A DNA stretch of 64,000 nucleotides, from positions 6,882,001 through 6,946,000 of the forward strand of contig NZ_CP109090.1 of NCBI RefSeq assembly GCF_035917575.1. Reading direction: 5' to 3'. The first letter of the stretch is position 1; each line of letters starts with the position of its first letter. Both the position numbers and the translations under genes were made by a program. The notes beneath the pieces are model-generated. The model saw only the letters and a program-made list of their open reading frames with translations. It had not been told where the DNA came from and did no database searches. Shown here in pieces: positions 1 through 64,000 of the stretch. This DNA is from Streptomyces sp. NBC_01788. GTDB lineage: Bacteria > Actinomycetota > Actinomycetes > Streptomycetales > Streptomycetaceae.

Positions 1-914
1 AGCACGAACGCCATCGTGAACCACTTGATGCCGGTCGCGCTCATCACCGACGTGGGGCTGGGCGGGCTGCCCCAGCCCTCGTACAGATACGGAGCCGCCT
101 GCTTGAAGCCGCTGCTGCCGCCGCTGCCGGCGTCCGTGGTGACCGTGACGGCGTTCGAGGCCCCCGAGACGTTCCCGGCGGCGTCGCGTGCCTTGACCGT
201 GAAGGTGTAGGAGGTGCTGGGCGACAGGCCGTTCACCGTGGCGGTCGTACCGGAGACGCTCAGCACCTGGCCGGCGCCGCTGTAGACGTCGTACGCCGTC
301 ACGCCCACGTTGTCCGTGGCGGCGTTCCACTTGAGCGACACGCTGGAGGACGTCTTGCCGGTGGAGGTCAGACCCGTCGGCGCGGTCGGCGCCTGGGTGT
401 CGCCGCCACCGCCGCCGCCGGGACCGTCCAGGCTGATGTCGTCGGCGTAGTAGGTGCCTTGCGCGTACCAGCCGTGGACGTAGACGGTCGCGCTGGTCTG
501 GCCGGCGCCGGTGGTGAAGGAGACCGACAGCTGGCTGTACGCGGACGGGGACGAGGTCCAGGTCGAGGCGCCGCCGTCGACGCCGAGGTAGACGTAGGAG
601 CCGCGCACCCAGCCGCTGAGCTTGTACGTCGTGTTCGGCTGGACCGGGACGGTCTGGCTGCACTGGGCGGTGTCGCTCGACGTCACCGCGCCGGCGAGGG
701 CCTTGGAGCCACCGTGCACGGGGGAGGAGACGACTGAACCGAGGTTGCCGGTGCAGGTCCAGGGGGAGAGGCCCCCCGACTCGAAGCCGGGGTTGTTCAG
801 GATGTTGGCCGCGTATGCCGTGCCGGGCAGCGCGATGGCTCCGGCGAGCGCCAGGGCCGCGGAGCCGAGCAGGGCGAGGAGCCGACGTCCGGGACGTCTC
901 AGTGTGTCGCGCAC
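1..914 (-). CDS. Secreted chitinase, GH18 type, N-terminal part (truncated by window edge)
   Basis: Reading from a GTG at 914, the protein has an Arg-rich signal peptide (about residues 1-30, cleavage near AYA-A). A CBM4/9/16-like module follows, starting NNPGFESG and ending with the [10 protein letters not shown] motif at about 31-155. Next come a Gly-rich linker, a fibronectin type III domain (about 165-250), a second Gly/Ser linker and the opening of the catalytic domain ([10 protein letters not shown], then [11 protein letters not shown]), typical of Streptomyces GH18 chitinases. The domain order CBM-FnIII-GH18 is seen directly. Hydrolysis of secreted or environmental chitin is inferred from the family. 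The catalytic DxxDxDxE motif lies beyond the left edge. Two DasR-like sites lie upstream, consistent with N-acetylglucosamine control. Confidence 0.88.
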
Positions 915-945
915 GCTATCTCCCTGAAGATATGGGGGCGTTCGG

Positions 946-969
946 GAGGTGCAGAGGTGCAGAGGTGCA
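946..969. repeat. Three tandem copies of GAGGTGCA
   Basis: Three head-to-tail 8-bp units lie 32 bp upstream of the chitinase GTG, within its leader or promoter. They are probably slippage-prone and of unknown function. Confidence 0.8.
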
Positions 970-1011
970 GTGAGGCGCACGGCGGGGCCGTGCGGGAGGT
1001 GCGCAACCAAG

Positions 1012-1025
1012 TTGGTATGGACCAA
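1012..1025. promoter_or_regulatory. DasR-like operator (dre), site 1
   Basis: TTGGTATGGACCAA has perfect 5-bp arms around 4 bp and fits the TGGT-N4-ACCA core of dre sites known from Streptomyces chitinase promoters. It sits about 100 bp upstream of the chitinase start. DasR binding is inferred. Confidence 0.6.
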
Positions 1026-1051
1026 TCCGGGTGTCAAGACATGACGCCGTG

Positions 1052-1067
1052 ATTGGTCCCTACCAGT
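1052..1067. promoter_or_regulatory. DasR-like operator (dre), site 2
   Basis: ATTGGTCCCTACCAGT reads ACTGGTAGGGACCAAT on the other strand, close to the dre consensus ACTGGTCTAGACCACT as remembered. It is centred 41 bp from site 1, about four helical turns, so both sites would face the same side of the helix. Confidence 0.6.
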
Positions 1068-1150
1068 CCGGGACGGGACCCTGTGCCGGTCCCCGGTGCG
1101 GACGGTTGTCCCGGAGCCCGTCCGCCGTGCCGAAGCCCCCGTGCGGGCCG

Positions 1151-2242
1151 CTACGCCGGAGCGCCCGTGGGGGCCGCCGCGGCTTGTGCGGGCATCCCGG
1201 TCCGCGGCCGGACCATCGCCTCCGGCCGCAGCGGACGCGGTCCCGACACCACCGTGTAGTCCTGTCCGAGGAACGGCGGCGCCACCACCCCCGGATCCTC
1301 GCCGAGTGCCAGCCGCACGGCGGCCCACGGGGCGTTGATCCCGCACTGTGCGAGCTGGTGCAGTCCGCCCGCCGGGCGCGGGTTCACGTCGAGGAGCACC
1401 GGACGGTCGCCGTACATCCGGAACTGGATGTTGGACAGATAGTGCAGCCCGAAACCCTCCGCGATCCGCCGGGCGGGCTCCAGCCACTGCTCGTGCAGCG
1501 TGAAACCGCGGCGGCGGCCGTTCTTGGTGCGCCCCACGGCCAGCCGGATCCGGTTGTCCGGCCCGGTCAGGCAGTCGACCGACACCTCCGGCTGCTCCAG
1601 CCGGGGCATCACCAGCCAGTCCACCGGACCGTCCGCCTGTTCCAGGGCCCGCAGGACCAGGTCGAGCGGGACGTGCGGGCCGGGGAAGCCGCTCAACTGC
1701 CGCAGTGAGAAAGGCGCGCGCGTGATGACACGGAAGCCCACGCCGCCCGCGCCGGCCGCGGGCTTGAAGCACGCCAGATGCCCGGACTCCTCCAACTCCG
1801 TGACCGCCGCTATGAGTTCGCAGGCCGTCCGGACCCGCCACCACGGCGGCACCGCAACGCCGATCGACCGGGCCGCCTCGTACGCCGTCGCCTTGTCCGC
1901 GAAGACGGCCACCGCCTCCGGCGTCGGCGCGAGCAGCGCGGTGCCCACCGCCGCGAAGTCGGCGCGGTGCGCCACGATCGCGGCCTGGTTCAGCCGCGGC
2001 ACGAACACGTCGATGCCGCGCCGCGCGCACTGGTCGAGGGCGTACTCGACGTAGCCGGCCGGGGAAAGACCCTCCGGTTCGAGCTCGGCGGTGTCCGCGG
2101 CGGCCAGTACGGGCGAGTCGGCGTCGCCGTGCGTGGCATGGATCTCGACGGCCCGTTCACTGGGGTTTCTCCGCAGCTGATCCATGAAGAAGACGTTCTC
2201 CGCGTACGTGCGGTTGAGCCAGACGCGTACGCGGGAGACCAT
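1151..2242 (-). CDS. ATP-grasp domain protein (CarB-like carboxylate-amine ligase fold)
   Basis: This 363-aa protein starts [13 protein letters not shown]. It has an N-terminal Rossmann-like pre-ATP-grasp region (about 1-110) and an ATP-grasp core. The core includes the lysine/glycine segment [12 protein letters not shown], an acidic hinge and the metal-binding end [18 protein letters not shown]-grasp enzymes join a carboxylate to an amine or thiol through an acyl phosphate; the substrate here cannot be told. The gene is transcribed alone and divergently from the phosphoesterase at 2513. Similar stand-alone ATP-grasp proteins are common in Streptomyces, and some lie near Ter-type stress genes, but none are visible here. 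Confidence 0.8.
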
Positions 2243-2399
2243 GCGGGCCGCCTTTCGGGGGGACGCGGGCAGGGCGAAGCCGGCCGAGCCCGGCCAGAGG
2301 GGAAGGAGGGACACCAAGCCACCCTGCGCGAAAGGGAGTTGGGGCGGCGATGTTGGGGCGATCATACGACCTCCGCAGAGCGGGTCGTGCCACCCGCGG

Positions 2400-2449
2400 G
2401 CGCGTCCCGGTCCGCCGCGGGCCGGCGTCCGCGGCGGACCGGGACGCGC
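2400..2449. promoter_or_regulatory. Strong hairpin (21-bp perfect arms) in a divergent intergenic region
   Basis: Arms 2400-2420 and 2429-2449 are perfect inverted repeats around an 8-nt loop. No T-run follows. The hairpin lies between two divergent gene starts (2242 and 2513), where no transcript should need terminating, so it may be an insulator, a 5' leader structure or a relic. Confidence 0.7.
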
Positions 2450-2512
2450 TTGTCTCCGTGCCGCCGGATGTGTTCTTGTGGTGCCTATGAGGTGGGTGAC
2501 AGGGGGCAAGAA

Positions 2513-3373
2513 GTGACGGAAGAGGCCGGTGGGGCCGGGCGGTTGCTCGCCATCAGCGACCTGCACATCGGTTACAGCGAGAACCGGGCCCTGGTCGAGC
2601 GGATGGCGCCCGAGCGGGACGACGACTGGCTGATCGTGGCCGGCGACGTCGCGGAGACCGTCGCGGACATCCGCTGGGCCCTGAAGACGCTGGCGAGCCG
2701 GTTCCGCAAGGTGATCTGGGCACCGGGCAACCACGAGCTGTGGACCCATCCGAGCGACACCGTCACCCTGCGCGGCGTCGCCCGCTACGAGCACCTGGTC
2801 GAGCTGTGCCGCGAGCTGGGCGTGACGACGCCCGAGGACCCCTACCCGGTCTGGGACGGGCCTGGCGGCCCGGTGGCCGTGGCACCGCTGTTCCTGCTGT
2901 ACGACTACTCCTTCCTGCCGGCCGGCTGCGCGACCAAGGACGCGGGACTGGCCTACGCGCACGACACCGGCGTGGTCTGCTCCGACGAGTTCCTGCTGCA
3001 CCCGGACCCGTATCCGAGCCGCGAGGCCTGGTGCGCGGCCCGGGTCGCCGAGACCGAGCGCAGGCTCGCGCGGATCCCCGGCGATCTGCCGACCGTGCTC
3101 GTCAACCACTACCCGCTCCACCGGCACCCGACGGACGTCCTGCGGTACCCGGAGTTCGCCATGTGGTGCGGTACCCGGCGCACCGCCGACTGGCACCGCA
3201 GGTTCCGCGTGGCCGCCATGGTCTACGGCCACCTCCACATCCCGCGGACCACCCACCACGAGGGCGTCCGCTTCGAGGAGGTGTCGGTCGGGTACCCCCG
3301 AGAATGGCGGACGCGCTCGGCACCGCCGGGCAGACCGCGCCGCATACTTCCCCTGGAGGTCGGAACCCGGTGA
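2513..3373 (+). CDS. Calcineurin-like metallophosphoesterase
   Basis: This 286-aa protein carries the metallophosphoesterase metal-ligand blocks in order: SDLHIGY near the N-terminus, GDVAE, GNHELW, NHYPL and GHLHI near the C-terminus. Together these form a two-metal phosphoesterase site. The GTG at 2513 is preferred because AGGGGG lies just upstream; an in-frame GTG at 2492 is possible. The stop overlaps the next start (GTGA), so it is translationally coupled to the phosphopantetheinyl transferase. The pairing suggests a role linked to phosphopantetheine or carrier-protein turnover, but that is inference; the substrate is unknown. Confidence 0.88.
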   Translation: MTEEAGGAGRLLAISDLHIGYSENRALVERMAPERDDDWLIVAGDVAETVADIRWALKTLASRFRKVIWAPGNHELWTHPSDTVTLRGVARYEHLVELCRELGVTTPEDPYPVWDGPGGPVAVAPLFLLYDYSFLPAGCATKDAGLAYAHDTGVVCSDEFLLHPDPYPSREAWCAARVAETERRLARIPGDLPTVLVNHYPLHRHPTDVLRYPEFAMWCGTRRTADWHRRFRVAAMVYGHLHIPRTTHHEGVRFEEVSVGYPREWRTRSAPPGRPRRILPLEVGTR

Positions 3374-4050
3374 TCGAGGACCTGCTGCCGGACTCGGTGG
3401 TGTCCGTGGAGGCGTACGGCGACGACGGGACCGACCTGGCCCCGTTGCACCCCGAGGAGCAGGCGGTGGTGGCTCAGGCGGTCGCCAAACGCCGGCGCGA
3501 GTTCGCCGGTGTGCGTGCCTGCGCCCGCCAGGCCATGGAGAAGCTCGGCGTGCCGCCGCAGCCCGTACTGCCCGGCGAGCGGGGCGCCCCGCGCTGGCCG
3601 GACGGGCTGACCGGCAGCATGACCCACTGCGACGGCTACCGCGCCGCCGCTCTGGTCCGCGCCACCGACCTGACCTCCCTCGGCATCGACGCCGAACCCC
3701 ACGCCCCGCTCCCCGAAGGCGTGCTGTCCACCATCGCCCTGCCCGCCGAGCAGCGGCGTCTGGCGCAGCTGGACGCGCAGCACCCCGGGGTGCACTGGGA
3801 CCGGATGCTCTTCAGCGCCAAGGAGTCCGTCTACAAGGCCTGGTTCCCGCTCACCGGCAAGTGGCTGGACTTCGAGGAGGCGGACATCGAGGTGAGCACC
3901 GCCGCGGGCCCGGGCCCGCGCGGCGGCTTCCGCGCCCGGCTCCTCGTCCCGGGGCCCGTGGTCGACGGACGGCGCCTCGGCCACTTCGAGGGGCGCTGGG
4001 CCGTTGCCCAGGGCCTGGTGGTCACCGCGGTGGCGGTCCCGCGCGCCTGA
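3370..4050 (+). CDS. 4'-phosphopantetheinyl transferase (Sfp/EntD type)
   Basis: This 226-aa enzyme transfers phosphopantetheine from coenzyme A to a serine of acyl or peptidyl carrier proteins. The family signature is complete: an N-terminal RRREF/ARQAM segment, the GIDAEPH motif supplying acidic metal ligands, and FSAKESVYKAWFP (the W/F-x-x-KES motif). It starts with a GTG overlapping the phosphoesterase stop. Length and position match, from memory, the broad-specificity S. coelicolor enzyme SCO6673. It probably serves fatty acid, polyketide or peptide carrier proteins encoded elsewhere, since no carrier protein lies nearby. Confidence 0.92.
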   Translation: MIEDLLPDSVVSVEAYGDDGTDLAPLHPEEQAVVAQAVAKRRREFAGVRACARQAMEKLGVPPQPVLPGERGAPRWPDGLTGSMTHCDGYRAAALVRATDLTSLGIDAEPHAPLPEGVLSTIALPAEQRRLAQLDAQHPGVHWDRMLFSAKESVYKAWFPLTGKWLDFEEADIEVSTAAGPGPRGGFRARLLVPGPVVDGRRLGHFEGRWAVAQGLVVTAVAVPRA

Positions 4051-4061
4051 GGATCACGGGG

Positions 4062-4292
4062 TCACGGTCCGGGACACCAGCTGTGCAGGAGCCGGAAGAA
4101 CTCCTCCTCGTTGCCCGTCAGGCCCGCCCGGGTCAGCGCCAGTTCCGCCTCGGCGAGCACGGAGGGCGGGACCACCGCCGGGTGGTCACCGCCCGGCGGG
4201 CCGTCGTCGAAGGCGGCGCGCACCGTGTACAGGAGCCTGAGATAGGCCTGGACGGCGCTGCGTTCGTGGTCGGTCAGTACGGCGGTGGGCAT
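4062..4292 (-). CDS. Small conserved hypothetical protein (76 aa)
   Basis: The ORF begins at an ATG preceded by GGGGAGAG. It encodes a small, mostly helical acidic protein (TDHERSAVQAYLRLLYTVRAAF, here abbreviated; ending HSWCPGP). It has no signal peptide and no recognised domain. Its 3' end lies 11 bp from the PPTase stop on the opposite strand, so the two genes converge. The ribosome-binding site and codon bias support a real gene; no function can be assigned. Confidence 0.6.
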   Translation of the reverse strand: MPTAVLTDHERSAVQAYLRLLYTVRAAFDDGPPGGDHPAVVPPSVLAEAELALTRAGLTGNEEEFFRLLHSWCPGP

Positions 4293-4641
4293 GGATGGCT
4301 CTCCCCGGTTTCGGCGTCACACGGTCACCCGCCCGGTCGCCCGGACGGCGCACGGCGCCTCCGCACGGCGGTGACGCGTCCTCCAGCTTGCCGCCCACCA
4401 CTGACAACGCCCTCGCGCTGCGCGCCGGTACGCCCACTCGGCTCGCCCCGGATGGCCGAGGGATGCCACGATCCGGGCGGGGACGAAGCCGCAGATCACG
4501 TACGGCACTTGCCGGCGGGCAGCGGACCGGAGCTCTCCACCGCCTCCTCCTCCGCCAGGCCGAACCGGCCGCGCACGGCGCGGTGTGCGGCCAGCCGGCA
4601 ACGCCGCACGCCCCTGCCGGGCCGCACGCGCCCTTCCCGCG
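4293..4641. other. Intergenic stretch without a supported gene
   Basis: Reading frames here on both strands are short, basic and lack ribosome-binding sites. No clear terminator or promoter was recognised. It presumably holds the promoter of the small gene ending at 4062. Confidence 0.5.
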
Positions 4642-5298
4642 TCACGACCCGGGGCGCTTGACGCTCTCCAGAAGCATGTCCAGCCACTCGGCGACCTTGT
4701 CGCGGTGCTGGTCGGTGGGCAGTTGCGCGGCCCGCCAGGCGATCCCGCGCACGCCGTGGTCCTGGAGCAGCCGCTCCAGCGGGTCGTCGGCAGCCGTGTC
4801 CGCCTCCCGTTCGCGGTCGGCGAGGCGCTGGAGGAGTTCCTGCTCGGTGTGCTGGAGGGACCCGGCGAGGGCCTCGGGGTCCTCGGCGGTGAGGAAGCCC
4901 GCGTGCACCCGGAAGAAGCGCTGGATGGCGTCGCAGTGCTCCATCGTGGGGCGCCGGTCGCCGTTGATGAGGGCGCCCGCCTGCTGCCGGGACATGCCCG
5001 CGCCGTCGGCGATCTCCTGCTGGGTGTAACGGCGTCCGTTGGGCTTCAGGCGGGTGCGGCGCAGCAGGTCGAGCCGCTGCAGGAAGCGGGCCTGCACATC
5101 CGGCTCGCCCGCGGACCGGCCGCTGAGCAGGGTCCTGACCACGGGCTCCGGCACACCGGAGGCCGCGGAGAGGCGGCCGACGTCGAAGACCTCCGCCTGG
5201 GGCACGCCGAGCCGGTCAGCCAGCGCGGTGACGCGTGCGACGACGGCCGGCAGCGCGGCCGAGGCCGTGGCGCCCGGATCCTCGATGCCATCCGTCAC
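4642..5298 (-). CDS. XRE-family helix-turn-helix regulator
   Basis: This 218-aa protein starts at the GTG at 5298, chosen because GGAG lies 8 nt upstream. The Cro/C1-type HTH is in the middle (YTQQEIADGAGMSRQQAGAL, then INGDRRPTMEHCDAIQRFF). It is flanked by an N-terminal helical region that looks like a degenerate HTH (VPQAEVFDVGRLSAASGVPE) and a C-terminal acidic helix. It is divergent from a protein holding only an MmyB-type ligand domain, with a 14-bp palindrome between them. The two proteins may therefore form a split regulator. That is inference; typical Streptomyces MmyB regulators carry both parts in one chain. Confidence 0.8.
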   Translation of the reverse strand: MTDGIEDPGATASAALPAVVARVTALADRLGVPQAEVFDVGRLSAASGVPEPVVRTLLSGRSAGEPDVQARFLQRLDLLRRTRLKPNGRRYTQQEIADGAGMSRQQAGALINGDRRPTMEHCDAIQRFFRVHAGFLTAEDPEALAGSLQHTEQELLQRLADREREADTAADDPLERLLQDHGVRGIAWRAAQLPTDQHRDKVAEWLDMLLESVKRPGS

Positions 5299-5396
5299 CG
5301 ACAGATCTCCTACGTCTCTCACAGGCTTCTCACAAAGGCGGGGTGCCGTGAACTTCCCGGAGGGTAACCGGTCGTTCGAACCCGCATCCAGGTCTC

Positions 5397-5410
5397 GCCA
5401 CAATTGTGGC
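5397..5410. promoter_or_regulatory. 14-bp perfect palindrome, candidate operator
   Basis: GCCACAATTGTGGC lies midway between the divergent XRE gene and the MmyB-like gene. It is AT-rich at its centre and an obvious candidate binding site for the adjacent HTH protein. Confidence 0.6.
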
Positions 5411-5448
5411 CAATTTCAGCCGTCAAGCGGCGTGGAATGCCACGATAG

Positions 5449-5478
5449 TTGACACGCCTCATGGATGAGAAGCAGGAT
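5449..5478 (+). promoter_or_regulatory. Candidate housekeeping promoter of the MmyB-like gene
   Basis: TTGACA (5449-5454), an 18-nt spacer, then CAGGAT (5473-5478). The predicted transcript start near 5485 excludes the upstream ATG at 5465 and supports the ATG at 5525. Confidence 0.5.
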
Positions 5479-5524
5479 CAAGGTGCCGCGTGAAGGCCGC
5501 AGAGGCAAGAGGGGTGACCTCCCG

Positions 5525-6196
5525 ATGGCACATCAGGCAGGAGGGCCGCGGCCGGCGCCGCGGGCCGTCCCCGTTCGTTCCCAGGCGCAGGCCTACCTGC
5601 GGGACTACACCACGTTCCTGGAGGCCGTCCCCTTCCCGTCCCTCGTCGTCGACCAGGCGTGGGACGTGGTCCTGACCAACAGCGCTTTCACGTCACTCTT
5701 CCGCGGTGTCGGCCCGCATCCGACGGCCATGCCGGGCGACAACTTCCTCCGGTTCGTCCTGTTCCACCCGGACGCGGGCACGGTCCTCGGTGAGCACGAG
5801 TCGCGCTGGTGCCTGCCGATGCTGGCGCACTTCGCCGCCACGGTGGAGCGCAGCGGCCACGACCACGGACTCCAGTCCATCCTCGAGGACATCGCCGAGG
5901 ACCCCATCATGGAGGCCGCCTACCGGCAGGGGCTGCCGCACTGGATCCGCGCGGTCGGTGAGACGGCGGTCGTCTCGGACGGCGCGGTGCGTCCCCTGCT
6001 GCACCCCGACCCCCGCTGGGGCGCCACCGAGTGCCGCATCATCGAGGAGACCCCGGCGACCCTCCAGGAACTCGGCTACACCCGCCTCACACTGGTACTT
6101 CGCGAGGCCCGCCGTCCCGCGCCCGCCCGGCGCGCAACGGGACGGGCCCGCCGCCCGGCCGGCCACCTGAGCGTGGTCACGGCCCCGGAGGGCTGA
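5525..6196 (+). CDS. MmyB-like ligand-binding domain protein without HTH
   Basis: This 223-aa protein consists almost entirely of the PAS-like domain normally found C-terminal to an HTH in MmyB-type regulators. It shows the typical opening (YLRDYTTFLEAVPFPSLVVD), the DVVLTNSAF strand, the NFLRFVLFHP turn and later ADPRW-like (PDPRWGATECRI) elements. MmyB domains are thought to bind fatty acids or similar small ligands. The chain lacks a DNA-binding domain and lies opposite a separate XRE protein. The start at 5525 has GAGGGG upstream and agrees with the candidate promoter. The C-terminal tail is basic and proline-rich. Confidence 0.78.
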   Translation: MAHQAGGPRPAPRAVPVRSQAQAYLRDYTTFLEAVPFPSLVVDQAWDVVLTNSAFTSLFRGVGPHPTAMPGDNFLRFVLFHPDAGTVLGEHESRWCLPMLAHFAATVERSGHDHGLQSILEDIAEDPIMEAAYRQGLPHWIRAVGETAVVSDGAVRPLLHPDPRWGATECRIIEETPATLQELGYTRLTLVLREARRPAPARRATGRARRPAGHLSVVTAPEG

Positions 6197-6203
6197 CCCG
6201 GCA

Positions 6204-6228
6204 CCGTCGGCGTTCAGGTCGCCGACGG
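6204..6228. terminator. Hairpin between convergent genes
   Basis: CCGTCGGCG and CGCCGACGG arms surround a 7-nt loop, 8 bp after the MmyB-like stop and just before the convergent Cache gene end. It is probably a bidirectional terminator. Confidence 0.65.
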
Positions 6229-6255
6229 CGCCGGGCTGCCCCGGCCCCCTGGCGG

Positions 6256-7038
6256 TCACGAGGCCGTGATCACCAGGACCAGCGGTACGCCCCGGCACGG
6301 AATCAGCCGCTTCCCGGCGTGGGTCACGGGGCGGCCCCGGTCCAGCGCCGCGGAGAAGTCCGGCCCCCTGGTCAGGGAGCCGGCCAGATGGGCCGGGTCG
6401 GCGGAGGCCGCCACGCGGCCGCGGGCGTTCACCAGATGGGCGGGGCCGGGCAGCTCGCGCAGCAGGGGCAGCACGGCCGCCTCGAAGTGCCGTAGATACA
6501 CGTCCGCCGCGGCCACCCCGGCGAACCGGCCCGCCACCTGGACCGGCGCGGACAGGGTCAGGCTGTACTCCTCGGAGCACAAGTAGTCCACGTAGGGCCC
6601 GGCCACGGCCCGCAGCCCGGTGTCACGGGGCAGGGCGAACCAGTCCCAGTGGGTGTAGTCCGAGTACGCCGACTGCCGCGGATCCAGGTCGAGCAGCAGC
6701 GGCCGTACGTCCCCCCGCGCGGTGCACTGCCACCACTCCAGCCAGGCCGGCACGTCGGCCAGCAGCCCCGGCGCGGCCACGAATCCGGCCCCCGACACCA
6801 ACTCCTCGCGGCCCAGCCGCAGATGCAGTCCCGGCCGCAGCGCGGCGAGGTCGGCGCTCACCGGCGAGCGGCCCTCGGAGGCCCCCCGCGCCAGCAGATG
6901 CGCCGTCTCGGCGCGGATCCCGGCGACCGCGTCGAAGACGGCCTCCAGTGTGCGGCCCACCCGCGCGGCGACGCGCTCCCCGGCGCAGACCTCTCGCGTC
7001 GCGGTCGCCGCCCCGGCACCCGCGCGGCTCGTGCTCAT
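6256..7038 (-). CDS. Soluble Cache-domain protein
   Basis: This 260-aa protein has an N-terminal helix and then a Cache/PDC-like sensor fold. Diagnostic segments include DPRQSAYSDYTHWDWFALPR, VDYLCSEEYSLTLSAPV, AGVAAADVYLRHFE and the final strand LIPCRGVPLVLV. Cache domains usually bind small amines, amino acids or carboxylates outside the cell. Here there is no signal peptide or membrane segment, so the domain should work in the cytoplasm. It lies 36 bp downstream of the FadR-type regulator on the same strand, next to a polyamine-type importer. A role in sensing or binding the imported compound is plausible but inferred. Confidence 0.75.
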   Translation of the reverse strand: MSTSRAGAGAATATREVCAGERVAARVGRTLEAVFDAVAGIRAETAHLLARGASEGRSPVSADLAALRPGLHLRLGREELVSGAGFVAAPGLLADVPAWLEWWQCTARGDVRPLLLDLDPRQSAYSDYTHWDWFALPRDTGLRAVAGPYVDYLCSEEYSLTLSAPVQVAGRFAGVAAADVYLRHFEAAVLPLLRELPGPAHLVNARGRVAASADPAHLAGSLTRGPDFSAALDRGRPVTHAGKRLIPCRGVPLVLVITAS

Positions 7039-7074
7039 GGCGTCCTCCAGCGGACGGGGCCGCGCGCCGTGTCG

Positions 7075-7866
7075 TCAGAGGCCCAGCCGCACGGCGATGA
7101 GTCGCGCCGCCGACTCCTGGACGCATCGCTCGGCGAGCGTACGGGCCGGATCACGGGCCCCATCCTGCACGGCGGAGACGACGGCGCGAAGACGATCTGC
7201 GACTTCTTCACGATATTCGTCGTCGCCGAGCACCAGGCACAGCAGCGCGCCGACCTCCGTCTGGAGTGCGATCTGCTCCCGGGTGAGCCGGGCGGACTGC
7301 GCGGCCGCCGCCAGCTCCACATGGAACCGGCCGTAGACCCGGCTGCGGGCCGCCGCGTCCGCGGCCCCCGCCAACTCCGCGGCGGTGCACAGCAGTCCGC
7401 CGAGATCGCCGGGTTCGGTGCGATCGGCGGCGAGTGCGGCCGCCGCCCCCGACAGCGCGGCCCAGTGGTCGCTGAGGTCGCGCAGTTCCTCCGTGCTCCA
7501 GCCGCGCAGCCGGGACTTCAGCCGTTCCTCGTCCGGGAGTTCGGGCAGGGAGACGAAGCTGCCGCCGCCGCGCCCGCGCCGGGTGACGACCAGGCCCTGC
7601 TGCCGCAGCGCCATCAGCGCCTCCCGCAGGGTCACCGTGGACACGCCGAGCTGCCCGGCCAGTTCGCTCTCACCGGGCAGCTGTTCCCCCTCCGCGAGGA
7701 GCCCGAGTTCGATGGCGTCGCCGATCCTGCGCACCACCGCGTCCACCCGTGCCCGGCTCTCCACCGGCGCGAAGACGACTCTGCGGGCACCGGCCTCACC
7801 CGCGTCCACCGTCGCGCGCGGGCTGTCGGCCCCGTTCTCGACGTGTCCCTGCTTCACGACCACCAC
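7075..7866 (-). CDS. GntR-family (FadR subfamily) transcriptional regulator
   Basis: This 263-aa protein has a winged helix at about residues 30-105 with the GntR signature (GEQLPGESELAGQLGVSTVT, LREALMALRQQGLV, then GRGGGSFV). An all-helical FCD ligand domain follows (about 110-260), including the His/Asp-rich helices typical of the subfamily (DHWAALSGAAAAL, RFHVELAAAAQ). It is divergent from the polyamine-type transporter and cotranscribed with the Cache protein. Palindromes in the 100-bp divergent gap make it the likely repressor of both transcripts. The inducer is unknown, though polyamines or related amines fit the neighbours. Confidence 0.87.
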   Translation of the reverse strand: MVVVKQGHVENGADSPRATVDAGEAGARRVVFAPVESRARVDAVVRRIGDAIELGLLAEGEQLPGESELAGQLGVSTVTLREALMALRQQGLVVTRRGRGGGSFVSLPELPDEERLKSRLRGWSTEELRDLSDHWAALSGAAAALAADRTEPGDLGGLLCTAAELAGAADAAARSRVYGRFHVELAAAAQSARLTREQIALQTEVGALLCLVLGDDEYREEVADRLRAVVSAVQDGARDPARTLAERCVQESAARLIAVRLGL

Positions 7867-7902
7867 CTTGCCAGTTGACCCAAGTTTTACCTAGAGGCGG
7901 TC

Positions 7903-7940
7903 TTGAGCTTTGAACTATGACTTCATAGGTTTCAGCTCAA
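7903..7940. promoter_or_regulatory. Nested palindromes, candidate FadR-type operator
   Basis: An outer pair TTGAGCT (7903-7909) / AGCTCAA (7934-7940) encloses CTATG-ACTT-CATAG (7915-7928). The site lies in the AT-rich divergent region, 28-65 bp before the ABC ATPase start, well placed to control it. Confidence 0.6.
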
Positions 7941-7967
7941 CGTTCGGAAGCGTCAGAAAGGTTCCCC

Positions 7968-9005
7968 ATGGAGGGAGTTGCCGTCCGGCTGCAGGGCCTG
8001 CGCAGGACGTTCGGGGAGACGGCCGCCGTGGCCGGGGTCGACCTGGAGATCCGGGACGGGGAATTCTTCTCGATGCTCGGCCCCTCCGGCTCGGGCAAGA
8101 CCACCGTCCTGCGCCTGATCGCCGGCTTCGAGTCCCCCGACGCGGGCCGCGTGGAGCTCGCCGGGCAGGAGGTCACCGGCCTCGCCCCCTTCGAACGGGA
8201 CGTCCACACCGTCTTCCAGGACTACGCCCTCTTCCCCCACATGACCGTCGAGCAGAACGTCGCCTACGCCCTGAAGATTCGCAAAGTGCCCAAGGCGGAA
8301 CGCCTCGCCCGCGCCCGCAAGGCCCTCGCCGAGGTGCGTCTCGACGGCTACGGCGGACGGCGCCCGGCCGAACTCTCCGGCGGCCAACGCCAGCGCGTCG
8401 CCCTCGCCCGCGCCCTGGTCGGCCGCCCCCGCGTCCTGCTGCTCGACGAACCGCTCGGTGCCCTCGACCTCAAGCTGCGCGAGCAGATGCAGGTCGAACT
8501 CAAGGCGCTCCAGCGCGAGGTCGGCATCACCTTCGTGTTCGTCACCCACGACCAGGAGGAGGCCCTGACGATGAGCGACCGCATCGCCGTCTTCCACCAG
8601 GGCCGCATCGAACAGGTCGGCACCCCCGCCGAGATCTACGAACGCCCGGCGACCCCGTTCGTCGCCTCCTTCGTCGGCACCTCCAACCTGCTGGAGGGCG
8701 AGTCGGCCCAGCGGATCCTCGGCGTCCCCGGAACCCACAGCGTCCGGCCCGAGAAGATCCGCGTCCTGAAGGAGTCCGCCGACGCCGACGAACCCGGGCA
8801 GGCGATCGTCACCGGCACCGTCGCCGAGGTCGTCTACCTGGGCGACTCCACCCGCTTCCTGGTCGACCTCGACACCGGCGGTCGCCTGACCGCGCTCCAG
8901 CAGAACCTGGAGACCTCCGCCGAGGACGTCGCCGCCTACCGCGGCACCCGGGTTCGGCTGGCATGGCACCGCCGCCACGCCGTCCAGGTCCCCGACGCCC
9001 GCTGA
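7968..9005 (+). CDS. potA: Polyamine-type ABC importer ATPase
   Basis: This 345-aa ATPase energises import by the downstream permeases. Walker A is GPSGSGKTT (about residue 46), the Q-loop is followed by [14 protein letters not shown], the signature is [15 protein letters not shown], and Walker B is [12 protein letters not shown] with the switch histidine in [14 protein letters not shown] domain makes up the C-terminal ~100 residues. Length and the PotA/FbpC-like arrangement match spermidine/putrescine transporters. It is first of four codirectional genes. Polyamine specificity is inferred from the family. Confidence 0.9.
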
Positions 9006-9041
9006 GCAAGCACCACCGCCCCCCGACCCATGGAGTACGTC

Positions 9042-10241
9042 GTGCGCCTGACCCGAACCCTCCAGACGGCGGCCGCCCTCACGCTGCTGCTCGCCGCCAC
9101 CGCCTGCGGCTCCTCCGGCTCGGGGAGCGGCACCTCCGCCACCGGCCTCAACCCTCCCGACCTCAAGGCGCAGGCCGAACTCGGCAGGACCGAGGGCCGG
9201 GTCAACGTCATCGCCTGGGCCGGCTACGTCGAGGACGGCTCCAACGACCCGAAGGCCGACTGGGTCAGCGGCTTCGAGAAGCAGACCGGCTGCCAGGTCC
9301 ACTCCAAGGTCGCGGCCAGCTCCGACGAGATGGTCAAACTCATGAAGACGGGGGAGTACGACACCGTCTCCGCCTCCGGCGACGCCTCCCTGCGCCTGAT
9401 CGCCTCCGGCGACGCCGCCCCCGTCAACACCGACCTCGTACCGAACTACAAGGACGTCTTCGACGACCTGAAGCTGCAGGCCTGGAACTCCGTCAAGGGC
9501 AAGGCCTACGGCATCCCGCACGGCCGCGGCGCCAACCTGCTCATGTACAACACCGAGAAGGTACGGCCCGCGCCCGACTCCTGGTCGGCCGTCTTCGACG
9601 ACGCGGCACGGTACAAGGGCCACGTCACGGCCTACGACTCGCCCATCTACATCGCCGACGCCGCCCTGTATCTCAAGGCCACCAGGCCCGAGTTGAAGAT
9701 CAAGGACCCGTACGCGCTCGACCAGAAGCAGTTCGACGCCGCCGTCGCCCTGCTGAAGAAGCAGAACGCCGACGTCGGCGAGTACTGGGGCGACTACCTG
9801 CAGGAGATCTCCGCGTTCAAGAGCGGCGACTCCCTGGTCGGCACCACCTGGCAGGTCATCGTGAACCTCGCCGCCTCCGAGGGCGCCAAGGTCAAGGCGT
9901 TCGTGCCCAAGGAGGGCGCGACCGGCTGGTCCGACACCTGGATGATCTCCGCCAAGTCCAAGCACCCCAACTGCGCCTACAAGTGGCTGGACTGGATCGT
10001 CTCCCCGAAGGTCAACGCCCAGGTGGCCGAGTACTTCGGCGAGGCCCCCGCCAACGCCAAGGCCTGCGAGCAGACCAGCGACAAGGACTTCTGCGCCACC
10101 TACCACGCCGCCGACACCGGCTACTGGAAGCGGGTCGCCTTCTGGAACACGCCGATCCCGCAGTGCCTGGACGACCGTACGGACGTCACATGCGTCCCGT
10201 ACGCCAAGTGGGTGCAGGCCTGGACCGAGATCAAGGGCTGA
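9042..10241 (+). CDS. potD: Polyamine-type substrate-binding lipoprotein (PotD family)
   Basis: A GTG at 9042 with GGAG six nt upstream gives a short signal peptide with lipobox AATAC (Cys about residue 22). A Ser/Gly linker and a PotD-like periplasmic-binding fold follow (RVNVIAWAGYVEDG, FEKQTGCQVHSKV, YDTVSASGDASLRLI, IPHGRGANLLMYNTEKV). Such proteins capture polyamines or similar cations outside the membrane and deliver them to the permease pair. An ATG at 9030 is in frame but less well spaced. At about 400 aa it is slightly longer than E. coli PotD. Confidence 0.9.
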   Translation: MRLTRTLQTAAALTLLLAATACGSSGSGSGTSATGLNPPDLKAQAELGRTEGRVNVIAWAGYVEDGSNDPKADWVSGFEKQTGCQVHSKVAASSDEMVKLMKTGEYDTVSASGDASLRLIASGDAAPVNTDLVPNYKDVFDDLKLQAWNSVKGKAYGIPHGRGANLLMYNTEKVRPAPDSWSAVFDDAARYKGHVTAYDSPIYIADAALYLKATRPELKIKDPYALDQKQFDAAVALLKKQNADVGEYWGDYLQEISAFKSGDSLVGTTWQVIVNLAASEGAKVKAFVPKEGATGWSDTWMISAKSKHPNCAYKWLDWIVSPKVNAQVAEYFGEAPANAKACEQTSDKDFCATYHAADTGYWKRVAFWNTPIPQCLDDRTDVTCVPYAKWVQAWTEIKG

Positions 10242-10244
10242 ACC

Positions 10245-11147
10245 ATGACCGTCACCGCCCAGGCCGCCGGACGACAGGGCTCACGGGCCGGCGTCCGGCG
10301 GCTGGCCGGGATGCTGCACGGCCGCCCCCGGCTGCGCCTCTCCCTGCTGTTGACCGCCCCGCTGCTGTGGCTGGCCGTGCTGTACCTCGGCTCGCTGACC
10401 GTGCTGTTCCTCTCCGCCTTCTGGACGACGAACTCCTTCACCTCCGAGGTCGTCAAGGTCTGGTCGCTGGACAACTTCCGTGCTCTGCTGACGACTTCCG
10501 TCTTCCACCAGGTGATCCTGCGCAGCGTCGGCGTGGCCCTCGCGGTCACCGCCCTGTGCGCGCTGATCGCCTTCCCGCTCGCCTTCTGCACCGCGCGCGT
10601 CGCCCGGCCCCGGTGGCGGCCCCTGCTCGTCGTCGCCATCCTCACTCCCCTGTGGGCGAGTTACCTGGTCAAGGTGTACGCCTGGCGGCTCATCCTGTCC
10701 CAGGGCGGGCTCGCCGACTGGATGCTGAGGCCGTTCGGGCTGAGCGGCCCCGGATTCGGCCTGCCGGCCGCCCTCATCACCCTGACCTACCTCTGGCTGC
10801 CGTACATGATCCTGCCGATCCACACCGCCCTCGAGCAGTTGCCGGCCAACCTGCTCGACGCGTCCGCCGACCTCGGGGCGCGTCCCTGGCGCACCTTCCG
10901 GTCGGTGGTGCTGCCCATGGTGCTGCCCGGGGTCGCCGCCGGGTCCGTCTTCACCTTCTCGCTCAGCCTCGGCGACTACATCACCGTGCAGATCGTGGGC
11001 GGCAAGACCCAGCTGATCGGCAACCTCGTCTACTCCAACATCGAACTCAACCTGCCCATGGCCGCCGCGCTCGGCACGGTGCCCGTCGTCGTCATCGTGC
11101 TCTACCTGCTGGCGATGCGGCGCACGGGCGCCCTCAGCAGCCTCTGA
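10245..11147 (+). CDS. potB: Polyamine-type ABC permease, first subunit
   Basis: This 300-aa integral membrane protein has about six transmembrane segments, starting at LRLSLLLTAPLLWLAVLYLG. The EAA loop (LLDASADLGARPWRTFRSVV) contacts the ATPase. A cytoplasmic basic N-terminus precedes the first helix. It starts 3 bp after the binding-protein stop and is clearly in the same operon. It pairs with the following PotC-like subunit to form the channel. Confidence 0.9.
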   Translation: MTVTAQAAGRQGSRAGVRRLAGMLHGRPRLRLSLLLTAPLLWLAVLYLGSLTVLFLSAFWTTNSFTSEVVKVWSLDNFRALLTTSVFHQVILRSVGVALAVTALCALIAFPLAFCTARVARPRWRPLLVVAILTPLWASYLVKVYAWRLILSQGGLADWMLRPFGLSGPGFGLPAALITLTYLWLPYMILPIHTALEQLPANLLDASADLGARPWRTFRSVVLPMVLPGVAAGSVFTFSLSLGDYITVQIVGGKTQLIGNLVYSNIELNLPMAAALGTVPVVVIVLYLLAMRRTGALSSL

Positions 11148-11185
11148 CCGTCCTCGGCAGCCTTCTCTGGGGGGTGTACCACGTC

Positions 11186-12001
11186 ATGCAGCTCTCCCGT
11201 GGCGCGCGCGTCGCGCTGCGCGTCGCCGCCGCCTTCGGCTTCGCGGTGATCTACGTCCCGCTCCTGCTGGTCCTCGTCAACTCTTTCAACCCGGACCGCA
11301 GCGCCAGTTGGCCGCCGCCCGGCCTGACCCTGCACTGGTGGTCGGTGGCCTGGGACAACTCCGGGGCGCGCGGCGCCGTCTGGGTCTCGGTGAAGGCGGG
11401 TCTGGGTGCCACCGCGATCGCACTGGTCCTCGGCACGCTCATCGCCTTCGCGGTGGCCCGGCACCGCTTCTTCGGCCGCGACACCCTGTCCTTCGTGGTC
11501 GTGCTGCCGATCGCGCTGCCCGGCATCGTCACCGGCATCGCCCTGAACTCCGCCTTCTCCACGGTGCTCCGGCCGCTCGGTGTCGGCCTCGGCATGTTCA
11601 CCGTGGTCGTCGGGCACGCCACGTTCTGCATCGTCGTGGTCTTCAACAACGTCGTGGCCCGGCTGCGCCGCACCTCCGGCTCGTACGAGGAGGCGGCGAT
11701 GGACCTCGGCGCGAACACCTTCCGCGCCTTCGTCGACGTCACCTTCCCGCTGGTGCGCTCCGCGCTGTTCGCCGGCGGCCTGCTCGCCTTCGCCCTGTCC
11801 TTCGACGAGGTCGTGGTCACCACCTTCACCGCGGGACCCGGCGTCGAGACCCTGCCCATCTGGATCTTCAACAACATGACCCGACCCCAGCAGGCCCCCG
11901 TGGTCAACGTCGTGGCAGCCGTCCTGGTCCTCCTCTCCGTCATCCCGATCTACGTAGCCCAACGCCTGTCCTCGGACACGGCGACGGAGAGCAGGATCTA
12001 G
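11186..12001 (+). CDS. potC: Polyamine-type ABC permease, second subunit
   Basis: This 271-aa membrane protein has six predicted helices and the PotC-like EAA loop (YEEAAMDLGANTFRAFVDVT), followed by FALSFDEVVVTTFTAGPG, a typical PotC/PotI segment. The ATG at 11186 follows a G-rich Shine-Dalgarno. The 38-nt gap to the upstream permease suggests the same transcript. It ends the four-gene importer operon. Confidence 0.9.
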   Translation: MQLSRGARVALRVAAAFGFAVIYVPLLLVLVNSFNPDRSASWPPPGLTLHWWSVAWDNSGARGAVWVSVKAGLGATAIALVLGTLIAFAVARHRFFGRDTLSFVVVLPIALPGIVTGIALNSAFSTVLRPLGVGLGMFTVVVGHATFCIVVVFNNVVARLRRTSGSYEEAAMDLGANTFRAFVDVTFPLVRSALFAGGLLAFALSFDEVVVTTFTAGPGVETLPIWIFNNMTRPQQAPVVNVVAAVLVLLSVIPIYVAQRLSSDTATESRI

Positions 12002-12036
12002 CACGGCAACGGGCACGGCAACGGCCGACATCCTTT

Positions 12037-12061
12037 ACGCAAGCAGTTTGCGTTTCTTGCG
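12037..12061. promoter_or_regulatory. LacI-type operator region of the alpha-glucan locus
   Basis: ACGCAA (12037-12042) and TTGCGT (12048-12053) form a 17-bp inverted repeat. CTTGCG half-sites follow at 12056-12061 and about 12068. One CTTGCG half-site recurs at 13126-13131 before the binding-protein gene. This suggests autoregulation plus control of the transport operon by the LacI protein. Confidence 0.55.
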
Positions 12062-12075
12062 TTAGGCTTGCGTGT

Positions 12076-13074
12076 ATGACGCGACGACTTGCGGAAGTGG
12101 CGAAGAAGGTCGGGGTCAGTCAGGCCACGGTCAGCCGGGTGCTCAACGGGAAGCCCGGAGTGTCCGACGCCACCCGGCAGGCGGTGCTCTCCGCGCTGGA
12201 CGTGCTCGGGTACGAGCGGCCGACGCAACTGCGCGGCGAGCGGGCCCGGCTGGTGGGCCTGGTCCTGCCCGAGCTGCAGAACCCGATCTTCCCGGCCTTC
12301 GCGGAGGCCATCGGCGGCGCGCTGGCCCAGCTCGGGCTCACCCCGGTGCTGTGCACCCAGACCAAGGGCGGGGTCTCCGAGGCGGACTACGTCGAGCTGC
12401 TGCTGCAACAGCAGGTCTCCGGCGTCGTGTTCGCCGGCGGCCTCTACGCCCAGGCGGACGCGCCGCACGACCACTACCGGCGGCTCGCCGAGCGCAACAT
12501 CCCCGTGGTGCTGGTCAACGCGGCCATAGAGGACCTCGGTTTCCCCGCGGTGTCCTGCGACGACGCGGTCGCCGTGGAGCAGGCCTGGCGCCATCTCGCC
12601 TCCCTGGGGCACGAGCGGATCGGCCTGGTGCTCGGGCCGGAGGACCACATGCCGTCGGCCCGGAAGCTGGCCGCGGCCCGCACCCTCGCGGGCGAGCTGC
12701 CCGACGAGTTCGTGGCGCGGGCGATCTTCTCCATCGAGGGCGGCCACGCGGCCGGGGCCAAGCTGATCGACCGCGGGGTGACCGGCCTCATCTGCGCCAG
12801 CGACCCGCTCGCACTGGGTGTCGTACGGGCCGCCAGGCGCAAGGGACTCGACGTGCCCGGTCGGATCTCCGTCGTGGGCTACGACGACTCCGCGCTGATG
12901 AACTGCACGGAACCGCCGCTCACCACCGTGCGCCAGCCCATCGAGTCCATGGGCAGGGCCGCGGTCGAACTGCTCAACGCACAGATCGGCGGCACCTCCG
13001 TACCGGCCGACGAGCTGCTGTTCGAGCCGGAACTGGTGGTCCGTGGCTCCACCGCGCAAGCACCGCGTGACTGA
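12076..13074 (+). CDS. LacI-family regulator of the alpha-glucan locus
   Basis: This 332-aa protein begins MTRRLAEVAKKVGVSQATVS with the LacI HTH and hinge helix, then a periplasmic-binding-like sensor domain (ARLVGLVLPELQNPIFP, GLICASDPLALGV, VVGYDDSALMNCTEPPLTTV). It sits directly upstream of a sugar-binding lipoprotein, two permeases and two alpha-glucan hydrolases, so it most likely represses them until an oligosaccharide binds. Only about 14 nt separate the start from a CTTGCG half-site; the transcript may be nearly leaderless. It resembles MalR/ReSP-type regulators of Streptomyces. Confidence 0.9.
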   Translation: MTRRLAEVAKKVGVSQATVSRVLNGKPGVSDATRQAVLSALDVLGYERPTQLRGERARLVGLVLPELQNPIFPAFAEAIGGALAQLGLTPVLCTQTKGGVSEADYVELLLQQQVSGVVFAGGLYAQADAPHDHYRRLAERNIPVVLVNAAIEDLGFPAVSCDDAVAVEQAWRHLASLGHERIGLVLGPEDHMPSARKLAAARTLAGELPDEFVARAIFSIEGGHAAGAKLIDRGVTGLICASDPLALGVVRAARRKGLDVPGRISVVGYDDSALMNCTEPPLTTVRQPIESMGRAAVELLNAQIGGTSVPADELLFEPELVVRGSTAQAPRD

Positions 13075-13193
13075 GATCCAGTAGATCCTCTCTGCTGTCA
13101 AATAATTACAGATTCTGCGCGACATCTTGCGAAGCCCTGTCGCCGGTGCTTGAGTGTGCGGCGCCCACAGCTCCTGTCCAGAGGGGTCCACCG

Positions 13194-14546
13194 ATGTCAA
13201 GCACCGGCTTCCGCCGCACACTTGCGGCGATCGGCGTCTGTTCCTCCCTTGCCCTCGTCGCCACGGCCTGCGGGTCGTCGGACGACGAGTCGTCCGGCGG
13301 CAAGACCCGCATCACCGTCAACTGCGAGCCGCCCAAGAGCGCCAAGGTCGACCGGAAGTTCTTCGAGGAGGACATCGCCTCCTTCGAGAAACGGAACCAG
13401 GACATCGACGTCGTCGCGCACGACGCCTTCCCCTGTCAGGACCCGAAGACCTTCGACGCCAAGCTGGCCGGCGGCCAGATGGAGGACGTCTTCTACACCT
13501 ACTTCACCGACGCCAGGCACGTCGTGGACATCAACCAGGCCGCCGACCTCACCCCGTACGTCAAGGAGCTCAAGAGCTACGACACCATCCAGCAGCAGCT
13601 GCGGGACATCTACACCGTCGACGGGAAGATCTACGGCGTCCCGCGCACCGGCTACTCGATGGGCCTGATCTACAACCGCAAGCTCTTCGAGAAGGCGGGC
13701 CTCGACCCCGACAAGCCGCCGGCCACCTGGGAGGAGGTGCGCGCCGCCGCCAAGAGGATCGCCGCGCTCGGCGGCGGAACCGTCGGCTACGCCGACTACA
13801 GCGCCCAGAACCAGGGCGGCTGGCACTTCACCGCCGAGCTGTACTCGCAGGGCGGCGACGTCGTCGACGCCGACGGCAAGAAGGCCACCGTCGACACCCC
13901 CGAGGGCCACGCCGTGCTCCAGAACCTGCACGACATGCGCTGGACCGACGACTCGATGGGCAGCAAACAGCTCCTCGTCATCAACGACGTGCAGCAGATG
14001 ATGGGTTCGGGCAAGCTCGGCATGTACCTCTCCGCCCCCGACAACATCCCGATCCTGGTCAAGGAGAAGGGCGGCAACTACAAGGACCTGGCCCTCGCCC
14101 CGATGCCCGGCGGCAAGGGCACGCTCATCGGCGGCGACGGCTACATGTTCAACAAGAAGGCCACGCCCGACCAGATCCGCGCCGGCCTCAAGTGGCTCGA
14201 CCACATGTTCCTCACCCCCGGCGAGGGCTTCCTCGGCGACTACGCCCGCGCCAAGAAGAACGACGGCCCGGTCGGCCTGCCCGAGCCGCGGCTGTTCACC
14301 GGCGCCGCCGACGCCAAGGACCAGGAGGTCAAGAAGGCCAACGCGAACGTCCCGGTGGAGAACTACCAGGCCTTCCTCGACGGCAACAAGAACCTCCAGC
14401 TGAAGATAGAGCCGCCGAACGCCCAGCAGATCTACTCCGTCCTCGACGGGGTCGTCTCCGCCGTCCTCACCAAGAAGGACGCGAACATCGACCAGCTCCT
14501 CAAGGACGCCTCCGGCAAGATCGACAGCATCCTGTCCCGGAGCTGA
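13194..14546 (+). CDS. Sugar-binding lipoprotein of an oligosaccharide ABC importer
   Basis: This 450-aa protein has a signal peptide with lipobox VATAC (Cys26) and a family-1 solute-binding fold: FEKRNQDIDVVAHDAF, YGVPRTGYSMGLIYNRKLFE, GTLIGGDGYMFNKKAT. It starts at ATG 13194 with GAGGGG upstream. It leads an operon with two permeases, a GH13 glucosidase and a GH87 glucanase, so the expected ligand is an alpha-glucan oligosaccharide such as a nigero-oligosaccharide. Specificity is inferred from the enzymes. Confidence 0.9.
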   Translation: MSSTGFRRTLAAIGVCSSLALVATACGSSDDESSGGKTRITVNCEPPKSAKVDRKFFEEDIASFEKRNQDIDVVAHDAFPCQDPKTFDAKLAGGQMEDVFYTYFTDARHVVDINQAADLTPYVKELKSYDTIQQQLRDIYTVDGKIYGVPRTGYSMGLIYNRKLFEKAGLDPDKPPATWEEVRAAAKRIAALGGGTVGYADYSAQNQGGWHFTAELYSQGGDVVDADGKKATVDTPEGHAVLQNLHDMRWTDDSMGSKQLLVINDVQQMMGSGKLGMYLSAPDNIPILVKEKGGNYKDLALAPMPGGKGTLIGGDGYMFNKKATPDQIRAGLKWLDHMFLTPGEGFLGDYARAKKNDGPVGLPEPRLFTGAADAKDQEVKKANANVPVENYQAFLDGNKNLQLKIEPPNAQQIYSVLDGVVSAVLTKKDANIDQLLKDASGKIDSILSRS

Positions 14547-14551
14547 CGGCG

Positions 14552-15505
14552 ATGACGAAGACGGCAGCGCGGCGATCCGCCCCGGCGGTCGCCGTACGCT
14601 CCCTCCCGGCGCCGCCCCCGGCAGGGGACCGGAGGCGGCGGCGACTGCGCGACCAGCTCCACGCCTACGGATTCCTCCTCGGCGGCCTCGTCTGCTTCGC
14701 CCTGTTCTCCTGGTACCCGGCGATCCGCGCGGTCGTGATCGCCTTCCAGAAGTACACGCCGGGCGCCGAGCCCGAGTGGGTCGGCACCGCCAACTTCACC
14801 CGCGTCCTGCACGACCCGGAGTTCACGGCGGCCTGGCGCAACACGCTCACCTTCACGCTGCTGGCCCTGCTCATCGGCTTCGCCGTCCCGTTCGCCCTCG
14901 CCCTGGTCCTCAACGAACTCCGCCACGCCAAGGCCTTCTTCCGGGTCGTGGTCTACCTGCCGGTGATGATCCCGCCGGTGGTGAGCGCCCTGCTCTGGAA
15001 GTGGTTCTACGACCCCGGCGCCGGCCTCGCCAACGAGGCGCTGCGCTTCATGCACCTGCCCACCTCGAACTGGACCAACGGCGCCGACACCGCCCTGCTC
15101 TCCCTGGTGATCGTGGCGACCTGGGCCAACATGGGCGGCACCGTCCTGATCTACCTCGCCGCGCTCCAGTCCATCCCCGGCGAGCTGTACGAGGCCGCGG
15201 AACTGGACGGTGCGAACCTCCTCCAGCGCGTGCGGCACGTGACGGTCCCGCAGACCAGGTTCGTCATCCTGATGCTGATGCTCCTCCAGATCATCGCCAC
15301 CATGCAGGTGTTCACGGAACCGTTCGTCATCACGGGCGGCGGCCCGGAGAACGCCACGGTCACCGTGCTCTACCTGATCTACAAGTACGCCTTCCTCTAC
15401 AACGACTTCGGCGGGGCCTGCGCGCTCAGCGTGATGCTCCTGGTGCTGCTCGGCGCGTTCTCGGCCGTCTATCTGCGGCTCACCCGCTCCGAGGGGGACG
15501 CATGA
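14552..15505 (+). CDS. Sugar ABC permease, MalF/LacF-like subunit
   Basis: This 317-aa protein has a basic cytoplasmic N-terminus, six predicted helices beginning around LHAYGFLLGGLVCFALFSWY, and the EAA loop LYEAAELDGANLLQRVRHVT. It is typical of the first permease of CUT1 sugar importers. It begins 5 bp after the binding-protein stop, and its stop overlaps the next start (ATGA). No ATPase gene is in the operon, so a shared MsiK-type ATPase is expected to drive it, as in other Streptomyces sugar importers. Confidence 0.9.
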   Translation: MTKTAARRSAPAVAVRSLPAPPPAGDRRRRRLRDQLHAYGFLLGGLVCFALFSWYPAIRAVVIAFQKYTPGAEPEWVGTANFTRVLHDPEFTAAWRNTLTFTLLALLIGFAVPFALALVLNELRHAKAFFRVVVYLPVMIPPVVSALLWKWFYDPGAGLANEALRFMHLPTSNWTNGADTALLSLVIVATWANMGGTVLIYLAALQSIPGELYEAAELDGANLLQRVRHVTVPQTRFVILMLMLLQIIATMQVFTEPFVITGGGPENATVTVLYLIYKYAFLYNDFGGACALSVMLLVLLGAFSAVYLRLTRSEGDA

Positions 15506-16377
15506 GCACCCGGACCCTGATCTCCCCGGCCGTCCTGGCCCGCCCGCGCGGCAAGGCCGTCTACTGGACCGTCTTCACCGGTGTCGTCCTGCTCTTCGCG
15601 CTCGCCTTCCTCTTCCCGGTCTACTGGATGGCGACCGGCGCGATGAAGTCGCCCGACGAGATCGCCCGCACCCCGCCCACCCCGCTGCCCGAGCGATGGC
15701 ACCTCGGCGGCTTCACCGACGCCTGGGACCTGATGCAGCTCCCGCAGCATCTGTGGAACACGGTGGTGCAGGCCGCCGGCGCCTGGGCGTTCCAGCTGGT
15801 GTTCTGCACCGCCGCCGCCTACGCCCTGTCCAAGCTGAGACCCGCCTTCGGCAAGGTGGTCCTCGGCGGCATCCTCGCCACCCTCATGGTCCCGGCGCAG
15901 GCCCTCGTCGTACCGAAGTACCTGACGGTCGCCGATCTGCCGCTGATCCACACGAGCCTGCTCAACGACCCCCTCGGGATCTGGCTGCCCGCCGTCGCCA
16001 ACGCCTTCAACCTCTACCTCCTCAAACGGTTCTTCGACCAGCTCCCGCGGGACGTGCTGGAGGCCGCCGAGATCGACGGCGCCGGACGGCTGCGCATCCT
16101 GTGGTCGGTGGTGCTGCCCATGTCCCGGCCGGTCCTCGGCGTAGTCTCGATCTTCGCGCTGGTCGCCGTGTGGCAGGACTTCCTCTGGCCGCTGATGGTC
16201 TTCTCCGACACCGACAAGCAGCCGATCAGCGTGGCCCTCGTCCAGCTCTCGCAGAACATCCAACTGACCGTGCTGGTCGCCGCGATGGTGATCGCCAGCG
16301 TTCCGATGGTCGCCCTGTTCCTCGTCTTCCAGCGGCACATCATCGCCGGGATCAGCGCCGGCAGCACCAAGGGCTGA
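15502..16377 (+). CDS. Sugar ABC permease, MalG/LacG-like subunit
   Basis: This 291-aa membrane protein has six predicted helices, the MalG-type EAA loop (VLEAAEIDGAGRLRILWSVV) and the conserved end segment around VFQRHIIAGISAGSTKG. It is translationally coupled to the previous permease by a 4-bp ATGA overlap. It forms the second half of the channel in this CUT1 importer. Confidence 0.92.
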   Translation: MSTRTLISPAVLARPRGKAVYWTVFTGVVLLFALAFLFPVYWMATGAMKSPDEIARTPPTPLPERWHLGGFTDAWDLMQLPQHLWNTVVQAAGAWAFQLVFCTAAAYALSKLRPAFGKVVLGGILATLMVPAQALVVPKYLTVADLPLIHTSLLNDPLGIWLPAVANAFNLYLLKRFFDQLPRDVLEAAEIDGAGRLRILWSVVLPMSRPVLGVVSIFALVAVWQDFLWPLMVFSDTDKQPISVALVQLSQNIQLTVLVAAMVIASVPMVALFLVFQRHIIAGISAGSTKG

Positions 16378-16408
16378 CACGGCCCCCCTCGACAGAAAGG
16401 CACGCACT

Positions 16409-18016
16409 GTGGGACAGCCCACCCATGCCCGGAAGCAGACCGACTGGTGGCGCTCCGCCGTCATCTACCAGGTCTACGTGCGCAGTTTCGCGGACGGCGA
16501 CGGGGACGGCACCGGCGACCTCGCCGGAGTCCGCGCGAAGCTCCCGTACCTCGCCGAACTCGGCGTGGACGCCCTCTGGTTCACCCCGTGGTACCTGTCG
16601 CCGATGAAGGACGGCGGCTACGACGTCGCCGACTACCGGGCCATCGACCCGGCCTTCGGAACCCTCGCCGAGGCGGAGAAACTGATCTCGGAGGCCCGGG
16701 AACTGGGCATTCGCACCATCGTCGACGTCGTACCGAACCACGTCTCCGACCAGCACCCCTGGTTCCGCGCCGCGCTCGCCGCGCCGCCGGGCAGCCCCGA
16801 GCGCGAGCTGTTCCACTTCCGCTCCGGCCGCGGCGAAAGGGGCGAACTGCCGCCCAACGACTGGCCGTCCCAGTTCGTCGGCTCCACCGAACCGGTGTGG
16901 ACGCGGCTGCCCGACGGCGACTGGTACCTGCACCTGTTCACACCCGAACAGCCCGACCTCAACTGGGACCACCCGGCGGTCCGCCAGGAGCACGAGGACA
17001 TCCTGCGCTTCTGGTTCGAGCGGGGTGTCGCGGGCGTCCGCATCGACTCGGCCGCCCTGCTGGCCAAGGACCCCGCGCTGCCGGACCTCGTCGAGGGCCA
17101 GGACCCCCACCCGTTCGTCGACCGCGACGAACTCCACGACGTCTACCGCTCCTGGCGGTCCGTGGCCGACGCCCACGACGGCGTCTTCGTCGGCGAGGTG
17201 TGGCTTCCCGACCCCGAGCGTTTCGCCCGCTACCTGCGCCCCGACGAACTCCACACCGCCTTCAACTTCTCCTTCCTGTCCTGCCCCTGGGACGCCGGAC
17301 GGCTGCGGGAGTCGATCGACACGACGCTCGCCGAGCACGCGCCCGTGGGGGCACCGCCCACCTGGGTGCTGTGCAACCACGACGTCACCCGCACGGTCAC
17401 CCGCTACGGTCGCGCCGACACCGGCTTCGACTTCGCCGCCAAGGCCTTCGGCACCCCCACCGACCTGGCCGTCGGAACCCGCCGGGCCCGGGCCGCGGCC
17501 CTGCTGTCCCTCGCCCTGCCCGGCGCGGTCTACGTGTACCAGGGCGAGGAACTCGGACTGCCCGAGGCCGACATCCCCCTCGACCGCATCGAGGACCCGA
17601 TGCACTTCCGCTCCGGCGGCACCGACCCCGGCCGCGACGGCTGCCGGGTCCCGCTGCCCTGGGCGGCCGACGCGCCGTACGCCGGCTTCGGCTCCCGCGA
17701 GGAACCGTGGCTGCCGCAGCCGGCCGGCTGGCCCGCGTACGCCGTCGACCGGCAGCAAGGCGACCCCTTCTCCATGCTCACCCTCTACCGCGAGGCGATC
17801 CGCCTCCGCCCGGCCTTCGGCGACGCCCCCCTGACCTGGCTGCTCGCCCCCGAAGGCGTCCTCGCCTTCACCCGGGCCGACGGCGCGACCTGTGTCGTCA
17901 ACCTCGCCGCCACGCCCGCCGAACTTCCCGCCCACACAGAACTCCTGCTGAGCAGCGGCCCGTTGGACGAGTCCGGCCGGCTCCCGCAGGACACGGCGGC
18001 CTGGCTGCGCGCCTGA
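16409..18016 (+). CDS. GH13 alpha-glucosidase (oligo-1,6-glucosidase/alpha-glucosidase type)
   Basis: This 535-aa intracellular enzyme has no signal peptide. It has the GH13 (beta/alpha)8 barrel with all conserved regions: DVVPNH at 106-111, nucleophile Asp213 in GVRIDSA, acid/base Glu263 in GEVW, and Asp325 in CNHD. The exo-acting glucosidase subgroup is suggested by WWRSAVIYQVYVRSF and the GGTDPGRDGCRVPLPW block. It should cleave imported alpha-glucan oligosaccharides to glucose. The GTG start lies 31 bp after the permease stop, in the same operon. Linkage preference (alpha-1,3 versus 1,4 or 1,6) cannot be read from sequence alone. Confidence 0.92.
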   Translation: MGQPTHARKQTDWWRSAVIYQVYVRSFADGDGDGTGDLAGVRAKLPYLAELGVDALWFTPWYLSPMKDGGYDVADYRAIDPAFGTLAEAEKLISEARELGIRTIVDVVPNHVSDQHPWFRAALAAPPGSPERELFHFRSGRGERGELPPNDWPSQFVGSTEPVWTRLPDGDWYLHLFTPEQPDLNWDHPAVRQEHEDILRFWFERGVAGVRIDSAALLAKDPALPDLVEGQDPHPFVDRDELHDVYRSWRSVADAHDGVFVGEVWLPDPERFARYLRPDELHTAFNFSFLSCPWDAGRLRESIDTTLAEHAPVGAPPTWVLCNHDVTRTVTRYGRADTGFDFAAKAFGTPTDLAVGTRRARAAALLSLALPGAVYVYQGEELGLPEADIPLDRIEDPMHFRSGGTDPGRDGCRVPLPWAADAPYAGFGSREEPWLPQPAGWPAYAVDRQQGDPFSMLTLYREAIRLRPAFGDAPLTWLLAPEGVLAFTRADGATCVVNLAATPAELPAHTELLLSSGPLDESGRLPQDTAAWLRA

Positions 18017-18084
18017 GCCCGCGCAGCCCGCCCGCCGCGACGCACCGCGCTATCCCCGTTCCCCCACCACGAAGGGATCAGCAC

Positions 18085-20268
18085 ATGCACGCGACCACCA
18101 GGGCCGGATCAGCCCGGCGCCTGCCGGCCATCGGGGCGAGCGTCGCCCTCGCCGCCGGCATGCTCGTCACCCTCGGCGCGCCCGCCGCCCACGCCGCGGC
18201 GGGCGCCACCCTCCCCTTCACCTCGGTCGAGGCCGAGTCCGCCACCACCAACGGGACCAGGATCGGGCCGGACTACACCCAGGGCACCATCGCCTCCGAG
18301 GCCTCCGGGCGCCAGGCCGTCCGGCTGTCCTCCGGGCAGCGCGTGGAGTTCACGGTGCCGCGCGCCGCCAACGCCGTGAACGTCTCCTACAGCGTCCCCG
18401 ACGGCCAGTCCGGCACGCTCAACGTGTACGTCAACGGCACGAGGCTGAGCAAGACGCTCGCCGTCACCTCGAAGTACTCCTACGTCGACACCGGCTGGAT
18501 CGCCGGCGCCAGAACGCACCACTTCTTCGACAACACGCGCCTGCTGCTGGGACAGAACCTCCAGCCCGGCGACAAGGTCGCCGTGGAGGCCGCGAACGTC
18601 CAGGTCACCGTGGACGTCGCCGACTTCGAGCAGGTCGCCGGGGCCGCCTCCCAGCCCGCCGGATCGGTCTCCGTCACCTCCAAGGGCGCCGACCCCAGCG
18701 GCCAGGGCGACTCCACCCAGGCCTTCCGGGACGCCATCTCCGCAGCGCAGGGCGGCGTGGTGTGGATCCCGCCGGGCGACTACCGGCTCACGTCCTCCCT
18801 GAGCGGCGTCCAGAACGTCACCCTCCAGGGCGCGGGCAGCTGGTACTCGGTCGTGCACGCCTCCCGGTTCATCGACCAGTCCAGTTCCTCGGGGAACGTG
18901 CGCATCAAGGACTTCGCGGTCATCGGCGAGGTCACCGAGCGCGTCGACTCCAGCCCCGACAACTTCGTCAACGGCTCGCTCGGACCGAACTCCTCCGTCT
19001 CCGGCATGTGGCTCCAGCACCTGAAGGTCGGCCTGTGGCTGACCGGCAACAACGACAACCTCGTCGTCGAGAACAGCCGCATCCTCGACACCACCGCCGA
19101 CGGCCTCAACCTCAACGGCACCGCCAAGGGCGTGAAGGTCCGCAACAACTTCCTGCGCAACCAGGGCGACGACTCGCTCGCCATGTGGTCGCTGTACGGG
19201 CCGGACACCAACAGCAGCTTCGAGAACAACACCATCTCGCAGCCGAACCTCGCCAACGGCATCGCGATCTACGGCGGCACGGACATCACGGTGAAGGACA
19301 ACCTGATCTCCGACACCAACGCTCTCGGCAGCGGCATCGCGATCTCCAACCAGAAGTTCCTCGACCCCTTCTCCCCACTGGCCGGCACCATCACGGTCGA
19401 CGGCAACACGCTGGTGCGGGCCGGCGCGATGAACCCCAACTGGAACCACCCGATGGGCGCGCTGCGGGTCGACTCCTACGACAGCGCCATCAACGCCACC
19501 GTCCGCATCACCAACACCACGATCACCGACAGCCCGTACAGCGCCTTCGAGTTCGTGTCGGGCGGAGGCTACGGATATCCGGTCAAGGGCGTCACCGTCG
19601 ACGGCGCGACCGTGAAGAACACCGGCACGGTCGTCGTCCAGGCCGAGGCGCAGGGCGCGGCGACCTTCCGCGGCGTCACCGCCACCGGCGTGGGCGCTGC
19701 GGGCATCTACAACTGCCCCTACCCGGCCAACTCGGGCAGCTTCGCGCTGACCGACGGCGGCGGCAACTCCGGCTGGAACACCACCTGGTCGGACTGCTCG
19801 ACCTGGCCCAAGCCCGGCCAGGGCAACCCCGACCCCGACCCGGGCCGCAACCTCGCCAAGGGCCGCCCGGCCACCGCCACCGGCTCCCAGGACGTCTACA
19901 CCCCGGGCAACGCGGTCGACGGGAACGCCAGTACCTACTGGGAGTCCACCAACAACGCCTTCCCGCAGTCCCTGACGGTCGACCTGGGTTCGAACCAGGC
20001 CGTACGCCGACTCGTGCTGAAGCTGCCGCCGTCGTCGGCCTGGGGCGCCCGCACCCAGACCATCACCGTCCAGGGCAGCACCGACGGCTCGTCCTACTCC
20101 ACCGTCGTCGGCTCCCAGGGCTACCGCTTCGACCCGGCCACCGGCAACACGGCCACCGTGTCCCTGCCGGGCAACACCAACCTCCGCTGGCTCCGCCTGA
20201 CCGTCAGCGGCAACACCGGTTGGCCGGCGGGCCAGTTCAGTGAAGTGGAGGCCTACCTCACCCCGTGA
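18085..20268 (+). CDS. Secreted GH87 alpha-1,3-glucanase (mutanase/mycodextranase) with two carbohydrate-binding modules
   Basis: This 727-aa secreted protein has a signal peptide (about 1-36, AHA cleavage), a CBM6/35-like jelly roll with VEAESATTNG (about 45-180), and a right-handed beta-helix catalytic domain (about 190-570). A C-terminal F5/8 type C (CBM32-like) domain follows (about 590-727). The beta-helix begins with the GADPSGQGDSTQAF/WIPPGDY pattern of GH87. Asp339 (TTADGLNLNG), Asp362 and Asp363 (QGDDSLAMWS) have the same 23/24-residue spacing as the three catalytic aspartates reported for GH87 Agl-FH1, as remembered. It ends the sugar operon, preceded by GAAGGGA, and probably attacks alpha-1,3-glucan of fungal walls or mutan. 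Confidence 0.85.
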   Translation: MHATTRAGSARRLPAIGASVALAAGMLVTLGAPAAHAAAGATLPFTSVEAESATTNGTRIGPDYTQGTIASEASGRQAVRLSSGQRVEFTVPRAANAVNVSYSVPDGQSGTLNVYVNGTRLSKTLAVTSKYSYVDTGWIAGARTHHFFDNTRLLLGQNLQPGDKVAVEAANVQVTVDVADFEQVAGAASQPAGSVSVTSKGADPSGQGDSTQAFRDAISAAQGGVVWIPPGDYRLTSSLSGVQNVTLQGAGSWYSVVHASRFIDQSSSSGNVRIKDFAVIGEVTERVDSSPDNFVNGSLGPNSSVSGMWLQHLKVGLWLTGNNDNLVVENSRILDTTADGLNLNGTAKGVKVRNNFLRNQGDDSLAMWSLYGPDTNSSFENNTISQPNLANGIAIYGGTDITVKDNLISDTNALGSGIAISNQKFLDPFSPLAGTITVDGNTLVRAGAMNPNWNHPMGALRVDSYDSAINATVRITNTTITDSPYSAFEFVSGGGYGYPVKGVTVDGATVKNTGTVVVQAEAQGAATFRGVTATGVGAAGIYNCPYPANSGSFALTDGGGNSGWNTTWSDCSTWPKPGQGNPDPDPGRNLAKGRPATATGSQDVYTPGNAVDGNASTYWESTNNAFPQSLTVDLGSNQAVRRLVLKLPPSSAWGARTQTITVQGSTDGSSYSTVVGSQGYRFDPATGNTATVSLPGNTNLRWLRLTVSGNTGWPAGQFSEVEAYLTP

Positions 20269-20278
20269 CCACCGGCGT

Positions 20279-20323
20279 CCCGGGCTTCGCCGCCAGGAAC
20301 CGACTCCGGTGGCGAAGCCCGGG
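20279..20323. terminator. Terminator hairpin after the GH87 gene
   Basis: CCCGGGCTTCGCC (20279-20291) and its complement GGCGAAGCCCGGG (20311-20323) form a 13-bp stem, 10 bp after the stop codon. Confidence 0.85.
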
Positions 20324-20465
20324 GCCCCGCCCTGCAGCCCGCGCCGGCCCGGGGGACGACGGAGAGCCAGAGCCTTGATCGAAAAACGGTTCGGACTCTG
20401 TCGGTGCTCCCTGTTAGCCTCCAGCGACTCATACGGCACAGGCGTTTCACAGGGAGGGCGGGAGC

Positions 20466-22610
20466 TTGAACAGGGGCCGCAAGAAAGGGAGTTGGCGAAC
20501 AACCCGTCGACTCGGTGTGGTGGGTCTGGTCGTGGTCGGCAGTCTGGGCGTTCCGGGTGCGGCCTTCGCGGCGGAGAACCTGCCGCCGCGTCAGCCACAG
20601 GTGCAGGATCTGCTGACCGGTACCCGACCCTGCACGTCAGGGGAGGACAGGGCGTACGTTCCGACGCCGCCGACGGTCAGTGCCGTGCTGTACGACCCGG
20701 AAGAGGACGACCGGGTGGGCGGGGCGAATCTCGTCCGGGGCGAGTTCGAGGCGTGGTGGACCGGGCCGGATGGAGTGGAGCAGCGCCGGTCGTACACCAC
20801 GTCCGCAATCCCGTCCGGGGTCCGGCAGCAGTGGCGGATGCCCGAGGACATACCCGCCGACACCGTCGTGTCGTGGCACGTGCGCGCCGACGACGGCACG
20901 GCGAAGTCCTCGTGGAGTTCGCAGGGCGCGGGTTTCGCCTGTGAGTTCGTTCTGGACACGGAGAGCCCGGCTGTTCCGTTGATCACCTCCACGGACTACC
21001 CCGACGACGGCGACGAGCATGACGGCGTCGGCGTCCGGGGCACCTTCACCGTGGAGTCACCGTCGTCCGACGTCGCGTCCTACGTCTACAGCTTCATCGG
21101 CCAAGCTCCGGTGACCGTCCGTCCCGACATGCTCGGCGGGCCCCTCACGATCCGCCACCTGCCGCTCAGGGCCGGCACGGACTATCTGAGCGTGCGTGCC
21201 GTCGACCGCTCCGGACGCAGCAGCAGCACCGCCACCCACTGGTTCCGGGTCGCGTCGGGCCGGGCGCCCGTGGCCCACTGGACGCTGGCCGACTCGCGGG
21301 GGTCGACGGCGTCTGCCCCCGAGAGCGGCCCGGTGGCCCGCGCGGGATCCGGCGTGGCCTTCGGCTCGACGGGCCCACGGGGGACGGCCCTGACCTCGAC
21401 GGCCGAACTGGGCGGCGGGCCCCACGCGTTCCTCACCCCCGATGTCCCCGTGGTCGACACCCGAGGCACCTTCGCGGTCGGCGCCTGGGTGCGCCCGGAC
21501 CGAACGGACCGCGCGATGACTGTCGCCAGCCAGGACGCGGGTCACAGTCCGGCCTTCGGACTCGGTCTGCGAGTCGGGAACAACCGCCCCGTCTGGTCCT
21601 TCACCGTGGCCGGGGCCGAGGTGACCGGCGGGACGGCCGGGACCGGCAAGTGGACCCATCTGCTGGCCGTGTACGACTCCGAGACCGGCCAGGCGCACCT
21701 CTACGTCGACGGCGACGAGGTCGGTAAGCCGGTCCGGGCCACCGCCGCCAAGTCCGCCGGCGCGTTCCAGATCGGACGGATCCGGCATGGCGGCGGCTAC
21801 CGGGAGCACTGGCGGGGCGCGCTCGGTGACGTCCGTGCCTACGACCGGGTGATGGTCCCCGAGGAGGTCACCGAACTGGCCCGCCGCAAGCCCGCCCTGC
21901 TCGGACACTGGTCCCTGGAGGACGCCTCCGACGGTGTGAGCCCCGAACAGAACGGCGGTACGCCACTGAGGCTCGGCACCGGTGCGTCGATCCAGGTGTC
22001 GGACGGCTCCTGCATCCCGGACCTCGACCCGGACTGCGTGCCGTTCGCCCTCGTCGGTGACGGCCACCTGCACCTGGACGGCAAGAGCGGTTATGCGGCC
22101 ACCGGGGAGCCCGTCGTGGACACCTCCGACAGCTTCACCGTCGGTGTCGTCGTCCGGCTGGCCGACGACGAGCCGTCCGGGCCGATGACCGTCCTCTCGC
22201 AGGTCGGTGAGCACACCGACACGTTCAAGGTGCGCTACGACCCCGCGACGTACGCCTGGCAGCTGATCGTGCCGCACGAGGACGCGGTGGGGGCGGAGGA
22301 GACCGTGGTGTCCGAGATCGTGATGGCGGACGGCGGCCGGGGGACTGGGCACCGGCTGGCCGTGGTGTACGACGACGTGAGGCACCGCATCAGTCTCTAC
22401 GTCGACGGCTACACGAACAGCGCCCGCACCGCCGAGCTCGCCGCGGGTCTGCCCGGTTCGGGGCCCCTGCAGATCGGCCGGGCCACAACCGGCGACGGGT
22501 GGGGTGAGTACCTGCACGGTGATGTCGATGAAGTCCAGGCCTACCAGGGAGCCCTGAGGGACAGGGATGTCGTCGCGCTCGGTTTCGGCACCGACCCCTG
22601 CCTCTGCTGA
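20466..22610 (+). CDS. Secreted protein with two LamG (concanavalin-like) domains
   Basis: This 714-aa protein starts at a TTG with strong GGGAGG/GGGAG upstream. It has a signal peptide (about 1-36, AFA-A), an N-terminal beta-sandwich region of about 220 residues with a few paired Cys, and two LamG-like jelly rolls (about 265-465 and 475-712). Each LamG domain carries the pattern FAVGAWVRPD/FTVGVVVRLA, then a Lys/Trp strand, HLYVDGDEVG/SLYVDGYTNS and QIGR. It ends in CLC. Such proteins bind glycans or cell surfaces. No catalytic domain is recognised. The gene is single, flanked by terminators. Confidence 0.85.
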   Translation: MNRGRKKGSWRTTRRLGVVGLVVVGSLGVPGAAFAAENLPPRQPQVQDLLTGTRPCTSGEDRAYVPTPPTVSAVLYDPEEDDRVGGANLVRGEFEAWWTGPDGVEQRRSYTTSAIPSGVRQQWRMPEDIPADTVVSWHVRADDGTAKSSWSSQGAGFACEFVLDTESPAVPLITSTDYPDDGDEHDGVGVRGTFTVESPSSDVASYVYSFIGQAPVTVRPDMLGGPLTIRHLPLRAGTDYLSVRAVDRSGRSSSTATHWFRVASGRAPVAHWTLADSRGSTASAPESGPVARAGSGVAFGSTGPRGTALTSTAELGGGPHAFLTPDVPVVDTRGTFAVGAWVRPDRTDRAMTVASQDAGHSPAFGLGLRVGNNRPVWSFTVAGAEVTGGTAGTGKWTHLLAVYDSETGQAHLYVDGDEVGKPVRATAAKSAGAFQIGRIRHGGGYREHWRGALGDVRAYDRVMVPEEVTELARRKPALLGHWSLEDASDGVSPEQNGGTPLRLGTGASIQVSDGSCIPDLDPDCVPFALVGDGHLHLDGKSGYAATGEPVVDTSDSFTVGVVVRLADDEPSGPMTVLSQVGEHTDTFKVRYDPATYAWQLIVPHEDAVGAEETVVSEIVMADGGRGTGHRLAVVYDDVRHRISLYVDGYTNSARTAELAAGLPGSGPLQIGRATTGDGWGEYLHGDVDEVQAYQGALRDRDVVALGFGTDPCLC

Positions 22611-22634
22611 ACACACCACCGGGTCTCTCCGGTC

Positions 22635-22670
22635 CGGGGCCCCGCATGCCGTGCCGCAGGCGGGGCCCCG
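22635..22670. terminator. Terminator hairpin after the LamG gene
   Basis: CGGGGCCCCGC and GCGGGGCCCCG are 11-bp perfect arms around a 14-nt loop, between the convergent LamG gene and the kinase pseudogene. Confidence 0.8.
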
Positions 22671-22697
22671 CCCCTTGCCACCAGTTCGTCCTCAGCC

Positions 22698-23632
22698 TCA
22701 GCCCGGCGCGACGAACCCGGACTCGTACGCCGCGATGACCGCCTGGGTGCGGTCGCGGGCGCCCAGTTTAAGCGGTCCGCCTCGCCGAGCGCGGGACGGG
22801 GGCCGGCGGGCCGTCCCGTGTCCCGCAGCATGAACAGCACCTGTTCCAGGTCCTCCAGCGCGGCCCGCCCGGCCTCCTCGATGGCCTCCAGCGCCCGGCC
22901 GGTGAACTCCGGGTCGGCGGCCGCCCGTGCGGCACCCGCCTGGACCACGGCCAGAGTCAGCGCGTGGCCGAGGGAGTCGTGCAACTCCTGTGCGATCCGG
23001 TTGCGTTCCAGCAGCCGCTCGGTGCGCTGCTCCAACTCCGACAGACGCTCCCTGACTGACGGCCCGAGCAGGCGGCGGGCAGCCTGGGCCATGAGAGCAC
23101 CCGCTACGGCGGCCACCGCGAGGAGCACCAGCACGGGTACCGGGACGAGGAGGGCGTACCACCAATGGGACCCGGGAAGCGTCAGGAGCGAGTCGGTGAC
23201 GCCGGGGCTCCCGGCGGCGGCCCCGGCCAGCGACAGCGAGAGCGCCAGCAACTGGTCCGACACCAGCCCGAGCGCGAGTCCCGCCTCCATGCGCAGCACC
23301 ATCCAGGCACCCGTTCTGGCCCGGTCGCTCCATGAGGCGGACGGCGCCGCGGAAACCCCCGGATCCTCCTCGCTCCGCACTCGCGCGTGCGGTCCGGGGA
23401 ACAGCATCAGCCGTGCCTGGAGCCCCTCCGCACGGCGCATCGAAGGCACCATGGCCGCGGCCAGGATCAGCGGGACGGGAAGGACGGCGATCAGTGCCCA
23501 GTCGGCGGGCGTCGGCTTGACCAGGCCGGGATAGACCAACGCGCAGACGATCGGCAGGATCGCCCCCACCAGCACGTGGAGCCAACGGGTGTAGGTGACC
23601 GCACGTGTCAGCGGCGACAGCAGGCCAGGCAT
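22698..23632 (-). pseudogene. Histidine kinase truncated after its DHp domain and joined to the tail of a LuxR response regulator
   Basis: From the ATG at 23632 the kinase shows four transmembrane segments (for example LHVLVGAILPIVCALVYPGL) and the phosphoacceptor helix with QELHDSLGHALTLAVVQ, ending at MLRDTGRPAGPRPALGEADR. The HATPase_c domain that should follow is absent. At about 22772 the sequence continues, in another frame, as LKLGARDRTQAVIAAYESG and FVAPG-stop (22698), the normal last ~25 residues of a NarL-type response regulator. The kinase frame itself runs on as nonsense to 22541, inside the LamG gene. A deletion of roughly 1 kb (kinase ATPase domain plus most of the regulator) explains this. 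The system probably controlled the adjacent ABC exporter at 23741-25419. Confidence 0.85.
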
Positions 23633-23740
23633 GCCGCCATCCTGGCAGAGCGGGCGGGACCGTCGGCTCCCCCGCACGGGGGAGGCGGTCTCCTCCCGCG
23701 GGGGAGGCCAGGCCCCCGCCCGCGCGGCCACGCTGAAGCC

Positions 23741-24682
23741 ATGAACAGCATCCAAGTGCGAGGCCTCACCAAGGAGTACAGCGGCACCCGGGCCCTCGAC
23801 CGTCTGACGTGCACCATCGAACCGGGCCGGGTCACCGGGTTCCTCGGCCCCAACGGCGCCGGCAAGTCCACCACCATGCGGCTCGTCCTCGGCCTCGACC
23901 GTCCCACCGCCGGCTCCGCCACCGTGGGCGGCCGCCCCTACACGGCCCTGGGCGAGCCCCTGCGCACCGTCGGCGCGCTGCTGGACGCGCAGGCGGCCCA
24001 CGGTTCCCGTACCGCCCGCGAACAGCTGCGTTTCCTCGCCGTCAGCAACCGCATCCCGGCCCGCCGCGTGGACGAGGTGCTCCAGGAGACCGGTCTCGCC
24101 TCCGTGGCCGGCCGCCGCATCCGCACCTTCTCCCTCGGCATGCGCCAGCGCCTCGGCGTCGCCGCCGCGCTCCTCGGGGACCCGCCCGTGCTCATGCTGG
24201 ACGAACCCGCCAACGGCCTCGACCCGGAAGGGATCGTCTGGATCCGGGAGTTGCTGCGCCGGCTGGCTGGGGAAGGCCGTACGGTCCTGGTCTCCAGCCA
24301 CCTGATGAACGAGACCGCGGCCTTCGCCGACCATCTCGTCGTGCTCGGCCGGGGCCGGCTCCTCGCCGACACCCCCATGGAGGACTTCATCGAACAGCAC
24401 AGCCACCCGCGCGTCCGGGTGCGGGCCGGCGCTCCCGCCCGGCTGCGGGCCGCGCTGCTGGCCGAGGGATACACGGTGGCGGAGGGAGACGGCGGCCCGC
24501 TGGTGGTCGAAGGCGCCAGAGCCGAGCAGGTCGGAGCCGTCGCCGCCCGCGAAGGCATTCCGGTCCTCGAACTCTCCGACGAACGGGCCTCCCTGGAGCA
24601 GGCCTATCTCGCCCTCACGACCGGCGAGGCCGAATTCGCCGCCGCGGCCGCCGTGTCCCCGACCACCGCGCAGGAGGTGTGA
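23741..24682 (+). CDS. ABC exporter ATPase (drug/lantibiotic-type)
   Basis: This 313-aa ATPase has Walker A GPNGAGKST, signature FSLGMRQRLGVAAALL, Walker B VLMLDEPANGLDPEG and the switch His in VSSHLMNE. It is of the DrrA/BcrA type and carries a C-terminal extension with an accessory alpha/beta domain (about 215-313). It pairs with the permease starting 2 bp after its stop. Such pairs export antibiotics or act in self-protection. It is divergent from the broken two-component genes, which normally regulate it. Confidence 0.9.
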   Translation: MNSIQVRGLTKEYSGTRALDRLTCTIEPGRVTGFLGPNGAGKSTTMRLVLGLDRPTAGSATVGGRPYTALGEPLRTVGALLDAQAAHGSRTAREQLRFLAVSNRIPARRVDEVLQETGLASVAGRRIRTFSLGMRQRLGVAAALLGDPPVLMLDEPANGLDPEGIVWIRELLRRLAGEGRTVLVSSHLMNETAAFADHLVVLGRGRLLADTPMEDFIEQHSHPRVRVRAGAPARLRAALLAEGYTVAEGDGGPLVVEGARAEQVGAVAAREGIPVLELSDERASLEQAYLALTTGEAEFAAAAAVSPTTAQEV

Positions 24683-24684
24683 CC

Positions 24685-25419
24685 ATGTCCGTCACAGCCG
24701 TTCTCCACTCCGAGTGGATCAAGATCCGGTCGGTCCGGGCGAGCTTCGGCTCGCTCGTCGCGGTCTTCGCCGCCACCCTGGCCGTCACCCTGCTCGTCTA
24801 CTCCACCGTGGGCCAGGCGGAGGCGATGGGCGGCGAGGACCCACTCTTCGGCGCCTTCTACGCGATCAACTTCGCGCAGATCGCCGCCATCGCCTTCGGA
24901 GCCACTGCCGTCTCGTCCGAGTACGCGAGCGGGGCCCTGCGGGTGTCCCTGTCGGCCGTGCCGCGCCGGGGTCTGTTCTGCGTGGCCAAGACGGCGGTCG
25001 TGGGTGCCGCCGCCCTCGCCGTCGGGCTCGCGACCGGGTTCGCCACCTTCCTTGTGGGCCAGGCCTTCCTGGGGGAGTACGCCATCGGCCTCGGCACACC
25101 GGGAGCGCTGCGGGCCTGCGTCGGCGCCGGGATCTACCTCGCGCTGATGGCCCTCCTCGCCGCAGGACTCACCTTTCTGCTGCGCAGCGCCGTCGCGGTG
25201 ATCAGCCTGCTCATCCCGTTCATCCTGATCGTGTCCTTCGTGGTCGGGGACGTCGCCGACGGTGCCTCCCGCTATCTGCCGGACCGGGCCGGACAGCAGA
25301 TCCTGCACCAGGAGGCGGCGGGCGGCCTCGGACCCTGGACGGGCCTCGCGGTGATGTCGCTGTGGGCGACGGCGGCGTTGCTGGCCGGCTGGTGGGCGGT
25401 GCGCCGGCGCGACGCCTGA
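24685..25419 (+). CDS. ABC-2 type permease of the exporter
   Basis: This 244-aa protein has six predicted membrane segments, beginning with HSEWIKIRSVRASFGSLV, the usual N-terminal amphipathic helix of ABC-2 permeases. The SSEYASGALRVSLSAVPRRG segment is the conserved cytoplasmic loop. Its ATG is 2 bp beyond the ATPase stop with AGGAGG upstream (overlapping the ATPase end), so the two are coupled. Confidence 0.9.
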   Translation: MSVTAVLHSEWIKIRSVRASFGSLVAVFAATLAVTLLVYSTVGQAEAMGGEDPLFGAFYAINFAQIAAIAFGATAVSSEYASGALRVSLSAVPRRGLFCVAKTAVVGAAALAVGLATGFATFLVGQAFLGEYAIGLGTPGALRACVGAGIYLALMALLAAGLTFLLRSAVAVISLLIPFILIVSFVVGDVADGASRYLPDRAGQQILHQEAAGGLGPWTGLAVMSLWATAALLAGWWAVRRRDA

Positions 25420-25458
25420 CACCTTGGCCCGGGGTCCTCGACCGCCGGGCCACTCTAT

Positions 25459-25474
25459 TTGCGTATCGACGCAA
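25459..25474. promoter_or_regulatory. Candidate ArsR operator upstream of the SBP-less ABC transporter
   Basis: TTGCGTATCGACGCAA is a palindrome with 6-bp arms. A near-identical copy, TTGCGTATCCATGCAA, covers the start codon of the arsR-type gene at 29438-29453 (14 of 16 positions identical). Shared control of the transporter and repressor is therefore likely. Confidence 0.75.
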
Positions 25475-25566
25475 TGACCGGCACACTACCTGTCGGCACC
25501 CGCCTGTCGCGCCGTGCGCGAGGCCCGTGCTCCCCGACGGAACCGCATGGCTGAACGGAGGCACTC

Positions 25567-25614
25567 GTGGACATCGACCCACCCAGTCCGAGCGGCCTCT
25601 CCGGCAGTCTCTGA
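25567..25614 (+). CDS. Candidate leader peptide of 15 residues
   Basis: A GTG at 25567 lies five nt after a perfect GGAGG. It opens a 16-codon frame (V/M-DIDPPSPSGLSGSL-stop) in the 5' leader of the ABC transporter, followed by a long pyrimidine tract and a large hairpin. Proline and serine are enriched and no cysteine is present, so it is not a classical cysteine attenuator. It could set ribosome position on the leader. Its translation is inferred only from the ribosome-binding site. Confidence 0.45.
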   Translation: MDIDPPSPSGLSGSL

Positions 25615-25633
25615 CCGCCGCCCCGGTCGTCCG

Positions 25634-25685
25634 CTTTCTTCTTTTTATTCTCTTTCTTCCCTCTTCTTTTCTTCCTTCTCTTTTC
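25634..25685 (+). promoter_or_regulatory. 52-nt pyrimidine tract in the transporter leader
   Basis: Fifty-one of 52 bases are C or T (single A at 25647). This is strikingly AT-rich for this genome. It is unstructured by itself; it could be a Rho-loading site, a protein-binding leader element or triplex-forming DNA. Confidence 0.7.
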
Positions 25686-25715
25686 GCCGCTTTCTCGCCG
25701 TACCCTGCCATGCCG

Positions 25716-25761
25716 GCCCTGGTGCGAGCGCCGCCGCGTCGCGGCGTGCTCGCACCAGGGC
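25716..25761 (+). promoter_or_regulatory. 46-nt hairpin just before the transporter ribosome-binding site
   Basis: Outer arms GCCCTGGTGCGAGC (25716-25729) and its complement (25748-25761) enclose an inner stem CGCCGCG-T-CGCGGCG. It is almost fully paired, with no T-run. It lies 34 nt before the GGAGG of the permease gene and is probably a regulatory or attenuator structure. Confidence 0.75.
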
Positions 25762-25807
25762 GCCCATGTGCCGAAGTCCGGGTGGAGCGCGGTTGGAGGT
25801 GCCTGTG

Positions 25808-27568
25808 ATGTCGTTCCGGACGAGTGCGCCCGCCTCGCGGTCGCGGACCTCGCTCCCCGCCCGGTTCGCCGGCGGCCTCACCCGCATGACCTGGGTGGAC
25901 CTGGTCGTCGCCGCCGCGGTGGTGGTGCTGCTGTACGTCACCCTGCGGGTGGGGAAAGGGGTCACGCTCTCGTTCTCCACCAGCCAGTCGGCGAAGGTGG
26001 ACACCGGCATCGGTCAGCTGCCCTACGACGCGGCCCGCTCGCTGCTGCGCATGTTCGTCGCCCTGCTCCTGTCCACGGCGTTCACCTTCGTCTACGCCTA
26101 CGCCGCCGCCAAGAGCCGCCGTCTGGAACGGATCCTGATCCCGGCGCTGGACATCCTCCAGTCCGTACCGGTGCTGGCGTTCCTGACCGTGGCGGTGACC
26201 GGGTTCGTCGCCCTGTTCCCGGGCTCGATGCTCGGCCTCGAGTGCGCCGCGATCTTCGCGATCTTCACCTCCCAGGCGTGGAACATGACGTTCGGCTTCT
26301 ACCACTCCCTCACCTCGCTGCCCCGCGAACTGGACGAGCTGTCACGATCGTTCGGCTTCACCCGGTGGATGCGGTTCTGGAAGGTGGAACTGCCCGCCGG
26401 GATGATCGGCCTGGTCTGGAACGGCATGATGAGCTTCGGCGGCGGCTGGTTCTTCCTCGTCGCCTCCGAGGCGGTCACCCTCGGCCACACCGACTACGCC
26501 CTGCCCGGCGTCGGCTCCTACGCCGGGGCCGCGATCGCCGACGGCGACCTGGCCAAGGTCGGCTGCGCGATCCTCACCATGGCGGTCATGGTGATCGGGG
26601 TGAACTTCCTCTTCTGGCGGCCGCTGACCGCCTGGGCGGAGAAGTTCAAGATCGAGCAGTCCGAGGCCAGCGAGGTGCAGCGGTCGGTCGTCCTGGACTT
26701 CCTGCGCCGCTCCGACTGGCCCCGCCTCGCCGGCCGCCTGCTGCGCCCGGCCGGCCGGGCGCTCAGCCGGGCCGGGCGCGCCTTCGGCACCGACGACCGG
26801 CCGCTCGTGGTGCAGCACGGCAGGCGGCGCGCGGGGGACGTCGCCTTCGGCCTGGTGGCGGGCGGCCTGATCGTCTGGGGCCTGGTCGACCTCTGCCTCT
26901 ACCTGTACGACCGCACCGGCCTGGGCGTGTTCGGCGAGCCGCTGCTGCTCGGGCTCGCCACCCTCGCCCGCGTCGTCGTCCTGGTCGCCGTGGCCACGGT
27001 GGTGTGGGTGCCGATCGGCGTGAAGATCGGTTTCTCGCCCCGGCTGACGAGGATCGCCCAGCCGGTGGTGCAGGTGCTGGCGTCCTTCCCGGCGAACTTC
27101 CTCTTCCCGCTCGCGGTGTGGTTCTTCCTCCGAACCGGTCTGAGCATAGACATCGGCGGCATCTTCCTGATGGCCCTGGGCGCCCAGTGGTACATCCTGT
27201 TCAACACCATCGCCGGAGCCATGGCCATCCCCACCGACCTGCGCGAGGCCATGGACGACCTCGGGGTGAGCGGCTGGCAGCGCTGGCGGCGGCTGATCAT
27301 CCCCGGCATCTTCCCCGCCTACGTCACCGGCGGCATCACCGCCTCCGGCGGCGCCTGGAACGCCTCCATCGTCGCCGAGGTCGTCACCTTCGGCGGGGTC
27401 ACGCTCACCGCCACGGGCCTGGGCGCCTACATCGCCCGCGCCACGGAGGAGGGCAACCATCCCCAGTTGATCGCCGGCGTCGTCGTGATGAGCGCCTACG
27501 TCGTCTGCCTCAACCGCTTCCTCTGGCGCCGCCTGTACCGGCTGGCCGAGGCCCGGTACTCCCTGTGA
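25808..27568 (+). CDS. Fused two-domain ABC permease (nitrate/sulfonate/taurine-like)
   Basis: This 586-aa protein contains two BPD_transp_1 permease units in one chain. The first has EAA loop SRSFGFTRWMRFWKVELPAG (about 180-200); the second has EAMDDLGVSGWQRWRRLIIP (about 480-500). Each unit has five to six membrane segments. GGAGG lies eight nt before the ATG; a GTG three nt earlier is possible. The following gene encodes its ATPase, but no substrate-binding protein is nearby. This architecture occurs as a conserved bacterial cassette; substrate and even direction are not established. An ArsR operator, short ORF and leader hairpin precede it. Confidence 0.85.
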   Translation: MSFRTSAPASRSRTSLPARFAGGLTRMTWVDLVVAAAVVVLLYVTLRVGKGVTLSFSTSQSAKVDTGIGQLPYDAARSLLRMFVALLLSTAFTFVYAYAAAKSRRLERILIPALDILQSVPVLAFLTVAVTGFVALFPGSMLGLECAAIFAIFTSQAWNMTFGFYHSLTSLPRELDELSRSFGFTRWMRFWKVELPAGMIGLVWNGMMSFGGGWFFLVASEAVTLGHTDYALPGVGSYAGAAIADGDLAKVGCAILTMAVMVIGVNFLFWRPLTAWAEKFKIEQSEASEVQRSVVLDFLRRSDWPRLAGRLLRPAGRALSRAGRAFGTDDRPLVVQHGRRRAGDVAFGLVAGGLIVWGLVDLCLYLYDRTGLGVFGEPLLLGLATLARVVVLVAVATVVWVPIGVKIGFSPRLTRIAQPVVQVLASFPANFLFPLAVWFFLRTGLSIDIGGIFLMALGAQWYILFNTIAGAMAIPTDLREAMDDLGVSGWQRWRRLIIPGIFPAYVTGGITASGGAWNASIVAEVVTFGGVTLTATGLGAYIARATEEGNHPQLIAGVVVMSAYVVCLNRFLWRRLYRLAEARYSL

Positions 27569-27636
27569 TCCCGTTCCGTCCGCACCCCGGGCCCCATCCG
27601 TACCCCGCACTCCGCACCCCACAGCTTGGACATGCC

Positions 27637-29010
27637 ATGGCGATGAACACCCTCCAGGTCACGAAGAACGACCGCCCGGCCGACGGCGAGCTGCTGCTGG
27701 AGACCGTCGGCCTGACGAAGTCCTACGCCGGCGCCGACGGTGAACTGCCCGTGCTCTCCGGCATCGACCTCCAGGTCCGCGCCGGTGAGGTCGTCGCGCT
27801 GCTGGGCAAGTCCGGCTCGGGCAAGTCGACGCTGCTGCGCTGCATGGCCGGACTCGTGCCGGCCAGTTCCGGCACTGTCAGCTACAAGGGCGCCGTGCTG
27901 GCCGGCGCCAACCCCGGTACGGCGATGGTGTTCCAGACCTTCGCGCTGCTGCCCTGGCTGACCGTGCAGCAGAACGTCGAACTCGGCCTGGAGGCCAAGG
28001 GCGTACACCCCGTGGAGCGCACCGAGGCCGCCCGCCTGGCCATCGACCTGATCGGCCTGGACGGATTCGAGTCCGCCTACCCCAAGGAGCTGTCGGGCGG
28101 CATGCGCCAGCGCGTCGGCTTCGCCCGCGCGCTGGTGGTCGAGCCGGACGTGCTGATGATGGACGAGCCCTTCTCCGCGCTGGACGTGCTCACCGCGGAG
28201 AATCTGCGCGGCGAGCTGATGGAGCTGTGGGAGTCCGGCCAGTTCCCCACCCGGGCCATCGTGCTGGTCACCCACAACATCGAGGAAGCCGTCCTGATGG
28301 CGGACCGGATCGTGGTGCTCGGCTCCCGTCCCTACGGCACCATCCGGGAGGTCTTCGAGGTCGGGCTCGACCGGCCCCGCGACCGCAACTCCGCCGCCTT
28401 CGAGGACATGATCGACCGCGTCTACCGCACCATGACCGGCCGGCAGAAGGAGGGCCGCACCCCCGGCCGGCAGGAGCCGGCCGACCTGGAGAGGCGGACG
28501 GTGGCCAACACCCCGCTGCCGCAGGCGAGCGTGGACGGGCTGTCGGGTCTGGCGGAGCTGGTGCTGCACCGCGGCGGACGGTGCGACCTCGCCGACCTCG
28601 CCGACGACCTCGGCCTGGAGGTCGACGACCTCATGCCCCAGGTCGACGCCCTGGACCTGCTCGGTTTCGCCGGGTTCAGCGGTGACGACCTGCTGCTCAC
28701 CGACACCGGCACCGCGTTCGCCGGGGCCGACGTCCAGGAGTCGAAGACCATCTTCGGCCGGGCGGCGATCCAGCTGCCGCTGGTCAAGGTGATCACCAGC
28801 AGCGTGCGCGGCAAGGCGGACGGCACCGCGCGGGCCGGGTTCTTCCGCGATCTGCTGGCCCATCACTACACCAGCGAGCAGGTCGACCAGCAGTTGGAGA
28901 CGGCCACCGACTGGGGCCGCTACGGCGAGTTGTACGCCTACGACGCCGGGCCCGAGGAGTACCGCCGCGACGACACCGGTGACGCGGCCGGAGCCACGGG
29001 CACCCCGTAG
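27637..29010 (+). CDS. ABC ATPase with C-terminal AAA-associated domain
   Basis: This 457-aa protein has an N-terminal nitrate/taurine-type ABC domain (residues ~25-255; Walker A GKSGSGKST, signature LSGGMRQRVGFARAL, Walker B VLMMDEPFSALD, switch VTHNIEEA). It is followed by a separate helical/winged domain (about 300-440) with SGLAELVLHRGGRCDLADLA and FGRAAIQLPLVKVI, the AAA-associated/ABC_transp C-terminal domain. That domain may sense the cytoplasmic state of the substrate. It lies 68 bp after the permease gene, in the same operon, convergent with the arsR-type gene. Confidence 0.87.
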   Translation: MAMNTLQVTKNDRPADGELLLETVGLTKSYAGADGELPVLSGIDLQVRAGEVVALLGKSGSGKSTLLRCMAGLVPASSGTVSYKGAVLAGANPGTAMVFQTFALLPWLTVQQNVELGLEAKGVHPVERTEAARLAIDLIGLDGFESAYPKELSGGMRQRVGFARALVVEPDVLMMDEPFSALDVLTAENLRGELMELWESGQFPTRAIVLVTHNIEEAVLMADRIVVLGSRPYGTIREVFEVGLDRPRDRNSAAFEDMIDRVYRTMTGRQKEGRTPGRQEPADLERRTVANTPLPQASVDGLSGLAELVLHRGGRCDLADLADDLGLEVDDLMPQVDALDLLGFAGFSGDDLLLTDTGTAFAGADVQESKTIFGRAAIQLPLVKVITSSVRGKADGTARAGFFRDLLAHHYTSEQVDQQLETATDWGRYGELYAYDAGPEEYRRDDTGDAAGATGTP

Positions 29011-29038
29011 ACCGCCCGAGCATCGCGGGTCAGCCGCC

Positions 29039-29449
29039 TCAGGGGGTGCCGCCCAGGGCCGGACGGCGCGAGAGGGCCGGGCTGGTGGCGGTGGCCCGCC
29101 GGGGTGCGGGCGCGCTCTCCTCGCCGCCGGGGCCGCCGCCCTTCGGTCCGTCGCCCTCGGTGACCGTGAGATGGGCGGCCTCCAGCAGGGGGCGTACCCC
29201 CGCGGCCTGGTAGTAGATGCGCGTGCCCTCCCGGCGTGTGGTCACCAGACCTGCCGACCGGAGTCTGGCCAAGTGCTGGGAGGTCGCGGCCACATGGGCA
29301 CCCAGCATCCGTGCCAGCTCGCTCACCGGCTGCTCGCCGTGGCTGAGCGCCCACAGCAGCCGGTAGCGGGAGGGGTCCGCCACCGCCTTGAGCACCGCCA
29401 CCGCCCGGTCCGCCGCCTCGGCGTCCCACCCCTGTGCTTGCGTATCCAT
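29039..29449 (-). CDS. ArsR/SmtB-family repressor
   Basis: This 136-aa protein has the winged-helix core: VLKAVADPSRYRLLWAL, EQPVSELARMLGAHVAATSQ, HLARLRSAGLV, REGTRIYYQ. No cysteine is present, so a thiol arsenic/cadmium site is excluded. Histidines and acidic residues near the last helix (LLEAAHLTVTEGD) could form an alpha5-type metal site, or the protein may sense a non-metal signal. The start codon lies inside an operator-like palindrome matching one upstream of the ABC transporter, so it probably represses itself and that transporter. The C-terminal 35 residues are low-complexity. Confidence 0.85.
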   Translation of the reverse strand: MDTQAQGWDAEAADRAVAVLKAVADPSRYRLLWALSHGEQPVSELARMLGAHVAATSQHLARLRSAGLVTTRREGTRIYYQAAGVRPLLEAAHLTVTEGDGPKGGGPGGEESAPAPRRATATSPALSRRPALGGTP

Positions 29450-29453
29450 GCAA
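29438..29453. promoter_or_regulatory. Candidate ArsR autoregulatory operator
   Basis: TTGCGTATCCATGCAA spans the arsR-type start codon (29447-29449, minus strand) and matches the transporter operator at 25459-25474. An operator over the start codon suggests a leaderless transcript. Confidence 0.7.
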
Positions 29454-31280
29454 CTAGGGTACCGGCGGTTCCCCGGGCGGCTCCAACGCGGCGGGCCTCG
29501 CCCCGGCGGGCGCGGTCTCCGGACGCCGGGGCCCGCGCCGCCACGGGACGGGCCAGGACAGGTTGAGGAACGCCTCGGCCTGGAGGGCGGCCAGGCTGAT
29601 GCGGAGCAGGTCCCGGGCCGTGGGATAGATCAGGAACCTCGGCTCCCACCGGGGCTGGAACTTGGCGTTGAACTTGTACAGCGACTCGATCTGGAACCAG
29701 CGGGAGAGGAACAGCAGCAGGCCGCGCCAGGCGCGCAGGGCCGGTCCCGCGCCCAGGCGTTCACCGCGGGCGAGGGCGGCGCGGAACATCGCGAAGTTCA
29801 GCGAGACCCGGCTGATGCCGAGGCCAGGAGCCTGCTGGAGGGCCTTGACGATGAGGAGTTCGTTCAGTCCGGGGTCGGCGGTGCGGTCGCGGCGCATCAG
29901 CTCCAGGGAGATCCCGTCCGGGCCCCAGGGCACGAAGTGCAGGACCGCGCGGATGTCCCCGCCCGGGGCGGAGGCGCCGGCGTCCGGCTCCTTGTGGGCG
30001 GTGACGACCACGCAGTCGCCGTCGCCGGCCTCGCCGAAGCGGCCGAGGGCCATGGAGAAGCCGCGCTCCACCTCGGTGCCGCGCCAGGCGGCCGCCGCCG
30101 CGCGGATCTGCTCCGTCTCCTGCTCGGACAGGTCCCGCACACGGCGGATGCGGCAGCTGTAGCCGCCCCGTTCGATGCGGTTGACCATCTGCCGGACATT
30201 GCGCATCGGCCGCCCGGACAGGGTGAAGGCCTCGGTGTCGACGACGGCCTCGTCGCCGATCTCCAGCGCGTTCAGACCGGCTTCGCGGGTCCACACCTCG
30301 CCGCCGGTCTCGCTGCACCCCATCACCGCGGGAACCCAGGCGTGCCGGGCGGCGGTGTCCATGAACTCCTTGATGGCGCCCGGCCAGGCCTCCACGTCGC
30401 CGATCGGGTCGCCGCCGGCGAGCATCACACCGGACACCACCCGGTAGGCGATCGCCGCCTTGCCGGTGGGGGAGAAGAGCACGTTCTTGTCGCGGCGCAG
30501 CGCGAAGTAGCCGAGCGAGTCCCGCTCACCGTGCCGTTCCAACAGGGCGCGCAGCCGCCGCTCCTCGTCGTCGCCCAGCACGGGTACGGGCGTGAAGGGG
30601 CGCAGCGCGAGGTAGAGGGTGGTGGCCGCGGTCAGCAGGCCGAGCCCGGCGAGCGAGAAGTACACGAGGTCGGCGGTGCGCGCACTGGAGTAGTGCACGG
30701 GTCCCTCGATGCCGATCAGACCGTAGGCGACGTGCTGGATCCGGTCGGACAGCGGGGACGCGACGACCTTCCTGGGGTGCGCGCCGACGATCAGCAGTCC
30801 GGCGCCGAAGCTGAAGGCGCTCAGCAGGAGGAAGTTCCACACGGCCCGCCACCGGGTGCGTGGGTCGGACAGCGCGTAGAACTCCCGGCGGGCGACGAGC
30901 AGCAGCACGAACAGCAGCACCGTGACGGCGCCGGGCACGTGCTGGTGCCAGCGCAGCAGTTGCAGCGCCGCTCCCGTGGGCAGCAGGATCACCACCGCCC
31001 GCCAGGCCCGCCGTTTGCGGCGCCGCAGGGCGTGGGCGAGCATCACCATCAGCACGCCCACGATCAGCGAGGCGGCGGTCGCCAGGGACGACACGGCCCC
31101 AGGCAGGGCCCCGGCCAGGGTCTGCACCCGTCCGTGCCGCATACGAGGGGAGATCGCCCCCGCGACGTCGAGCACGCCCACGAGCAGGCACAGGTAACCG
31201 GCCGCGGCGGGCACACGGTGGTAGGCGGCGCGAAGACGGTTCCGCGAGGCGCCTTCGTCGGTGGTCACGGAGTCCTTCAC
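29454..31280 (-). CDS. Phosphatidylglycerol lysyltransferase-domain (DUF2156) membrane protein, MprF/LysX-like
   Basis: This ~608-aa protein has an N-terminal membrane region of about six helices (roughly residues 20-230). A cytoplasmic catalytic domain of the MprF C-terminal type follows, with VLFSPTGKAAIAYRVVSGVM, GGDPIGD, VEKKVL-like turns and RFQIESLYKFNAKFQPRW near the end. MprF proteins transfer an amino acid from aminoacyl-tRNA to phosphatidylglycerol and lower negative surface charge. Here the start is uncertain: GTG 31280 lies just after a TACGCT -10-like box and may be leaderless, while GTG 31319 is in frame. Substrate amino acid is not determinable. It is divergent from rodA and opens the cell-envelope block. 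Confidence 0.82.
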   Translation of the reverse strand: MKDSVTTDEGASRNRLRAAYHRVPAAAGYLCLLVGVLDVAGAISPRMRHGRVQTLAGALPGAVSSLATAASLIVGVLMVMLAHALRRRKRRAWRAVVILLPTGAALQLLRWHQHVPGAVTVLLFVLLLVARREFYALSDPRTRWRAVWNFLLLSAFSFGAGLLIVGAHPRKVVASPLSDRIQHVAYGLIGIEGPVHYSSARTADLVYFSLAGLGLLTAATTLYLALRPFTPVPVLGDDEERRLRALLERHGERDSLGYFALRRDKNVLFSPTGKAAIAYRVVSGVMLAGGDPIGDVEAWPGAIKEFMDTAARHAWVPAVMGCSETGGEVWTREAGLNALEIGDEAVVDTEAFTLSGRPMRNVRQMVNRIERGGYSCRIRRVRDLSEQETEQIRAAAAAWRGTEVERGFSMALGRFGEAGDGDCVVVTAHKEPDAGASAPGGDIRAVLHFVPWGPDGISLELMRRDRTADPGLNELLIVKALQQAPGLGISRVSLNFAMFRAALARGERLGAGPALRAWRGLLLFLSRWFQIESLYKFNAKFQPRWEPRFLIYPTARDLLRISLAALQAEAFLNLSWPVPWRRGPRRPETAPAGARPAALEPPGEPPVP

Positions 31281-31368
31281 GAGGGGCCAGCGTAGAGCCT
31301 GCTGAGCGGGTGTGACCACGGGCGGGGCTGGTGATCACATCTTTCCCCGGCGTGCTTCAATCAACGGA

Positions 31369-31376
31369 TTGCGCAA
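31369..31376. promoter_or_regulatory. TTGCGCAA motif between the DUF2156 gene and rodA
   Basis: A perfect 8-bp palindrome in TCAACGGATTGCGCAAGTGG. It is one of five related sites in the envelope cluster (see the findings list) and about 100 bp upstream of the rodA start. Confidence 0.55.
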
Positions 31377-31474
31377 GTGGGTGATGATGGCGTCCCGCGC
31401 CGTGCGGGACCCGGGACGGCCTGCCGGGGCAAACCGGGACGAACCGGAGCGAGCCTGAGCGAAGGAGAGTCGCG

Positions 31475-32680
31475 ATGGAGGTCGGGAGCAGGCTCAGGGA
31501 GCCGGGCGCCACGCGGGCGGCGGTCCTGCGCGCGGGACCGCGGCCGCGCACGGCGTTCGGTACGGTCCTGCGGCGGCTGGACTGGCCGCTGCTGGGTGCC
31601 GCGCTGGCGCTGTCCGTGCTCGGCGCGCTGCTGGTGTACTCCGCCACCCGCGGCCGTACCCAGTTGACGGGAGGCGACCCGTACGCCTTCCTGACCCGCC
31701 ATCTGGTCAACCTCGCCATCGGAATCGCTCTGGCCGTCGGCACCATGTGGCTCGGCCCGCGCAGACTGCGGGACCTCGTCCCCGTGCTCTACGGCGTGAC
31801 GCTCCTGCTGGTCCTCGCGGTACTGACTCCGATGGGCGCCACCATCAACGGGTCGCGCCGCTGGATCATGATCGGCGGGATGTCCATCCAGCCCGCGGAG
31901 TTCGTCAAGGTCGCCATCGTGCTGGCCATGGCTGTGCTGCTGGCCACCAAGGTGGACACGGGCGACCGGCCGAGCCCGGACAGCCGTAGCGTCCTGGAGT
32001 CCCTGGCGGTGGCCGGTGTGCCCGCCCTGCTGGTCCTCCTCACGCCGGACCTCGGGCAGTTCATGGGCATCGGGGTGATCGTGCTCGGGGTGCTGCTCGC
32101 CTCGGGTGCCTCGGCGCGCTGGGTCACCGGACTGCTCGCGGTCGGCGTCCTCGGTGCCCTGGCGGTGTGGCAGCTGCATCTGCTGGACCAGTACCAGCTC
32201 AACCGGTTCGCCGCGTTCGCCGATCCCGCGCTCGACCCGTCCGGGGTCGGCTACAACACCAGCCAGGCCAGGATCGCCATCGGGGCCGGCGGCCTGCTGG
32301 GCCAGGGGCTGTTCCACGGAGCGCAGACCACGGGGCAGTTCGTGCCCGAGCAGCAGACCGACTTCGTCTTCAGCGTGGCGGGGGAGGAGTTGGGCTTCCT
32401 GGGCGCCGGGGCGCTGATCGCCCTGCTCGGCGTGGTGCTGTGGCGCGCGCTGCGCATCGCCCGCGCCTGCCCCGACCTGTACGGAACGGTGGTCGCGACC
32501 GGCATCGTGGCCTGGCTGGCCTTCCAGGCGTTCGAGAACATCGGCATGAACCTCGGCATCATGCCGGTCACCGGACTGCCGCTGCCGTTCGTCAGCTACG
32601 GCGGCTCGTCGATGTTCGCCGGCTGGGTCGCCGTCGGCATCCTCCAGGGCATCCGTCTGCAACGCCCGTTGTCCGCCTGA
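31475..32680 (+). CDS. rodA: SEDS-family peptidoglycan glycosyltransferase, RodA-like
   Basis: This 401-aa membrane protein has about ten helices. SEDS hallmarks include GSRRWIMIGGMSIQPAEFVKVAIVLA, the catalytic-site region with an essential Asp (FADPALDPSGVGYN), GLFHGAQTTGQFVPEQQTDFVFSVAGEE and the final PFVSYGGSSMFA. RodA polymerises lipid II with a partner transpeptidase PBP, none of which is adjacent. A GGAG sequence precedes the ATG. It is convergent with another SEDS gene only 10 bp away. Confidence 0.9.
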   Translation: MEVGSRLREPGATRAAVLRAGPRPRTAFGTVLRRLDWPLLGAALALSVLGALLVYSATRGRTQLTGGDPYAFLTRHLVNLAIGIALAVGTMWLGPRRLRDLVPVLYGVTLLLVLAVLTPMGATINGSRRWIMIGGMSIQPAEFVKVAIVLAMAVLLATKVDTGDRPSPDSRSVLESLAVAGVPALLVLLTPDLGQFMGIGVIVLGVLLASGASARWVTGLLAVGVLGALAVWQLHLLDQYQLNRFAAFADPALDPSGVGYNTSQARIAIGAGGLLGQGLFHGAQTTGQFVPEQQTDFVFSVAGEELGFLGAGALIALLGVVLWRALRIARACPDLYGTVVATGIVAWLAFQAFENIGMNLGIMPVTGLPLPFVSYGGSSMFAGWVAVGILQGIRLQRPLSA

Positions 32681-32690
32681 CCCCGGCGCC

Positions 32691-34085
32691 TCAGCGGCGG
32701 CGCCCGGGCCGGCGCAGCAGGGCCGTGCGCATCCGGCGTCCGCGGCCGTCCAGCGCCGCGCGGACCGCCGGTTCGCTGCGGGTGGCGGCGAGCAGGATCC
32801 CCACCGCGTACAGGGTGGCGATCAGTGAGCTGCCGCCGTAGGAGAACAGCGGCAGGGGTACGCCCGCCACGGGCACCAGGCCCAGGACGCCGCCGAGGTT
32901 GATGAAGCTCTGCGCCCCGACCCAGGTGATGATGCCGCCGGCCGCCAGACGGACGAACGGGTCCTTGTGGCGGGCGGCGATGCGCAGGCCGCCCGCGAAC
33001 AGCGCGGCGAACAGGGCCAGTACGGACAGGGTGCCGACCAGACCCAGCTCCTCGCCGGTGATGGCGAAGATGAAGTCGGTGTGTGGCTCGGGCAGTTGGC
33101 CCCACTTCTCCACGCTGGCGCCGATGCCGTTGCCGAACAGGCCGCCCGTCGACAGCGCGTAGAGGCCGTGCACCACCTGCCAGCACTGGTCGTTCGGGCC
33201 CGGGTCGCTCGCACCGAGGCAGGCGAACCGGGACACCCGGTGCGGCGCGGTCATGATCAGCAAGGTGGCCAGGAGTGCCGCGCCCGTCAGGGCGGCCCCG
33301 AAGAGCCGCGGCGGCGCACCGGCCAGCCACAGCAGACCGAACAGTACGGCGCACAGGATGACCGCGGTACCCATGTCCCCGCCGAGCATCATCAGTCCCA
33401 GCAGCAGCAACGCACCGGGTACCAGCGGCACGAGCAGATGCTTCCACTGGTCCAGCAGTTTGTGCTGCTGCTTGCGGGCCAGCAGGTCCGCGCCCCACAC
33501 CACGAACGCGACCTTGGCGAACTCGCTGGGCTGGAGCACGAACGGCCCGCCCAGGTCGAGCCAGTTGGTGTTGCCGTTGACGGTCCGACCCAGCCCCGGC
33601 ACCTGCACCAGCGCCAGCAGCAGCACAGACCCGGCCAGCAGCGGGAAGGCCAGTAACCGGTGCGCCTTCACCGGCATACGGGCGGCCGGCAGCGCCAGCG
33701 CCGCGCCGATCACCGCGGCCATGATCTGCCGGCGCAGATAGTAGGTCGGCGGCAGACCGGAGCGCAGCGCCTGGATCTGCGAGGAGGAGAACACCATCAC
33801 CAGCCCCAGGCCGGCGATCAGCGCGGCACTGCCCGCCACCAGGTAGTAGCCGGTGAGCGGCCGGTCCCAGGCCCGCCGCAGCCGCACGCGGGCGCGGTCG
33901 AGCGCGCTGTGTCCGGGCGTACGTCCCGCACGCCCGCCGCGCGGCCGGGCCGCCGCCTTGGGGGCCCGCCGCGGGGACGCCTTCTCCGGGGCCCGCGGCG
34001 GGACCGGCCGGCGTTCGGGCGCCGCCTTGGCGCCCGGCGCGCCCGGCGCGCGCTTCTCCGCGCGGACACTCTGTGAATTGCGCAT
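32691..34085 (-). CDS. SEDS-family glycosyltransferase, FtsW/RodA-like paralogue with basic N-terminal tail
   Basis: This 464-aa protein has a 75-residue Arg/Pro/Ala-rich cytoplasmic tail, then about ten membrane helices. SEDS signatures are NTNWLDLGGPFVLQPSEFAKVAFVVW, LMMLGGDMGTAVILCAV, LPEPHTDFIFAITGEELG and PLPLFSYGGSSLIAT. It resembles FtsW/SpoVE more than the neighbouring RodA. The tail suggests interaction with acidic partners or membrane. The transcript starts at a 16-bp double TTGCGCA/TGCGCAA palindrome covering its start codon. A sporulation or division role is plausible but not proven. Confidence 0.88.
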   Translation of the reverse strand: MRNSQSVRAEKRAPGAPGAKAAPERRPVPPRAPEKASPRRAPKAAARPRGGRAGRTPGHSALDRARVRLRRAWDRPLTGYYLVAGSAALIAGLGLVMVFSSSQIQALRSGLPPTYYLRRQIMAAVIGAALALPAARMPVKAHRLLAFPLLAGSVLLLALVQVPGLGRTVNGNTNWLDLGGPFVLQPSEFAKVAFVVWGADLLARKQQHKLLDQWKHLLVPLVPGALLLLGLMMLGGDMGTAVILCAVLFGLLWLAGAPPRLFGAALTGAALLATLLIMTAPHRVSRFACLGASDPGPNDQCWQVVHGLYALSTGGLFGNGIGASVEKWGQLPEPHTDFIFAITGEELGLVGTLSVLALFAALFAGGLRIAARHKDPFVRLAAGGIITWVGAQSFINLGGVLGLVPVAGVPLPLFSYGGSSLIATLYAVGILLAATRSEPAVRAALDGRGRRMRTALLRRPGRRR

Positions 34086-34093
34086 GTGCGCAA
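34078..34093. promoter_or_regulatory. TTGCGCA-TG-TGCGCAA palindrome at the FtsW-like start
   Basis: Perfect 7-bp arms span the start codon (34083-34085, minus). It is the longest member of the motif family in this cluster. Confidence 0.6.
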
Positions 34094-34231
34094 CCGTAGA
34101 GGTACGGGAGTGCTCCCCGTGGGTCCGGCGCTCCGATGCCGGTGGCGCATCGCCGCTTCGCGGCACGCGTGTGTGGGCGCGCGGCCCCGGCCGCGCGGGA
34201 CGAGTCGCCATGGTGATCGGCCGCCGTCCCG

Positions 34232-34618
34232 TCAGGAGCGCGGCGCGCGACGGCGCCGGAACGGGTTCCGGAAGCGCCGCGGCCCACGACGCGCGGCCCG
34301 TGGCCCGCCGTCCAGGATGAGGCGGGCGGTGTCCTCGGGGCCCAGGGGAGCGTGGCCGGGACGGCGGGACCAGAAGCGGGCCAGGTGGCGTTCCAGATCC
34401 TCCCGGCCGTCCTCCTCGGTGCGCGCGACCAGGACCGGGCCCTCCGCGCCCTCCGGGGCGCGCAGGTCGACGAGACGCCCCTCGGCGGTGAAGGCGGCGA
34501 ACTCCCCGTCCGCCACGTCGATGGCCTCGAGGTCGGCCTCCGCGGCCGGAAGCGAGGGGAAGACGGCAAGTTCCTCGTCCCGGTCGAAGACCAGGACGAG
34601 GTCGGCAGGATGGTTCAC
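34232..34618 (-). CDS. Conserved acidic hypothetical protein with basic tail (128 aa)
   Basis: GTG start with GGGGAGG eight nt upstream. The first ~95 residues look like a compact alpha/beta domain (ADLVLVFDRDEELAVFPSL, then FAAFTAEGRLVDLR, VLVARTEEDGREDLERHLAR). The last ~25 are Arg-rich (RRGPRRFRNPFRRRRAPRS). No signal peptide or membrane segment is present. No family is recognised. Position among envelope genes and divergence from the small gene at 34766 are the only clues. Confidence 0.65.
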   Translation of the reverse strand: MNHPADLVLVFDRDEELAVFPSLPAAEADLEAIDVADGEFAAFTAEGRLVDLRAPEGAEGPVLVARTEEDGREDLERHLARFWSRRPGHAPLGPEDTARLILDGGPRAARRGPRRFRNPFRRRRAPRS

Positions 34619-34741
34619 GTGCCCATCCTCCCCGGTCGGATCCCCAATTCGCCAGCCGGGCAAGGGGGATGGAGAAATCATGGGCCCGAGTGCACTTCGG
34701 CCCGGGGTCCGGGCGGGCGGGAGATCTGCTCGGGTCAACGA

Positions 34742-34749
34742 TTGCGCAA
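34742..34749. promoter_or_regulatory. TTGCGCAA motif before the small gene at 34766
   Basis: A perfect 8-bp palindrome 16 bp before the ATG, in the context TCAACGATTGCGCAACCCG, sharing flanking TCAACG with the rodA site. A TAAACT hexamer at 34754-34759 could be the -10. Confidence 0.55.
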
Positions 34750-34765
34750 CCCGTAAACTGTCCCC

Positions 34766-34999
34766 ATGGAACCTGGTGGTGGCGTGATGGGGCAGGATGC
34801 CGCGGTCCTGGTGGGCGGGCCGGCGGACGGGATGCGGGTGAAGGTCGCCGGGCGGCCGTGGGTGCTCCAGGTGGCGCTCCCCTGCCAGGCGGAGGCGCCG
34901 CGGGACGACGCACGCGTGGAGGCGGTCTACATCTACCGCCGCGACGCGCGCGCGAAGGGCGAGCCCCTGCGGTACGGATTCGACGCGGCCAGCCCCTGA
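34766..34999 (+). CDS. Small conserved hypothetical protein (77 aa)
   Basis: A compact, probably all-beta protein (DAAVLVGGPADGMRVKVAGR, VEAVYIYRRDARAKGEPLRY) with no signal peptide or Cys. Only 16 bp separate the TTGCGCAA motif from the ATG, so the mRNA may be leaderless or nearly so. Similar small proteins are common in Streptomyces; no function can be assigned. It lies upstream of the LCP gene with its own motif between them. Confidence 0.65.
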   Translation: MEPGGGVMGQDAAVLVGGPADGMRVKVAGRPWVLQVALPCQAEAPRDDARVEAVYIYRRDARAKGEPLRYGFDAASP

Positions 35000-35072
35000 C
35001 CGCTCCCGCTCGGCCGGGGTGCGGGCCGGTCGCGTACCCCGTCGCGAAGGCCCCTCATCGACTGTTGCTACA

Positions 35073-35080
35073 TTGCGCAA
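35073..35080. promoter_or_regulatory. TTGCGCAA motif before the LCP gene
   Basis: A perfect palindrome in ACATTGCGCAACTGTAC, 65 bp before the LCP ATG; the flanks also read in opposite directions (GTTGC ... ACAAC). Confidence 0.55.
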
Positions 35081-35145
35081 CTGTACAACCATTGGGTGGG
35101 GTCAGTCGTCCCCTCTGTATGAGTACGACGGATGAGGGTGCGCGC

Positions 35146-36684
35146 ATGACGACCAGCCACAAGACCGCTCCTTCGCGCCGCCGGAGCAGGGGAGTCCCGC
35201 CCCAGCGCCGGGGCGGTTCGCGCCGCGCCTCCCGCGGCAGCGGCGGACGCACCCGCGCACGCACCGCCCTGATCGTGGCGCTGTCCCTGCTGGTGCTCGG
35301 CACGGCGGGGGTTGGCTGGCTGTATCTGAAGCTCAACGGCAACATCAACACCTTCGGCGCCGACGGCCTGTCCGACGACCGGCCCGACGCCGGCTCGTCC
35401 AAGGGCGAGAACGTCCTGGTCATCGGTTCCGACGCGCGCGTGGGCGGCAACGACGCCCTCGGCGGAGGCAGCAAGGACGACATAGGCCGCTCCGACACCG
35501 CGTTCCTGCTGCACGTCTACGCCGACCACCAGCACGCCCTCGCCGTGTCCATCCCCCGGGACACCCTGGTCACCATCCCGCCCTGCAAGCTCCCCGACGG
35601 CAGCTGGACCGAGGCGCAGCCGAACACGATGTTCAACGCCGCGTACTCCGTGGGCGGCACCGCCGAGGGCAACCCCGCGTGCAGTCAGAACACCGTGGAG
35701 CAGCTCACCGGACTGCGCGTGGACCACACCGTCGTCGTCGACTTCAAGGGATTCGCCGCGCTGACCGACGTGGTGGGCGGGGTGCCGGTGTGCGTGCCGC
35801 AGGACGTGTACCAGAAGGACCTCAACCCCAACCGGGCCACCCGCGGCTCCGTGCTGTTCACCAAGGGCGAGCAGACCGTCGCCGGGCAGAAGGCGCTGGA
35901 CTGGGTCCGCATCCGGCACGGCATCGGCGACGGCTCCGACATAGGCCGGATCAAGCGCCAGCAGGCGTTCGTCGCCAGTCTCATCAAGCAGGTCAAGGCC
36001 GACGGGCTCACCCCGGGCAAGCTGCTGCCCCTCGCCGACGCCGCGACCAAGTCGCTCACCGTGGACCCCGGTCTCGGCTCGGCCGACAAGCTGCTGTCGT
36101 TCGCGCTGTCGTTGAAGAACGTGGACCTGCACAACACCAAGTTCGTCACCATCCCGTGGCGCTATCAGGGCGCGCGGGTGGCCATCGTGGAGCCGGACGC
36201 CTCGGAGCTGTGGGCCGCGCTCAGGGCCGACCGCACCATCGACGGCAAGGACGCCGGAGGCAAGAAGGGCAAGAAGAGCAAGGCGGGCGCCTCCCCGTCC
36301 CCCGACACCGGCCTGGGGAAGGGCATCGACGTCAGCGTCTACAACGGCACCACCACCCTCGGCCTCGCCACGCGGGGCGCCGCCACCCTCACCGGTCGCG
36401 GCTTCACCGTCACCTCCACGGGGAACGCGGGCAGCCAGAACCACGCCACCACGGTCATCCAGTACGGGCCCGGCCGGCAGGACCAGGCCGAGACAGTCGC
36501 CAAGCTCTTCCCCGGGGCCGAGCTCCAGGCACTGACCGGACCGGGCATCAACGTGGTCCTGGGCGAGGACTTCGTGGCCGCCCCGGACGCGGCCTCGGCC
36601 GAGCCGACCTCCATGCCCACCTCGGTGGCGGCGGAAGCCCGCTCGGCCGACGACGACCTGTGCACCAACCTGTCCTACGGGTAG
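35146..36684 (+). CDS. LytR-CpsA-Psr (LCP) family cell-wall glycopolymer ligase with LytR_C domain
   Basis: This 512-aa protein has a basic, Ser/Arg-rich cytoplasmic N-terminus and one membrane helix (about 43-65, LIVALSLLVLGTAGVGWLYL). The extracytoplasmic LCP domain (about 90-350) carries VLVIGSDARVG, GRSDTAFLLHVYADHQ, VSIPRDTLV, DFKGFAALTDVVGGV, ALDWVRIRHG and the catalytic arginines. A Lys-rich linker and a LytR_C domain (about 400-475) follow. LCP enzymes attach teichoic acid-type or other polymers to peptidoglycan. The ATG at 35146 has GAGGG eight nt upstream; an in-frame ATG at 35119 is possible. Confidence 0.9.
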   Translation: MTTSHKTAPSRRRSRGVPPQRRGGSRRASRGSGGRTRARTALIVALSLLVLGTAGVGWLYLKLNGNINTFGADGLSDDRPDAGSSKGENVLVIGSDARVGGNDALGGGSKDDIGRSDTAFLLHVYADHQHALAVSIPRDTLVTIPPCKLPDGSWTEAQPNTMFNAAYSVGGTAEGNPACSQNTVEQLTGLRVDHTVVVDFKGFAALTDVVGGVPVCVPQDVYQKDLNPNRATRGSVLFTKGEQTVAGQKALDWVRIRHGIGDGSDIGRIKRQQAFVASLIKQVKADGLTPGKLLPLADAATKSLTVDPGLGSADKLLSFALSLKNVDLHNTKFVTIPWRYQGARVAIVEPDASELWAALRADRTIDGKDAGGKKGKKSKAGASPSPDTGLGKGIDVSVYNGTTTLGLATRGAATLTGRGFTVTSTGNAGSQNHATTVIQYGPGRQDQAETVAKLFPGAELQALTGPGINVVLGEDFVAAPDAASAEPTSMPTSVAAEARSADDDLCTNLSYG

Positions 36685-36732
36685 GGCGGACACGCCGGCG
36701 CGGCGCCCTGCCCGCCCGGCCGGCCGACGGCG

Positions 36733-36766
36733 AAGGGCCGCACCCGCTGCTGCGGGTGCGGCCCTT
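36733..36766. terminator. Bidirectional terminator
   Basis: Perfect 15-bp arms (AAGGGCCGCACCCGC and complement) around TGCT, with A-rich and T-rich ends, between the convergent LCP and LAETG genes. Confidence 0.92.
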
Positions 36767-36797
36767 GTGCCTTGCCTCAGTGCGTCAGGGACGCGGA

Positions 36798-37835
36798 TCA
36801 GGCGGTGGCGGCTCCGCTGCCGGCCTTGCGGCGGCGCACCACGAACACGGCGCCCGCGCCGACGGCGACCGCGGCACCGCCCGCCAGCGCGATCATCGGC
36901 AGCGCCGAGCTGGAGCCGGTCTCGGCGAGGTGGCCCTGCGGGACGATCTGGTTGTTGCCGGCCGGCTTGACCGGCAGCGGCTTCTTGCCGCCCTGCGGCT
37001 TGGCGTCGCCCGGGTTGCCCTGCTTGGAGCCGGCGGCGAGGACGTCGAACTGGTAGGAGTCGTTGTCGCTGGAGTAGACGCAGTTGCCCTTGTCGTCGGC
37101 GTACATGCCGATGGAGATGGCGAAGCCCATGCCGGCCGGGGCCTTGTTGCCAATGCTCAGTCGCAGGTCGATGGAGAAGGACTCCTTGGCCTGGACGTCG
37201 GTGTAACCGAGGTAGCCGGCGCCTTCGTCGCGCTCGTCCAGGGAGATGTCCACCCACTTGCCGGTGGCCGGGTCCTTGAACTGCAGCGTGAGGTAGCTGG
37301 TGTTGAACTCGAAGTTCTTCTCGTCGATCTGAGCGGCGAACACGCCGAGGTCGACGCGCTTGTAGGCGTTCTTACCGGAGTTCTTGACGTTCAGCTTGAA
37401 GTTGTGGAAGCCGCTGCCCGCGACGATCTTCGAGGGCAGGCCGGACAGGCTGGTGTGCAGGTTCTCGTCGAACTTCAGGTCGTCGGTGTCCTTGCACAGC
37501 TCCGGGTCCGGCGTGGGGGAGGCCGACGGAGAGGAGGTCACGGTCGCCGACGGGGTGGGCTTGGGTGAGTCGGTGGCGGACTCGTCCTCCGAGGGAGTCG
37601 ACTCGGACGGGGTCGACTCCGCGTCCTCCGAGGGAGTTGACTCGGACGGGGTCGACTCCGCGTCCTCCGAGGGAGTCGACTCGGACGGGGTCGACTCCGT
37701 GTCGTCCGAGGGAGTCGAGTCGGACGAGGTGACCGGGTCGTTGCCCGTCGCGAAGGCGGCGGGGGCCGCAAGAAGCACGGCCGGTGCGATGGCTGCCGTG
37801 GCTGCTGCGAGAGCCAAGGAGCGGCGAATCTTCAT
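36798..37835 (-). CDS. LAETG-anchored (sortase E type) surface protein with acidic Ser/Thr/Pro repeats
   Basis: This 345-aa secreted protein starts at ATG 37835 with GAGG five nt upstream. It has a signal peptide (about 1-32, AFA-T) and a low-complexity segment of 13-residue repeats (STPSESTPSEDAE, three copies plus partial ones; about 37-85). An Ig-like/DUF11-type adhesive domain with two Cys follows (about 110-285). The C-terminal sorting signal is LAETG, a hydrophobic stretch and RRRK. LAxTG is recognised by class E sortases, which anchor chaplins and other surface proteins in Streptomyces; no sortase gene is in the window. It may be a stalked surface protein. Confidence 0.87.
   Translation of the reverse strand: MKIRRSLALAAATAAIAPAVLLAAPAAFATGNDPVTSSDSTPSDDTESTPSESTPSEDAESTPSESTPSEDAESTPSESTPSEDESATDSPKPTPSATVTSSPSASPTPDPELCKDTDDLKFDENLHTSLSGLPSKIVAGSGFHNFKLNVKNSGKNAYKRVDLGVFAAQIDEKNFEFNTSYLTLQFKDPATGKWVDISLDERDEGAGYLGYTDVQAKESFSIDLRLSIGNKAPAGMGFAISIGMYADDKGNCVYSSDNDSYQFDVLAAGSKQGNPGDAKPQGGKKPLPVKPAGNNQIVPQGHLAETGSSSALPMIALAGGAAVAVGAGAVFVVRRRKAGSGAATA
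37585..37728. repeat. 39-bp tandem repeats within the LAETG gene
   Basis: Three nearly identical 39-bp units (37585-37623, 37624-37662, 37663-37701) and a degenerate partial fourth encode the acidic S/T/P stalk. They are in frame, so copy-number change would alter stalk length without frameshift. Confidence 0.9.
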
Positions 37836-37867
37836 GCGAACCTCGAAAAACAGAAGTGGTCGATGTA

Positions 37868-37876
37868 TGCGCAATG
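37868..37876. promoter_or_regulatory. CATTGCGCA motif (half palindrome) before the LAETG gene
   Basis: On the minus strand CATTGCGCA lies 33 bp upstream of the LAETG start and about 105 bp upstream of the divergent LURP-like gene. It matches the left part of the LCP site (CATTGCGCAA). Confidence 0.45.
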
Positions 37877-37982
37877 GAGATCGCCGGGGGCGGTGAAGGG
37901 TTGCCCGATATTCGCGAAGTCAATGTGTGACGTGCCTCACTCGCGGGCGTGGGGCCGGTCTGCCCGGCGGTGGTGTGCGCCG

Positions 37983-38804
37983 GTGAGTGCGTACGCGAAC
38001 ACGCCGGCAGGTTGGTACCCGGACCCGCATGGAGCGGCCCAGACGCTGCGTTACTGGGACGGTTCCCAGTGGACGGAGCACACCCACGCCGACCCGCAGG
38101 CCCAGGCCGCGCCGCAGATGCCGCAGCAGCAGGCCGCCCCGGATCAGCGCGTGCAGCGCCAGGTCCAGCACCAGGCCGGGGTCGCTCCGGGCGCGCAGGG
38201 GGGTGGCTCCCTGTTCAGTGAGCCGGTGCTCGTGGTGAACCAGAAGGTCAAGCTCATCGAGCTGACCAACGAGTACGACGTCTTCGATCAGCACGGCAAC
38301 CGGGTCGGCGCGGTCACCGAGATCGGGCAGAGCGCACTGAAGAAGGCGATGCGGTTCGTCTCCAGCCTCGACCAGTTCATGACGCACAGGCTGGAGATCC
38401 GCGACGCCTACGGCACCCCCCAGTTGGTGCTCACCCGGCCGGCGAAGGTCTTCAAGTCGCGCGTGGTGGTGTCCCGTCCGGACGGCTCCGAGGTCGGCGA
38501 GATCGTCCAGCAGAACGTCTTCGGCAAGATCAACTTCGCGATGAACGCGAACGGGCAGCAGGTCGGCGCCATCAAGGCGGAGAACTGGCGCGCCTGGAAC
38601 TCCGCCATCGTCGACCACGCCGACAACGAGGTCGCCCGGATCACCAAGACCTGGGAGGGCCTGGCGAAGGCGATGTTCACGACCGCCGACAACTACGTGC
38701 TCCAGATCCACTACCAGCTGCCCGAGCCGCTGCTGAGCCTGGTGGTCGCCACCGCGCTCACCGTCGACACGGCGCTCAAGCAGGACTCGCGCGGCTGGAA
38801 CTGA
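37983..38804 (+). CDS. DUF2510 plus LURP-one/phospholipid scramblase-like protein
   Basis: This 273-aa protein begins (GTG) with a DUF2510 motif (TPAGWYPDPHGAAQTLRYWD, GSQWTEHT), then a Gln-rich linker. A tubby-like/LURP-one fold covers about 75-270 (EPVLVVNQKVKLIELTNEYD, DQFMTHRLEIRD, GEIVQQNVFGKINFAM). LURP-one proteins are related to scramblases and may bind membrane lipids. No strong Shine-Dalgarno is visible. It shares its upstream region with the divergent LAETG gene. Confidence 0.82.
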   Translation: MSAYANTPAGWYPDPHGAAQTLRYWDGSQWTEHTHADPQAQAAPQMPQQQAAPDQRVQRQVQHQAGVAPGAQGGGSLFSEPVLVVNQKVKLIELTNEYDVFDQHGNRVGAVTEIGQSALKKAMRFVSSLDQFMTHRLEIRDAYGTPQLVLTRPAKVFKSRVVVSRPDGSEVGEIVQQNVFGKINFAMNANGQQVGAIKAENWRAWNSAIVDHADNEVARITKTWEGLAKAMFTTADNYVLQIHYQLPEPLLSLVVATALTVDTALKQDSRGWN

Positions 38805-38811
38805 CCGGCGG

Positions 38812-39792
38812 TTACAGCGGGGTGAGGTGTCCCGGCCTCAACGGCCGGGACGGCAGCGCCGGTTCCTGGGCGGGCGGTTCCGTCTCCAGGGCGAGTACGG
38901 CGGCCACCGGGTGATCCGGGTCGTCGCCCCGCGCGGTGCGCTCCGGACCCGGTCCGGGGTGCGCGTCCGCGGGCCTCGGAGTGGCCCGCGAGAGCGTCAC
39001 GACCCCCCAGGCGGCGAGGGCCGCGCCCGCCGACGCCAGCAGCACGCCCGTCGCGCCGCCCTTCAGTCCCTGGCCGAGCAGGGTGAGCCCGATCAGCGCC
39101 GCCGCCGCCGGATTGGTCAGCGTCAGCACCGCGAGCGGGGCGCCGAGCCCGTCCCGGTAGGCGGTCTGCGACAGCAGCAGGCCACCGGTGGCGAAGGCCG
39201 CGACGAGCAGCGCCACCAGGATCACGCGGGCGCTGAGCAGGGGTCCGGAGTGGTCCGTGGCGGCCACCGTCACCGTCTGGGTGAGCGCGGAGGCCACGCC
39301 CGAGGCGACCCCCGACGCGGTCGCGTGCCGCAGTCCCGGCCGCGCCCCCGGCCGTGACAGCGCGCCGATCAGTACGGCCGTGGCGCCCGCGACCGACAGT
39401 GCCTCCAGGGGGCTCAGCACGTGTACCGGGGCCGGTCCGGAGGCCGCGAGGAGCACGGCGGCCAGGCCGAGCAGCGTGCACGCGGTTCCCCGCCACTCGG
39501 CTGCCACGACCCGCCGCCCGGCCATCCGCGCCCCCAGTGGCACGGCTGCCACCAGGGTGAGCGCGCCGAGCGGCTGGACCACGGTGAGCGGGCCGTACTT
39601 CAGGGCCGCCACGTGCAGCAGAGCCGCCGATCCGTTCAGCGCGACGGCCCACCACCAGGCGCCGACCCGGAGCAGTCCGCGCACCCCCGTTCCGCGGTTG
39701 CGTGCGGCGAGCCGTTCCTGGGCGACCGCGGCGGTCGCGTAGGCGACGGCCGAGAACAGCGACAGGGCCACGGCCGTCAGGGCGGCGTTCAC
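38812..39792 (-). CDS. DMT-superfamily (EamA-like) transporter
   Basis: This 326-aa protein has nine to ten predicted membrane helices in two repeated halves (for example LHVAALKYGPLTVVQPLGAL and LVAAFATGGLLLSQTAY; a conserved LTLTNPAAAALIGLTLLGQG). It has a hydrophilic acidic tail of about 45 residues. The GTG start faces a 364-bp gap containing large TetR-type palindromes, so the divergent TetR may control it. Substrate cannot be predicted; related proteins export metabolites or drugs or carry magnesium. Confidence 0.85.
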   Translation of the reverse strand: MNAALTAVALSLFSAVAYATAAVAQERLAARNRGTGVRGLLRVGAWWWAVALNGSAALLHVAALKYGPLTVVQPLGALTLVAAVPLGARMAGRRVVAAEWRGTACTLLGLAAVLLAASGPAPVHVLSPLEALSVAGATAVLIGALSRPGARPGLRHATASGVASGVASALTQTVTVAATDHSGPLLSARVILVALLVAAFATGGLLLSQTAYRDGLGAPLAVLTLTNPAAAALIGLTLLGQGLKGGATGVLLASAGAALAAWGVVTLSRATPRPADAHPGPGPERTARGDDPDHPVAAVLALETEPPAQEPALPSRPLRPGHLTPL

Positions 39793-40156
39793 CGGGCCGC
39801 CCCCGCTGGGGCGTGTCCCCCGGCCGGCCGGGACGCGGCGGCGAGCGGTCGCCGCGCCGGTCCGGCGGGCTCCGCTTCGGCGGCCTCGCTTCGGGATGTC
39901 ATGCCCGGACCTCTCGTGACGGTGGTGCGTGGGGTGATGCCGATGGTGCTGTCCGCACCCGCGTCGTCACCTGTGCCGATGTCCGCTTCGACACCGGTGT
40001 GGATGTACGATACATCGACACGTCAGCGTACCGATACGACAGTGTACCGATACGCGTGCGTACCGGTACACTGTCGTATCGATGGACCTTCGCCACACTG
40101 GAGGGAGGGCCCCGAGCCAGGCCTGAACTCCCGGAACACGAGTGAGGAGCGCAGCG
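39793..40156. other. Intergenic region with compound operator, no gene
   Basis: A 364-bp divergent gap between the DMT transporter and the TetR gene. The first ~170 bp show nothing recognisable. The last part (39990-40090) is dominated by repeats of GTACCGATACG in both orientations. Confidence 0.7.
40032..40081. promoter_or_regulatory. 50-bp near-perfect palindrome, TetR-type compound operator
   Basis: Left arm 40032-40049 and right arm 40064-40081 are 18-bp perfect complements (CGATACGACAGTGTACCG). The inner part TACGC-GT-GCGTA extends symmetry so that only one base pair (40050/40063) mismatches. Extra GTACCGATACG copies lie at 40028. It is probably two or more overlapping repressor sites 75 bp before the tetR-type start. 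Confidence 0.75.
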
Positions 40157-40798
40157 ATGACATCGCAGGCCGCGGACGAGCCGGAGACGGTTGTCGCCTC
40201 GCGCCGCTCCAAGCTCACGCCGGAGCGTGAGCAGGAGTTCTTCGATGCCGTGCTCGAACAGATCCGCGAGCACGGCTACGACGCCGTCACCATGGAGGGC
40301 GTCGCCGCCAGCACCCGGTGCAGCAAGTCGACGCTCTACCGCCAGTGGCGGACCAAGCCGCAGTTCGTGGCGGCCGCCCTGCGGTCCAGCGGCCGCTGCC
40401 GCTTCGCCGGCATCGACACCGGCTCGCTCGCCGAGGACCTGCGGCGGGTGGCGCGGTCCGCGGGCGAGTGGTCGGGCCGGGACACCCGCCTCCTCCAGGC
40501 GCTCGGACACGCGATCACGCTGGACCCCGAGCTGCAGCGGGCGCTGCGCGAGACGCTGGTCGAGCCGGAGATCGCCGCGCTGCGGGAGATCCTGCGGCGC
40601 GGAGTGGAGCGCGGCGAGGTTCTCGCGGACAATCCCGCGCTGGAGTTCGTACCCGCGCAGCTGTTCGGCGTCCTGCGCATCCGGCCCGTCCTCGAGGGGG
40701 AGTACGCCGACCCGGACTACGTGGTCCGGTTTCTGGAGGCCGCGGTGCTGCCGGCGCTGGGCCTCGGTTCACGACTCAGGCCACCGTCACCGGGATGA
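40157..40798 (+). CDS. TetR/AcrR-family repressor
   Basis: This 213-aa protein has an N-terminal HTH (REQEFFDAVLEQIREHGYDA, VTMEGVAASTRCSKSTLYRQ, then WRTKPQFVAAAL). A helical C-terminal ligand/dimer domain follows (LTPE-type and LRRVARSAGEW..., TetR_C subfamily). Start ATG 40157 has GAGGAG seven nt upstream. It lies behind a 50-bp palindrome that fits TetR binding and is divergent from a DMT transporter, its likely target. The inducer is unknown. Confidence 0.87.
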   Translation: MTSQAADEPETVVASRRSKLTPEREQEFFDAVLEQIREHGYDAVTMEGVAASTRCSKSTLYRQWRTKPQFVAAALRSSGRCRFAGIDTGSLAEDLRRVARSAGEWSGRDTRLLQALGHAITLDPELQRALRETLVEPEIAALREILRRGVERGEVLADNPALEFVPAQLFGVLRIRPVLEGEYADPDYVVRFLEAAVLPALGLGSRLRPPSPG

Positions 40799-40852
40799 CC
40801 GGGCGGTGACCTGCCCGCGCCGCACCGTGGGGACGGGGGCGGCGCGCACCCC

Positions 40853-40897
40853 GGACGGGCGGGCTACCTCTGGAGCGGAGAGGTAGCCCGCCCGTCC
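40853..40897. terminator. Bidirectional terminator (19-bp stem)
   Basis: GGACGGGCGGGCTACCTCT (40853-40871) and its perfect complement (40879-40897) around a 7-nt loop, between convergent tetR and DUF2510 genes. Confidence 0.92.
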
Positions 40898-40947
40898 GCC
40901 ATGGGCCGCCGGGTCCGCGTATGACCGGGTTCGGCCCGGACGACGGC

Positions 40948-42003
40948 TCAGACGCTCTGGCCGCTGCCGCCGCCCGAGGCCGCCTTGATGCCCCGGGTGA
41001 TGTCGTCGATCACGGACTGCGGCTCCCCGACGTCGACGCCGAAGCGGACGACGATCAGCTGCCGTGAGGCGCCGGGCGAGGTGAAGGCCAGCGACTCCAC
41101 GTACCCGTCGGCGCCCTTGCTGGTGACGGCCTTCCAGCGGATCAGGTAGCCCTCCTGCCCGGCCACGGTCACCGCTTTGGAGGCCAGCACCTCGTGAGAG
41201 GTGATCCTGCCGTAGGCCTCGCCCCCGTAGGAGTCCTCGGCGTTCGCCGCGATGTCGGCCTTGGCGACCTCCTCGGGCGTGGTTCCGCGCAGGCCCAGCA
41301 CGAGCGCGGGAGCCGAGTAGGCGCCGCCCTTGGTGCAGTTCTTGGAGGTGTCGCCGGGGCACTTGTAGGAGTCGTTCGACGTGACCTGGGCGCCCACCCC
41401 CAGCTCCTGGCCGTACCAGCCGTCGGGTATGGGCAGGCTGATGCCGCTGACCGCGTCGGTCACCGAGCCGCTCTTGATCTTCGGCGCCTCGGACGGCCCG
41501 CCACCGGACCCGCCGGACCCGTCCGAGCCTCCGGATCCGCCCGGGCCGCCGAACGGGCCGCGTTCCTCGCCGCTGCCGCCCCGGCCCTCCTGCCCCTGCC
41601 GGGACCCGGCACGGCCGTCCTTGCCGCCCTCGCCGTGGACCAGCGCGAACACGCCGACGCCGATGCTCGCGAGCACCGCGGCCGCCACTCCGACGGCGAT
41701 GCCGATCCGCAGCCCGCGCCGCGCGGGGGTGGGAGGCCGACCGGGGTATCCGGGGTGCCCCGGATAGCCCGGGTATCCGGGATACCCCGGAGAGGCCGGA
41801 TACCCCGGAGAGGCCGGATACCCCGGAGAGGCCGGGTACGGCCCCGGGGCCGCCTGCTGCGCCGGGGGACCCCACACGGCCGCCGATCCGACGGGCCGGG
41901 TCTGTTCCGTCCATGCCCTGCCGTCCCACCAGCGCTCGGTGGCGGGGCCGTCACTTGTCTGCCCGGGGTCGGGGTACCACCCGGGAGGAGTCACCTGCGT
42001 CAT
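40948..42003 (-). CDS. DUF2510 single-pass membrane protein
   Basis: This 351-aa protein has an N-terminal DUF2510 motif (PPGWYPDPGQTSDGPATERW), a Pro/Gly/Tyr-rich repeat region (three SPGYPA copies, then GYPGYPGHPG), and one membrane helix at about 100-122 (GIAVGVAAAVLASIGVGVFA). A Gly-rich spacer and an extracytoplasmic lipoprotein-like domain (about 185-345; IPDGWYGQELG..., two Cys around CPGDTSKNC) follow. DUF2510 proteins are abundant in actinobacteria and of unknown function. A TACGGT -10 box ends five bp before the ATG, suggesting a leaderless transcript. Confidence 0.85.
   Translation of the reverse strand: MTQVTPPGWYPDPGQTSDGPATERWWDGRAWTEQTRPVGSAAVWGPPAQQAAPGPYPASPGYPASPGYPASPGYPGYPGYPGHPGYPGRPPTPARRGLRIGIAVGVAAAVLASIGVGVFALVHGEGGKDGRAGSRQGQEGRGGSGEERGPFGGPGGSGGSDGSGGSGGGPSEAPKIKSGSVTDAVSGISLPIPDGWYGQELGVGAQVTSNDSYKCPGDTSKNCTKGGAYSAPALVLGLRGTTPEEVAKADIAANAEDSYGGEAYGRITSHEVLASKAVTVAGQEGYLIRWKAVTSKGADGYVESLAFTSPGASRQLIVVRFGVDVGEPQSVIDDITRGIKAASGGGSGQSV
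41780..41833. repeat. Three exact 18-bp tandem repeats in the DUF2510 gene
   Basis: GGATACCCCGGAGAGGCC is repeated three times in frame, encoding GYPASP units on the minus strand. Confidence 0.92.
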
Positions 42004-42187
42004 GTGCCTACCGTATGAGGCGTCGGTGAAAGCCCGATGAGAGGACCCCGTTCCCGCTCACCGCGGCGCCCCTCTACCGCAGGTCACCCGGCAACGGCAA
42101 CAGCTGCCGGGACGGGCCGCCGCATCGGGCGCTCGGGGGCTACGCTCGAAGTCTGCATGCCGTCGGGTGACTTGGGGAGGTAGCGGG

Positions 42188-44878
42188 ATGACGGAGGTAC
42201 GGCCGGGCACGGCCGCCTCGGACTCGCTGTGGGAGCGTGACGAGGAACTCACCGCCGTCGTACGCGCGATCGACGTCCTGTGCGCCGACCGCGCGTCCTC
42301 CGGAGGACTGCTGGTCCTGGAGGGCGAGGCCGGTCTGGGCAAGACCGCCCTGCTGACCGAGACCCGCCGCATCGCCCAGGACCGCGGCTGCGCCGTGTGG
42401 TCGGCGCGGGGCGGCGAGACCCTGCGCTCCGTCCCCTTCAACGTGGTACGGCAGTTGCTGCAGCCCGCGCTGCTTTCGCTGATGCCCGAGGAGGCCCGTG
42501 AGTACCTCGGCGACTGGTACCACATCGCCGGCCCCGCCCTCGGCATCGCCGAACCCCGGGACGGCCAGGCCGACCCGCAGGGCGTGTGCGACGGCCTGGT
42601 CGCCGCCGTGCGCCGGCTCGCCGAGCGCGAGTGGCCGCTGGTGCTGCTGATCGACGACGCCCACTGGGCCGACGCGGAGACCCTGCGCTGGCTCGCCGCG
42701 TTCGCCGAACGCCTCGACGACCTGCCCGTACTGCTCGTGGTCACCTGCCGGCCGGGCGAGATCGGCGGCGAGGGCGCACAGTGCCTGGACGCGGCCGTCG
42801 CCGCCGCGGGCGTCCACGCCCTGAACGCCCTGACCCCCGAGGCGACCGCCGGGCTCACCCGCACCACCCTCGGCCCGCACGCCGACGCCCCGTTCTGCCG
42901 CGAGGTGTGGGCGGTCACCGGCGGCAACCCGTACGAGACCGTCGAACTGCTCGCCAAGGTGCGCGACAGCGAACTCGAACCGGTCGAGGCCCGGGCCGCC
43001 GAACTGCGCGCCCTGAACCGCTCCGCCCGCGGCGGCGGCCTCGTCGCCCGCCTGGAGGAACTCGGCATAGACGCCACCCGGTTCGCCTGGGCCGCCGCGG
43101 TCCTCGGCACCGGCATCTCCGTGGAGCTCGTCGCCCGGCTGGCCACCATGACCCGCGACGACGCCGAGCGCTGCGCCGAACTGCTGCGCCGCGCCCGCAT
43201 CCTCACCGAGCCGGACCCGGGGACCGGCCGGGGCGGCGGCGGGGAGCTGGAGTTCTTGCACCCGCTGATCGCCACCGATGTCTACAACTCCATCCCGGAC
43301 GCCCTGCGCACCGCCATGCACGGCATCGCCGCCCAGGTGGTCACCGACTCCGGGTTCGGCGCCGCGGCGGCCTCCCGGCATCTGCTCCAGGTCCACCCGG
43401 ACGACGACCAGGAACTCGTCGAGGAGCTGCGCGAGGCGGCCCGCGAACACCTCGCCGTCGGCGCGTCCGACGCGGCCCGCCAGTGCCTGGAGCGGGCCCT
43501 GCTGGAGCCGCCGACGCCCGGCACGCACGCGCGTGTGCTCTACGAGCTGGGCTGCGCCACGCGGCTGACCGCGCCCGCCACCACCATCGAGCACCTCCAG
43601 CGGGCGCTCGCCATGCCCGGCCTCGACGGTCCCACCCGTGTGGACGCCGTGCGGCGGCTCTCCCAGGCCCTGCTCCACAACGACCAGCTGGAGGAGGCCG
43701 TCCGCACGGTCGAGGCGGAGGCCGCCCGCCACGAACCGGGGCCGACCCGGATGCGGTTGCAGGCCGTGCAGTACATGTGGGAGGGCCTGTACACGAGCGG
43801 GACCAGCTCCCCGGACCGCTCCGAGCGCCTCGCCGCGCTCGCCTCCGGCTGCACCGGACGCGACAACTCCGAGCGCGCCCTGCTGATCCTGCGCGGTTTC
43901 GACGCCATGACCCGCGGCGAGAGCGCCGAGGAGGTCGTGGAGCTGTGCGACCGGGCCCTCGTCAACGGCCGCCTCGCACCCGGACTCGGCTGGACCGACA
44001 CCGAGTGGGGCATCGAACTGCTGCTGATGCTCGCCACCGCCTACGCCTACTGCGACCGCCTCGACCGCGCCGAGACCCTCTACACCGAGGCCCTGCGCGC
44101 CTACGAGACCGCCGGCTGGAGCGGCGGCCACCTCGCCCTCGCCCACGCCTACGTCGGCCTCGGGCACCGCAGGCGCGGCCGGCTGCGGGAGGCGGAGGAG
44201 GCCCTGCGGGCATCGCTGCGCCTGGCCGAGCGGGTCGGCCGCGGACTGCCCCTGTACTGGACCGCGACCTGCAACCTCGTCGACACCCTGCTCGCCCGCG
44301 GCCATGTCGAGCGGGCCTGGGAGGTGGCCGAGCAGCACGGCTTCGCCCCGCCCTACCCGTCCACCATCGTGCTGCCCGATCCGCACAGCGTGCGCGGCCG
44401 GCTGCTGCTGGCCCTCGGCCGCACCGAGGACGGCCTGGGCGAACTGGATGCGGCCGAGAAGGCGGCGGCCGCCCGCGGCCACCAGAACCCGGTGACGGTG
44501 CCCTGGGCGGCCGACCTGGCCCGGGCGCTCGCCACCGAGGACCCCGAGCGGGCCGGGCGGCTCGTCGCCGACCTCCGCCGCCAGGCCGAGCGGTTCGGCA
44601 CCGACACCGCCATAGGAGAGGCCCTGCGCTGCGCCGCGGCCCTGGAGACCGGCCAGCGGGCGGTCCGGCTGGCCGCCCAGGCCGTCACCTACCTGGAGGC
44701 CTCCCCCTGCCAGTACGAACACGCCGTCGCCCGCGTCGAGTTCGGCATCGTCTCGCGCTCGGCCGCCGAACTGGACCGTGGCCTGGCCCTGGCACGCTCG
44801 TGCGGTGCGGACGGCCTGGCGCAGCGGGCGGCACGACTGCTTGAGTCGGAACACGGGCTGAGCCAGGCCCCGGCGTAG
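42188..44878 (+). CDS. LAL-type AAA ATPase/TPR protein lacking the LuxR DNA-binding domain
   Basis: This 896-aa protein starts at an ATG with GGGGAGG seven nt upstream. Its N-terminal AAA domain has Walker A EGEAGLGKTA (about residue 45) and Walker B VLLIDDAHWADAE. A winged-helix/sensor part and long TPR-like helical repeats follow (about 400-880; AREHLAVGASDAARQCLERA, HLALAHAYVGLGHRRRGRLR). This is the LAL (large ATP-binding LuxR) architecture, but the expected C-terminal LuxR helix-turn-helix is missing: the chain ends ARLLESEHGLSQAPA. It could be an adaptor-like or signalling STAND ATPase. The last codons look natural, with no frameshift seen. Confidence 0.82.
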   Translation: MTEVRPGTAASDSLWERDEELTAVVRAIDVLCADRASSGGLLVLEGEAGLGKTALLTETRRIAQDRGCAVWSARGGETLRSVPFNVVRQLLQPALLSLMPEEAREYLGDWYHIAGPALGIAEPRDGQADPQGVCDGLVAAVRRLAEREWPLVLLIDDAHWADAETLRWLAAFAERLDDLPVLLVVTCRPGEIGGEGAQCLDAAVAAAGVHALNALTPEATAGLTRTTLGPHADAPFCREVWAVTGGNPYETVELLAKVRDSELEPVEARAAELRALNRSARGGGLVARLEELGIDATRFAWAAAVLGTGISVELVARLATMTRDDAERCAELLRRARILTEPDPGTGRGGGGELEFLHPLIATDVYNSIPDALRTAMHGIAAQVVTDSGFGAAAASRHLLQVHPDDDQELVEELREAAREHLAVGASDAARQCLERALLEPPTPGTHARVLYELGCATRLTAPATTIEHLQRALAMPGLDGPTRVDAVRRLSQALLHNDQLEEAVRTVEAEAARHEPGPTRMRLQAVQYMWEGLYTSGTSSPDRSERLAALASGCTGRDNSERALLILRGFDAMTRGESAEEVVELCDRALVNGRLAPGLGWTDTEWGIELLLMLATAYAYCDRLDRAETLYTEALRAYETAGWSGGHLALAHAYVGLGHRRRGRLREAEEALRASLRLAERVGRGLPLYWTATCNLVDTLLARGHVERAWEVAEQHGFAPPYPSTIVLPDPHSVRGRLLLALGRTEDGLGELDAAEKAAAARGHQNPVTVPWAADLARALATEDPERAGRLVADLRRQAERFGTDTAIGEALRCAAALETGQRAVRLAAQAVTYLEASPCQYEHAVARVEFGIVSRSAAELDRGLALARSCGADGLAQRAARLLESEHGLSQAPA

Positions 44879-44988
44879 GGCCGGTACGGGGGACCGTGCG
44901 GTGGGCGCGGGTTCGGTACGCCTGTCCACGGCCGGGGGACGCCCACCTGGGCCGCGGTGACAGGAAGAGCCGTCGCCCGCGGCCCCCG

Positions 44989-46104
44989 TCAGCCCTCGTC
45001 CGGCTCCTCCGCCAGCACCCGCTGGGCCACCGCGAACGCCGAGTTGGCCGCCGGGACCCCGCAGTACACGGCGCTCTGGAGCAGCGCCGCGCCGATCTCG
45101 TCGGGGGTGAGCCCGTTGCGGCGGGCCGCCCGTACGTGCATGGCCAGTTCGTCGTAGTGGCTGTGCGCGATCAGCGCCGTCAGGGTGATCAGGCTGCGCT
45201 CGCGGCGGCTCAGCGTCGGGTCGGTCCAGATCTCGCCCCAGGCGTAGCGGGAGATGAAGTCCTGGAAGCGGGCCGTGAACGGGGTCTGCCGGGCCTGCGC
45301 CCGGTCGACGTGCGCGTCGCCGAGCACCTCGCGGCGCACCTCCATGCCCCGCCGGGGAGCACCGTCGAGGTGGGTGCGCAGCACCGCCAGGACCGCCTCG
45401 GGGCACTGCGCGGGCGCCAGGTGCGAGGCGCCGGGGATCTCGGCCAGCGCGGAGCCGGACACCGCGTCGGCGATCTGCCGCAGATGCGCGGGCGGGGTGG
45501 CCGGGTCCTCACGGCCCGCGACCAGCAGGGTGCGTGCGCCGATCTCCGGCAGCCGGTCGGTGAGGTCGAACGCGGCCAGCGCGTCGCAGCAGGCGGCGTA
45601 CGCCTCCGGGACGGCCTCCCGGTGGTCCCGGACCAGTTCCGGCACGGTGAAGTCACCGGCGAACCACCGGGCGCCGGCGCTCTCGACCAGCCACTCAAGG
45701 CCGTCCCGCCGGACCCGCTCGGCCCGCTCCTGCCATGCCTTGGCGCCGTTGAAGTGGGCCGACGAGCAGATCACGGCGAGCGAGTCGACGCGCTCGGGGT
45801 GGTGCACGGCGAGATGCAGACCCACGGCGCCGCCCAGCGACACCCCGGCGTACGCGAACCGTTCGATGCCGAGCGAGTCGGCGAGCGCCAGCACCAGGCC
45901 GGCGAGGTCGCCGACGGTCGCGCCCGGCCCGATCAGCCCGGCCGGTGAACCCCCGTGCCCGGGCAGGTCCCAGCGGACCACCCGGTGGGAGATCGCCAGC
46001 TCGGGGGCGATCTTGTCCCACAGCGCGTACGACGTGCCGAGGGACGGCCCGAGCAGCAGCGGGGGAGCGGAGGCGGGGCCTTCGAGGAGGTGGTGCAGAG
46101 TCAA
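44989..46104 (-). CDS. pcaL: Fused 3-oxoadipate enol-lactonase/4-carboxymuconolactone decarboxylase
   Basis: This 371-aa fusion has an N-terminal alpha/beta-hydrolase of PcaD type (about 1-240; nucleophile motif GVSLGGAVGLHLA, Asp in LLVAGREDPATP, His in PGASHLAP). The C-terminal PcaC domain (about 260-371) has RFQDFISRYAWGEIWT and LTALIAHSHYDELAMHVRAA. It carries out two successive steps: decarboxylation of gamma-carboxymuconolactone and hydrolysis of the enol-lactone to 3-oxoadipate. Such fusions are known as PcaL in Streptomyces and Rhodococcus. It ends the operon and overlaps pcaB by 4 bp. Confidence 0.95.
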   Translation of the reverse strand: MTLHHLLEGPASAPPLLLGPSLGTSYALWDKIAPELAISHRVVRWDLPGHGGSPAGLIGPGATVGDLAGLVLALADSLGIERFAYAGVSLGGAVGLHLAVHHPERVDSLAVICSSAHFNGAKAWQERAERVRRDGLEWLVESAGARWFAGDFTVPELVRDHREAVPEAYAACCDALAAFDLTDRLPEIGARTLLVAGREDPATPPAHLRQIADAVSGSALAEIPGASHLAPAQCPEAVLAVLRTHLDGAPRRGMEVRREVLGDAHVDRAQARQTPFTARFQDFISRYAWGEIWTDPTLSRRERSLITLTALIAHSHYDELAMHVRAARRNGLTPDEIGAALLQSAVYCGVPAANSAFAVAQRVLAEEPDEG

Positions 46105-47459
46105 CGTCGCTCCAGGGCACGGTCGGTGAGGGTTCCGGCGGAGCCGGTGTAACGGGCCGGGTCGGTGAGTTCGCCCAGATCCACGTCCACGTCCTTCAAC
46201 TCGGGCTGTTCGGCGAGGAGGTCACCGAGGCTTCGGTTCTCCGCGTAGGCGCGCCGGGCGAGTTCGGTGAGCAGCTCCTTGGCACGGGCCCGGCCGAGCA
46301 CGGGGGCCAGCTCGGCCGACAGCCGCTCGGAGACGATCAGCCCATGGGTCAGCCCGAGATGGGCGCGCATCGCGTCCGCGTCCACCCGCAGGCCCTCGGT
46401 CAGCTCCGCGGCGTCGCGGGCCGCGCCGCCGACGAGCCGCAGCAGCTCCCGCAGCGGCTCCCACTCCGCGTGCCAGGCGCCGGGAGGCCGTTCGTCCGGC
46501 GCCACCAGCGACCCGTAGAGGCCGGCCGCGAGGTGCGGCGCGCGCTGGGCGGCGGCCGCGATCAGGGTGGACCGCACGGGGTTCGCCTTGTGCGGCATGG
46601 CGGAGGAACCGCCGCCGCTGCCCTCGGCGAGTTCCGCGGTCTCCGTACGGGTCAGCACCAGCACGTCCGCGGCGATCTTGCCCAGCGCCCCGGCGGCGAA
46701 GGCGAGGCATCCGGCGAGATCGGCGATCGGGGTGCGCAGTGTGTGCCAGGGCAACAGCGGCTCGCGCAGGCCCAGTTCACGGGCGTACGCGGCGACGAGC
46801 GCGGTCGGGTCCTCGGCGCCGTACGCGGAGAAGGCCGCCAGCGTCCCCGCAGCGCCGCCGAGTTGGGCGGGCAGGGAGTCCCGCACCCGGATGATCCGGT
46901 CCCTGGCGTCCAGCACCAGCGACCGCCAGCCGGCCGCCTTCAGGCCGAACGTCGTCGGCACGGCGTGCTGGGTCAGCGTCCGGCCCGGCATCGCCGTGTC
47001 GCGGTGCGCGGCGGCCGTCCGGGCCAGCGCCTGCTCGGTGCGGGCCAGATCGGCGAGGACCAGGCCCAGGGTGCGCACCGCGACCAGCATCGTCGCTGTG
47101 TCCATGATGTCCTGGCTGGTCGCGCCCCGGTGGACGTAGGAGCCGTACTCCTCGCCCACGGCGCGGGTGAGGTCGGCGACCAGCGGGATGACCGGGTTGC
47201 CGCCGCCGCGGGCGCGTTCCGCGAGCGCGCGCAGGTCGAAGCGGTCCGGATCGGCCGCCCGGGTCACCGCCTCGGCCGCCCGGTCCGGGGCGAGGCCGAG
47301 AGCGGCCTGGGCGCGGGTGAGTGCCGCCTCCGCGTCGAGCAGGGCCCGCAGATAGGCGGAGTCGCTCGTCGCGGACGCGGCGGGGGAGCCGGCCCAGCCC
47401 GGACCGAGCAGGCCGACGTCGAGGCCCACGGCGGCGGGATCAGCGGCGGATGGTGTCAC
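46101..47459 (-). CDS. pcaB: 3-carboxy-cis,cis-muconate cycloisomerase
   Basis: This 452-aa fumarase/aspartase-superfamily enzyme has the signature GSSAMPHKANPVRS, HRGATSQDIMDTA and catalytic-loop motifs. It lactonises 3-carboxymuconate to gamma-carboxymuconolactone. Its GTG start overlaps the pcaG stop and its stop overlaps the pcaL start, consistent with tight translational coupling in the beta-ketoadipate operon. Confidence 0.95.
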   Translation of the reverse strand: MTPSAADPAAVGLDVGLLGPGWAGSPAASATSDSAYLRALLDAEAALTRAQAALGLAPDRAAEAVTRAADPDRFDLRALAERARGGGNPVIPLVADLTRAVGEEYGSYVHRGATSQDIMDTATMLVAVRTLGLVLADLARTEQALARTAAAHRDTAMPGRTLTQHAVPTTFGLKAAGWRSLVLDARDRIIRVRDSLPAQLGGAAGTLAAFSAYGAEDPTALVAAYARELGLREPLLPWHTLRTPIADLAGCLAFAAGALGKIAADVLVLTRTETAELAEGSGGGSSAMPHKANPVRSTLIAAAAQRAPHLAAGLYGSLVAPDERPPGAWHAEWEPLRELLRLVGGAARDAAELTEGLRVDADAMRAHLGLTHGLIVSERLSAELAPVLGRARAKELLTELARRAYAENRSLGDLLAEQPELKDVDVDLGELTDPARYTGSAGTLTDRALERR

Positions 47460-48061
47460 TGGAACTCCAGGAAGACCGTTTCGCCCTCGCCCTGAAGGCG
47501 GATGTCGAAACGGTAGGCCCCACTGGCTTCCCGCGCGGCGATCAGCGTGGCGCGCCGCTCCCCGTCCAACTGGGCGAGCAGCGGATCGGCGGCCAGCGCG
47601 GCCTCGTCACCGGGCAGGTAGATCCGGGTGAACAGATGCGCGAGCAGCCCGCGCGCGAACACGCACACGCTGAGATAGGGGGCGTTCCGCCCGCGCGCGC
47701 CGGGCCGCAGCGTCCGCGCGTACCAGTGGCCGTCGACGTCGGTCTGGATGCGGCCGAAGCCGGTGAACTCCACGCCGTTGCGGCCGAGGTGGTCGCCGGA
47801 GGCCGGGTCGCGCCGCATCGAGCCGTCGACGGCCGGCAGGTTGCCGTCGGGGTCGGGCCCCCACACCTCCACCAGGGCGTCCGGCAGGGGCCGCCCCTCG
47901 CCGTCGTACACGTACCCGTGCACGGTGACGGTGTCCGGGTGCCCCAGGGGCGCGATCTCCTCGCCGCCGCGGAAGGGGAGCGCGTACCCGTAGAAGGGGC
48001 CCACCGTGTGCGACGGAGTGGGCAGCACGTTCTCGGGGCTGCTCGTGTCGATCTTCGTCAT
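47456..48061 (-). CDS. pcaG: Protocatechuate 3,4-dioxygenase alpha subunit
   Basis: This 201-aa member of the intradiol dioxygenase family has TPSHTVGPFYGYALPF, GYVYDGEGRPLPDALVEVW and GFGRIQTDVDGHW. It is the shorter non-iron-binding alpha subunit. With PcaH it forms the Fe(III) enzyme that opens protocatechuate. It begins 6 bp after the pcaH stop. Confidence 0.95.
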   Translation of the reverse strand: MTKIDTSSPENVLPTPSHTVGPFYGYALPFRGGEEIAPLGHPDTVTVHGYVYDGEGRPLPDALVEVWGPDPDGNLPAVDGSMRRDPASGDHLGRNGVEFTGFGRIQTDVDGHWYARTLRPGARGRNAPYLSVCVFARGLLAHLFTRIYLPGDEAALAADPLLAQLDGERRATLIAAREASGAYRFDIRLQGEGETVFLEFQ

Positions 48062-48067
48062 GGCAGG

Positions 48068-48841
48068 TCAGCGCCCTTCTTCGAGCCAGGTGGCGTGCGG
48101 GCCGTCCAGCACGATGTCCCACTGGTAGCCGAGCGAGAACTCCGGCACCGACAGGCTGTGGTCGTAGGTGGCGACCAGCCGCTGCCGGGCCGCGTCGTCC
48201 GTCACGGACTGGAGGATCGGGTCGTACGGGAACAGCGGGTCGTTCGGGAAGTACATCTGCGTCACCAGCCGCTGCGTGAACGCCGCGCCGAAGACCGAGA
48301 AGTGGATGTGCGCCGGACGCCAGGCGTTGACGTGGTTGCGCCACGGGTACGGGCCCGGCTGGATCGTGGTGAACCGGTAGAAGCCGTCCGCGTCGGTCAG
48401 CGTACGGCCGACGCCGGTGAAGTTGGGGTCGAGCGGCGCGTCGTGCTGCTCGCGCTGATGGGCGTAGCGGCCCGCGGAGTTGGCCTGCCAGATCTCGACG
48501 AGCTGGCCGCGCACGGGCCGCCCGTCACGGTCGAGCAGTCGCCCGGAGACGGTGATCCGCTCACCGATCGGCTCACCCGTGTGCTGCCGGGTGAGGTCGT
48601 TGTCGATCCCGGTGATGTCCCGCTCGCCGAACGCGGGCGAGGACAGCTCGACCAGCTCCGGGTCCTTGCTGACGTCGACGGCGACCAGCGGCTGTTCGGG
48701 GTGGCGCAGCACCGAGGAGCGGTACGGCGCGTAGTCGCGGCGCGGGTGGTGCTCGACCGGGGCGCCTTCGGCGACACGCTTCTCGTACGCGGCGTGCTCG
48801 GCCGCGATCTCCTGGTCGATGTCGTGCTGAGTGAGAGCCAT
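48068..48841 (-). CDS. pcaH: Protocatechuate 3,4-dioxygenase beta subunit
   Basis: This 257-aa subunit carries the iron site: Tyr in NSAGRYAH, Tyr in GPYPWRNH, and the two His in [11 protein letters not shown]. The opening residues ([18 protein letters not shown]) and length match PcaH. It cleaves protocatechuate with O2 to 3-carboxy-cis,cis-muconate. It is followed closely by pcaG. Confidence 0.96.
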
Positions 48842-48861
48842 GGGGGTTTCCTAACCCTTCC

Positions 48862-50064
48862 TTAGCGTTCGAGGACGAGGGCGAGGCCCTGGCCGACGCC
48901 GATGCAGAGGGCGGCGACGCCGACTCCTGTGCCCTTGCGGGCGAGTTGGTGGGCGACGGTGCCGGCGAGCCGGGCGCCGGAGGCGCCGAGCGGGTGACCG
49001 AGGGCGATGGCACCGCCCTGGGGGTTGAGGACGGCCGGATCGAACTCGGGCCACTCCGCGACGCATCCGAGGACCTGGGCGGCGAACGCCTCGTTGAGTT
49101 CGAGGGTGTCGAGGTCGGCGAAGGTCCTCCCGGCTTTCGTCAGCGCCCGGTTGATGGCTTCGACGGGGGCCAGTCCGAACCAGTGCGGGTCGACGGCGGA
49201 CAGCCCGCTGGCGGAGATCCGGGCCAACGGCTCGCGGCCGGTCGCCTTCAGACCCTCCTCGTCGGTGAGGAGCAGGGCCGCGGCACCGTCGTTCAGCGGG
49301 GAGGCGTTCCCGGCGGTCACCGTACCGTTCTCCGTACGGAACGACGGCCTGAGCCTGGCCATGGCTTCCAGGGACGCGTCCGGGCGTACGGACTCGTCGG
49401 CGGCGAACACCACCGGGTCGCCCTTGCGCCGCGGGACGGCGACCGGCGCCAACTCGGGGTCGAACAGGCCCTCTTCCTGTGCGGCCGCCGCCTTCCGGTG
49501 GGAGGCGAGCGCGAACTCGTCCTGCCGCTCGCGGCTGATCCCGTGCTTCTCGGCGATCAACTCCGCGCACTCGCCCAGCGGGACGGTCCACTGCGGGTCC
49601 ATCCTCGGGTTGACCATGCGCCAGCCCAGGGTGGTCGAGTACAGCTCGGCGTGCCCGGCAGGGAAGGGTCGGTCGGATTTGGGCAGCACGTAGGGGGCGC
49701 GGGTCATCGACTCCACACCGCCTGCGACGGCGATGGAGGCGTCGCCGACGGCGATGGCGCGGGCGGCCTGGATCACCGCCTCCAGGCCGGAGGCACACAG
49801 CCGGTTCACCGTCACGCCCGGCACCGAGGTCGGCAGGCCCGCCAGCAACGCGGCCATGCGGGCGACGTCGCGGTTCTCCTCCCCGGCGCCGTTGGCGTTG
49901 CCGAGGTGGACGTCCTCGATGCGGGCCGGGTCCAGGTTGGGGGTGCGGGCGAGGAGTTCACGGATCGCGTGGGCGGCGAGGTCGTCCGGGCGGACGCTCG
50001 CCAGGGCGCCGTTGTAGCGGCCGATCGGGGTGCGGACCGCGTCGACGAGGTAGACGGTCTTCAC
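48862..50064 (-). CDS. pcaF: 3-oxoadipyl-CoA thiolase
   Basis: This 400-aa thiolase has nucleophile Cys in [40 protein letters not shown] and C-terminal CIGVGQG with the second Cys. It cleaves 3-oxoadipyl-CoA to succinyl-CoA and acetyl-CoA, the last pathway step. Its GTG overlaps the pcaJ stop (GTGA). Confidence 0.94.
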
Positions 50065-50705
50065 AGCAGGTCCTTTGCGACGGTCAGCTTGGCGCCGGTC
50101 CTGGCGGCGATCTCCTCGACGCCGACGCCGGGTGCGGTCTCGACGAGGACGAGTCCGTCGCCGGTGACGTCGAGGACGCCGAGGTCGGTGATGATCCGGT
50201 CCACACACGCCCTGCCGGTCAGCGGCAGCACGCACTCTTCGACGATCTTGGGGCTGCCGTCCTTGGCGGTGTGGGTCATCACCACGATCACCGTGCGGGC
50301 ACCGTGGACCAGGTCCATCGCCCCGCCGATCCCCGTGACCATCCTGCCCGGGACCGCCCAGTTCGCCAGGTCACCGCCCGCGGACACCTGCATCGCGCCC
50401 AGTACGGCGACGTCGATGTGCCCGCCGCGGATCATCGAGAACGACAGCGCCGAGTCGAAGAAGGAGGCACCGGGCAGGACCGTCACGGTCTCCTTGCCCG
50501 CGTTGATCAGGTCCGGGTCGACGGCGTCCTCGGTGGGGTAGGGGCCGGTGCCCAGGATGCCGTTCTCCGACTCCAGGACCACCTCCACGCCCTCCGGCAG
50601 ATGGTTCGGAATCAGGGTGGGCAGACCGATGCCCAGATTGACGTACTGGCCGTCGCGGAGTTCCCGCGCGGCACGGGCGGCCATCTCCTCGCGTGTCCAG
50701 GCCAT
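50061..50705 (-). CDS. pcaJ: 3-oxoadipate CoA-transferase subunit B
   Basis: This 214-aa subunit has the catalytic glutamate in [11 protein letters not shown]. Sequence features ([33 protein letters not shown]) are typical of the beta subunit of the family-I CoA-transferases. It partners PcaI to move CoA from succinyl-CoA to 3-oxoadipate. Its start shares one base with the pcaI stop. Confidence 0.95.
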
Positions 50706-51460
50706 CAGTTGCTCACCGTCCGCTGCTCGATCTTCTTGTCCGCCGCCTGCTCCGGGGTGAGGGCCACCACGCGCTGGACGAAGATGCCCGGCAGGTGCAC
50801 CGCGTCCGGGTCGATCTCACCCGGCTCGACCAGTTCCTCCACCTCGGCGACGGTGACCTTGCCGGCCATCGCGGCGAGCGGGTTGAAGTTCCGGGTGGAC
50901 TTTTTGAAGACCAGGTTGCCGTGCCGGTCGCCCTTCGCGGCGCGCACCAGCGCGAAATCGGTCCGGATCCCGCGCTCCAGCACGTATTCGGTGCCGTCGA
51001 ACTCCCGCACCTCCTTCGGCGGGGACGCGAGCGCCACCCCGCCCTGCCCGTCATACCGCCACGGCAGCCCGCCCTCGGCCACCTGCGTACCCACACCCGC
51101 AGGCGTGTAGAAGGCGGGAATCCCCGCCCCGCCCGCGCGCAACCGCTCGGCCAGCGTGCCCTGCGGAATCAGCTCCACCTCCAGCTCACCGGCCAGATAC
51201 TGCCGCGCGAACTCCTTGTTCGCCCCGATGTAGGAGCCGGTCACGCGACCGATCCGGCCCGCGGCCAGCAGTACCGCCAGGCCCGACTCCATCGCACCGC
51301 AGTTGTTGGAGACGACCGACAGCCCGCCCACCCCGCGGTCGTACAACGCACCGATCAGCACATTCGGCACCCCGCTCAACCCGAAACCACCGACCGCGAG
51401 CGACGCGCCGTCCGGCACATCGGCCACGGCCTCAGCGGCTGTGGCGACCACCTTGTCCAT
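50705..51460 (-). CDS. pcaI: 3-oxoadipate CoA-transferase subunit A
   Basis: This 251-aa first gene of the operon has [19 protein letters not shown], the SNNCG motif and [16 protein letters not shown]. The ATG at 51460 is chosen because GAGG lies 9 nt upstream; ATG 51475 is in frame. The PcaV-type 26-bp palindrome lies 38 bp upstream, so the operon is probably repressed there in the absence of protocatechuate. Confidence 0.93.
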
Positions 51461-51497
51461 CGAATCAAGCCTCATCTCTGCCGAGCATCCAGCAACG

Positions 51498-51523
51498 CAG
51501 ATAGTCAGCGCACTGACTATCTG
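51498..51523. promoter_or_regulatory. 26-bp PcaV-type operator
   Basis: CAGATAGTCAG and CTGACTATCTG are 11-bp perfect arms around CGCA. It is placed between pcaI and the divergent marR-type gene pcaV, as in S. coelicolor as remembered. Confidence 0.88.
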
Positions 51524-51698
51524 GCGGTTCCCTCACGCTGCCACTTGACGCACGCCCAGTCAATACCCGCCTGACCAGGATGAGCGGGGCGTCCGAGGTG
51601 CCCGGGAATTCATGGTGGAGAGGTGACTCGTCGGCGGTATCGTTCAGTGCACCTACAAAAGGCACAGCCGATACGACGGATCGACGCGAGGAGCGCAC

Positions 51699-52163
51699 AT
51701 GGGCGCGGTGGACCTCTCGACCCACCCAGGGCATCTGGCCCGGCGGTTGCAGCAGGCGCACTACCTGCTGTGGAACACGATGGTCTCCGAGGAGATCACC
51801 TCGCCGCAGTTCGCGGTCCTGAACGTGCTCGTCGCCGAGCCGGGTCTCGACCAGCGCACGGTGGGGGAGCGGGTGGGCCTCGACCGGTCCACGATCGCCG
51901 AGGTGATCAGCCGCCTCGGCCGCCGCGGACTGCTCGACAAGGTGCGCGACCCGCAGGACGGCCGCCGCTTCCTGCTGCGGCTGACCGGCGAGGGGGAGCG
52001 CACTCACCGGAAGCTCACGGTACGGACGGCCCGGATGAACCAGGTCTTCCTGGGGCCGCTCAGCGCCGAGGAACAGGCCCTCTTCTTCGATCTCATCCGG
52101 CGGGTCGCGGACGCGGCCGAGGGACTGCGCCACCCGGCGGAACCCGTCGCGGCGCAGCCCTGA
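51699..52163 (+). CDS. pcaV: MarR-family repressor of the pca operon
   Basis: This 154-aa winged-helix protein has SPQFAVLNVLVAEPGLDQRT, VGERVGLDRSTIAEVISRLG and DPQDGRRFLLRLTGEG. Arg15 and His21, reported to contact protocatechuate in S. coelicolor PcaV, are present at the same positions (from memory). GAGGAG precedes the ATG. It is divergent from pcaI with the 26-bp operator between, so ligand-relieved repression of the pca genes is expected. Confidence 0.93.
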   Translation: MGAVDLSTHPGHLARRLQQAHYLLWNTMVSEEITSPQFAVLNVLVAEPGLDQRTVGERVGLDRSTIAEVISRLGRRGLLDKVRDPQDGRRFLLRLTGEGERTHRKLTVRTARMNQVFLGPLSAEEQALFFDLIRRVADAAEGLRHPAEPVAAQP

Positions 52164-52198
52164 TCGTGCCCGTCACCGTTCCCGGTCACGTCCGAGGA

Positions 52199-53185
52199 TC
52201 ACGGTTCCGGGGTCAGGACCACCCAGACCTGGCCCCGGGCGAAGTTCACGTCCGTGCCGTCGGCGGCCGTGAACCGCGTGCCGTCCGCCGCGCTCGGGCG
52301 CTTCCAGGTGGCGTCGTACACCCGCCCGCCGCGCAGCACCTCCGCCTTCCCCGAACCGACGGTCTCGGTGTACGGGGTGTAGTTGCCGAGCACGTCGTGC
52401 AGGTCCGATGTGCGCACCTTCACGTGCTGCACCACCACCGTCGCGGGCACCACCCTTCGGCCGTCGGTCGTGACCGTCTGCCGGCCGTCCATCGCCACCT
52501 GCCAGCCGTGCCGCCCCGCCGACCAGGTGAAGGTGAACCAGGCCGCCGGGTAGTGGACCGTGCGTGAGGTCTCGGCGCGGCCGCCCGCGGGCGGCGGGCC
52601 GTAGTGGAAGCCGGTGGTCAGCGCGTCCGCTCCCGGGGCCGGGCCGAGGAGCTTGCCGGGGCGCAGGTACAGGTTGTGCGGTGACGGCTTGGCGGTGCCC
52701 CGGAAATACGCGTCGGGCTTGTCGTCGGGTGTCCTGGGGGTCAGGGGCGCGGCGTCGATCAGCGGCAGCAGTTTGTGCTGGGCGCCGGAGAAGGCGAGCG
52801 TGGGGTGGTCGAACTGGCGCAGCAGTTCGAGATCGGACTCGCGCGTGCTGCGCACCGGTCCGACGACCGGGGGCAGGCGGGTGGCGTAGACCGCCATCAG
52901 CCGGGTGAGCCCGCCCTCGACCTGCTCCGCGTACACGATGTCGGCGGCGTCGAGGCCGGTCTGCGGGCGTGCCGCCTGCACGTTGTCGATCTTGACGGCG
53001 AGGACGGGACCGGCGTGCTCCGGACTCGGTGCCGGGCTCTGCGGCAGTTCCCGCGCGGGCGCGGGAATGTGTCCCTTTCCGTCCTGCTGGTCCCCGGCGG
53101 AGCCGTGTCGTGCGGTGCAGCCCGTCGTCAGACTGGCCGTCGTCACGACGGCCATCAGTGCCACCGCCGAGGCGGCGCACCGCAT
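52199..53185 (-). CDS. DUF3048 (YerB-like) lipoprotein
   Basis: This 328-aa secreted lipoprotein has a signal peptide with lipobox LTTGC. Two DUF3048 domains (about 65-200 and 215-320) carry KIDNVQAARPQTGLDAADIV, RSTRESDLELL and the C-terminal GQVWVVLTPEP. DUF3048 proteins are of unknown function at the cell surface; YerB of Bacillus is the best known. The ATG at 53185 has GGAGG ten nt upstream; a GTG at 53209 is in frame. Convergent with pcaV, 36 bp away. Confidence 0.83.
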   Translation of the reverse strand: MRCAASAVALMAVVTTASLTTGCTARHGSAGDQQDGKGHIPAPARELPQSPAPSPEHAGPVLAVKIDNVQAARPQTGLDAADIVYAEQVEGGLTRLMAVYATRLPPVVGPVRSTRESDLELLRQFDHPTLAFSGAQHKLLPLIDAAPLTPRTPDDKPDAYFRGTAKPSPHNLYLRPGKLLGPAPGADALTTGFHYGPPPAGGRAETSRTVHYPAAWFTFTWSAGRHGWQVAMDGRQTVTTDGRRVVPATVVVQHVKVRTSDLHDVLGNYTPYTETVGSGKAEVLRGGRVYDATWKRPSAADGTRFTAADGTDVNFARGQVWVVLTPEP

Positions 53186-53435
53186 GCGCGTGCTTCCTCC
53201 CATGTCCACCGTCAGCCCCCGTCTCCGTGCCGTCCCTTGACTGTCTGTTTATCCGTTCATCGGTGGCCATACCCGCACGTTTCTGATCGGGCGTGACCCG
53301 CTGGGGCGACCGGCCCTTCGAGCGCGACCCAGTGCGCCGAACGGCCCAATGAGGCGACCGGCGGTTCGGCGGGTCGGGCCCCGGGTACCCGGGCGCGGCA
53401 CGGGAGACGCAGAACGACGGAGGGAGCGCGCCGCC

Positions 53436-54626
53436 ATGAAGGCAGTGACGTGGCAGGGCAAACGCGACGTTCGGGTGGACGAGGTCCCCGATCCGAGGAT
53501 CCAGGAGCCGACGGACGCCGTCATCCGGATCACCTCGACCGGCCTGTGCGGCTCCGACCTGCACCTCTACGAGGTGCTCACGCCATTCATGACACCGGGC
53601 GACATCCTCGGTCACGAGCCCATGGGCATCGTGGAGGAGGTCGGCGCCGGGGTGACGAACCTCAAGCCCGGCGACCGGGTGGCCGTACCGTTCCAGATCT
53701 CCTGCGGCCACTGCTTCATGTGCTCCGCGGGCCTGACGACCCAGTGCGAGACCACCCAGGTCACCAGCGAGGGCATGGGCGCCGCCCTGTTCGGCTACAC
53801 CCGCCTGTACGGCGCCGTGCCGGGCGCCCAGGCCGAGTATCTGCGCGTCCCGCAGGCGCAGTTCGGCCCGATCAAGCTTCCCGAGGGTCCGCCCGACGAC
53901 CGGTTCCTCTACCTCTCGGACGTGCTGCCGACCGCCTGGCAGGCGGTCGCCTACGCCGATGTGCCGCGCGGTGGCAGCGTGGCCGTACTCGGCCTCGGCC
54001 CCATCGGCGACATGGCGTGCCGAATCGCCAAGGCGCGCGGCGCCGAGCGGGTGTTCGGCGTCGACCTGGTCCCCGAACGGCTGGCCCGGGCGCGCAGGCG
54101 GGGCGTGGAGACGTACGACCTGCGGGGCTTCGACAACGAGAAGGAACTCATCGCGGCGATCCGCGACGAGACACAGGGACGCGGGCCCGACGCCGTGATC
54201 GACGCGGTCGGCACCGAGGCGCACGGCAGCGCGGCAGCCCGGCTCATCCAGCAGGCCGCGGCGGTGCTGCCGCACGCGCTGAGCGGACCGCTCGCCGAAC
54301 GCTTCAGCGTGGACCGGCTCGCAGCCCTGCACACCGCCATCGAACTGGTGCGCCGTGGCGGCACGCTCTCCCTGAGCGGCGTCTACGGCGGCACGGCCGA
54401 CCCCATGCCGATGATCACGCTCTTCGACAAGCAGATACAGATGCGCATGGGCCAGGCCAACGTCCGCCGCTGGACCGACGAGATCATGCCCTACCTCACG
54501 GACGAGGACCCGCTGGGCGTCGACGACTTCGCCACGCACCGGCTGCCGCTGTCCGACGCGCCCCACGCGTACGAGATGTTCCAGCGCAAGCAGGAAGGCG
54601 CCGTCAAGGTCGTCATGCGGCCGTGA
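53436..54626 (+). CDS. Zinc-dependent alcohol dehydrogenase (MDR, glutathione-independent formaldehyde dehydrogenase-like)
   Basis: This 396-aa protein has the catalytic zinc site Cys in STGLCGSDLHLYE and His-Glu in ILGHEPMGIVEEVG. A structural-zinc-like loop with Cys at CGHCFMCSAGLTTQC follows, then the NAD(P) Rossmann motif VLGLGPIGDMACRIAKARGA. The architecture and extra loop resemble threonine-type or formaldehyde-dehydrogenase-like MDRs. GGAGGG precedes the ATG. It stands alone, convergent with the ligase gene. The substrate is unknown. Confidence 0.87.
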   Translation: MKAVTWQGKRDVRVDEVPDPRIQEPTDAVIRITSTGLCGSDLHLYEVLTPFMTPGDILGHEPMGIVEEVGAGVTNLKPGDRVAVPFQISCGHCFMCSAGLTTQCETTQVTSEGMGAALFGYTRLYGAVPGAQAEYLRVPQAQFGPIKLPEGPPDDRFLYLSDVLPTAWQAVAYADVPRGGSVAVLGLGPIGDMACRIAKARGAERVFGVDLVPERLARARRRGVETYDLRGFDNEKELIAAIRDETQGRGPDAVIDAVGTEAHGSAAARLIQQAAAVLPHALSGPLAERFSVDRLAALHTAIELVRRGGTLSLSGVYGGTADPMPMITLFDKQIQMRMGQANVRRWTDEIMPYLTDEDPLGVDDFATHRLPLSDAPHAYEMFQRKQEGAVKVVMRP

Positions 54627-54672
54627 GGCCCGCGGCCCGCGCCCGGACCGCCGGCCCCACACGCGCACCGGC

Positions 54673-55752
54673 TCAGGTGCGGGAGCCGAAGACCTCCGCC
54701 AGGTCGTAGCGGACCGGCTCCTCCAGCTGGGCGTAGGTGCAGCTCTCCGGCGCGCGGTCCGGACGCCAGCGGCGGAAGCGGGCCGTGTGCCGGAACCGCG
54801 CCCCGTTCTCCATGTGGTCGTAGGCCACCTCGGCCACCCACTCCGGCCGCAACGGAACCCAGGACAGGTCCTTCTTCCCCGACCAGCGGCTGGGCGCGCC
54901 CGGCAGCCGGGCCGCCTCGTGGGCCGCCTCGTCCGACCAGGCCGCCCACGGGTGCCCGCCCACGTCGTCCATCCGCAGCGGCTCCAGCTCCTCGATCAGC
55001 TCGGCGCGCCGCTTCATCGGGAACGCGGCGCACACGCCGACGTGCTGGAGGGTGCCCCGGTCGTCGTACAGGCCGAGCAGCAGCGAGCCGACGACCGGGC
55101 CGCTCTTGTGGTGACGGAACCCGGCGACCACCACGTCCGCCGTGCGCTCGTGCTTGACCTTGAACATGGCCCGCTCGTCCTGGAGATAGCGCAGCCCCAG
55201 CGGCTTGGCGACGACACCGTCCAGGCCCGCGCCCTCGTACTGCTCGAACCAGCGCCGGGCCACCTCGATGTCCGTCGTCGCGGGTGCCACGTGCACCGGG
55301 GCGGTGACCTCCGCCAGTGCCCGTACCAGCAGCGCGCGCCGGTCGGACAGCGGCACGTCCAGCAGGGACTCGCCGTCCAGGGCGAGCAGGTCGAAGGCCA
55401 CGAAGGAGGACGGGGTCCGCTCGGCCAGCATCCGCACCCGCGAGTCCGCCGGGTGGATCCGCTCGGTCAGCGCGTCGAAGTCCAGCCGGCCCTCCCGTGC
55501 GATCACGATCTCCCCGTCCAGCACGCACCGCTCGGGCAGCCGCTCCTTGAGCGCCTCGACCAGCTCGGGAAAGTACCTGGTCAGCGGCTTTCCGGTGCGG
55601 CTGCCCAGCTCGACCTCGGTGCCGTCGCGGAACACGATCGCCCGGAACCCGTCCCACTTCGCCTCGTACTGCATGTCCGGCGGGATCCTCGCCACCGACT
55701 TGGCGAGCATCGGCTTCACGGGCGGCATCACCGGCAGGTCCATGTCTGGCAT
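54673..55752 (-). CDS. ATP-dependent DNA ligase (LigC/LigD ligase-domain type)
   Basis: This 359-aa protein has the adenylation motif EAKWDGFRA with Lys32, DGEIVIAREG, SFVAFDLL, DGVVAKPLGLRYL and a C-terminal OB-fold (RPEWVAEVAYDHMENGARF). It seals double-strand or nicked DNA, probably in NHEJ-like repair. The gene is divergent from a LigD-type polymerase gene, an arrangement equivalent to a split LigD. No Ku gene is in the window. ATG 55752 and ATG 55743 are both possible starts. Confidence 0.9.
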   Translation of the reverse strand: MPDMDLPVMPPVKPMLAKSVARIPPDMQYEAKWDGFRAIVFRDGTEVELGSRTGKPLTRYFPELVEALKERLPERCVLDGEIVIAREGRLDFDALTERIHPADSRVRMLAERTPSSFVAFDLLALDGESLLDVPLSDRRALLVRALAEVTAPVHVAPATTDIEVARRWFEQYEGAGLDGVVAKPLGLRYLQDERAMFKVKHERTADVVVAGFRHHKSGPVVGSLLLGLYDDRGTLQHVGVCAAFPMKRRAELIEELEPLRMDDVGGHPWAAWSDEAAHEAARLPGAPSRWSGKKDLSWVPLRPEWVAEVAYDHMENGARFRHTARFRRWRPDRAPESCTYAQLEEPVRYDLAEVFGSRT

Positions 55753-55818
55753 TCTGCGCGCCCGCGCGCATGCCCGCCCGGTGTGCGAGGCGCGCGCGCT
55801 GCCCCTACCGTGGCTCGC

Positions 55819-56844
55819 ATGGGCGATGCGGTGGAACTGGAGGTCGGCGGCCGGACCGTACGGCTGTCCAGCCCGGACAAGGTGTTCTTTCCCGAGCGCG
55901 GATTCACCAAGCTGGACGTCGCCCGGTACTACCAGTCCGTCGCCCCCGGCATCCTGCGCGCCCTGCGCGACCGCCCCACCACTCTGGAGCGCTACCCGGA
56001 CGGCATCACCGGCGAGTGGTTCTTCCAGAAGCGGGCGCCCAAGGGGATGCCCTCATGGATTCCCACCGCCCACATCACCTTCCCCAGCGGACGCAGCGCC
56101 GACGAGATGTGCCCCACCGAGGAGGCCGCCGTGGTGTGGGCCGCCCAGTACGGCACGCTCACCTTCCACCCCTGGCCGGTGCGCCGCGACGACGTCGACC
56201 ACCCCGACGAACTGCGCATCGACCTCGACCCGCAGCCCGGCACCGACTTCACCGACGCCGTGCGCGCCGCACACGAACTGCGGTCCGTGCTGGAGGAGTT
56301 CGGGGGCCTGCGTGGCTGGCCGAAGACCTCCGGCGGCCGCGGTCTGCACGTGTTCGTGCCGATCGAGCCGCGCTGGACCTTCACCCAGGTGCGGCGCGCC
56401 GCGATCGCCGTGGGCCGGGAGATGGAACGCCGGATGCCCGAGCACGTGACGATCAAGTGGTGGAAGGAGGAGCGCGGCGCCCGGATCTTCCTGGACTACA
56501 ACCAGACGGCCCGCGACCGCACCATCGCCTCCGCCTACTCCGTGCGCCCCCGCCCCCACGCCCCCGTCTCGGCGCCCCTGCGCTGGGAGGAGGTCGGCGT
56601 CGCCCGGCCCGAGGACTTCGACGTGGCCACCATGCCGGCCCGGTTCGCCGAAGTCGGCGACGTGCACGCCGACATGGACGGCCACGCCTTCTCCCTGGAG
56701 GCCCTGCTGGAACTGGCCTCCCAGGACGAACGCGACCACGGTCTCGGCGATCTGCCCTACCCGCCCGAGTATCCGAAGATGCCCGGGGAGCCGAAACGGG
56801 TCCAGCCGAGCCGGGCGAGGAAGCAGGGTCCGGCCGCCGGCTGA
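55819..56844 (+). CDS. LigD-type polymerase/primase domain protein
   Basis: This 341-aa archaeo-eukaryotic primase-fold protein has the divalent metal pair Asp135/Asp137 in LRIDLDPQPG, TTLERYPDGITGEWFFQKRAP, TSGGRGLHVFVPI and a third acidic residue near VTIKWWKEERGARIFLDYNQ. It fills or extends ends in NHEJ. A TACCGT -10-like box ends seven bp before the ATG, so the transcript is probably leaderless. It is divergent from the DNA ligase gene (67 bp between starts), suggesting joint control. Confidence 0.9.
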   Translation: MGDAVELEVGGRTVRLSSPDKVFFPERGFTKLDVARYYQSVAPGILRALRDRPTTLERYPDGITGEWFFQKRAPKGMPSWIPTAHITFPSGRSADEMCPTEEAAVVWAAQYGTLTFHPWPVRRDDVDHPDELRIDLDPQPGTDFTDAVRAAHELRSVLEEFGGLRGWPKTSGGRGLHVFVPIEPRWTFTQVRRAAIAVGREMERRMPEHVTIKWWKEERGARIFLDYNQTARDRTIASAYSVRPRPHAPVSAPLRWEEVGVARPEDFDVATMPARFAEVGDVHADMDGHAFSLEALLELASQDERDHGLGDLPYPPEYPKMPGEPKRVQPSRARKQGPAAG

Positions 56845-56882
56845 GTCCGCCGGCACCCCCGGTGGGAGGCGCGCGGCCGGAC

Positions 56883-56894
56883 GAGAGCGCTCTC
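56883..56894. promoter_or_regulatory. LacI-type operator GAGAGCGCTCTC
   Basis: A perfect 12-bp palindrome with central CG, the form bound by CebR-type LacI regulators in actinobacteria. It lies 58 bp before the lacI-type start at 56952, suggesting autoregulation. Confidence 0.65.
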
Positions 56895-56951
56895 ACGACG
56901 GGGCCCGTGCGCGGTTATCCTGATCCACAACCGCCGGTGAGGAGCCCAGAA

Positions 56952-58028
56952 GTGACCGAGGCAGCGTCGCGTCCCACGTTGGAGGCCGTGGCCGCGCGTG
57001 CGGGGGTGTCGCGGGCCACCGTGTCCCGGGTGGTGAACGGCGGGGACGGGGTGCGGGAGCCGCTGGCCGAGCGGGTGCGGCGGGCCGTGGAGGAACTCGG
57101 GTACGTGCCGAACCAGGCCGCCCGCAGCCTGGTGACCAAGCGGCACGACGCCGTCGCCGTCGTCATCGCCGAACCGGAGACCCGGGTCTTCGCCGACCCG
57201 TTCTTCGCCCTGCAACTGAGGGGCATCAGCAAGGAGCTGACGGCCCACGACTCGCAGCTCGTGCTGCTGCTGACGGAGGGGCGCGACGACCACGCGAGGG
57301 TCGGGCGCTATCTCGCCGGCGGCCACGTGGACGGCGCGCTCGTGTTCTCGCTGCACCTCGACGACCCGCTGCCGGGGCTGATCCGGCGCGCCGGGGTGCC
57401 GACCGTGTTCGGCGGGCGGCCCGGCTGGAGCGACGACACCGCCCCCGGCGCCACGGACTCCGCGCGGACGGCCGGGAACCCCGCGGTCGTCTACGTCGAC
57501 TGCGACAACCGGGGCGGGGCGCGGGAGGCCGTACGGCATCTGGTCGGCCTCGGCCGGACCAGGATCGGGCACATCACCGGCGCCCTCGACCAGACCTCGG
57601 CGGCGGACCGGCTCGACGGCTTCCGGGACGTGATGGCCGACGCCGACCCGCGGCTGATCGTGGAGAGCGACTTCACCCCGGCCGGCGGCGAGCGCGCCAT
57701 GCGCGAACTCCTCGACCGCTGCCCGGACCTGGACGCGGTGTTCGCCGCCAACGACCTCACCGCCTCCGGTGCCCTGCGCGTGCTGCGCGAGCGCGGGCTA
57801 CGGGTCCCCGACGACGTCGCCGTGGTCGGCTTCGACGACATGCTGCCCGTGGCCGAGCAGACCGAGCCGCCGCTGACGACCGTGCGTCAGGACATAGAGG
57901 AGATGGGCCGGCTGATGGCCCGCCTCCTGCTGCGCGGCCTCGACGGACACGGCGCCGAGGCCGGGGTGGGCGGCGCGCCGCGCAGTGTCATCCTGCCGAC
58001 CACGCTCGTACGGCGCGCCTCCGCGTGA
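56952..58028 (+). CDS. LacI-family regulator (orphan)
   Basis: This 358-aa protein has the LacI HTH and hinge (LEAVAARAGVSRATVSRVVN, GYVPNQAARSL) and a sugar-binding core with TRIGHITGALDQTSAADRL, VFAANDLTASGALR, VAVVGFDDMLP and EPPLTTVRQDI. GGAG precedes the GTG. No transporter or glycoside hydrolase lies nearby, so it controls remote genes or mainly itself through the GAGAGCGCTCTC site. Confidence 0.88.
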   Translation: MTEAASRPTLEAVAARAGVSRATVSRVVNGGDGVREPLAERVRRAVEELGYVPNQAARSLVTKRHDAVAVVIAEPETRVFADPFFALQLRGISKELTAHDSQLVLLLTEGRDDHARVGRYLAGGHVDGALVFSLHLDDPLPGLIRRAGVPTVFGGRPGWSDDTAPGATDSARTAGNPAVVYVDCDNRGGAREAVRHLVGLGRTRIGHITGALDQTSAADRLDGFRDVMADADPRLIVESDFTPAGGERAMRELLDRCPDLDAVFAANDLTASGALRVLRERGLRVPDDVAVVGFDDMLPVAEQTEPPLTTVRQDIEEMGRLMARLLLRGLDGHGAEAGVGGAPRSVILPTTLVRRASA

Positions 58029-58056
58029 GAGCCTTTTCCAGGCCGCCGGGGTGGCC

Positions 58057-58848
58057 TCACGTCTTGGACGGGGCGCTCCTGATCACCGCGAAGCGTGCGC
58101 CGTAGGGGTCGGCGAGCCTGGCGATGCGGCCGACTCCCGTGACGTCGGTGGCCGGCACCCGGATCGTGCCGCCGAGCTCCTCGGCCCTGGCCACCGTCGC
58201 GTCCGTGTCCGGGACCTCGAAGTACGGCAGCCAGTACGCGCCCGTCTTCGCCTCGGTCGGGTCGTCGGAGAGGGCCACGATGCCGCCGAACATGGCGTCC
58301 TCGCCGCCCTCGGCGGGGTTCACGCAGGTGTAGGTACCGCCGGGGAAGGGCACGCCTGAGGTCTCCAGGCCCAGCACCTTGTTGTAGAACGCGGCCGCCG
58401 CGGCGATGTCCGCCGTGTAGAGCTCGACCCAGCACAGCGAGCCCGCCTCGCCGGCCACGTCCACGCCCTTGATCCGCCCCGGCTGCCAGAGGCCGAACGG
58501 CACGCCCGCCTTGTCGGCGAGGACCGCCATGTGGCCCTCACCCATCACGTCCATGGGCTGGACCAGCACGGTGCCGTGCGCCTCCTCGGCGGCCTTGGCG
58601 GTCGCCGCCGCGTCGGCGCTCTGGAAGTACACGGTCCAGGAGGGCGGCCCGTGCTCCGGCGAGGTCTGCATCCCGCCGGCCACCGTCCTCCCGCCGAGCT
58701 GGAAGAACCCGTATCCACCGGCCTGCGGGCCGGCCGACTGGAACTCCCAGCCGAAGAGAGCGCCGTAGAAGGAGCGGGCGCCGTCGATGTCGGGCGCACC
58801 GACATCGATCCAGTTCGGAGCGCCGTTGACGAAACGGGTGGTGAGCAT
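58057..58848 (-). CDS. VOC-superfamily protein with two glyoxalase-like modules
   Basis: This 263-aa protein has two betaalphabetabetabeta modules: NWIDVGAPDIDGARSFYGALFG (about 12-120) and CWVELYTADIAAAAAFYNKVLG (about 142-255). It has conserved metal-type positions incompletely matched. AAGGAGGG precedes the ATG. VOC proteins include glyoxalases, dioxygenases and antibiotic-binding proteins; substrate unknown. It is divergent from the whiB-like gene. Confidence 0.8.
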   Translation of the reverse strand: MLTTRFVNGAPNWIDVGAPDIDGARSFYGALFGWEFQSAGPQAGGYGFFQLGGRTVAGGMQTSPEHGPPSWTVYFQSADAAATAKAAEEAHGTVLVQPMDVMGEGHMAVLADKAGVPFGLWQPGRIKGVDVAGEAGSLCWVELYTADIAAAAAFYNKVLGLETSGVPFPGGTYTCVNPAEGGEDAMFGGIVALSDDPTEAKTGAYWLPYFEVPDTDATVARAEELGGTIRVPATDVTGVGRIARLADPYGARFAVIRSAPSKT

Positions 58849-58942
58849 CCTTGCCCTCCTTCGAAGGTGCCCGGATCCATGCACTGCCGAGTCTGTCACC
58901 CCCCACTGGCAACCGCCGCCGCAACACGGCCCGCCCCCACGC

Positions 58943-58984
58943 CACCGGCCCCCTGGGACCCCGCTGGGTCCCAGGGGGCCGGTG
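58943..58984. promoter_or_regulatory. Strong hairpin (19-bp perfect arms) in a divergent intergenic region
   Basis: Arms 58943-58961 and 58966-58984 are perfect complements around CGCT. It lies 95 bp from the VOC start and 149 bp before the whiB-like start. It has no T-run. Its location, upstream of both genes, is odd for a terminator. Confidence 0.75.
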
Positions 58985-59132
58985 CCGGTCTCGACATCCC
59001 TCGGGGTGTTCCGCGCGCCGTCGTGCGTTCGCGGTGGATGTGCGGCCATCATCGGGGCGGTGCGCGGGCGTGGGTGTCCGCGTTGATCCGGCGTTGAGCG
59101 GATGTTTCGCGGCGGTCGGCACGATGTCGTGC

Positions 59133-59399
59133 ATGCACTTCGAGACGACCGCCCCGGACGACATCGCCTGGCAGGACCTGGCCCTGTGCGCGCAGACCGG
59201 GGCCGACTTCTTCTTTCCCGAGCCGGGCAGTTCCGTGCGTGAGGCCAAACGCATCTGCGGGATGTGCGAGATGCGCCCGGCCTGCCTGGAGTACGCCCTC
59301 GCCAACGACGAGCGCTTCGGCGTCTGGGGCGGACTGTCCGAGAAGGAACGGCAGGCCCTCGGGCGGACCGGACGGGCCGCCCCGTGCGCCGGCGGCTGA
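59133..59399 (+). CDS. WhiB-family iron-sulfur transcription factor (Wbl)
   Basis: This 88-aa protein has the four Fe-S cysteines Cys19, Cys42, Cys45 and Cys51 in the pattern C-X22-C-X2-C-X5-C, then the GVWGGLSEKER turn (about 67-77) and a short basic-neutral tail. Wbl proteins bind a [4Fe-4S] cluster and partner sigma factors to control development, redox or antibiotic resistance. Start ATG 59133 or 59124 (in frame); no clear Shine-Dalgarno. It is convergent with the desaturase gene, touching at the stop. Confidence 0.9.
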   Translation: MHFETTAPDDIAWQDLALCAQTGADFFFPEPGSSVREAKRICGMCEMRPACLEYALANDERFGVWGGLSEKERQALGRTGRAAPCAGG

Positions 59400-60374
59400 T
59401 CAGGCGCCGGCCCGCGCCGCCATCCGGGCCCGCCGCGCGGCGAGCCGCTCGTCGAACTTCGCCGCCTCCGCGTCCAGGCCACCCATGAACATGCCCAGCT
59501 CCTCCTGCGCCTGCAGGCCCTCGGGGCCGAGCCCGTCGATCTCCAGGACCTTCAGGAAGCGGAGCACCGGCTGGAGCACGTCGTCGTGGTGGATGCGCAG
59601 GTTGTAGACGCCGCCGATGGCCATCTGCGCCGCCGCCCGCTCGAAGCCGGGGATGCCGTGGCCGGGCATGCGGAAGTCGACCACCACGTCCCGCACCGCC
59701 TGCATCGTCAGGTCGGGCGCGATCTCGAAGGCGGACTTGAGCAGGTTGCGGTAGAAGACCATGTGCAGGTTCTCGTCCGTCGCGATGCGCGACAGCATGC
59801 GGTCGCAGACCGGATCGCCGGACTGGTGCCCGGTGTTGCGGTGCGAGATGCGGGTGGCGAGCTCCTGGAAGGCGACGTACGCGACCGAGTGCAGCATCGA
59901 GTGCCGGTTGTCGGACTGGAAGCCCTCGCTCATGTGCGACATCCGGAACTGCTCCAGCTTGTCCGGGTCCACCGCGCGCGAGGCGAGCAGATAGTCGCGC
60001 ATCACGATGCCGTGCCGGCCCTCCTCGGCCGTCCAGCGGTGCACCCAGGTGCCCCAGGCGCCGTCCCGGCCGAACAGGGTGGCGATCTCGTGGTGGTAGC
60101 TGGGGAGGTTGTCCTCGGTCAGCAGGTTGACCACCAGGGCGATCCGGCCGACCTCCGTGACCTTGGACTGCTCCTTGTCCCAGGCCTCGCCGTCCTCGAA
60201 GAGCCCGGGGAAGTTACGGCCGTCGCTCCAGGGCACGTACTCGTGCGGCATCCAGTCCTTGGCAACCGTCAGATGCCGGTTCAGCTCCTTCTCGACCACT
60301 TCCTCCAGCGCGTACAGCAGCCGCGCGTCGGTCCATGCGGACGGGCTGCCGAGGTGAGGAGAGGTAAGGGTCAC
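59400..60374 (-). CDS. Acyl-ACP desaturase (DesA-type)
   Basis: This 324-aa soluble di-iron enzyme has ligand motifs EEGRH and DENLH with preceding Glu residues (LYALEEVVEKEL, TEDNLPSYHHEI). It introduces a double bond in ACP-bound fatty acids. A GTG at 60374 with GGAG five nt upstream is preferred. Three tandem palindromes lie upstream (60455-60500), so it is probably repressed by a fatty-acid-sensing TetR encoded elsewhere. Membrane-lipid unsaturation is the expected role. Confidence 0.9.
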   Translation of the reverse strand: MTLTSPHLGSPSAWTDARLLYALEEVVEKELNRHLTVAKDWMPHEYVPWSDGRNFPGLFEDGEAWDKEQSKVTEVGRIALVVNLLTEDNLPSYHHEIATLFGRDGAWGTWVHRWTAEEGRHGIVMRDYLLASRAVDPDKLEQFRMSHMSEGFQSDNRHSMLHSVAYVAFQELATRISHRNTGHQSGDPVCDRMLSRIATDENLHMVFYRNLLKSAFEIAPDLTMQAVRDVVVDFRMPGHGIPGFERAAAQMAIGGVYNLRIHHDDVLQPVLRFLKVLEIDGLGPEGLQAQEELGMFMGGLDAEAAKFDERLAARRARMAARAGA

Positions 60375-60454
60375 GGAAACTCCAGGGGGACGCGTGAAGC
60401 AGCGGGAGCTGGCAAGGGCGCAACGCAACGGGCCCGGCGAGCGGTGCACGGGAA

Positions 60455-60500
60455 CCTACGGGATCGTAGGCTACGAATCCGTAGGTTACGAATCCGTAGG
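60455..60500. promoter_or_regulatory. Three tandem palindromes before the desaturase gene
   Basis: Reading along the minus strand, copies of CTACGGATTCGTAG (or close variants: CCTACGGGATCGTAGG, CTACGAATCCGTAG, TTACGAATCCGTAG) follow each other head to tail at about 15-bp spacing, 80-125 bp upstream of the GTG. Confidence 0.85.
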
Positions 60501-60613
60501 TTAAGTTCGCTGTAAAGGTAGCTGATCAGAAGGGTGCGCGCCGGAGTTGACGGGTCCCCAGAACCAGCCCAGCATCGCAGGTCCGGGGGCCGGCACAGGC
60601 ACCGCCCACCTCG

Positions 60614-61390
60614 TCAGGCGTACAACTCCCGCAGCCGCACCGAGAGGCACGTCACACAGCCTTCGAGTTTCTCGAACTCGCCGATGTCCACCACGACCGG
60701 CTCGAAGCCGAGATCGCCGAAGAGTTCCGCCGTCTTCGGCGCGCTCGCCGCCACCAGCAGCCGGTCGCCGCCGAGCAGCACCACATGCCCGCCGGACTCC
60801 TCCGGTACCGGCAGGAAACGCGGGAACAGTGACGGTGTGTCCACTTTCGGGACGTACCCGACGGCCGTCCCGTCGGGCAGCGCCGTCACCGCCGACTTCA
60901 GGTGCAGCACCTTGCTCACCGGTACGGTCACGACCCGCGCCCCGAGCGGTTCGAACACGGCCCGCAACTGCCGCACACCGGCCGCGTTGGTGCGCCCGCC
61001 GCGGCCGGCGTAGACCGTGTCGCCGACCTTCAGCACGTCCCCGCCGTCCAGCGTGCCCGGCTCCCGGACCCAGTTCACCGAGCAGCCCAGACGCGCCACG
61101 GCCTGCTCCACCCCGGCGGTCTCGGCGCGCCGGGTCTCGGCGCCCGGGCGGGTGATCAGGGCGACGTTCCGGTACGCGACGACGGTGTCCTCCACGAACA
61201 CCGCGTCGGGGCAGTCGTCGGCCGGCTCGACCTCGACCGTCTCCCAGCCGTGCTCGCGCAGCGCCTCGACGTACGCCTCCCACTGCCGCACCGCGAGCCC
61301 GACGTCGACCGTCTGCCGTTCGGCATGGGTCACCAGCCCTTCGGCGAGACGCGGGCCGGGACGGCGGACGAGGGCCTTCTTGCTGGGCAC
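60614..61390 (-). CDS. Dimethylarginine dimethylaminohydrolase-type enzyme
   Basis: This 258-aa amidinotransferase-superfamily enzyme has FVEDTVV, TLDGGDVLKVG, the catalytic His in KVLHLKSAV and nucleophile Cys248 in EGCVTCLSVRL. Family members hydrolyse N-omega-methylated arginines to citrulline and methylamines; arginine deiminase-like alternatives are less likely at this length. The GTG at 61390 is preceded by GAAAGG. The gene is on the same strand as, and 105 bp from, the ABC-F gene; separate transcripts likely. Confidence 0.9.
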   Translation of the reverse strand: MPSKKALVRRPGPRLAEGLVTHAERQTVDVGLAVRQWEAYVEALREHGWETVEVEPADDCPDAVFVEDTVVAYRNVALITRPGAETRRAETAGVEQAVARLGCSVNWVREPGTLDGGDVLKVGDTVYAGRGGRTNAAGVRQLRAVFEPLGARVVTVPVSKVLHLKSAVTALPDGTAVGYVPKVDTPSLFPRFLPVPEESGGHVVLLGGDRLLVAASAPKTAELFGDLGFEPVVVDIGEFEKLEGCVTCLSVRLRELYA

Positions 61391-61495
61391 GAGGGGCCTT
61401 TCGTGGCTGCGTGCGTGCGGTTCCCGGCGCGGCCGAAACCGCGCCGGGCCGCCATCATGCGCCAAGCGCCCGCCCGGACAAAAGCCCACCGGACG

Positions 61496-63121
61496 CTAAT
61501 CGGGATCGGTGACGGACTCCCAGGTGGCTTCCCGCAGTTCTCCTTCCTCCAGCAGCAGCCACCGGGTGATGCCGATCGATTCCAGGAACGGCAAGTCGTG
61601 ACTGGCCACGATCAGGGCACCCTCGTAGGACTCCAGGGCGGTCGTCAGCCGGCGCACGCTCGCCATGTCCAGGTTGTTGGTCGGCTCGTCGAGCAGGAGC
61701 AACTGCGGCGCGGGCTCCGCCAGCAGCAGCGCGGCCAGCGCGGCCCGGAAGCGTTCCCCGCCGGACAGCGTCGCCGCCATCTGGTCGGCGCGAGGGCCCC
61801 TGAACAGGAAGCGGGCGAGCTGGGCCCGGATCCGGTTGTTGGTGGCGCCCGGCGCGAGGCGGGCCACGTTCCCGGCGACGCTCAGCTGGTCGTCGAGGAG
61901 GTCCAGCCGCTGCGGCAGGAACCGCACCGGCACGTGCGCGGCCACCTCGCCCGACAGCGGCGGCAGCTCCCCGGCGACGGTGCGCAGCAGCGTCGTCTTG
62001 CCCGCCCCGTTGCGCCCGATCAGCGCGACCCGCTCCGGACCGCGCAGGTCGATACCCGCGCCCACGCGTGCGCCGTACGCCAGTTCCAGATCCCGCACGG
62101 TGAGCACGGTCCGGCCCGGCGGGACGGCCGTGTACGGCAGTTCGACGCGGATCTCGTCCTCGTCCCGCACCGCCTCCACCGCCTCGTCCAGCCGCTCCCT
62201 GGCCTCGGCGAGCCGCTCCTCGTGCATGATGCGGTGCTTGCCCGCGGACTCCTGCGCCGCGCGCTTGCGGGCCCCCATGACGATCTTCGGCTCGCGCTTC
62301 TGGTCCCACATCTTCTGGCCGTACCGCTTGCGCCGGGCCAGTTTGACCTGGGCGTCGGACAGTTCGCGCCGCTGCCTGCGCAGATCGGCCCCGGCGACGC
62401 GCACCATGCGCTCGGCCGCCTCCTGCTCCAGGGCGAGGGCCTCCTCGTACGCCGAGAAGTTCCCGCCGTACCAGGTGACCCGGCCGGAGCTGAGGTCGGC
62501 GATCTGGTCGACCAGCTCCAGGAGTTCGCGGTCGTGGCTGACCACGACCATCACGCCCGGCCAGGACTCGACGGCCGCGTACAGCCGGCGGCGCGCGTAC
62601 AGGTCCAGGTTGTTGGTCGGCTCGTCGAGCAGCAGCACGTCCGGCCGGCGCAGCAGCAGTGCGGCCAGCCGCAGCAGCACCGACTCGCCGCCCGAGACCT
62701 CGCCGACGGTGCGGTCCAGGCCGATGCGGCCGAGCCCGAGCTCGCCGAGGGTGGCCAGGGCGCGTTCCTCCACGTCCCAGTCGTCGCCGACCGTCTCGAA
62801 GTGCTCCTCGGCGGCGTCACCGGCCTCGATGGCGTGCAGTGCGGCCCGCCGCGCGGCGATGCCGAGCGCCTCGTCGACCCGCAGCGCGGTGTCGAGCGTG
62901 ACGTTCTGCGGGAGGTGTCCGACCTCGCCGGTGACGTGGACGGAACCGCCGGTCGGCCCGAGTTCGCCGGCGATCAGTTTCAGCAGGGTCGACTTCCCTG
63001 AGCCGTTGACGCCGACCAGGCCGGTCCTGCCGGGACCGAAGGCGAGGTCGAGGCCGGGCAGGACGGGGCTGCCGTCGGGCCAGGCGAAGGAGAGGGAGGT
63101 GCAGGTGATGGATGCGGACAT
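61496..63121 (-). CDS. ABC-F family ATPase (ribosome protection/translation factor type)
   Basis: This 541-aa protein has two ABC domains without membrane segments: GVNGSGKST, VSGGES, LLLDEPTNNLDL and GRNGAGKTT, LSGGER, LLLDEPTNNLDM. A charged inter-domain linker (about 240-320) contains many Arg/Lys/Glu. ABC-F proteins bind the ribosomal E site; many actinobacterial members confer resistance to macrolides, lincosamides or related drugs. Start ATG 63121 has GAGG five nt upstream. A consensus promoter at 63362-63390 implies a leader of about 230 nt, common for drug-inducible ABC-F genes. Confidence 0.93.
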   Translation of the reverse strand: MSASITCTSLSFAWPDGSPVLPGLDLAFGPGRTGLVGVNGSGKSTLLKLIAGELGPTGGSVHVTGEVGHLPQNVTLDTALRVDEALGIAARRAALHAIEAGDAAEEHFETVGDDWDVEERALATLGELGLGRIGLDRTVGEVSGGESVLLRLAALLLRRPDVLLLDEPTNNLDLYARRRLYAAVESWPGVMVVVSHDRELLELVDQIADLSSGRVTWYGGNFSAYEEALALEQEAAERMVRVAGADLRRQRRELSDAQVKLARRKRYGQKMWDQKREPKIVMGARKRAAQESAGKHRIMHEERLAEARERLDEAVEAVRDEDEIRVELPYTAVPPGRTVLTVRDLELAYGARVGAGIDLRGPERVALIGRNGAGKTTLLRTVAGELPPLSGEVAAHVPVRFLPQRLDLLDDQLSVAGNVARLAPGATNNRIRAQLARFLFRGPRADQMAATLSGGERFRAALAALLLAEPAPQLLLLDEPTNNLDMASVRRLTTALESYEGALIVASHDLPFLESIGITRWLLLEEGELREATWESVTDPD

Positions 63122-63312
63122 GGGCGCCTCGCGGTGGCTGGGTGCGGTCAGTGTCGGACGCGTGTGAGACACCGCGGGGCGAGGTCACCGTGTAGGAGGG
63201 GAGCCACGGGGCAGGAGAAGAGCCCTGGGCCGGAATTCCTTCGGGACGGCTCGGACGCCGAGGTCGCACGCCACGTACACACCTGACCGGTGTGACGCGG
63301 TGTCTCAGGACC

Positions 63313-63324
63313 TCAGACGAGCAA
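63313..63324 (-). CDS. Candidate three-residue leader ORF
   Basis: TTG CTC GTC TGA follows GGAGAGGG by three to four nt, about 30-40 nt after the predicted transcript start. A minimal ORF could place a stalled ribosome on the leader. Support is only positional. Confidence 0.3.
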   Translation of the reverse strand: MLV

Positions 63325-63361
63325 CGTCCCTCTCCAATCGACGGCAACAGAACCGTTGCAA

Positions 63362-63390
63362 AAGGTAGGAGGGGCCGGGACACCTGTCAA
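63362..63390 (-). promoter_or_regulatory. Housekeeping-type promoter of the ABC-F gene
   Basis: TTGACA (-35, 63385-63390) and TACCTT (-10, 63362-63367) with an exact 17-bp spacer on the minus strand. Confidence 0.8.
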
Positions 63391-63432
63391 CGGAATAACG
63401 GGTGGCCCGAGCCCTCCCGGAAGGAGGCACCC

Positions 63433-64000
63433 GTGCCCGACGGTTCGCTCTCGCTGCCCGCCCGGCTCTACCTGCTGGCCTGGGACACCGGGCGGCTGAA
63501 GATCACCGGCACCGCTCGGCTGCACCTCCTGGTCCGGGCCGGCGCCCTCACCGAGCTGGCCCAGCGCGGACTGCTCGTCGACGACGACGGCATCGCCGTC
63601 CCCGTCGGACTGGACGAGAGCACCGGTGACCCCGTGCTCGACGGGCTGCTCGAACTCGTCCAGGAGTCCCGGCCCCGCCGCTGGAGGACCTGGGTGACGC
63701 TGCACGCACGGACCACCCTCGACGCCGTACGGGAGCAGTTGGCCGCCGAGGGGTTCCTGCGCGCCGAGCGGCGCCGGGTCCTCGGTGTCCTCCCGTCCGT
63801 GGACTACGCCTTGGAGCGCGTCGCCGCCGTGGACGCGCTGCGGGAGGGAGCACGCCGGGTGCTTCAGGGCCCGCTGCCGGCCGCGGAGGTCCCCGAACGT
63901 GACGCGGCCGTCGTCGCCCTCGCGGCCGCCGCCGAACTGCGCACCCTGGTACCCGCCAAGGACCGCAGGCGCCACAAGGCACGCATCGACGAGCTGACCG
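63433..64000 (+). CDS. GPP34 (Golgi phosphoprotein 3)-like protein, N-terminal part
   Basis: From a GTG with AAGGAGG six nt upstream, the 189 visible residues match the bacterial GPP34 fold: LPARLYLLAWDTGRLKITG, LVRAGALTELAQRGLLVDDD, RTWVTLHARTTLDAVREQLA, EGFLRAERRRVLGVLP. GPP34 proteins bind phosphoinositide-like lipids in eukaryotes; the many Streptomyces copies have unknown roles. The right window edge truncates it. Confidence 0.85.
   Translation, partial: MPDGSLSLPARLYLLAWDTGRLKITGTARLHLLVRAGALTELAQRGLLVDDDGIAVPVGLDESTGDPVLDGLLELVQESRPRRWRTWVTLHARTTLDAVREQLAAEGFLRAERRRVLGVLPSVDYALERVAAVDALREGARRVLQGPLPAAEVPERDAAVVALAAAAELRTLVPAKDRRRHKARIDELT

Follow-up and report, generated by a model that had tools for sequence, protein, structure and literature searches.

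A probable doubled ArsR-type operator upstream of envelope and stress genes in Streptomyces, and its candidate regulator

What decides the use of the extra SEDS and LCP copies of Streptomyces is, to our knowledge, largely open. The genome of Streptomyces sp. NBC_01788 encodes seven SEDS synthases and ten LCP ligases, and some of these genes lie together in the window analysed here (64,000 nucleotides, 6.88–6.95 Mb of the 8.27-Mb chromosome; Table 1). A preliminary description proposed that the palindrome TTGCGCAA marks their promoters, and with them that of a surface protein, as an undescribed regulon. Is there such a regulon, and which protein would read the palindrome? Perfect copies do lie at 31369, 34742 and 35073 as described, all intergenic in a window with a coding share of 87% and within a span of 3.7 kb; the three copies compare with 0.33 expected per window, and none of 100 shuffled windows reached three. 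Allowing up to one mismatch gave 14 copies in the window against 12.4 expected, so related sites defined by a mismatch only are not significant, and we rejected them. The preliminary description is partly confirmed: of its five related sites, the three exact copies and the box at 34078 are present, and the site at 37867 does not belong with them.

Genome-wide, the bare 8-mer proved a poor marker. Only 36 exact copies occur in 8.27 Mb, compared with 72 of the reversed control 8-mer, so it is not enriched; 19 copies lie outside genes and 17 in coding sequence, as called by the rough custom script used for genes throughout. Three of the 36 copies falling inside 3.7 kb anywhere had P = 0.0036 under random placement. 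With no enrichment and about half of its copies in coding sequence, the bare 8-mer was rejected as the regulatory unit. TTGCGCAA forms the conspicuous middle of a longer, 24-bp operator, TTgc-N4-TTGCGCAA-N4-gcAA. One reading of this operator is a pair of TTGC-N8-GCAA boxes offset by 8 bp, whose overlap is TTGCGCAA. The unit is this 16-bp box, in most cases present as a 24-bp double, rather than the 8-mer. The pattern TTN6TTGCGCAAN6AA matched 51 times in 61 Streptomyces genomes, compared with one control match, and 257 times in 295 Streptomyces genomes, compared with six for the reversed control. Its distribution is patchy, the exact operator being present in 110 of the 295 genomes, about a third.

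The spacing of TTGC-N8-GCAA equals that of the ArsR/SmtB operator TTGA-N8-TCAA, and the core letters differ (TTGC/GCAA). According to PMC8790569, ArsR/SmtB operators are 12-2-12 repeats, with TTGA-N8-TCAA as a printed example; PMC7965956 reports that some ArsR target motifs do not match 12-2-12. Among the fetched loci, which were mostly chosen for containing sites, 11 stand-alone N8 boxes without TTGCGCAA overlap lay outside genes and none in coding sequence (one of them prompted the choice of its locus, L163, and three are in the window), each other spacing from 1 to 24 gave at most four boxes outside genes, and one further N8 box, overlapping TTGCGCAA, lay inside a called gene. The window holds four N8 boxes (25459, 29438, 34078 and 35065) and no box of another spacing between 1 and 20. 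The preference for N8 outside genes was seen in the fetched loci and not in an unbiased 1.2-Mb sample of the window's genome, where exact boxes outside genes numbered one for N8 and zero to four for other spacings, and one-mismatch boxes outside genes showed no peak (54 for N8, 61 for N9 and 55 for N10). The N8 box is thus rare and not a general feature of the genome.

Table 1. Features of the window and the candidate regulator gene (window positions unless stated otherwise)
Feature	Position	Strand	Remarks
Candidate regulator gene, ArsR/SmtB family	G000:C1 6178157-6178513 (L159 9998-10354)		Apparent operon with MgtA-type Mg2+ ATPase
Single box TTGCGTATCGACGCAA	25459..25474		5' of ABC permease gene
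Second ArsR-family gene, 136 aa	29039..29449 (protein 29042-29449)	-	NF033788 80.7 bits, cut-off 55
Single box TTGC-N8-GCAA	29438..29453		Holds ATG of the window ArsR gene
Lysylphosphatidylglycerol-synthase-like gene	29454..31268	-	PF09924; divergent from rodA
Weak operator-like site	31361..31384, core 31369-31376		Between divergent LPG-synthase-like gene and rodA; score 11.3
SEDS gene, RodA type, 401 aa	31475..32680	+	TIGR02210 352 bits, over cut-off
SEDS gene, FtsW type, 464 aa from ATG at 34085	32691..34085	-	TIGR02614 369 bits, over cut-off
Single box TTGC-N8-GCAA, TTGCGCATGTGCGCAA	34078..34093		Exact N8; over possible FtsW-like start ATG
Operator GTCAACGATTGCGCAACCCGTAAA	34734..34757, core 34742-34749		5' of 77-aa gene; score 23.1
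-10-like TAAACT	34754..34759	+	6 nt before ATG 34766; leaderless arrangement, predicted from sequence
77-aa protein, recurrent target	34766..34999	+	Homologues at other sites
Full double operator TTGCTACATTGCGCAACTGTACAA	35065..35088, core 35073-35080		5' of LCP; matrix score 37.5
LCP glycopolymer transferase, 512 aa	35146..36684	+	PF03816 and PF13399
LAETG sortase-dependent surface protein, outside regulon	36798..37835	-	NF041528

Sites were scored with a matrix; a score exceeding 11 should arise 0.03 times per 64 kb judging from shuffled sequence and 0.09 times judging from reversed loci. It was trained on sites picked for outer TT/AA, so conservation of the outer letters is partly by construction; the exact-pattern counts and their controls are independent of it. 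The 34078 box, first taken for a 16-bp double form, does cover the possible FtsW-like start codon as described but is a single N8 box (scores of 14.7 and 16.0 for its two overlapping readings). Around the 31369 core the outer TT/AA is matched by half only; orthologues were found in a 99%-identical relative alone, and the 69%-identical paralogue in the same genome has no site. A chance origin of the 31369 site is possible. The supposed site before the LAETG gene reads ATGCGCAA at 37867, its core letters are altered also in the near relative L034, and the best upstream score is –11.3; the gene was rejected as a regulon member, and the 37867 letters are likely a product of chance.

The preliminary description had named alignment of orthologous upstream regions as a check, and conservation was clear at the LCP promoter. 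Among LCP relatives taken from 26 loci, exact TTGCGCAA is kept at the promoter in 17 of the 19 Streptomyces loci, including the near-identical L034, usually in the frame TTGCTANATTGCGCAAYTGTACAACC; the misses are L044, with one mismatch, and L036, where ArsR and LCP genes are present and the LCP gene has no site. None of the four non-Streptomyces loci with enough upstream sequence (L051, L053, L055 and L057) has TTGCGCAA there. Furthermore, a third SEDS gene elsewhere in the genome has an operator 70 bp upstream, kept in two orthologues of 80–82% identity. The strong sites of this genome precede the LCP gene, the 77-aa gene, a TerD/GlsB-like gene, this SEDS gene and a neighbour of a second LCP gene. 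Thus, the proposed joining of SEDS and LCP genes is well supported, whereas the LAETG gene fell away and rodA is a weak member.

Across the fetched loci, 96 of 97 operator sites (up to one outer mismatch) lie outside called genes. The genes behind the 97 sites encode LCP (30), TatA (29), TerD (16), YeaQ/GlsB-like (5), TatB-like (4) and 77-aa family (4) proteins and others, 19 sites having no called start inside 250 bp; the names TatB-like, YeaQ/GlsB-like, MgtC-like, MFS and SulP-like rest in part on inspection by eye, with Pfam run on representatives only. At 17 loci the LCP and TatA starts diverge from a single operator between them. A common operator thus recurs at orthologous promoters across many species, and the regulon is broader than envelope genes, taking in TatA, TatB-like, TerD, YeaQ/GlsB-like and 77-aa family proteins. 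In a class-wide scan of 393 genomes, matches occurred in 14 of 44 Streptomyces and in 28 of 349 others; the latter gave 35 sites compared with 13 in the control, and 17 of the 28 genomes are small and belong to one family (f21), so there is no clear operator signal outside the genus.

The window member of the 77-aa family matched nothing in Pfam or NCBIfam at E ≤ 0.001. Across the family a TAAA(G/C)T-like box comes after TTGCGCAA, and the distance from core to ATG is 16 nt in nine of the 15 members listed, including that of the window. Leaderless transcripts have such a spacing, and the transcript of the 77-aa gene is probably leaderless, as judged from the sequence; leaderless starts are predicted at 34766 for this gene and at 34085 for the FtsW-like gene. 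For the third SEDS gene, as for both of its orthologues, a –10-like TATAGT or TATAAC lies 3 nt past TTGCGCAA. No clear –10 could be placed in the LCP, TatA and TerD promoters, the divergent LCP/TatA loci included. The core adjoining –10-like boxes raised the idea of an alternative sigma factor element, which is disfavoured by the symmetry of the core and by its occurrence between divergent genes.

A candidate regulator was found 735 kb from the window sites, in a gene of the ArsR/SmtB family. The ArsR-type domain scored 80.2 bits with NF033788 (cut-off 55) in the protein of this genome and 37.5 bits with PF01022 (cut-off 22) in the orthologue of L035, and its partner P-type ATPase passes the Mg2+-ATPase model TIGR01524 (668 bits, cut-off 610.75). 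The family lies near sites in 34 of 59 loci, the window included, with a P-type ATPase adjoining in 28. With an orthologue cut-off of E ≤ 1e-30 set in this analysis, 104 of the 295 Streptomyces genomes have both operator and ArsR gene, six the operator only, three the gene only and 182 neither: the two agree in 286 genomes and disagree in nine (Fisher 6e-68, not corrected for phylogeny). Mean operator sites per genome rose from 1.8 with one ArsR copy (n = 81) to 3.7 with two (n = 25) and 13 with four (n = 1), these and the co-occurrence counts being transcribed by hand. In the 61-genome set, linkage to the ArsR gene was seen for 31 of 51 sites; together with the lack of phylogeny correction, this means that common inheritance of a single island accounts for part of the co-occurrence. 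Another 19 of the 51 sites, in 10 genomes, lie more than 30 kb from the ArsR gene or on another contig, and the 38 genomes without the gene hold one site, compared with these 19 unlinked sites in carriers (P = 1e-4). Where only weaker ArsR matches (≤ 92 bits) occur, the exact operator was found in none of 23 of the 61 genomes, the frame-broken gene of G010 included.

Operator presence tracks the ArsR gene better than it tracks the LCP target. Among 11 genomes that carry the ArsR gene and give no LCP match at E ≤ 1e-100, ten possess the operator; neither of the two genomes with LCP but no ArsR orthologue has an exact one. Of these two, G055 lacks a site at LCP, and in G010 the LCP operator survives with one mismatch, next to the frame-broken ArsR homologue; G028 has the ArsR gene and a degenerate site (score 19.8). 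Taken together, these results make it probable that the window sites are operators of the ArsR/SmtB protein encoded at 6178157-6178513, which would be an undescribed repressor occluding these promoters. A literature search apparently found no paper on a Streptomyces regulator using TTGCGCAA, nor one on an ArsR regulon of Streptomyces LCP, RodA, envelope or P-type ATPase/TerD genes, most subscription journals being outside its coverage.

The window has an ArsR gene of its own, whose product is 48% identical to the candidate regulator over 58 aa, and this protein might regulate the window boxes, including those at 34078 and 35065, the MgtA-linked gene being merely co-inherited. Its gene is 5–6 kb from the sites, and an exact N8 box covers the start codon, with a TACCCT box 6 nt upstream; the 25459 box, 5' of the neighbouring ABC operon, shares on its other strand the half GATACGCAA with the 29438 box; and the 34078 box likewise has an ATG inside. 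An own box at the start and a box before a neighbouring operon form the usual ArsR-family arrangement, which supports reading N8 boxes as ArsR operators. However, the double operator tracks the MgtA-linked gene in other genomes, the interior of the window ArsR box (ATGGATAC) is unlike the double operators, and a close relative of the window protein was found among the fetched loci in L034 only, other tblastn matches being 40–55% identical. We therefore regard control of all these boxes by the window ArsR as unlikely; for the single boxes, however, it is a second candidate, and the 34078 box may be used by either ArsR protein.

It is equally unlikely that the operator belongs to some other regulator, with the MgtA-linked gene travelling in the target island and not controlling it. 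Such a regulator would fit the linkage of 31 of 51 sites and the scarcity of self-operators, an operator being present within 400 bp 5' of the ArsR gene in only four of 35 cases and absent from the ArsR–MgtA operon of this genome; moreover, co-occurrence was computed with the ArsR family as the sole regulator family. The unlinked sites, the rise of site number with gene copies and the ArsR-type spacing speak against it. Autoregulation, for which an upstream operator is mostly missing here, is usual for ArsR proteins according to PMC7965956, though usual is not required. Chance or composition as the source of the whole 8-mer cluster is very improbable: the genome-wide deficit and coding copies of the bare 8-mer agree with it, but the excess of the extended pattern over its control does not, and conservation at the LCP promoters refutes it for the 35073 site.

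If the MgtA-linked ArsR protein is the regulator, one or two of its dimers would occupy each operator, contacting the TTGC/GCAA half-sites in the geometry of ArsR proteins. In promoters with a recognisable –10-like element (77-aa family, SEDS), this element abuts the operator, so that bound protein would exclude RNA polymerase, hence repression; a signal freeing the repressor would then switch on envelope, Tat-export and stress functions jointly. The pairing with MgtA hints at Mg2+ or envelope state as that signal. The metal ligands of SmtB-type proteins are Cys or His/Asp on α3 or α5. An alignment of 27 proteins of the candidate family has no invariant Cys, invariant His at H33 and H62 only and a nearly invariant D86-D87-P88; its C-terminal helix is without a conserved His. 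The fuller proposal is more tentative, and we hold it to be possible with the balance somewhat against it: a repressor paired with a Mg2+ ATPase and devoid of the usual metal ligands would sense envelope or Mg2+ state and, through doubled ArsR boxes, switch on a spare peptidoglycan set (extra SEDS, LCP, Tat export and TerD) as one regulon.

Compared with known ArsR/SmtB metalloregulators (SmtB, AzuR, CzrA and NmtR), the system shares the HTH_5 winged helix, an operator in the promoter region, TTGN/NCAA half-sites and the N8 spacing of the 12-2-12 repeats. It differs in the double overlapping box, TTGC for TTGA, dispersed envelope and stress targets, the mostly absent self-operator and the lack of conserved Cys and C-terminal-helix His. 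Among solved structures, the best sequence match was chain 13ct (48.5 bits), which we take to be SqrR of the sulfur-sensing SqrR/BigR type; the BigR model gave the candidate 45.6 bits, far under its 155-bit cut-off, and the candidate family has no conserved cysteines. MgtA/MgtC Mg2+ stress systems are regulated by PhoP or a riboswitch. The resemblance to them lies in the MgtA-type partner ATPase and in an MgtC-like gene (by eye) at the L049 site, 3' of the operator; the candidate regulator here is of ArsR type. AzuR of Anabaena, according to PMC8790569, is similar in having a gene remote from its target, an own operon without the repeat and scattered similar repeats, and dissimilar in having an α5 metal site and controlling metallothionein. 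The analysis yields an explicit operator sequence, a regulator candidate and a set of putative targets. It also shows an ArsR-type box reused for a dispersed envelope and stress regulon, with a signature that can be scanned for.

Several minor observations were made. The 25459 box precedes a nitrate/taurine-like ABC transporter operon (25808-29010), and the LAETG gene contains tandem DNA repeats at 37580-37720 (by eye). Elsewhere in the genome, a gene at 3895462 whose product start looks LAETG-like by eye has TTGCGCAA 64 bp upstream yet scores only 12.7, and was rejected. The second LCP locus (L151 8535-13098, about 746.5–751.1 kb of this genome) carries a full operator, two more N8 boxes and a 183-aa fragment resembling an MgtA-type ATPase (by eye). 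The genome with four ArsR copies (G251, L168–L171) has 13 exact operators, and four of those listed lie within 51 kb of one contig end. In L029, GTTTGCGCAAAC at 2001-2008 is close to sugar-binding protein and ABC genes of a sugar operon; its LacI-like look probably reflects a different factor and another use of the same 8-mer. The sole N8 box outside genes in the unbiased 1.2 Mb, at 431977, lies between MFS-like and SulP-like genes that diverge around TTGCTAAATTTCGCAA (L163 8602-12246, 430.6–434.2 kb of this genome; names by eye), and a third ArsR-like gene (by eye) is 1.9 kb from it in the same region.
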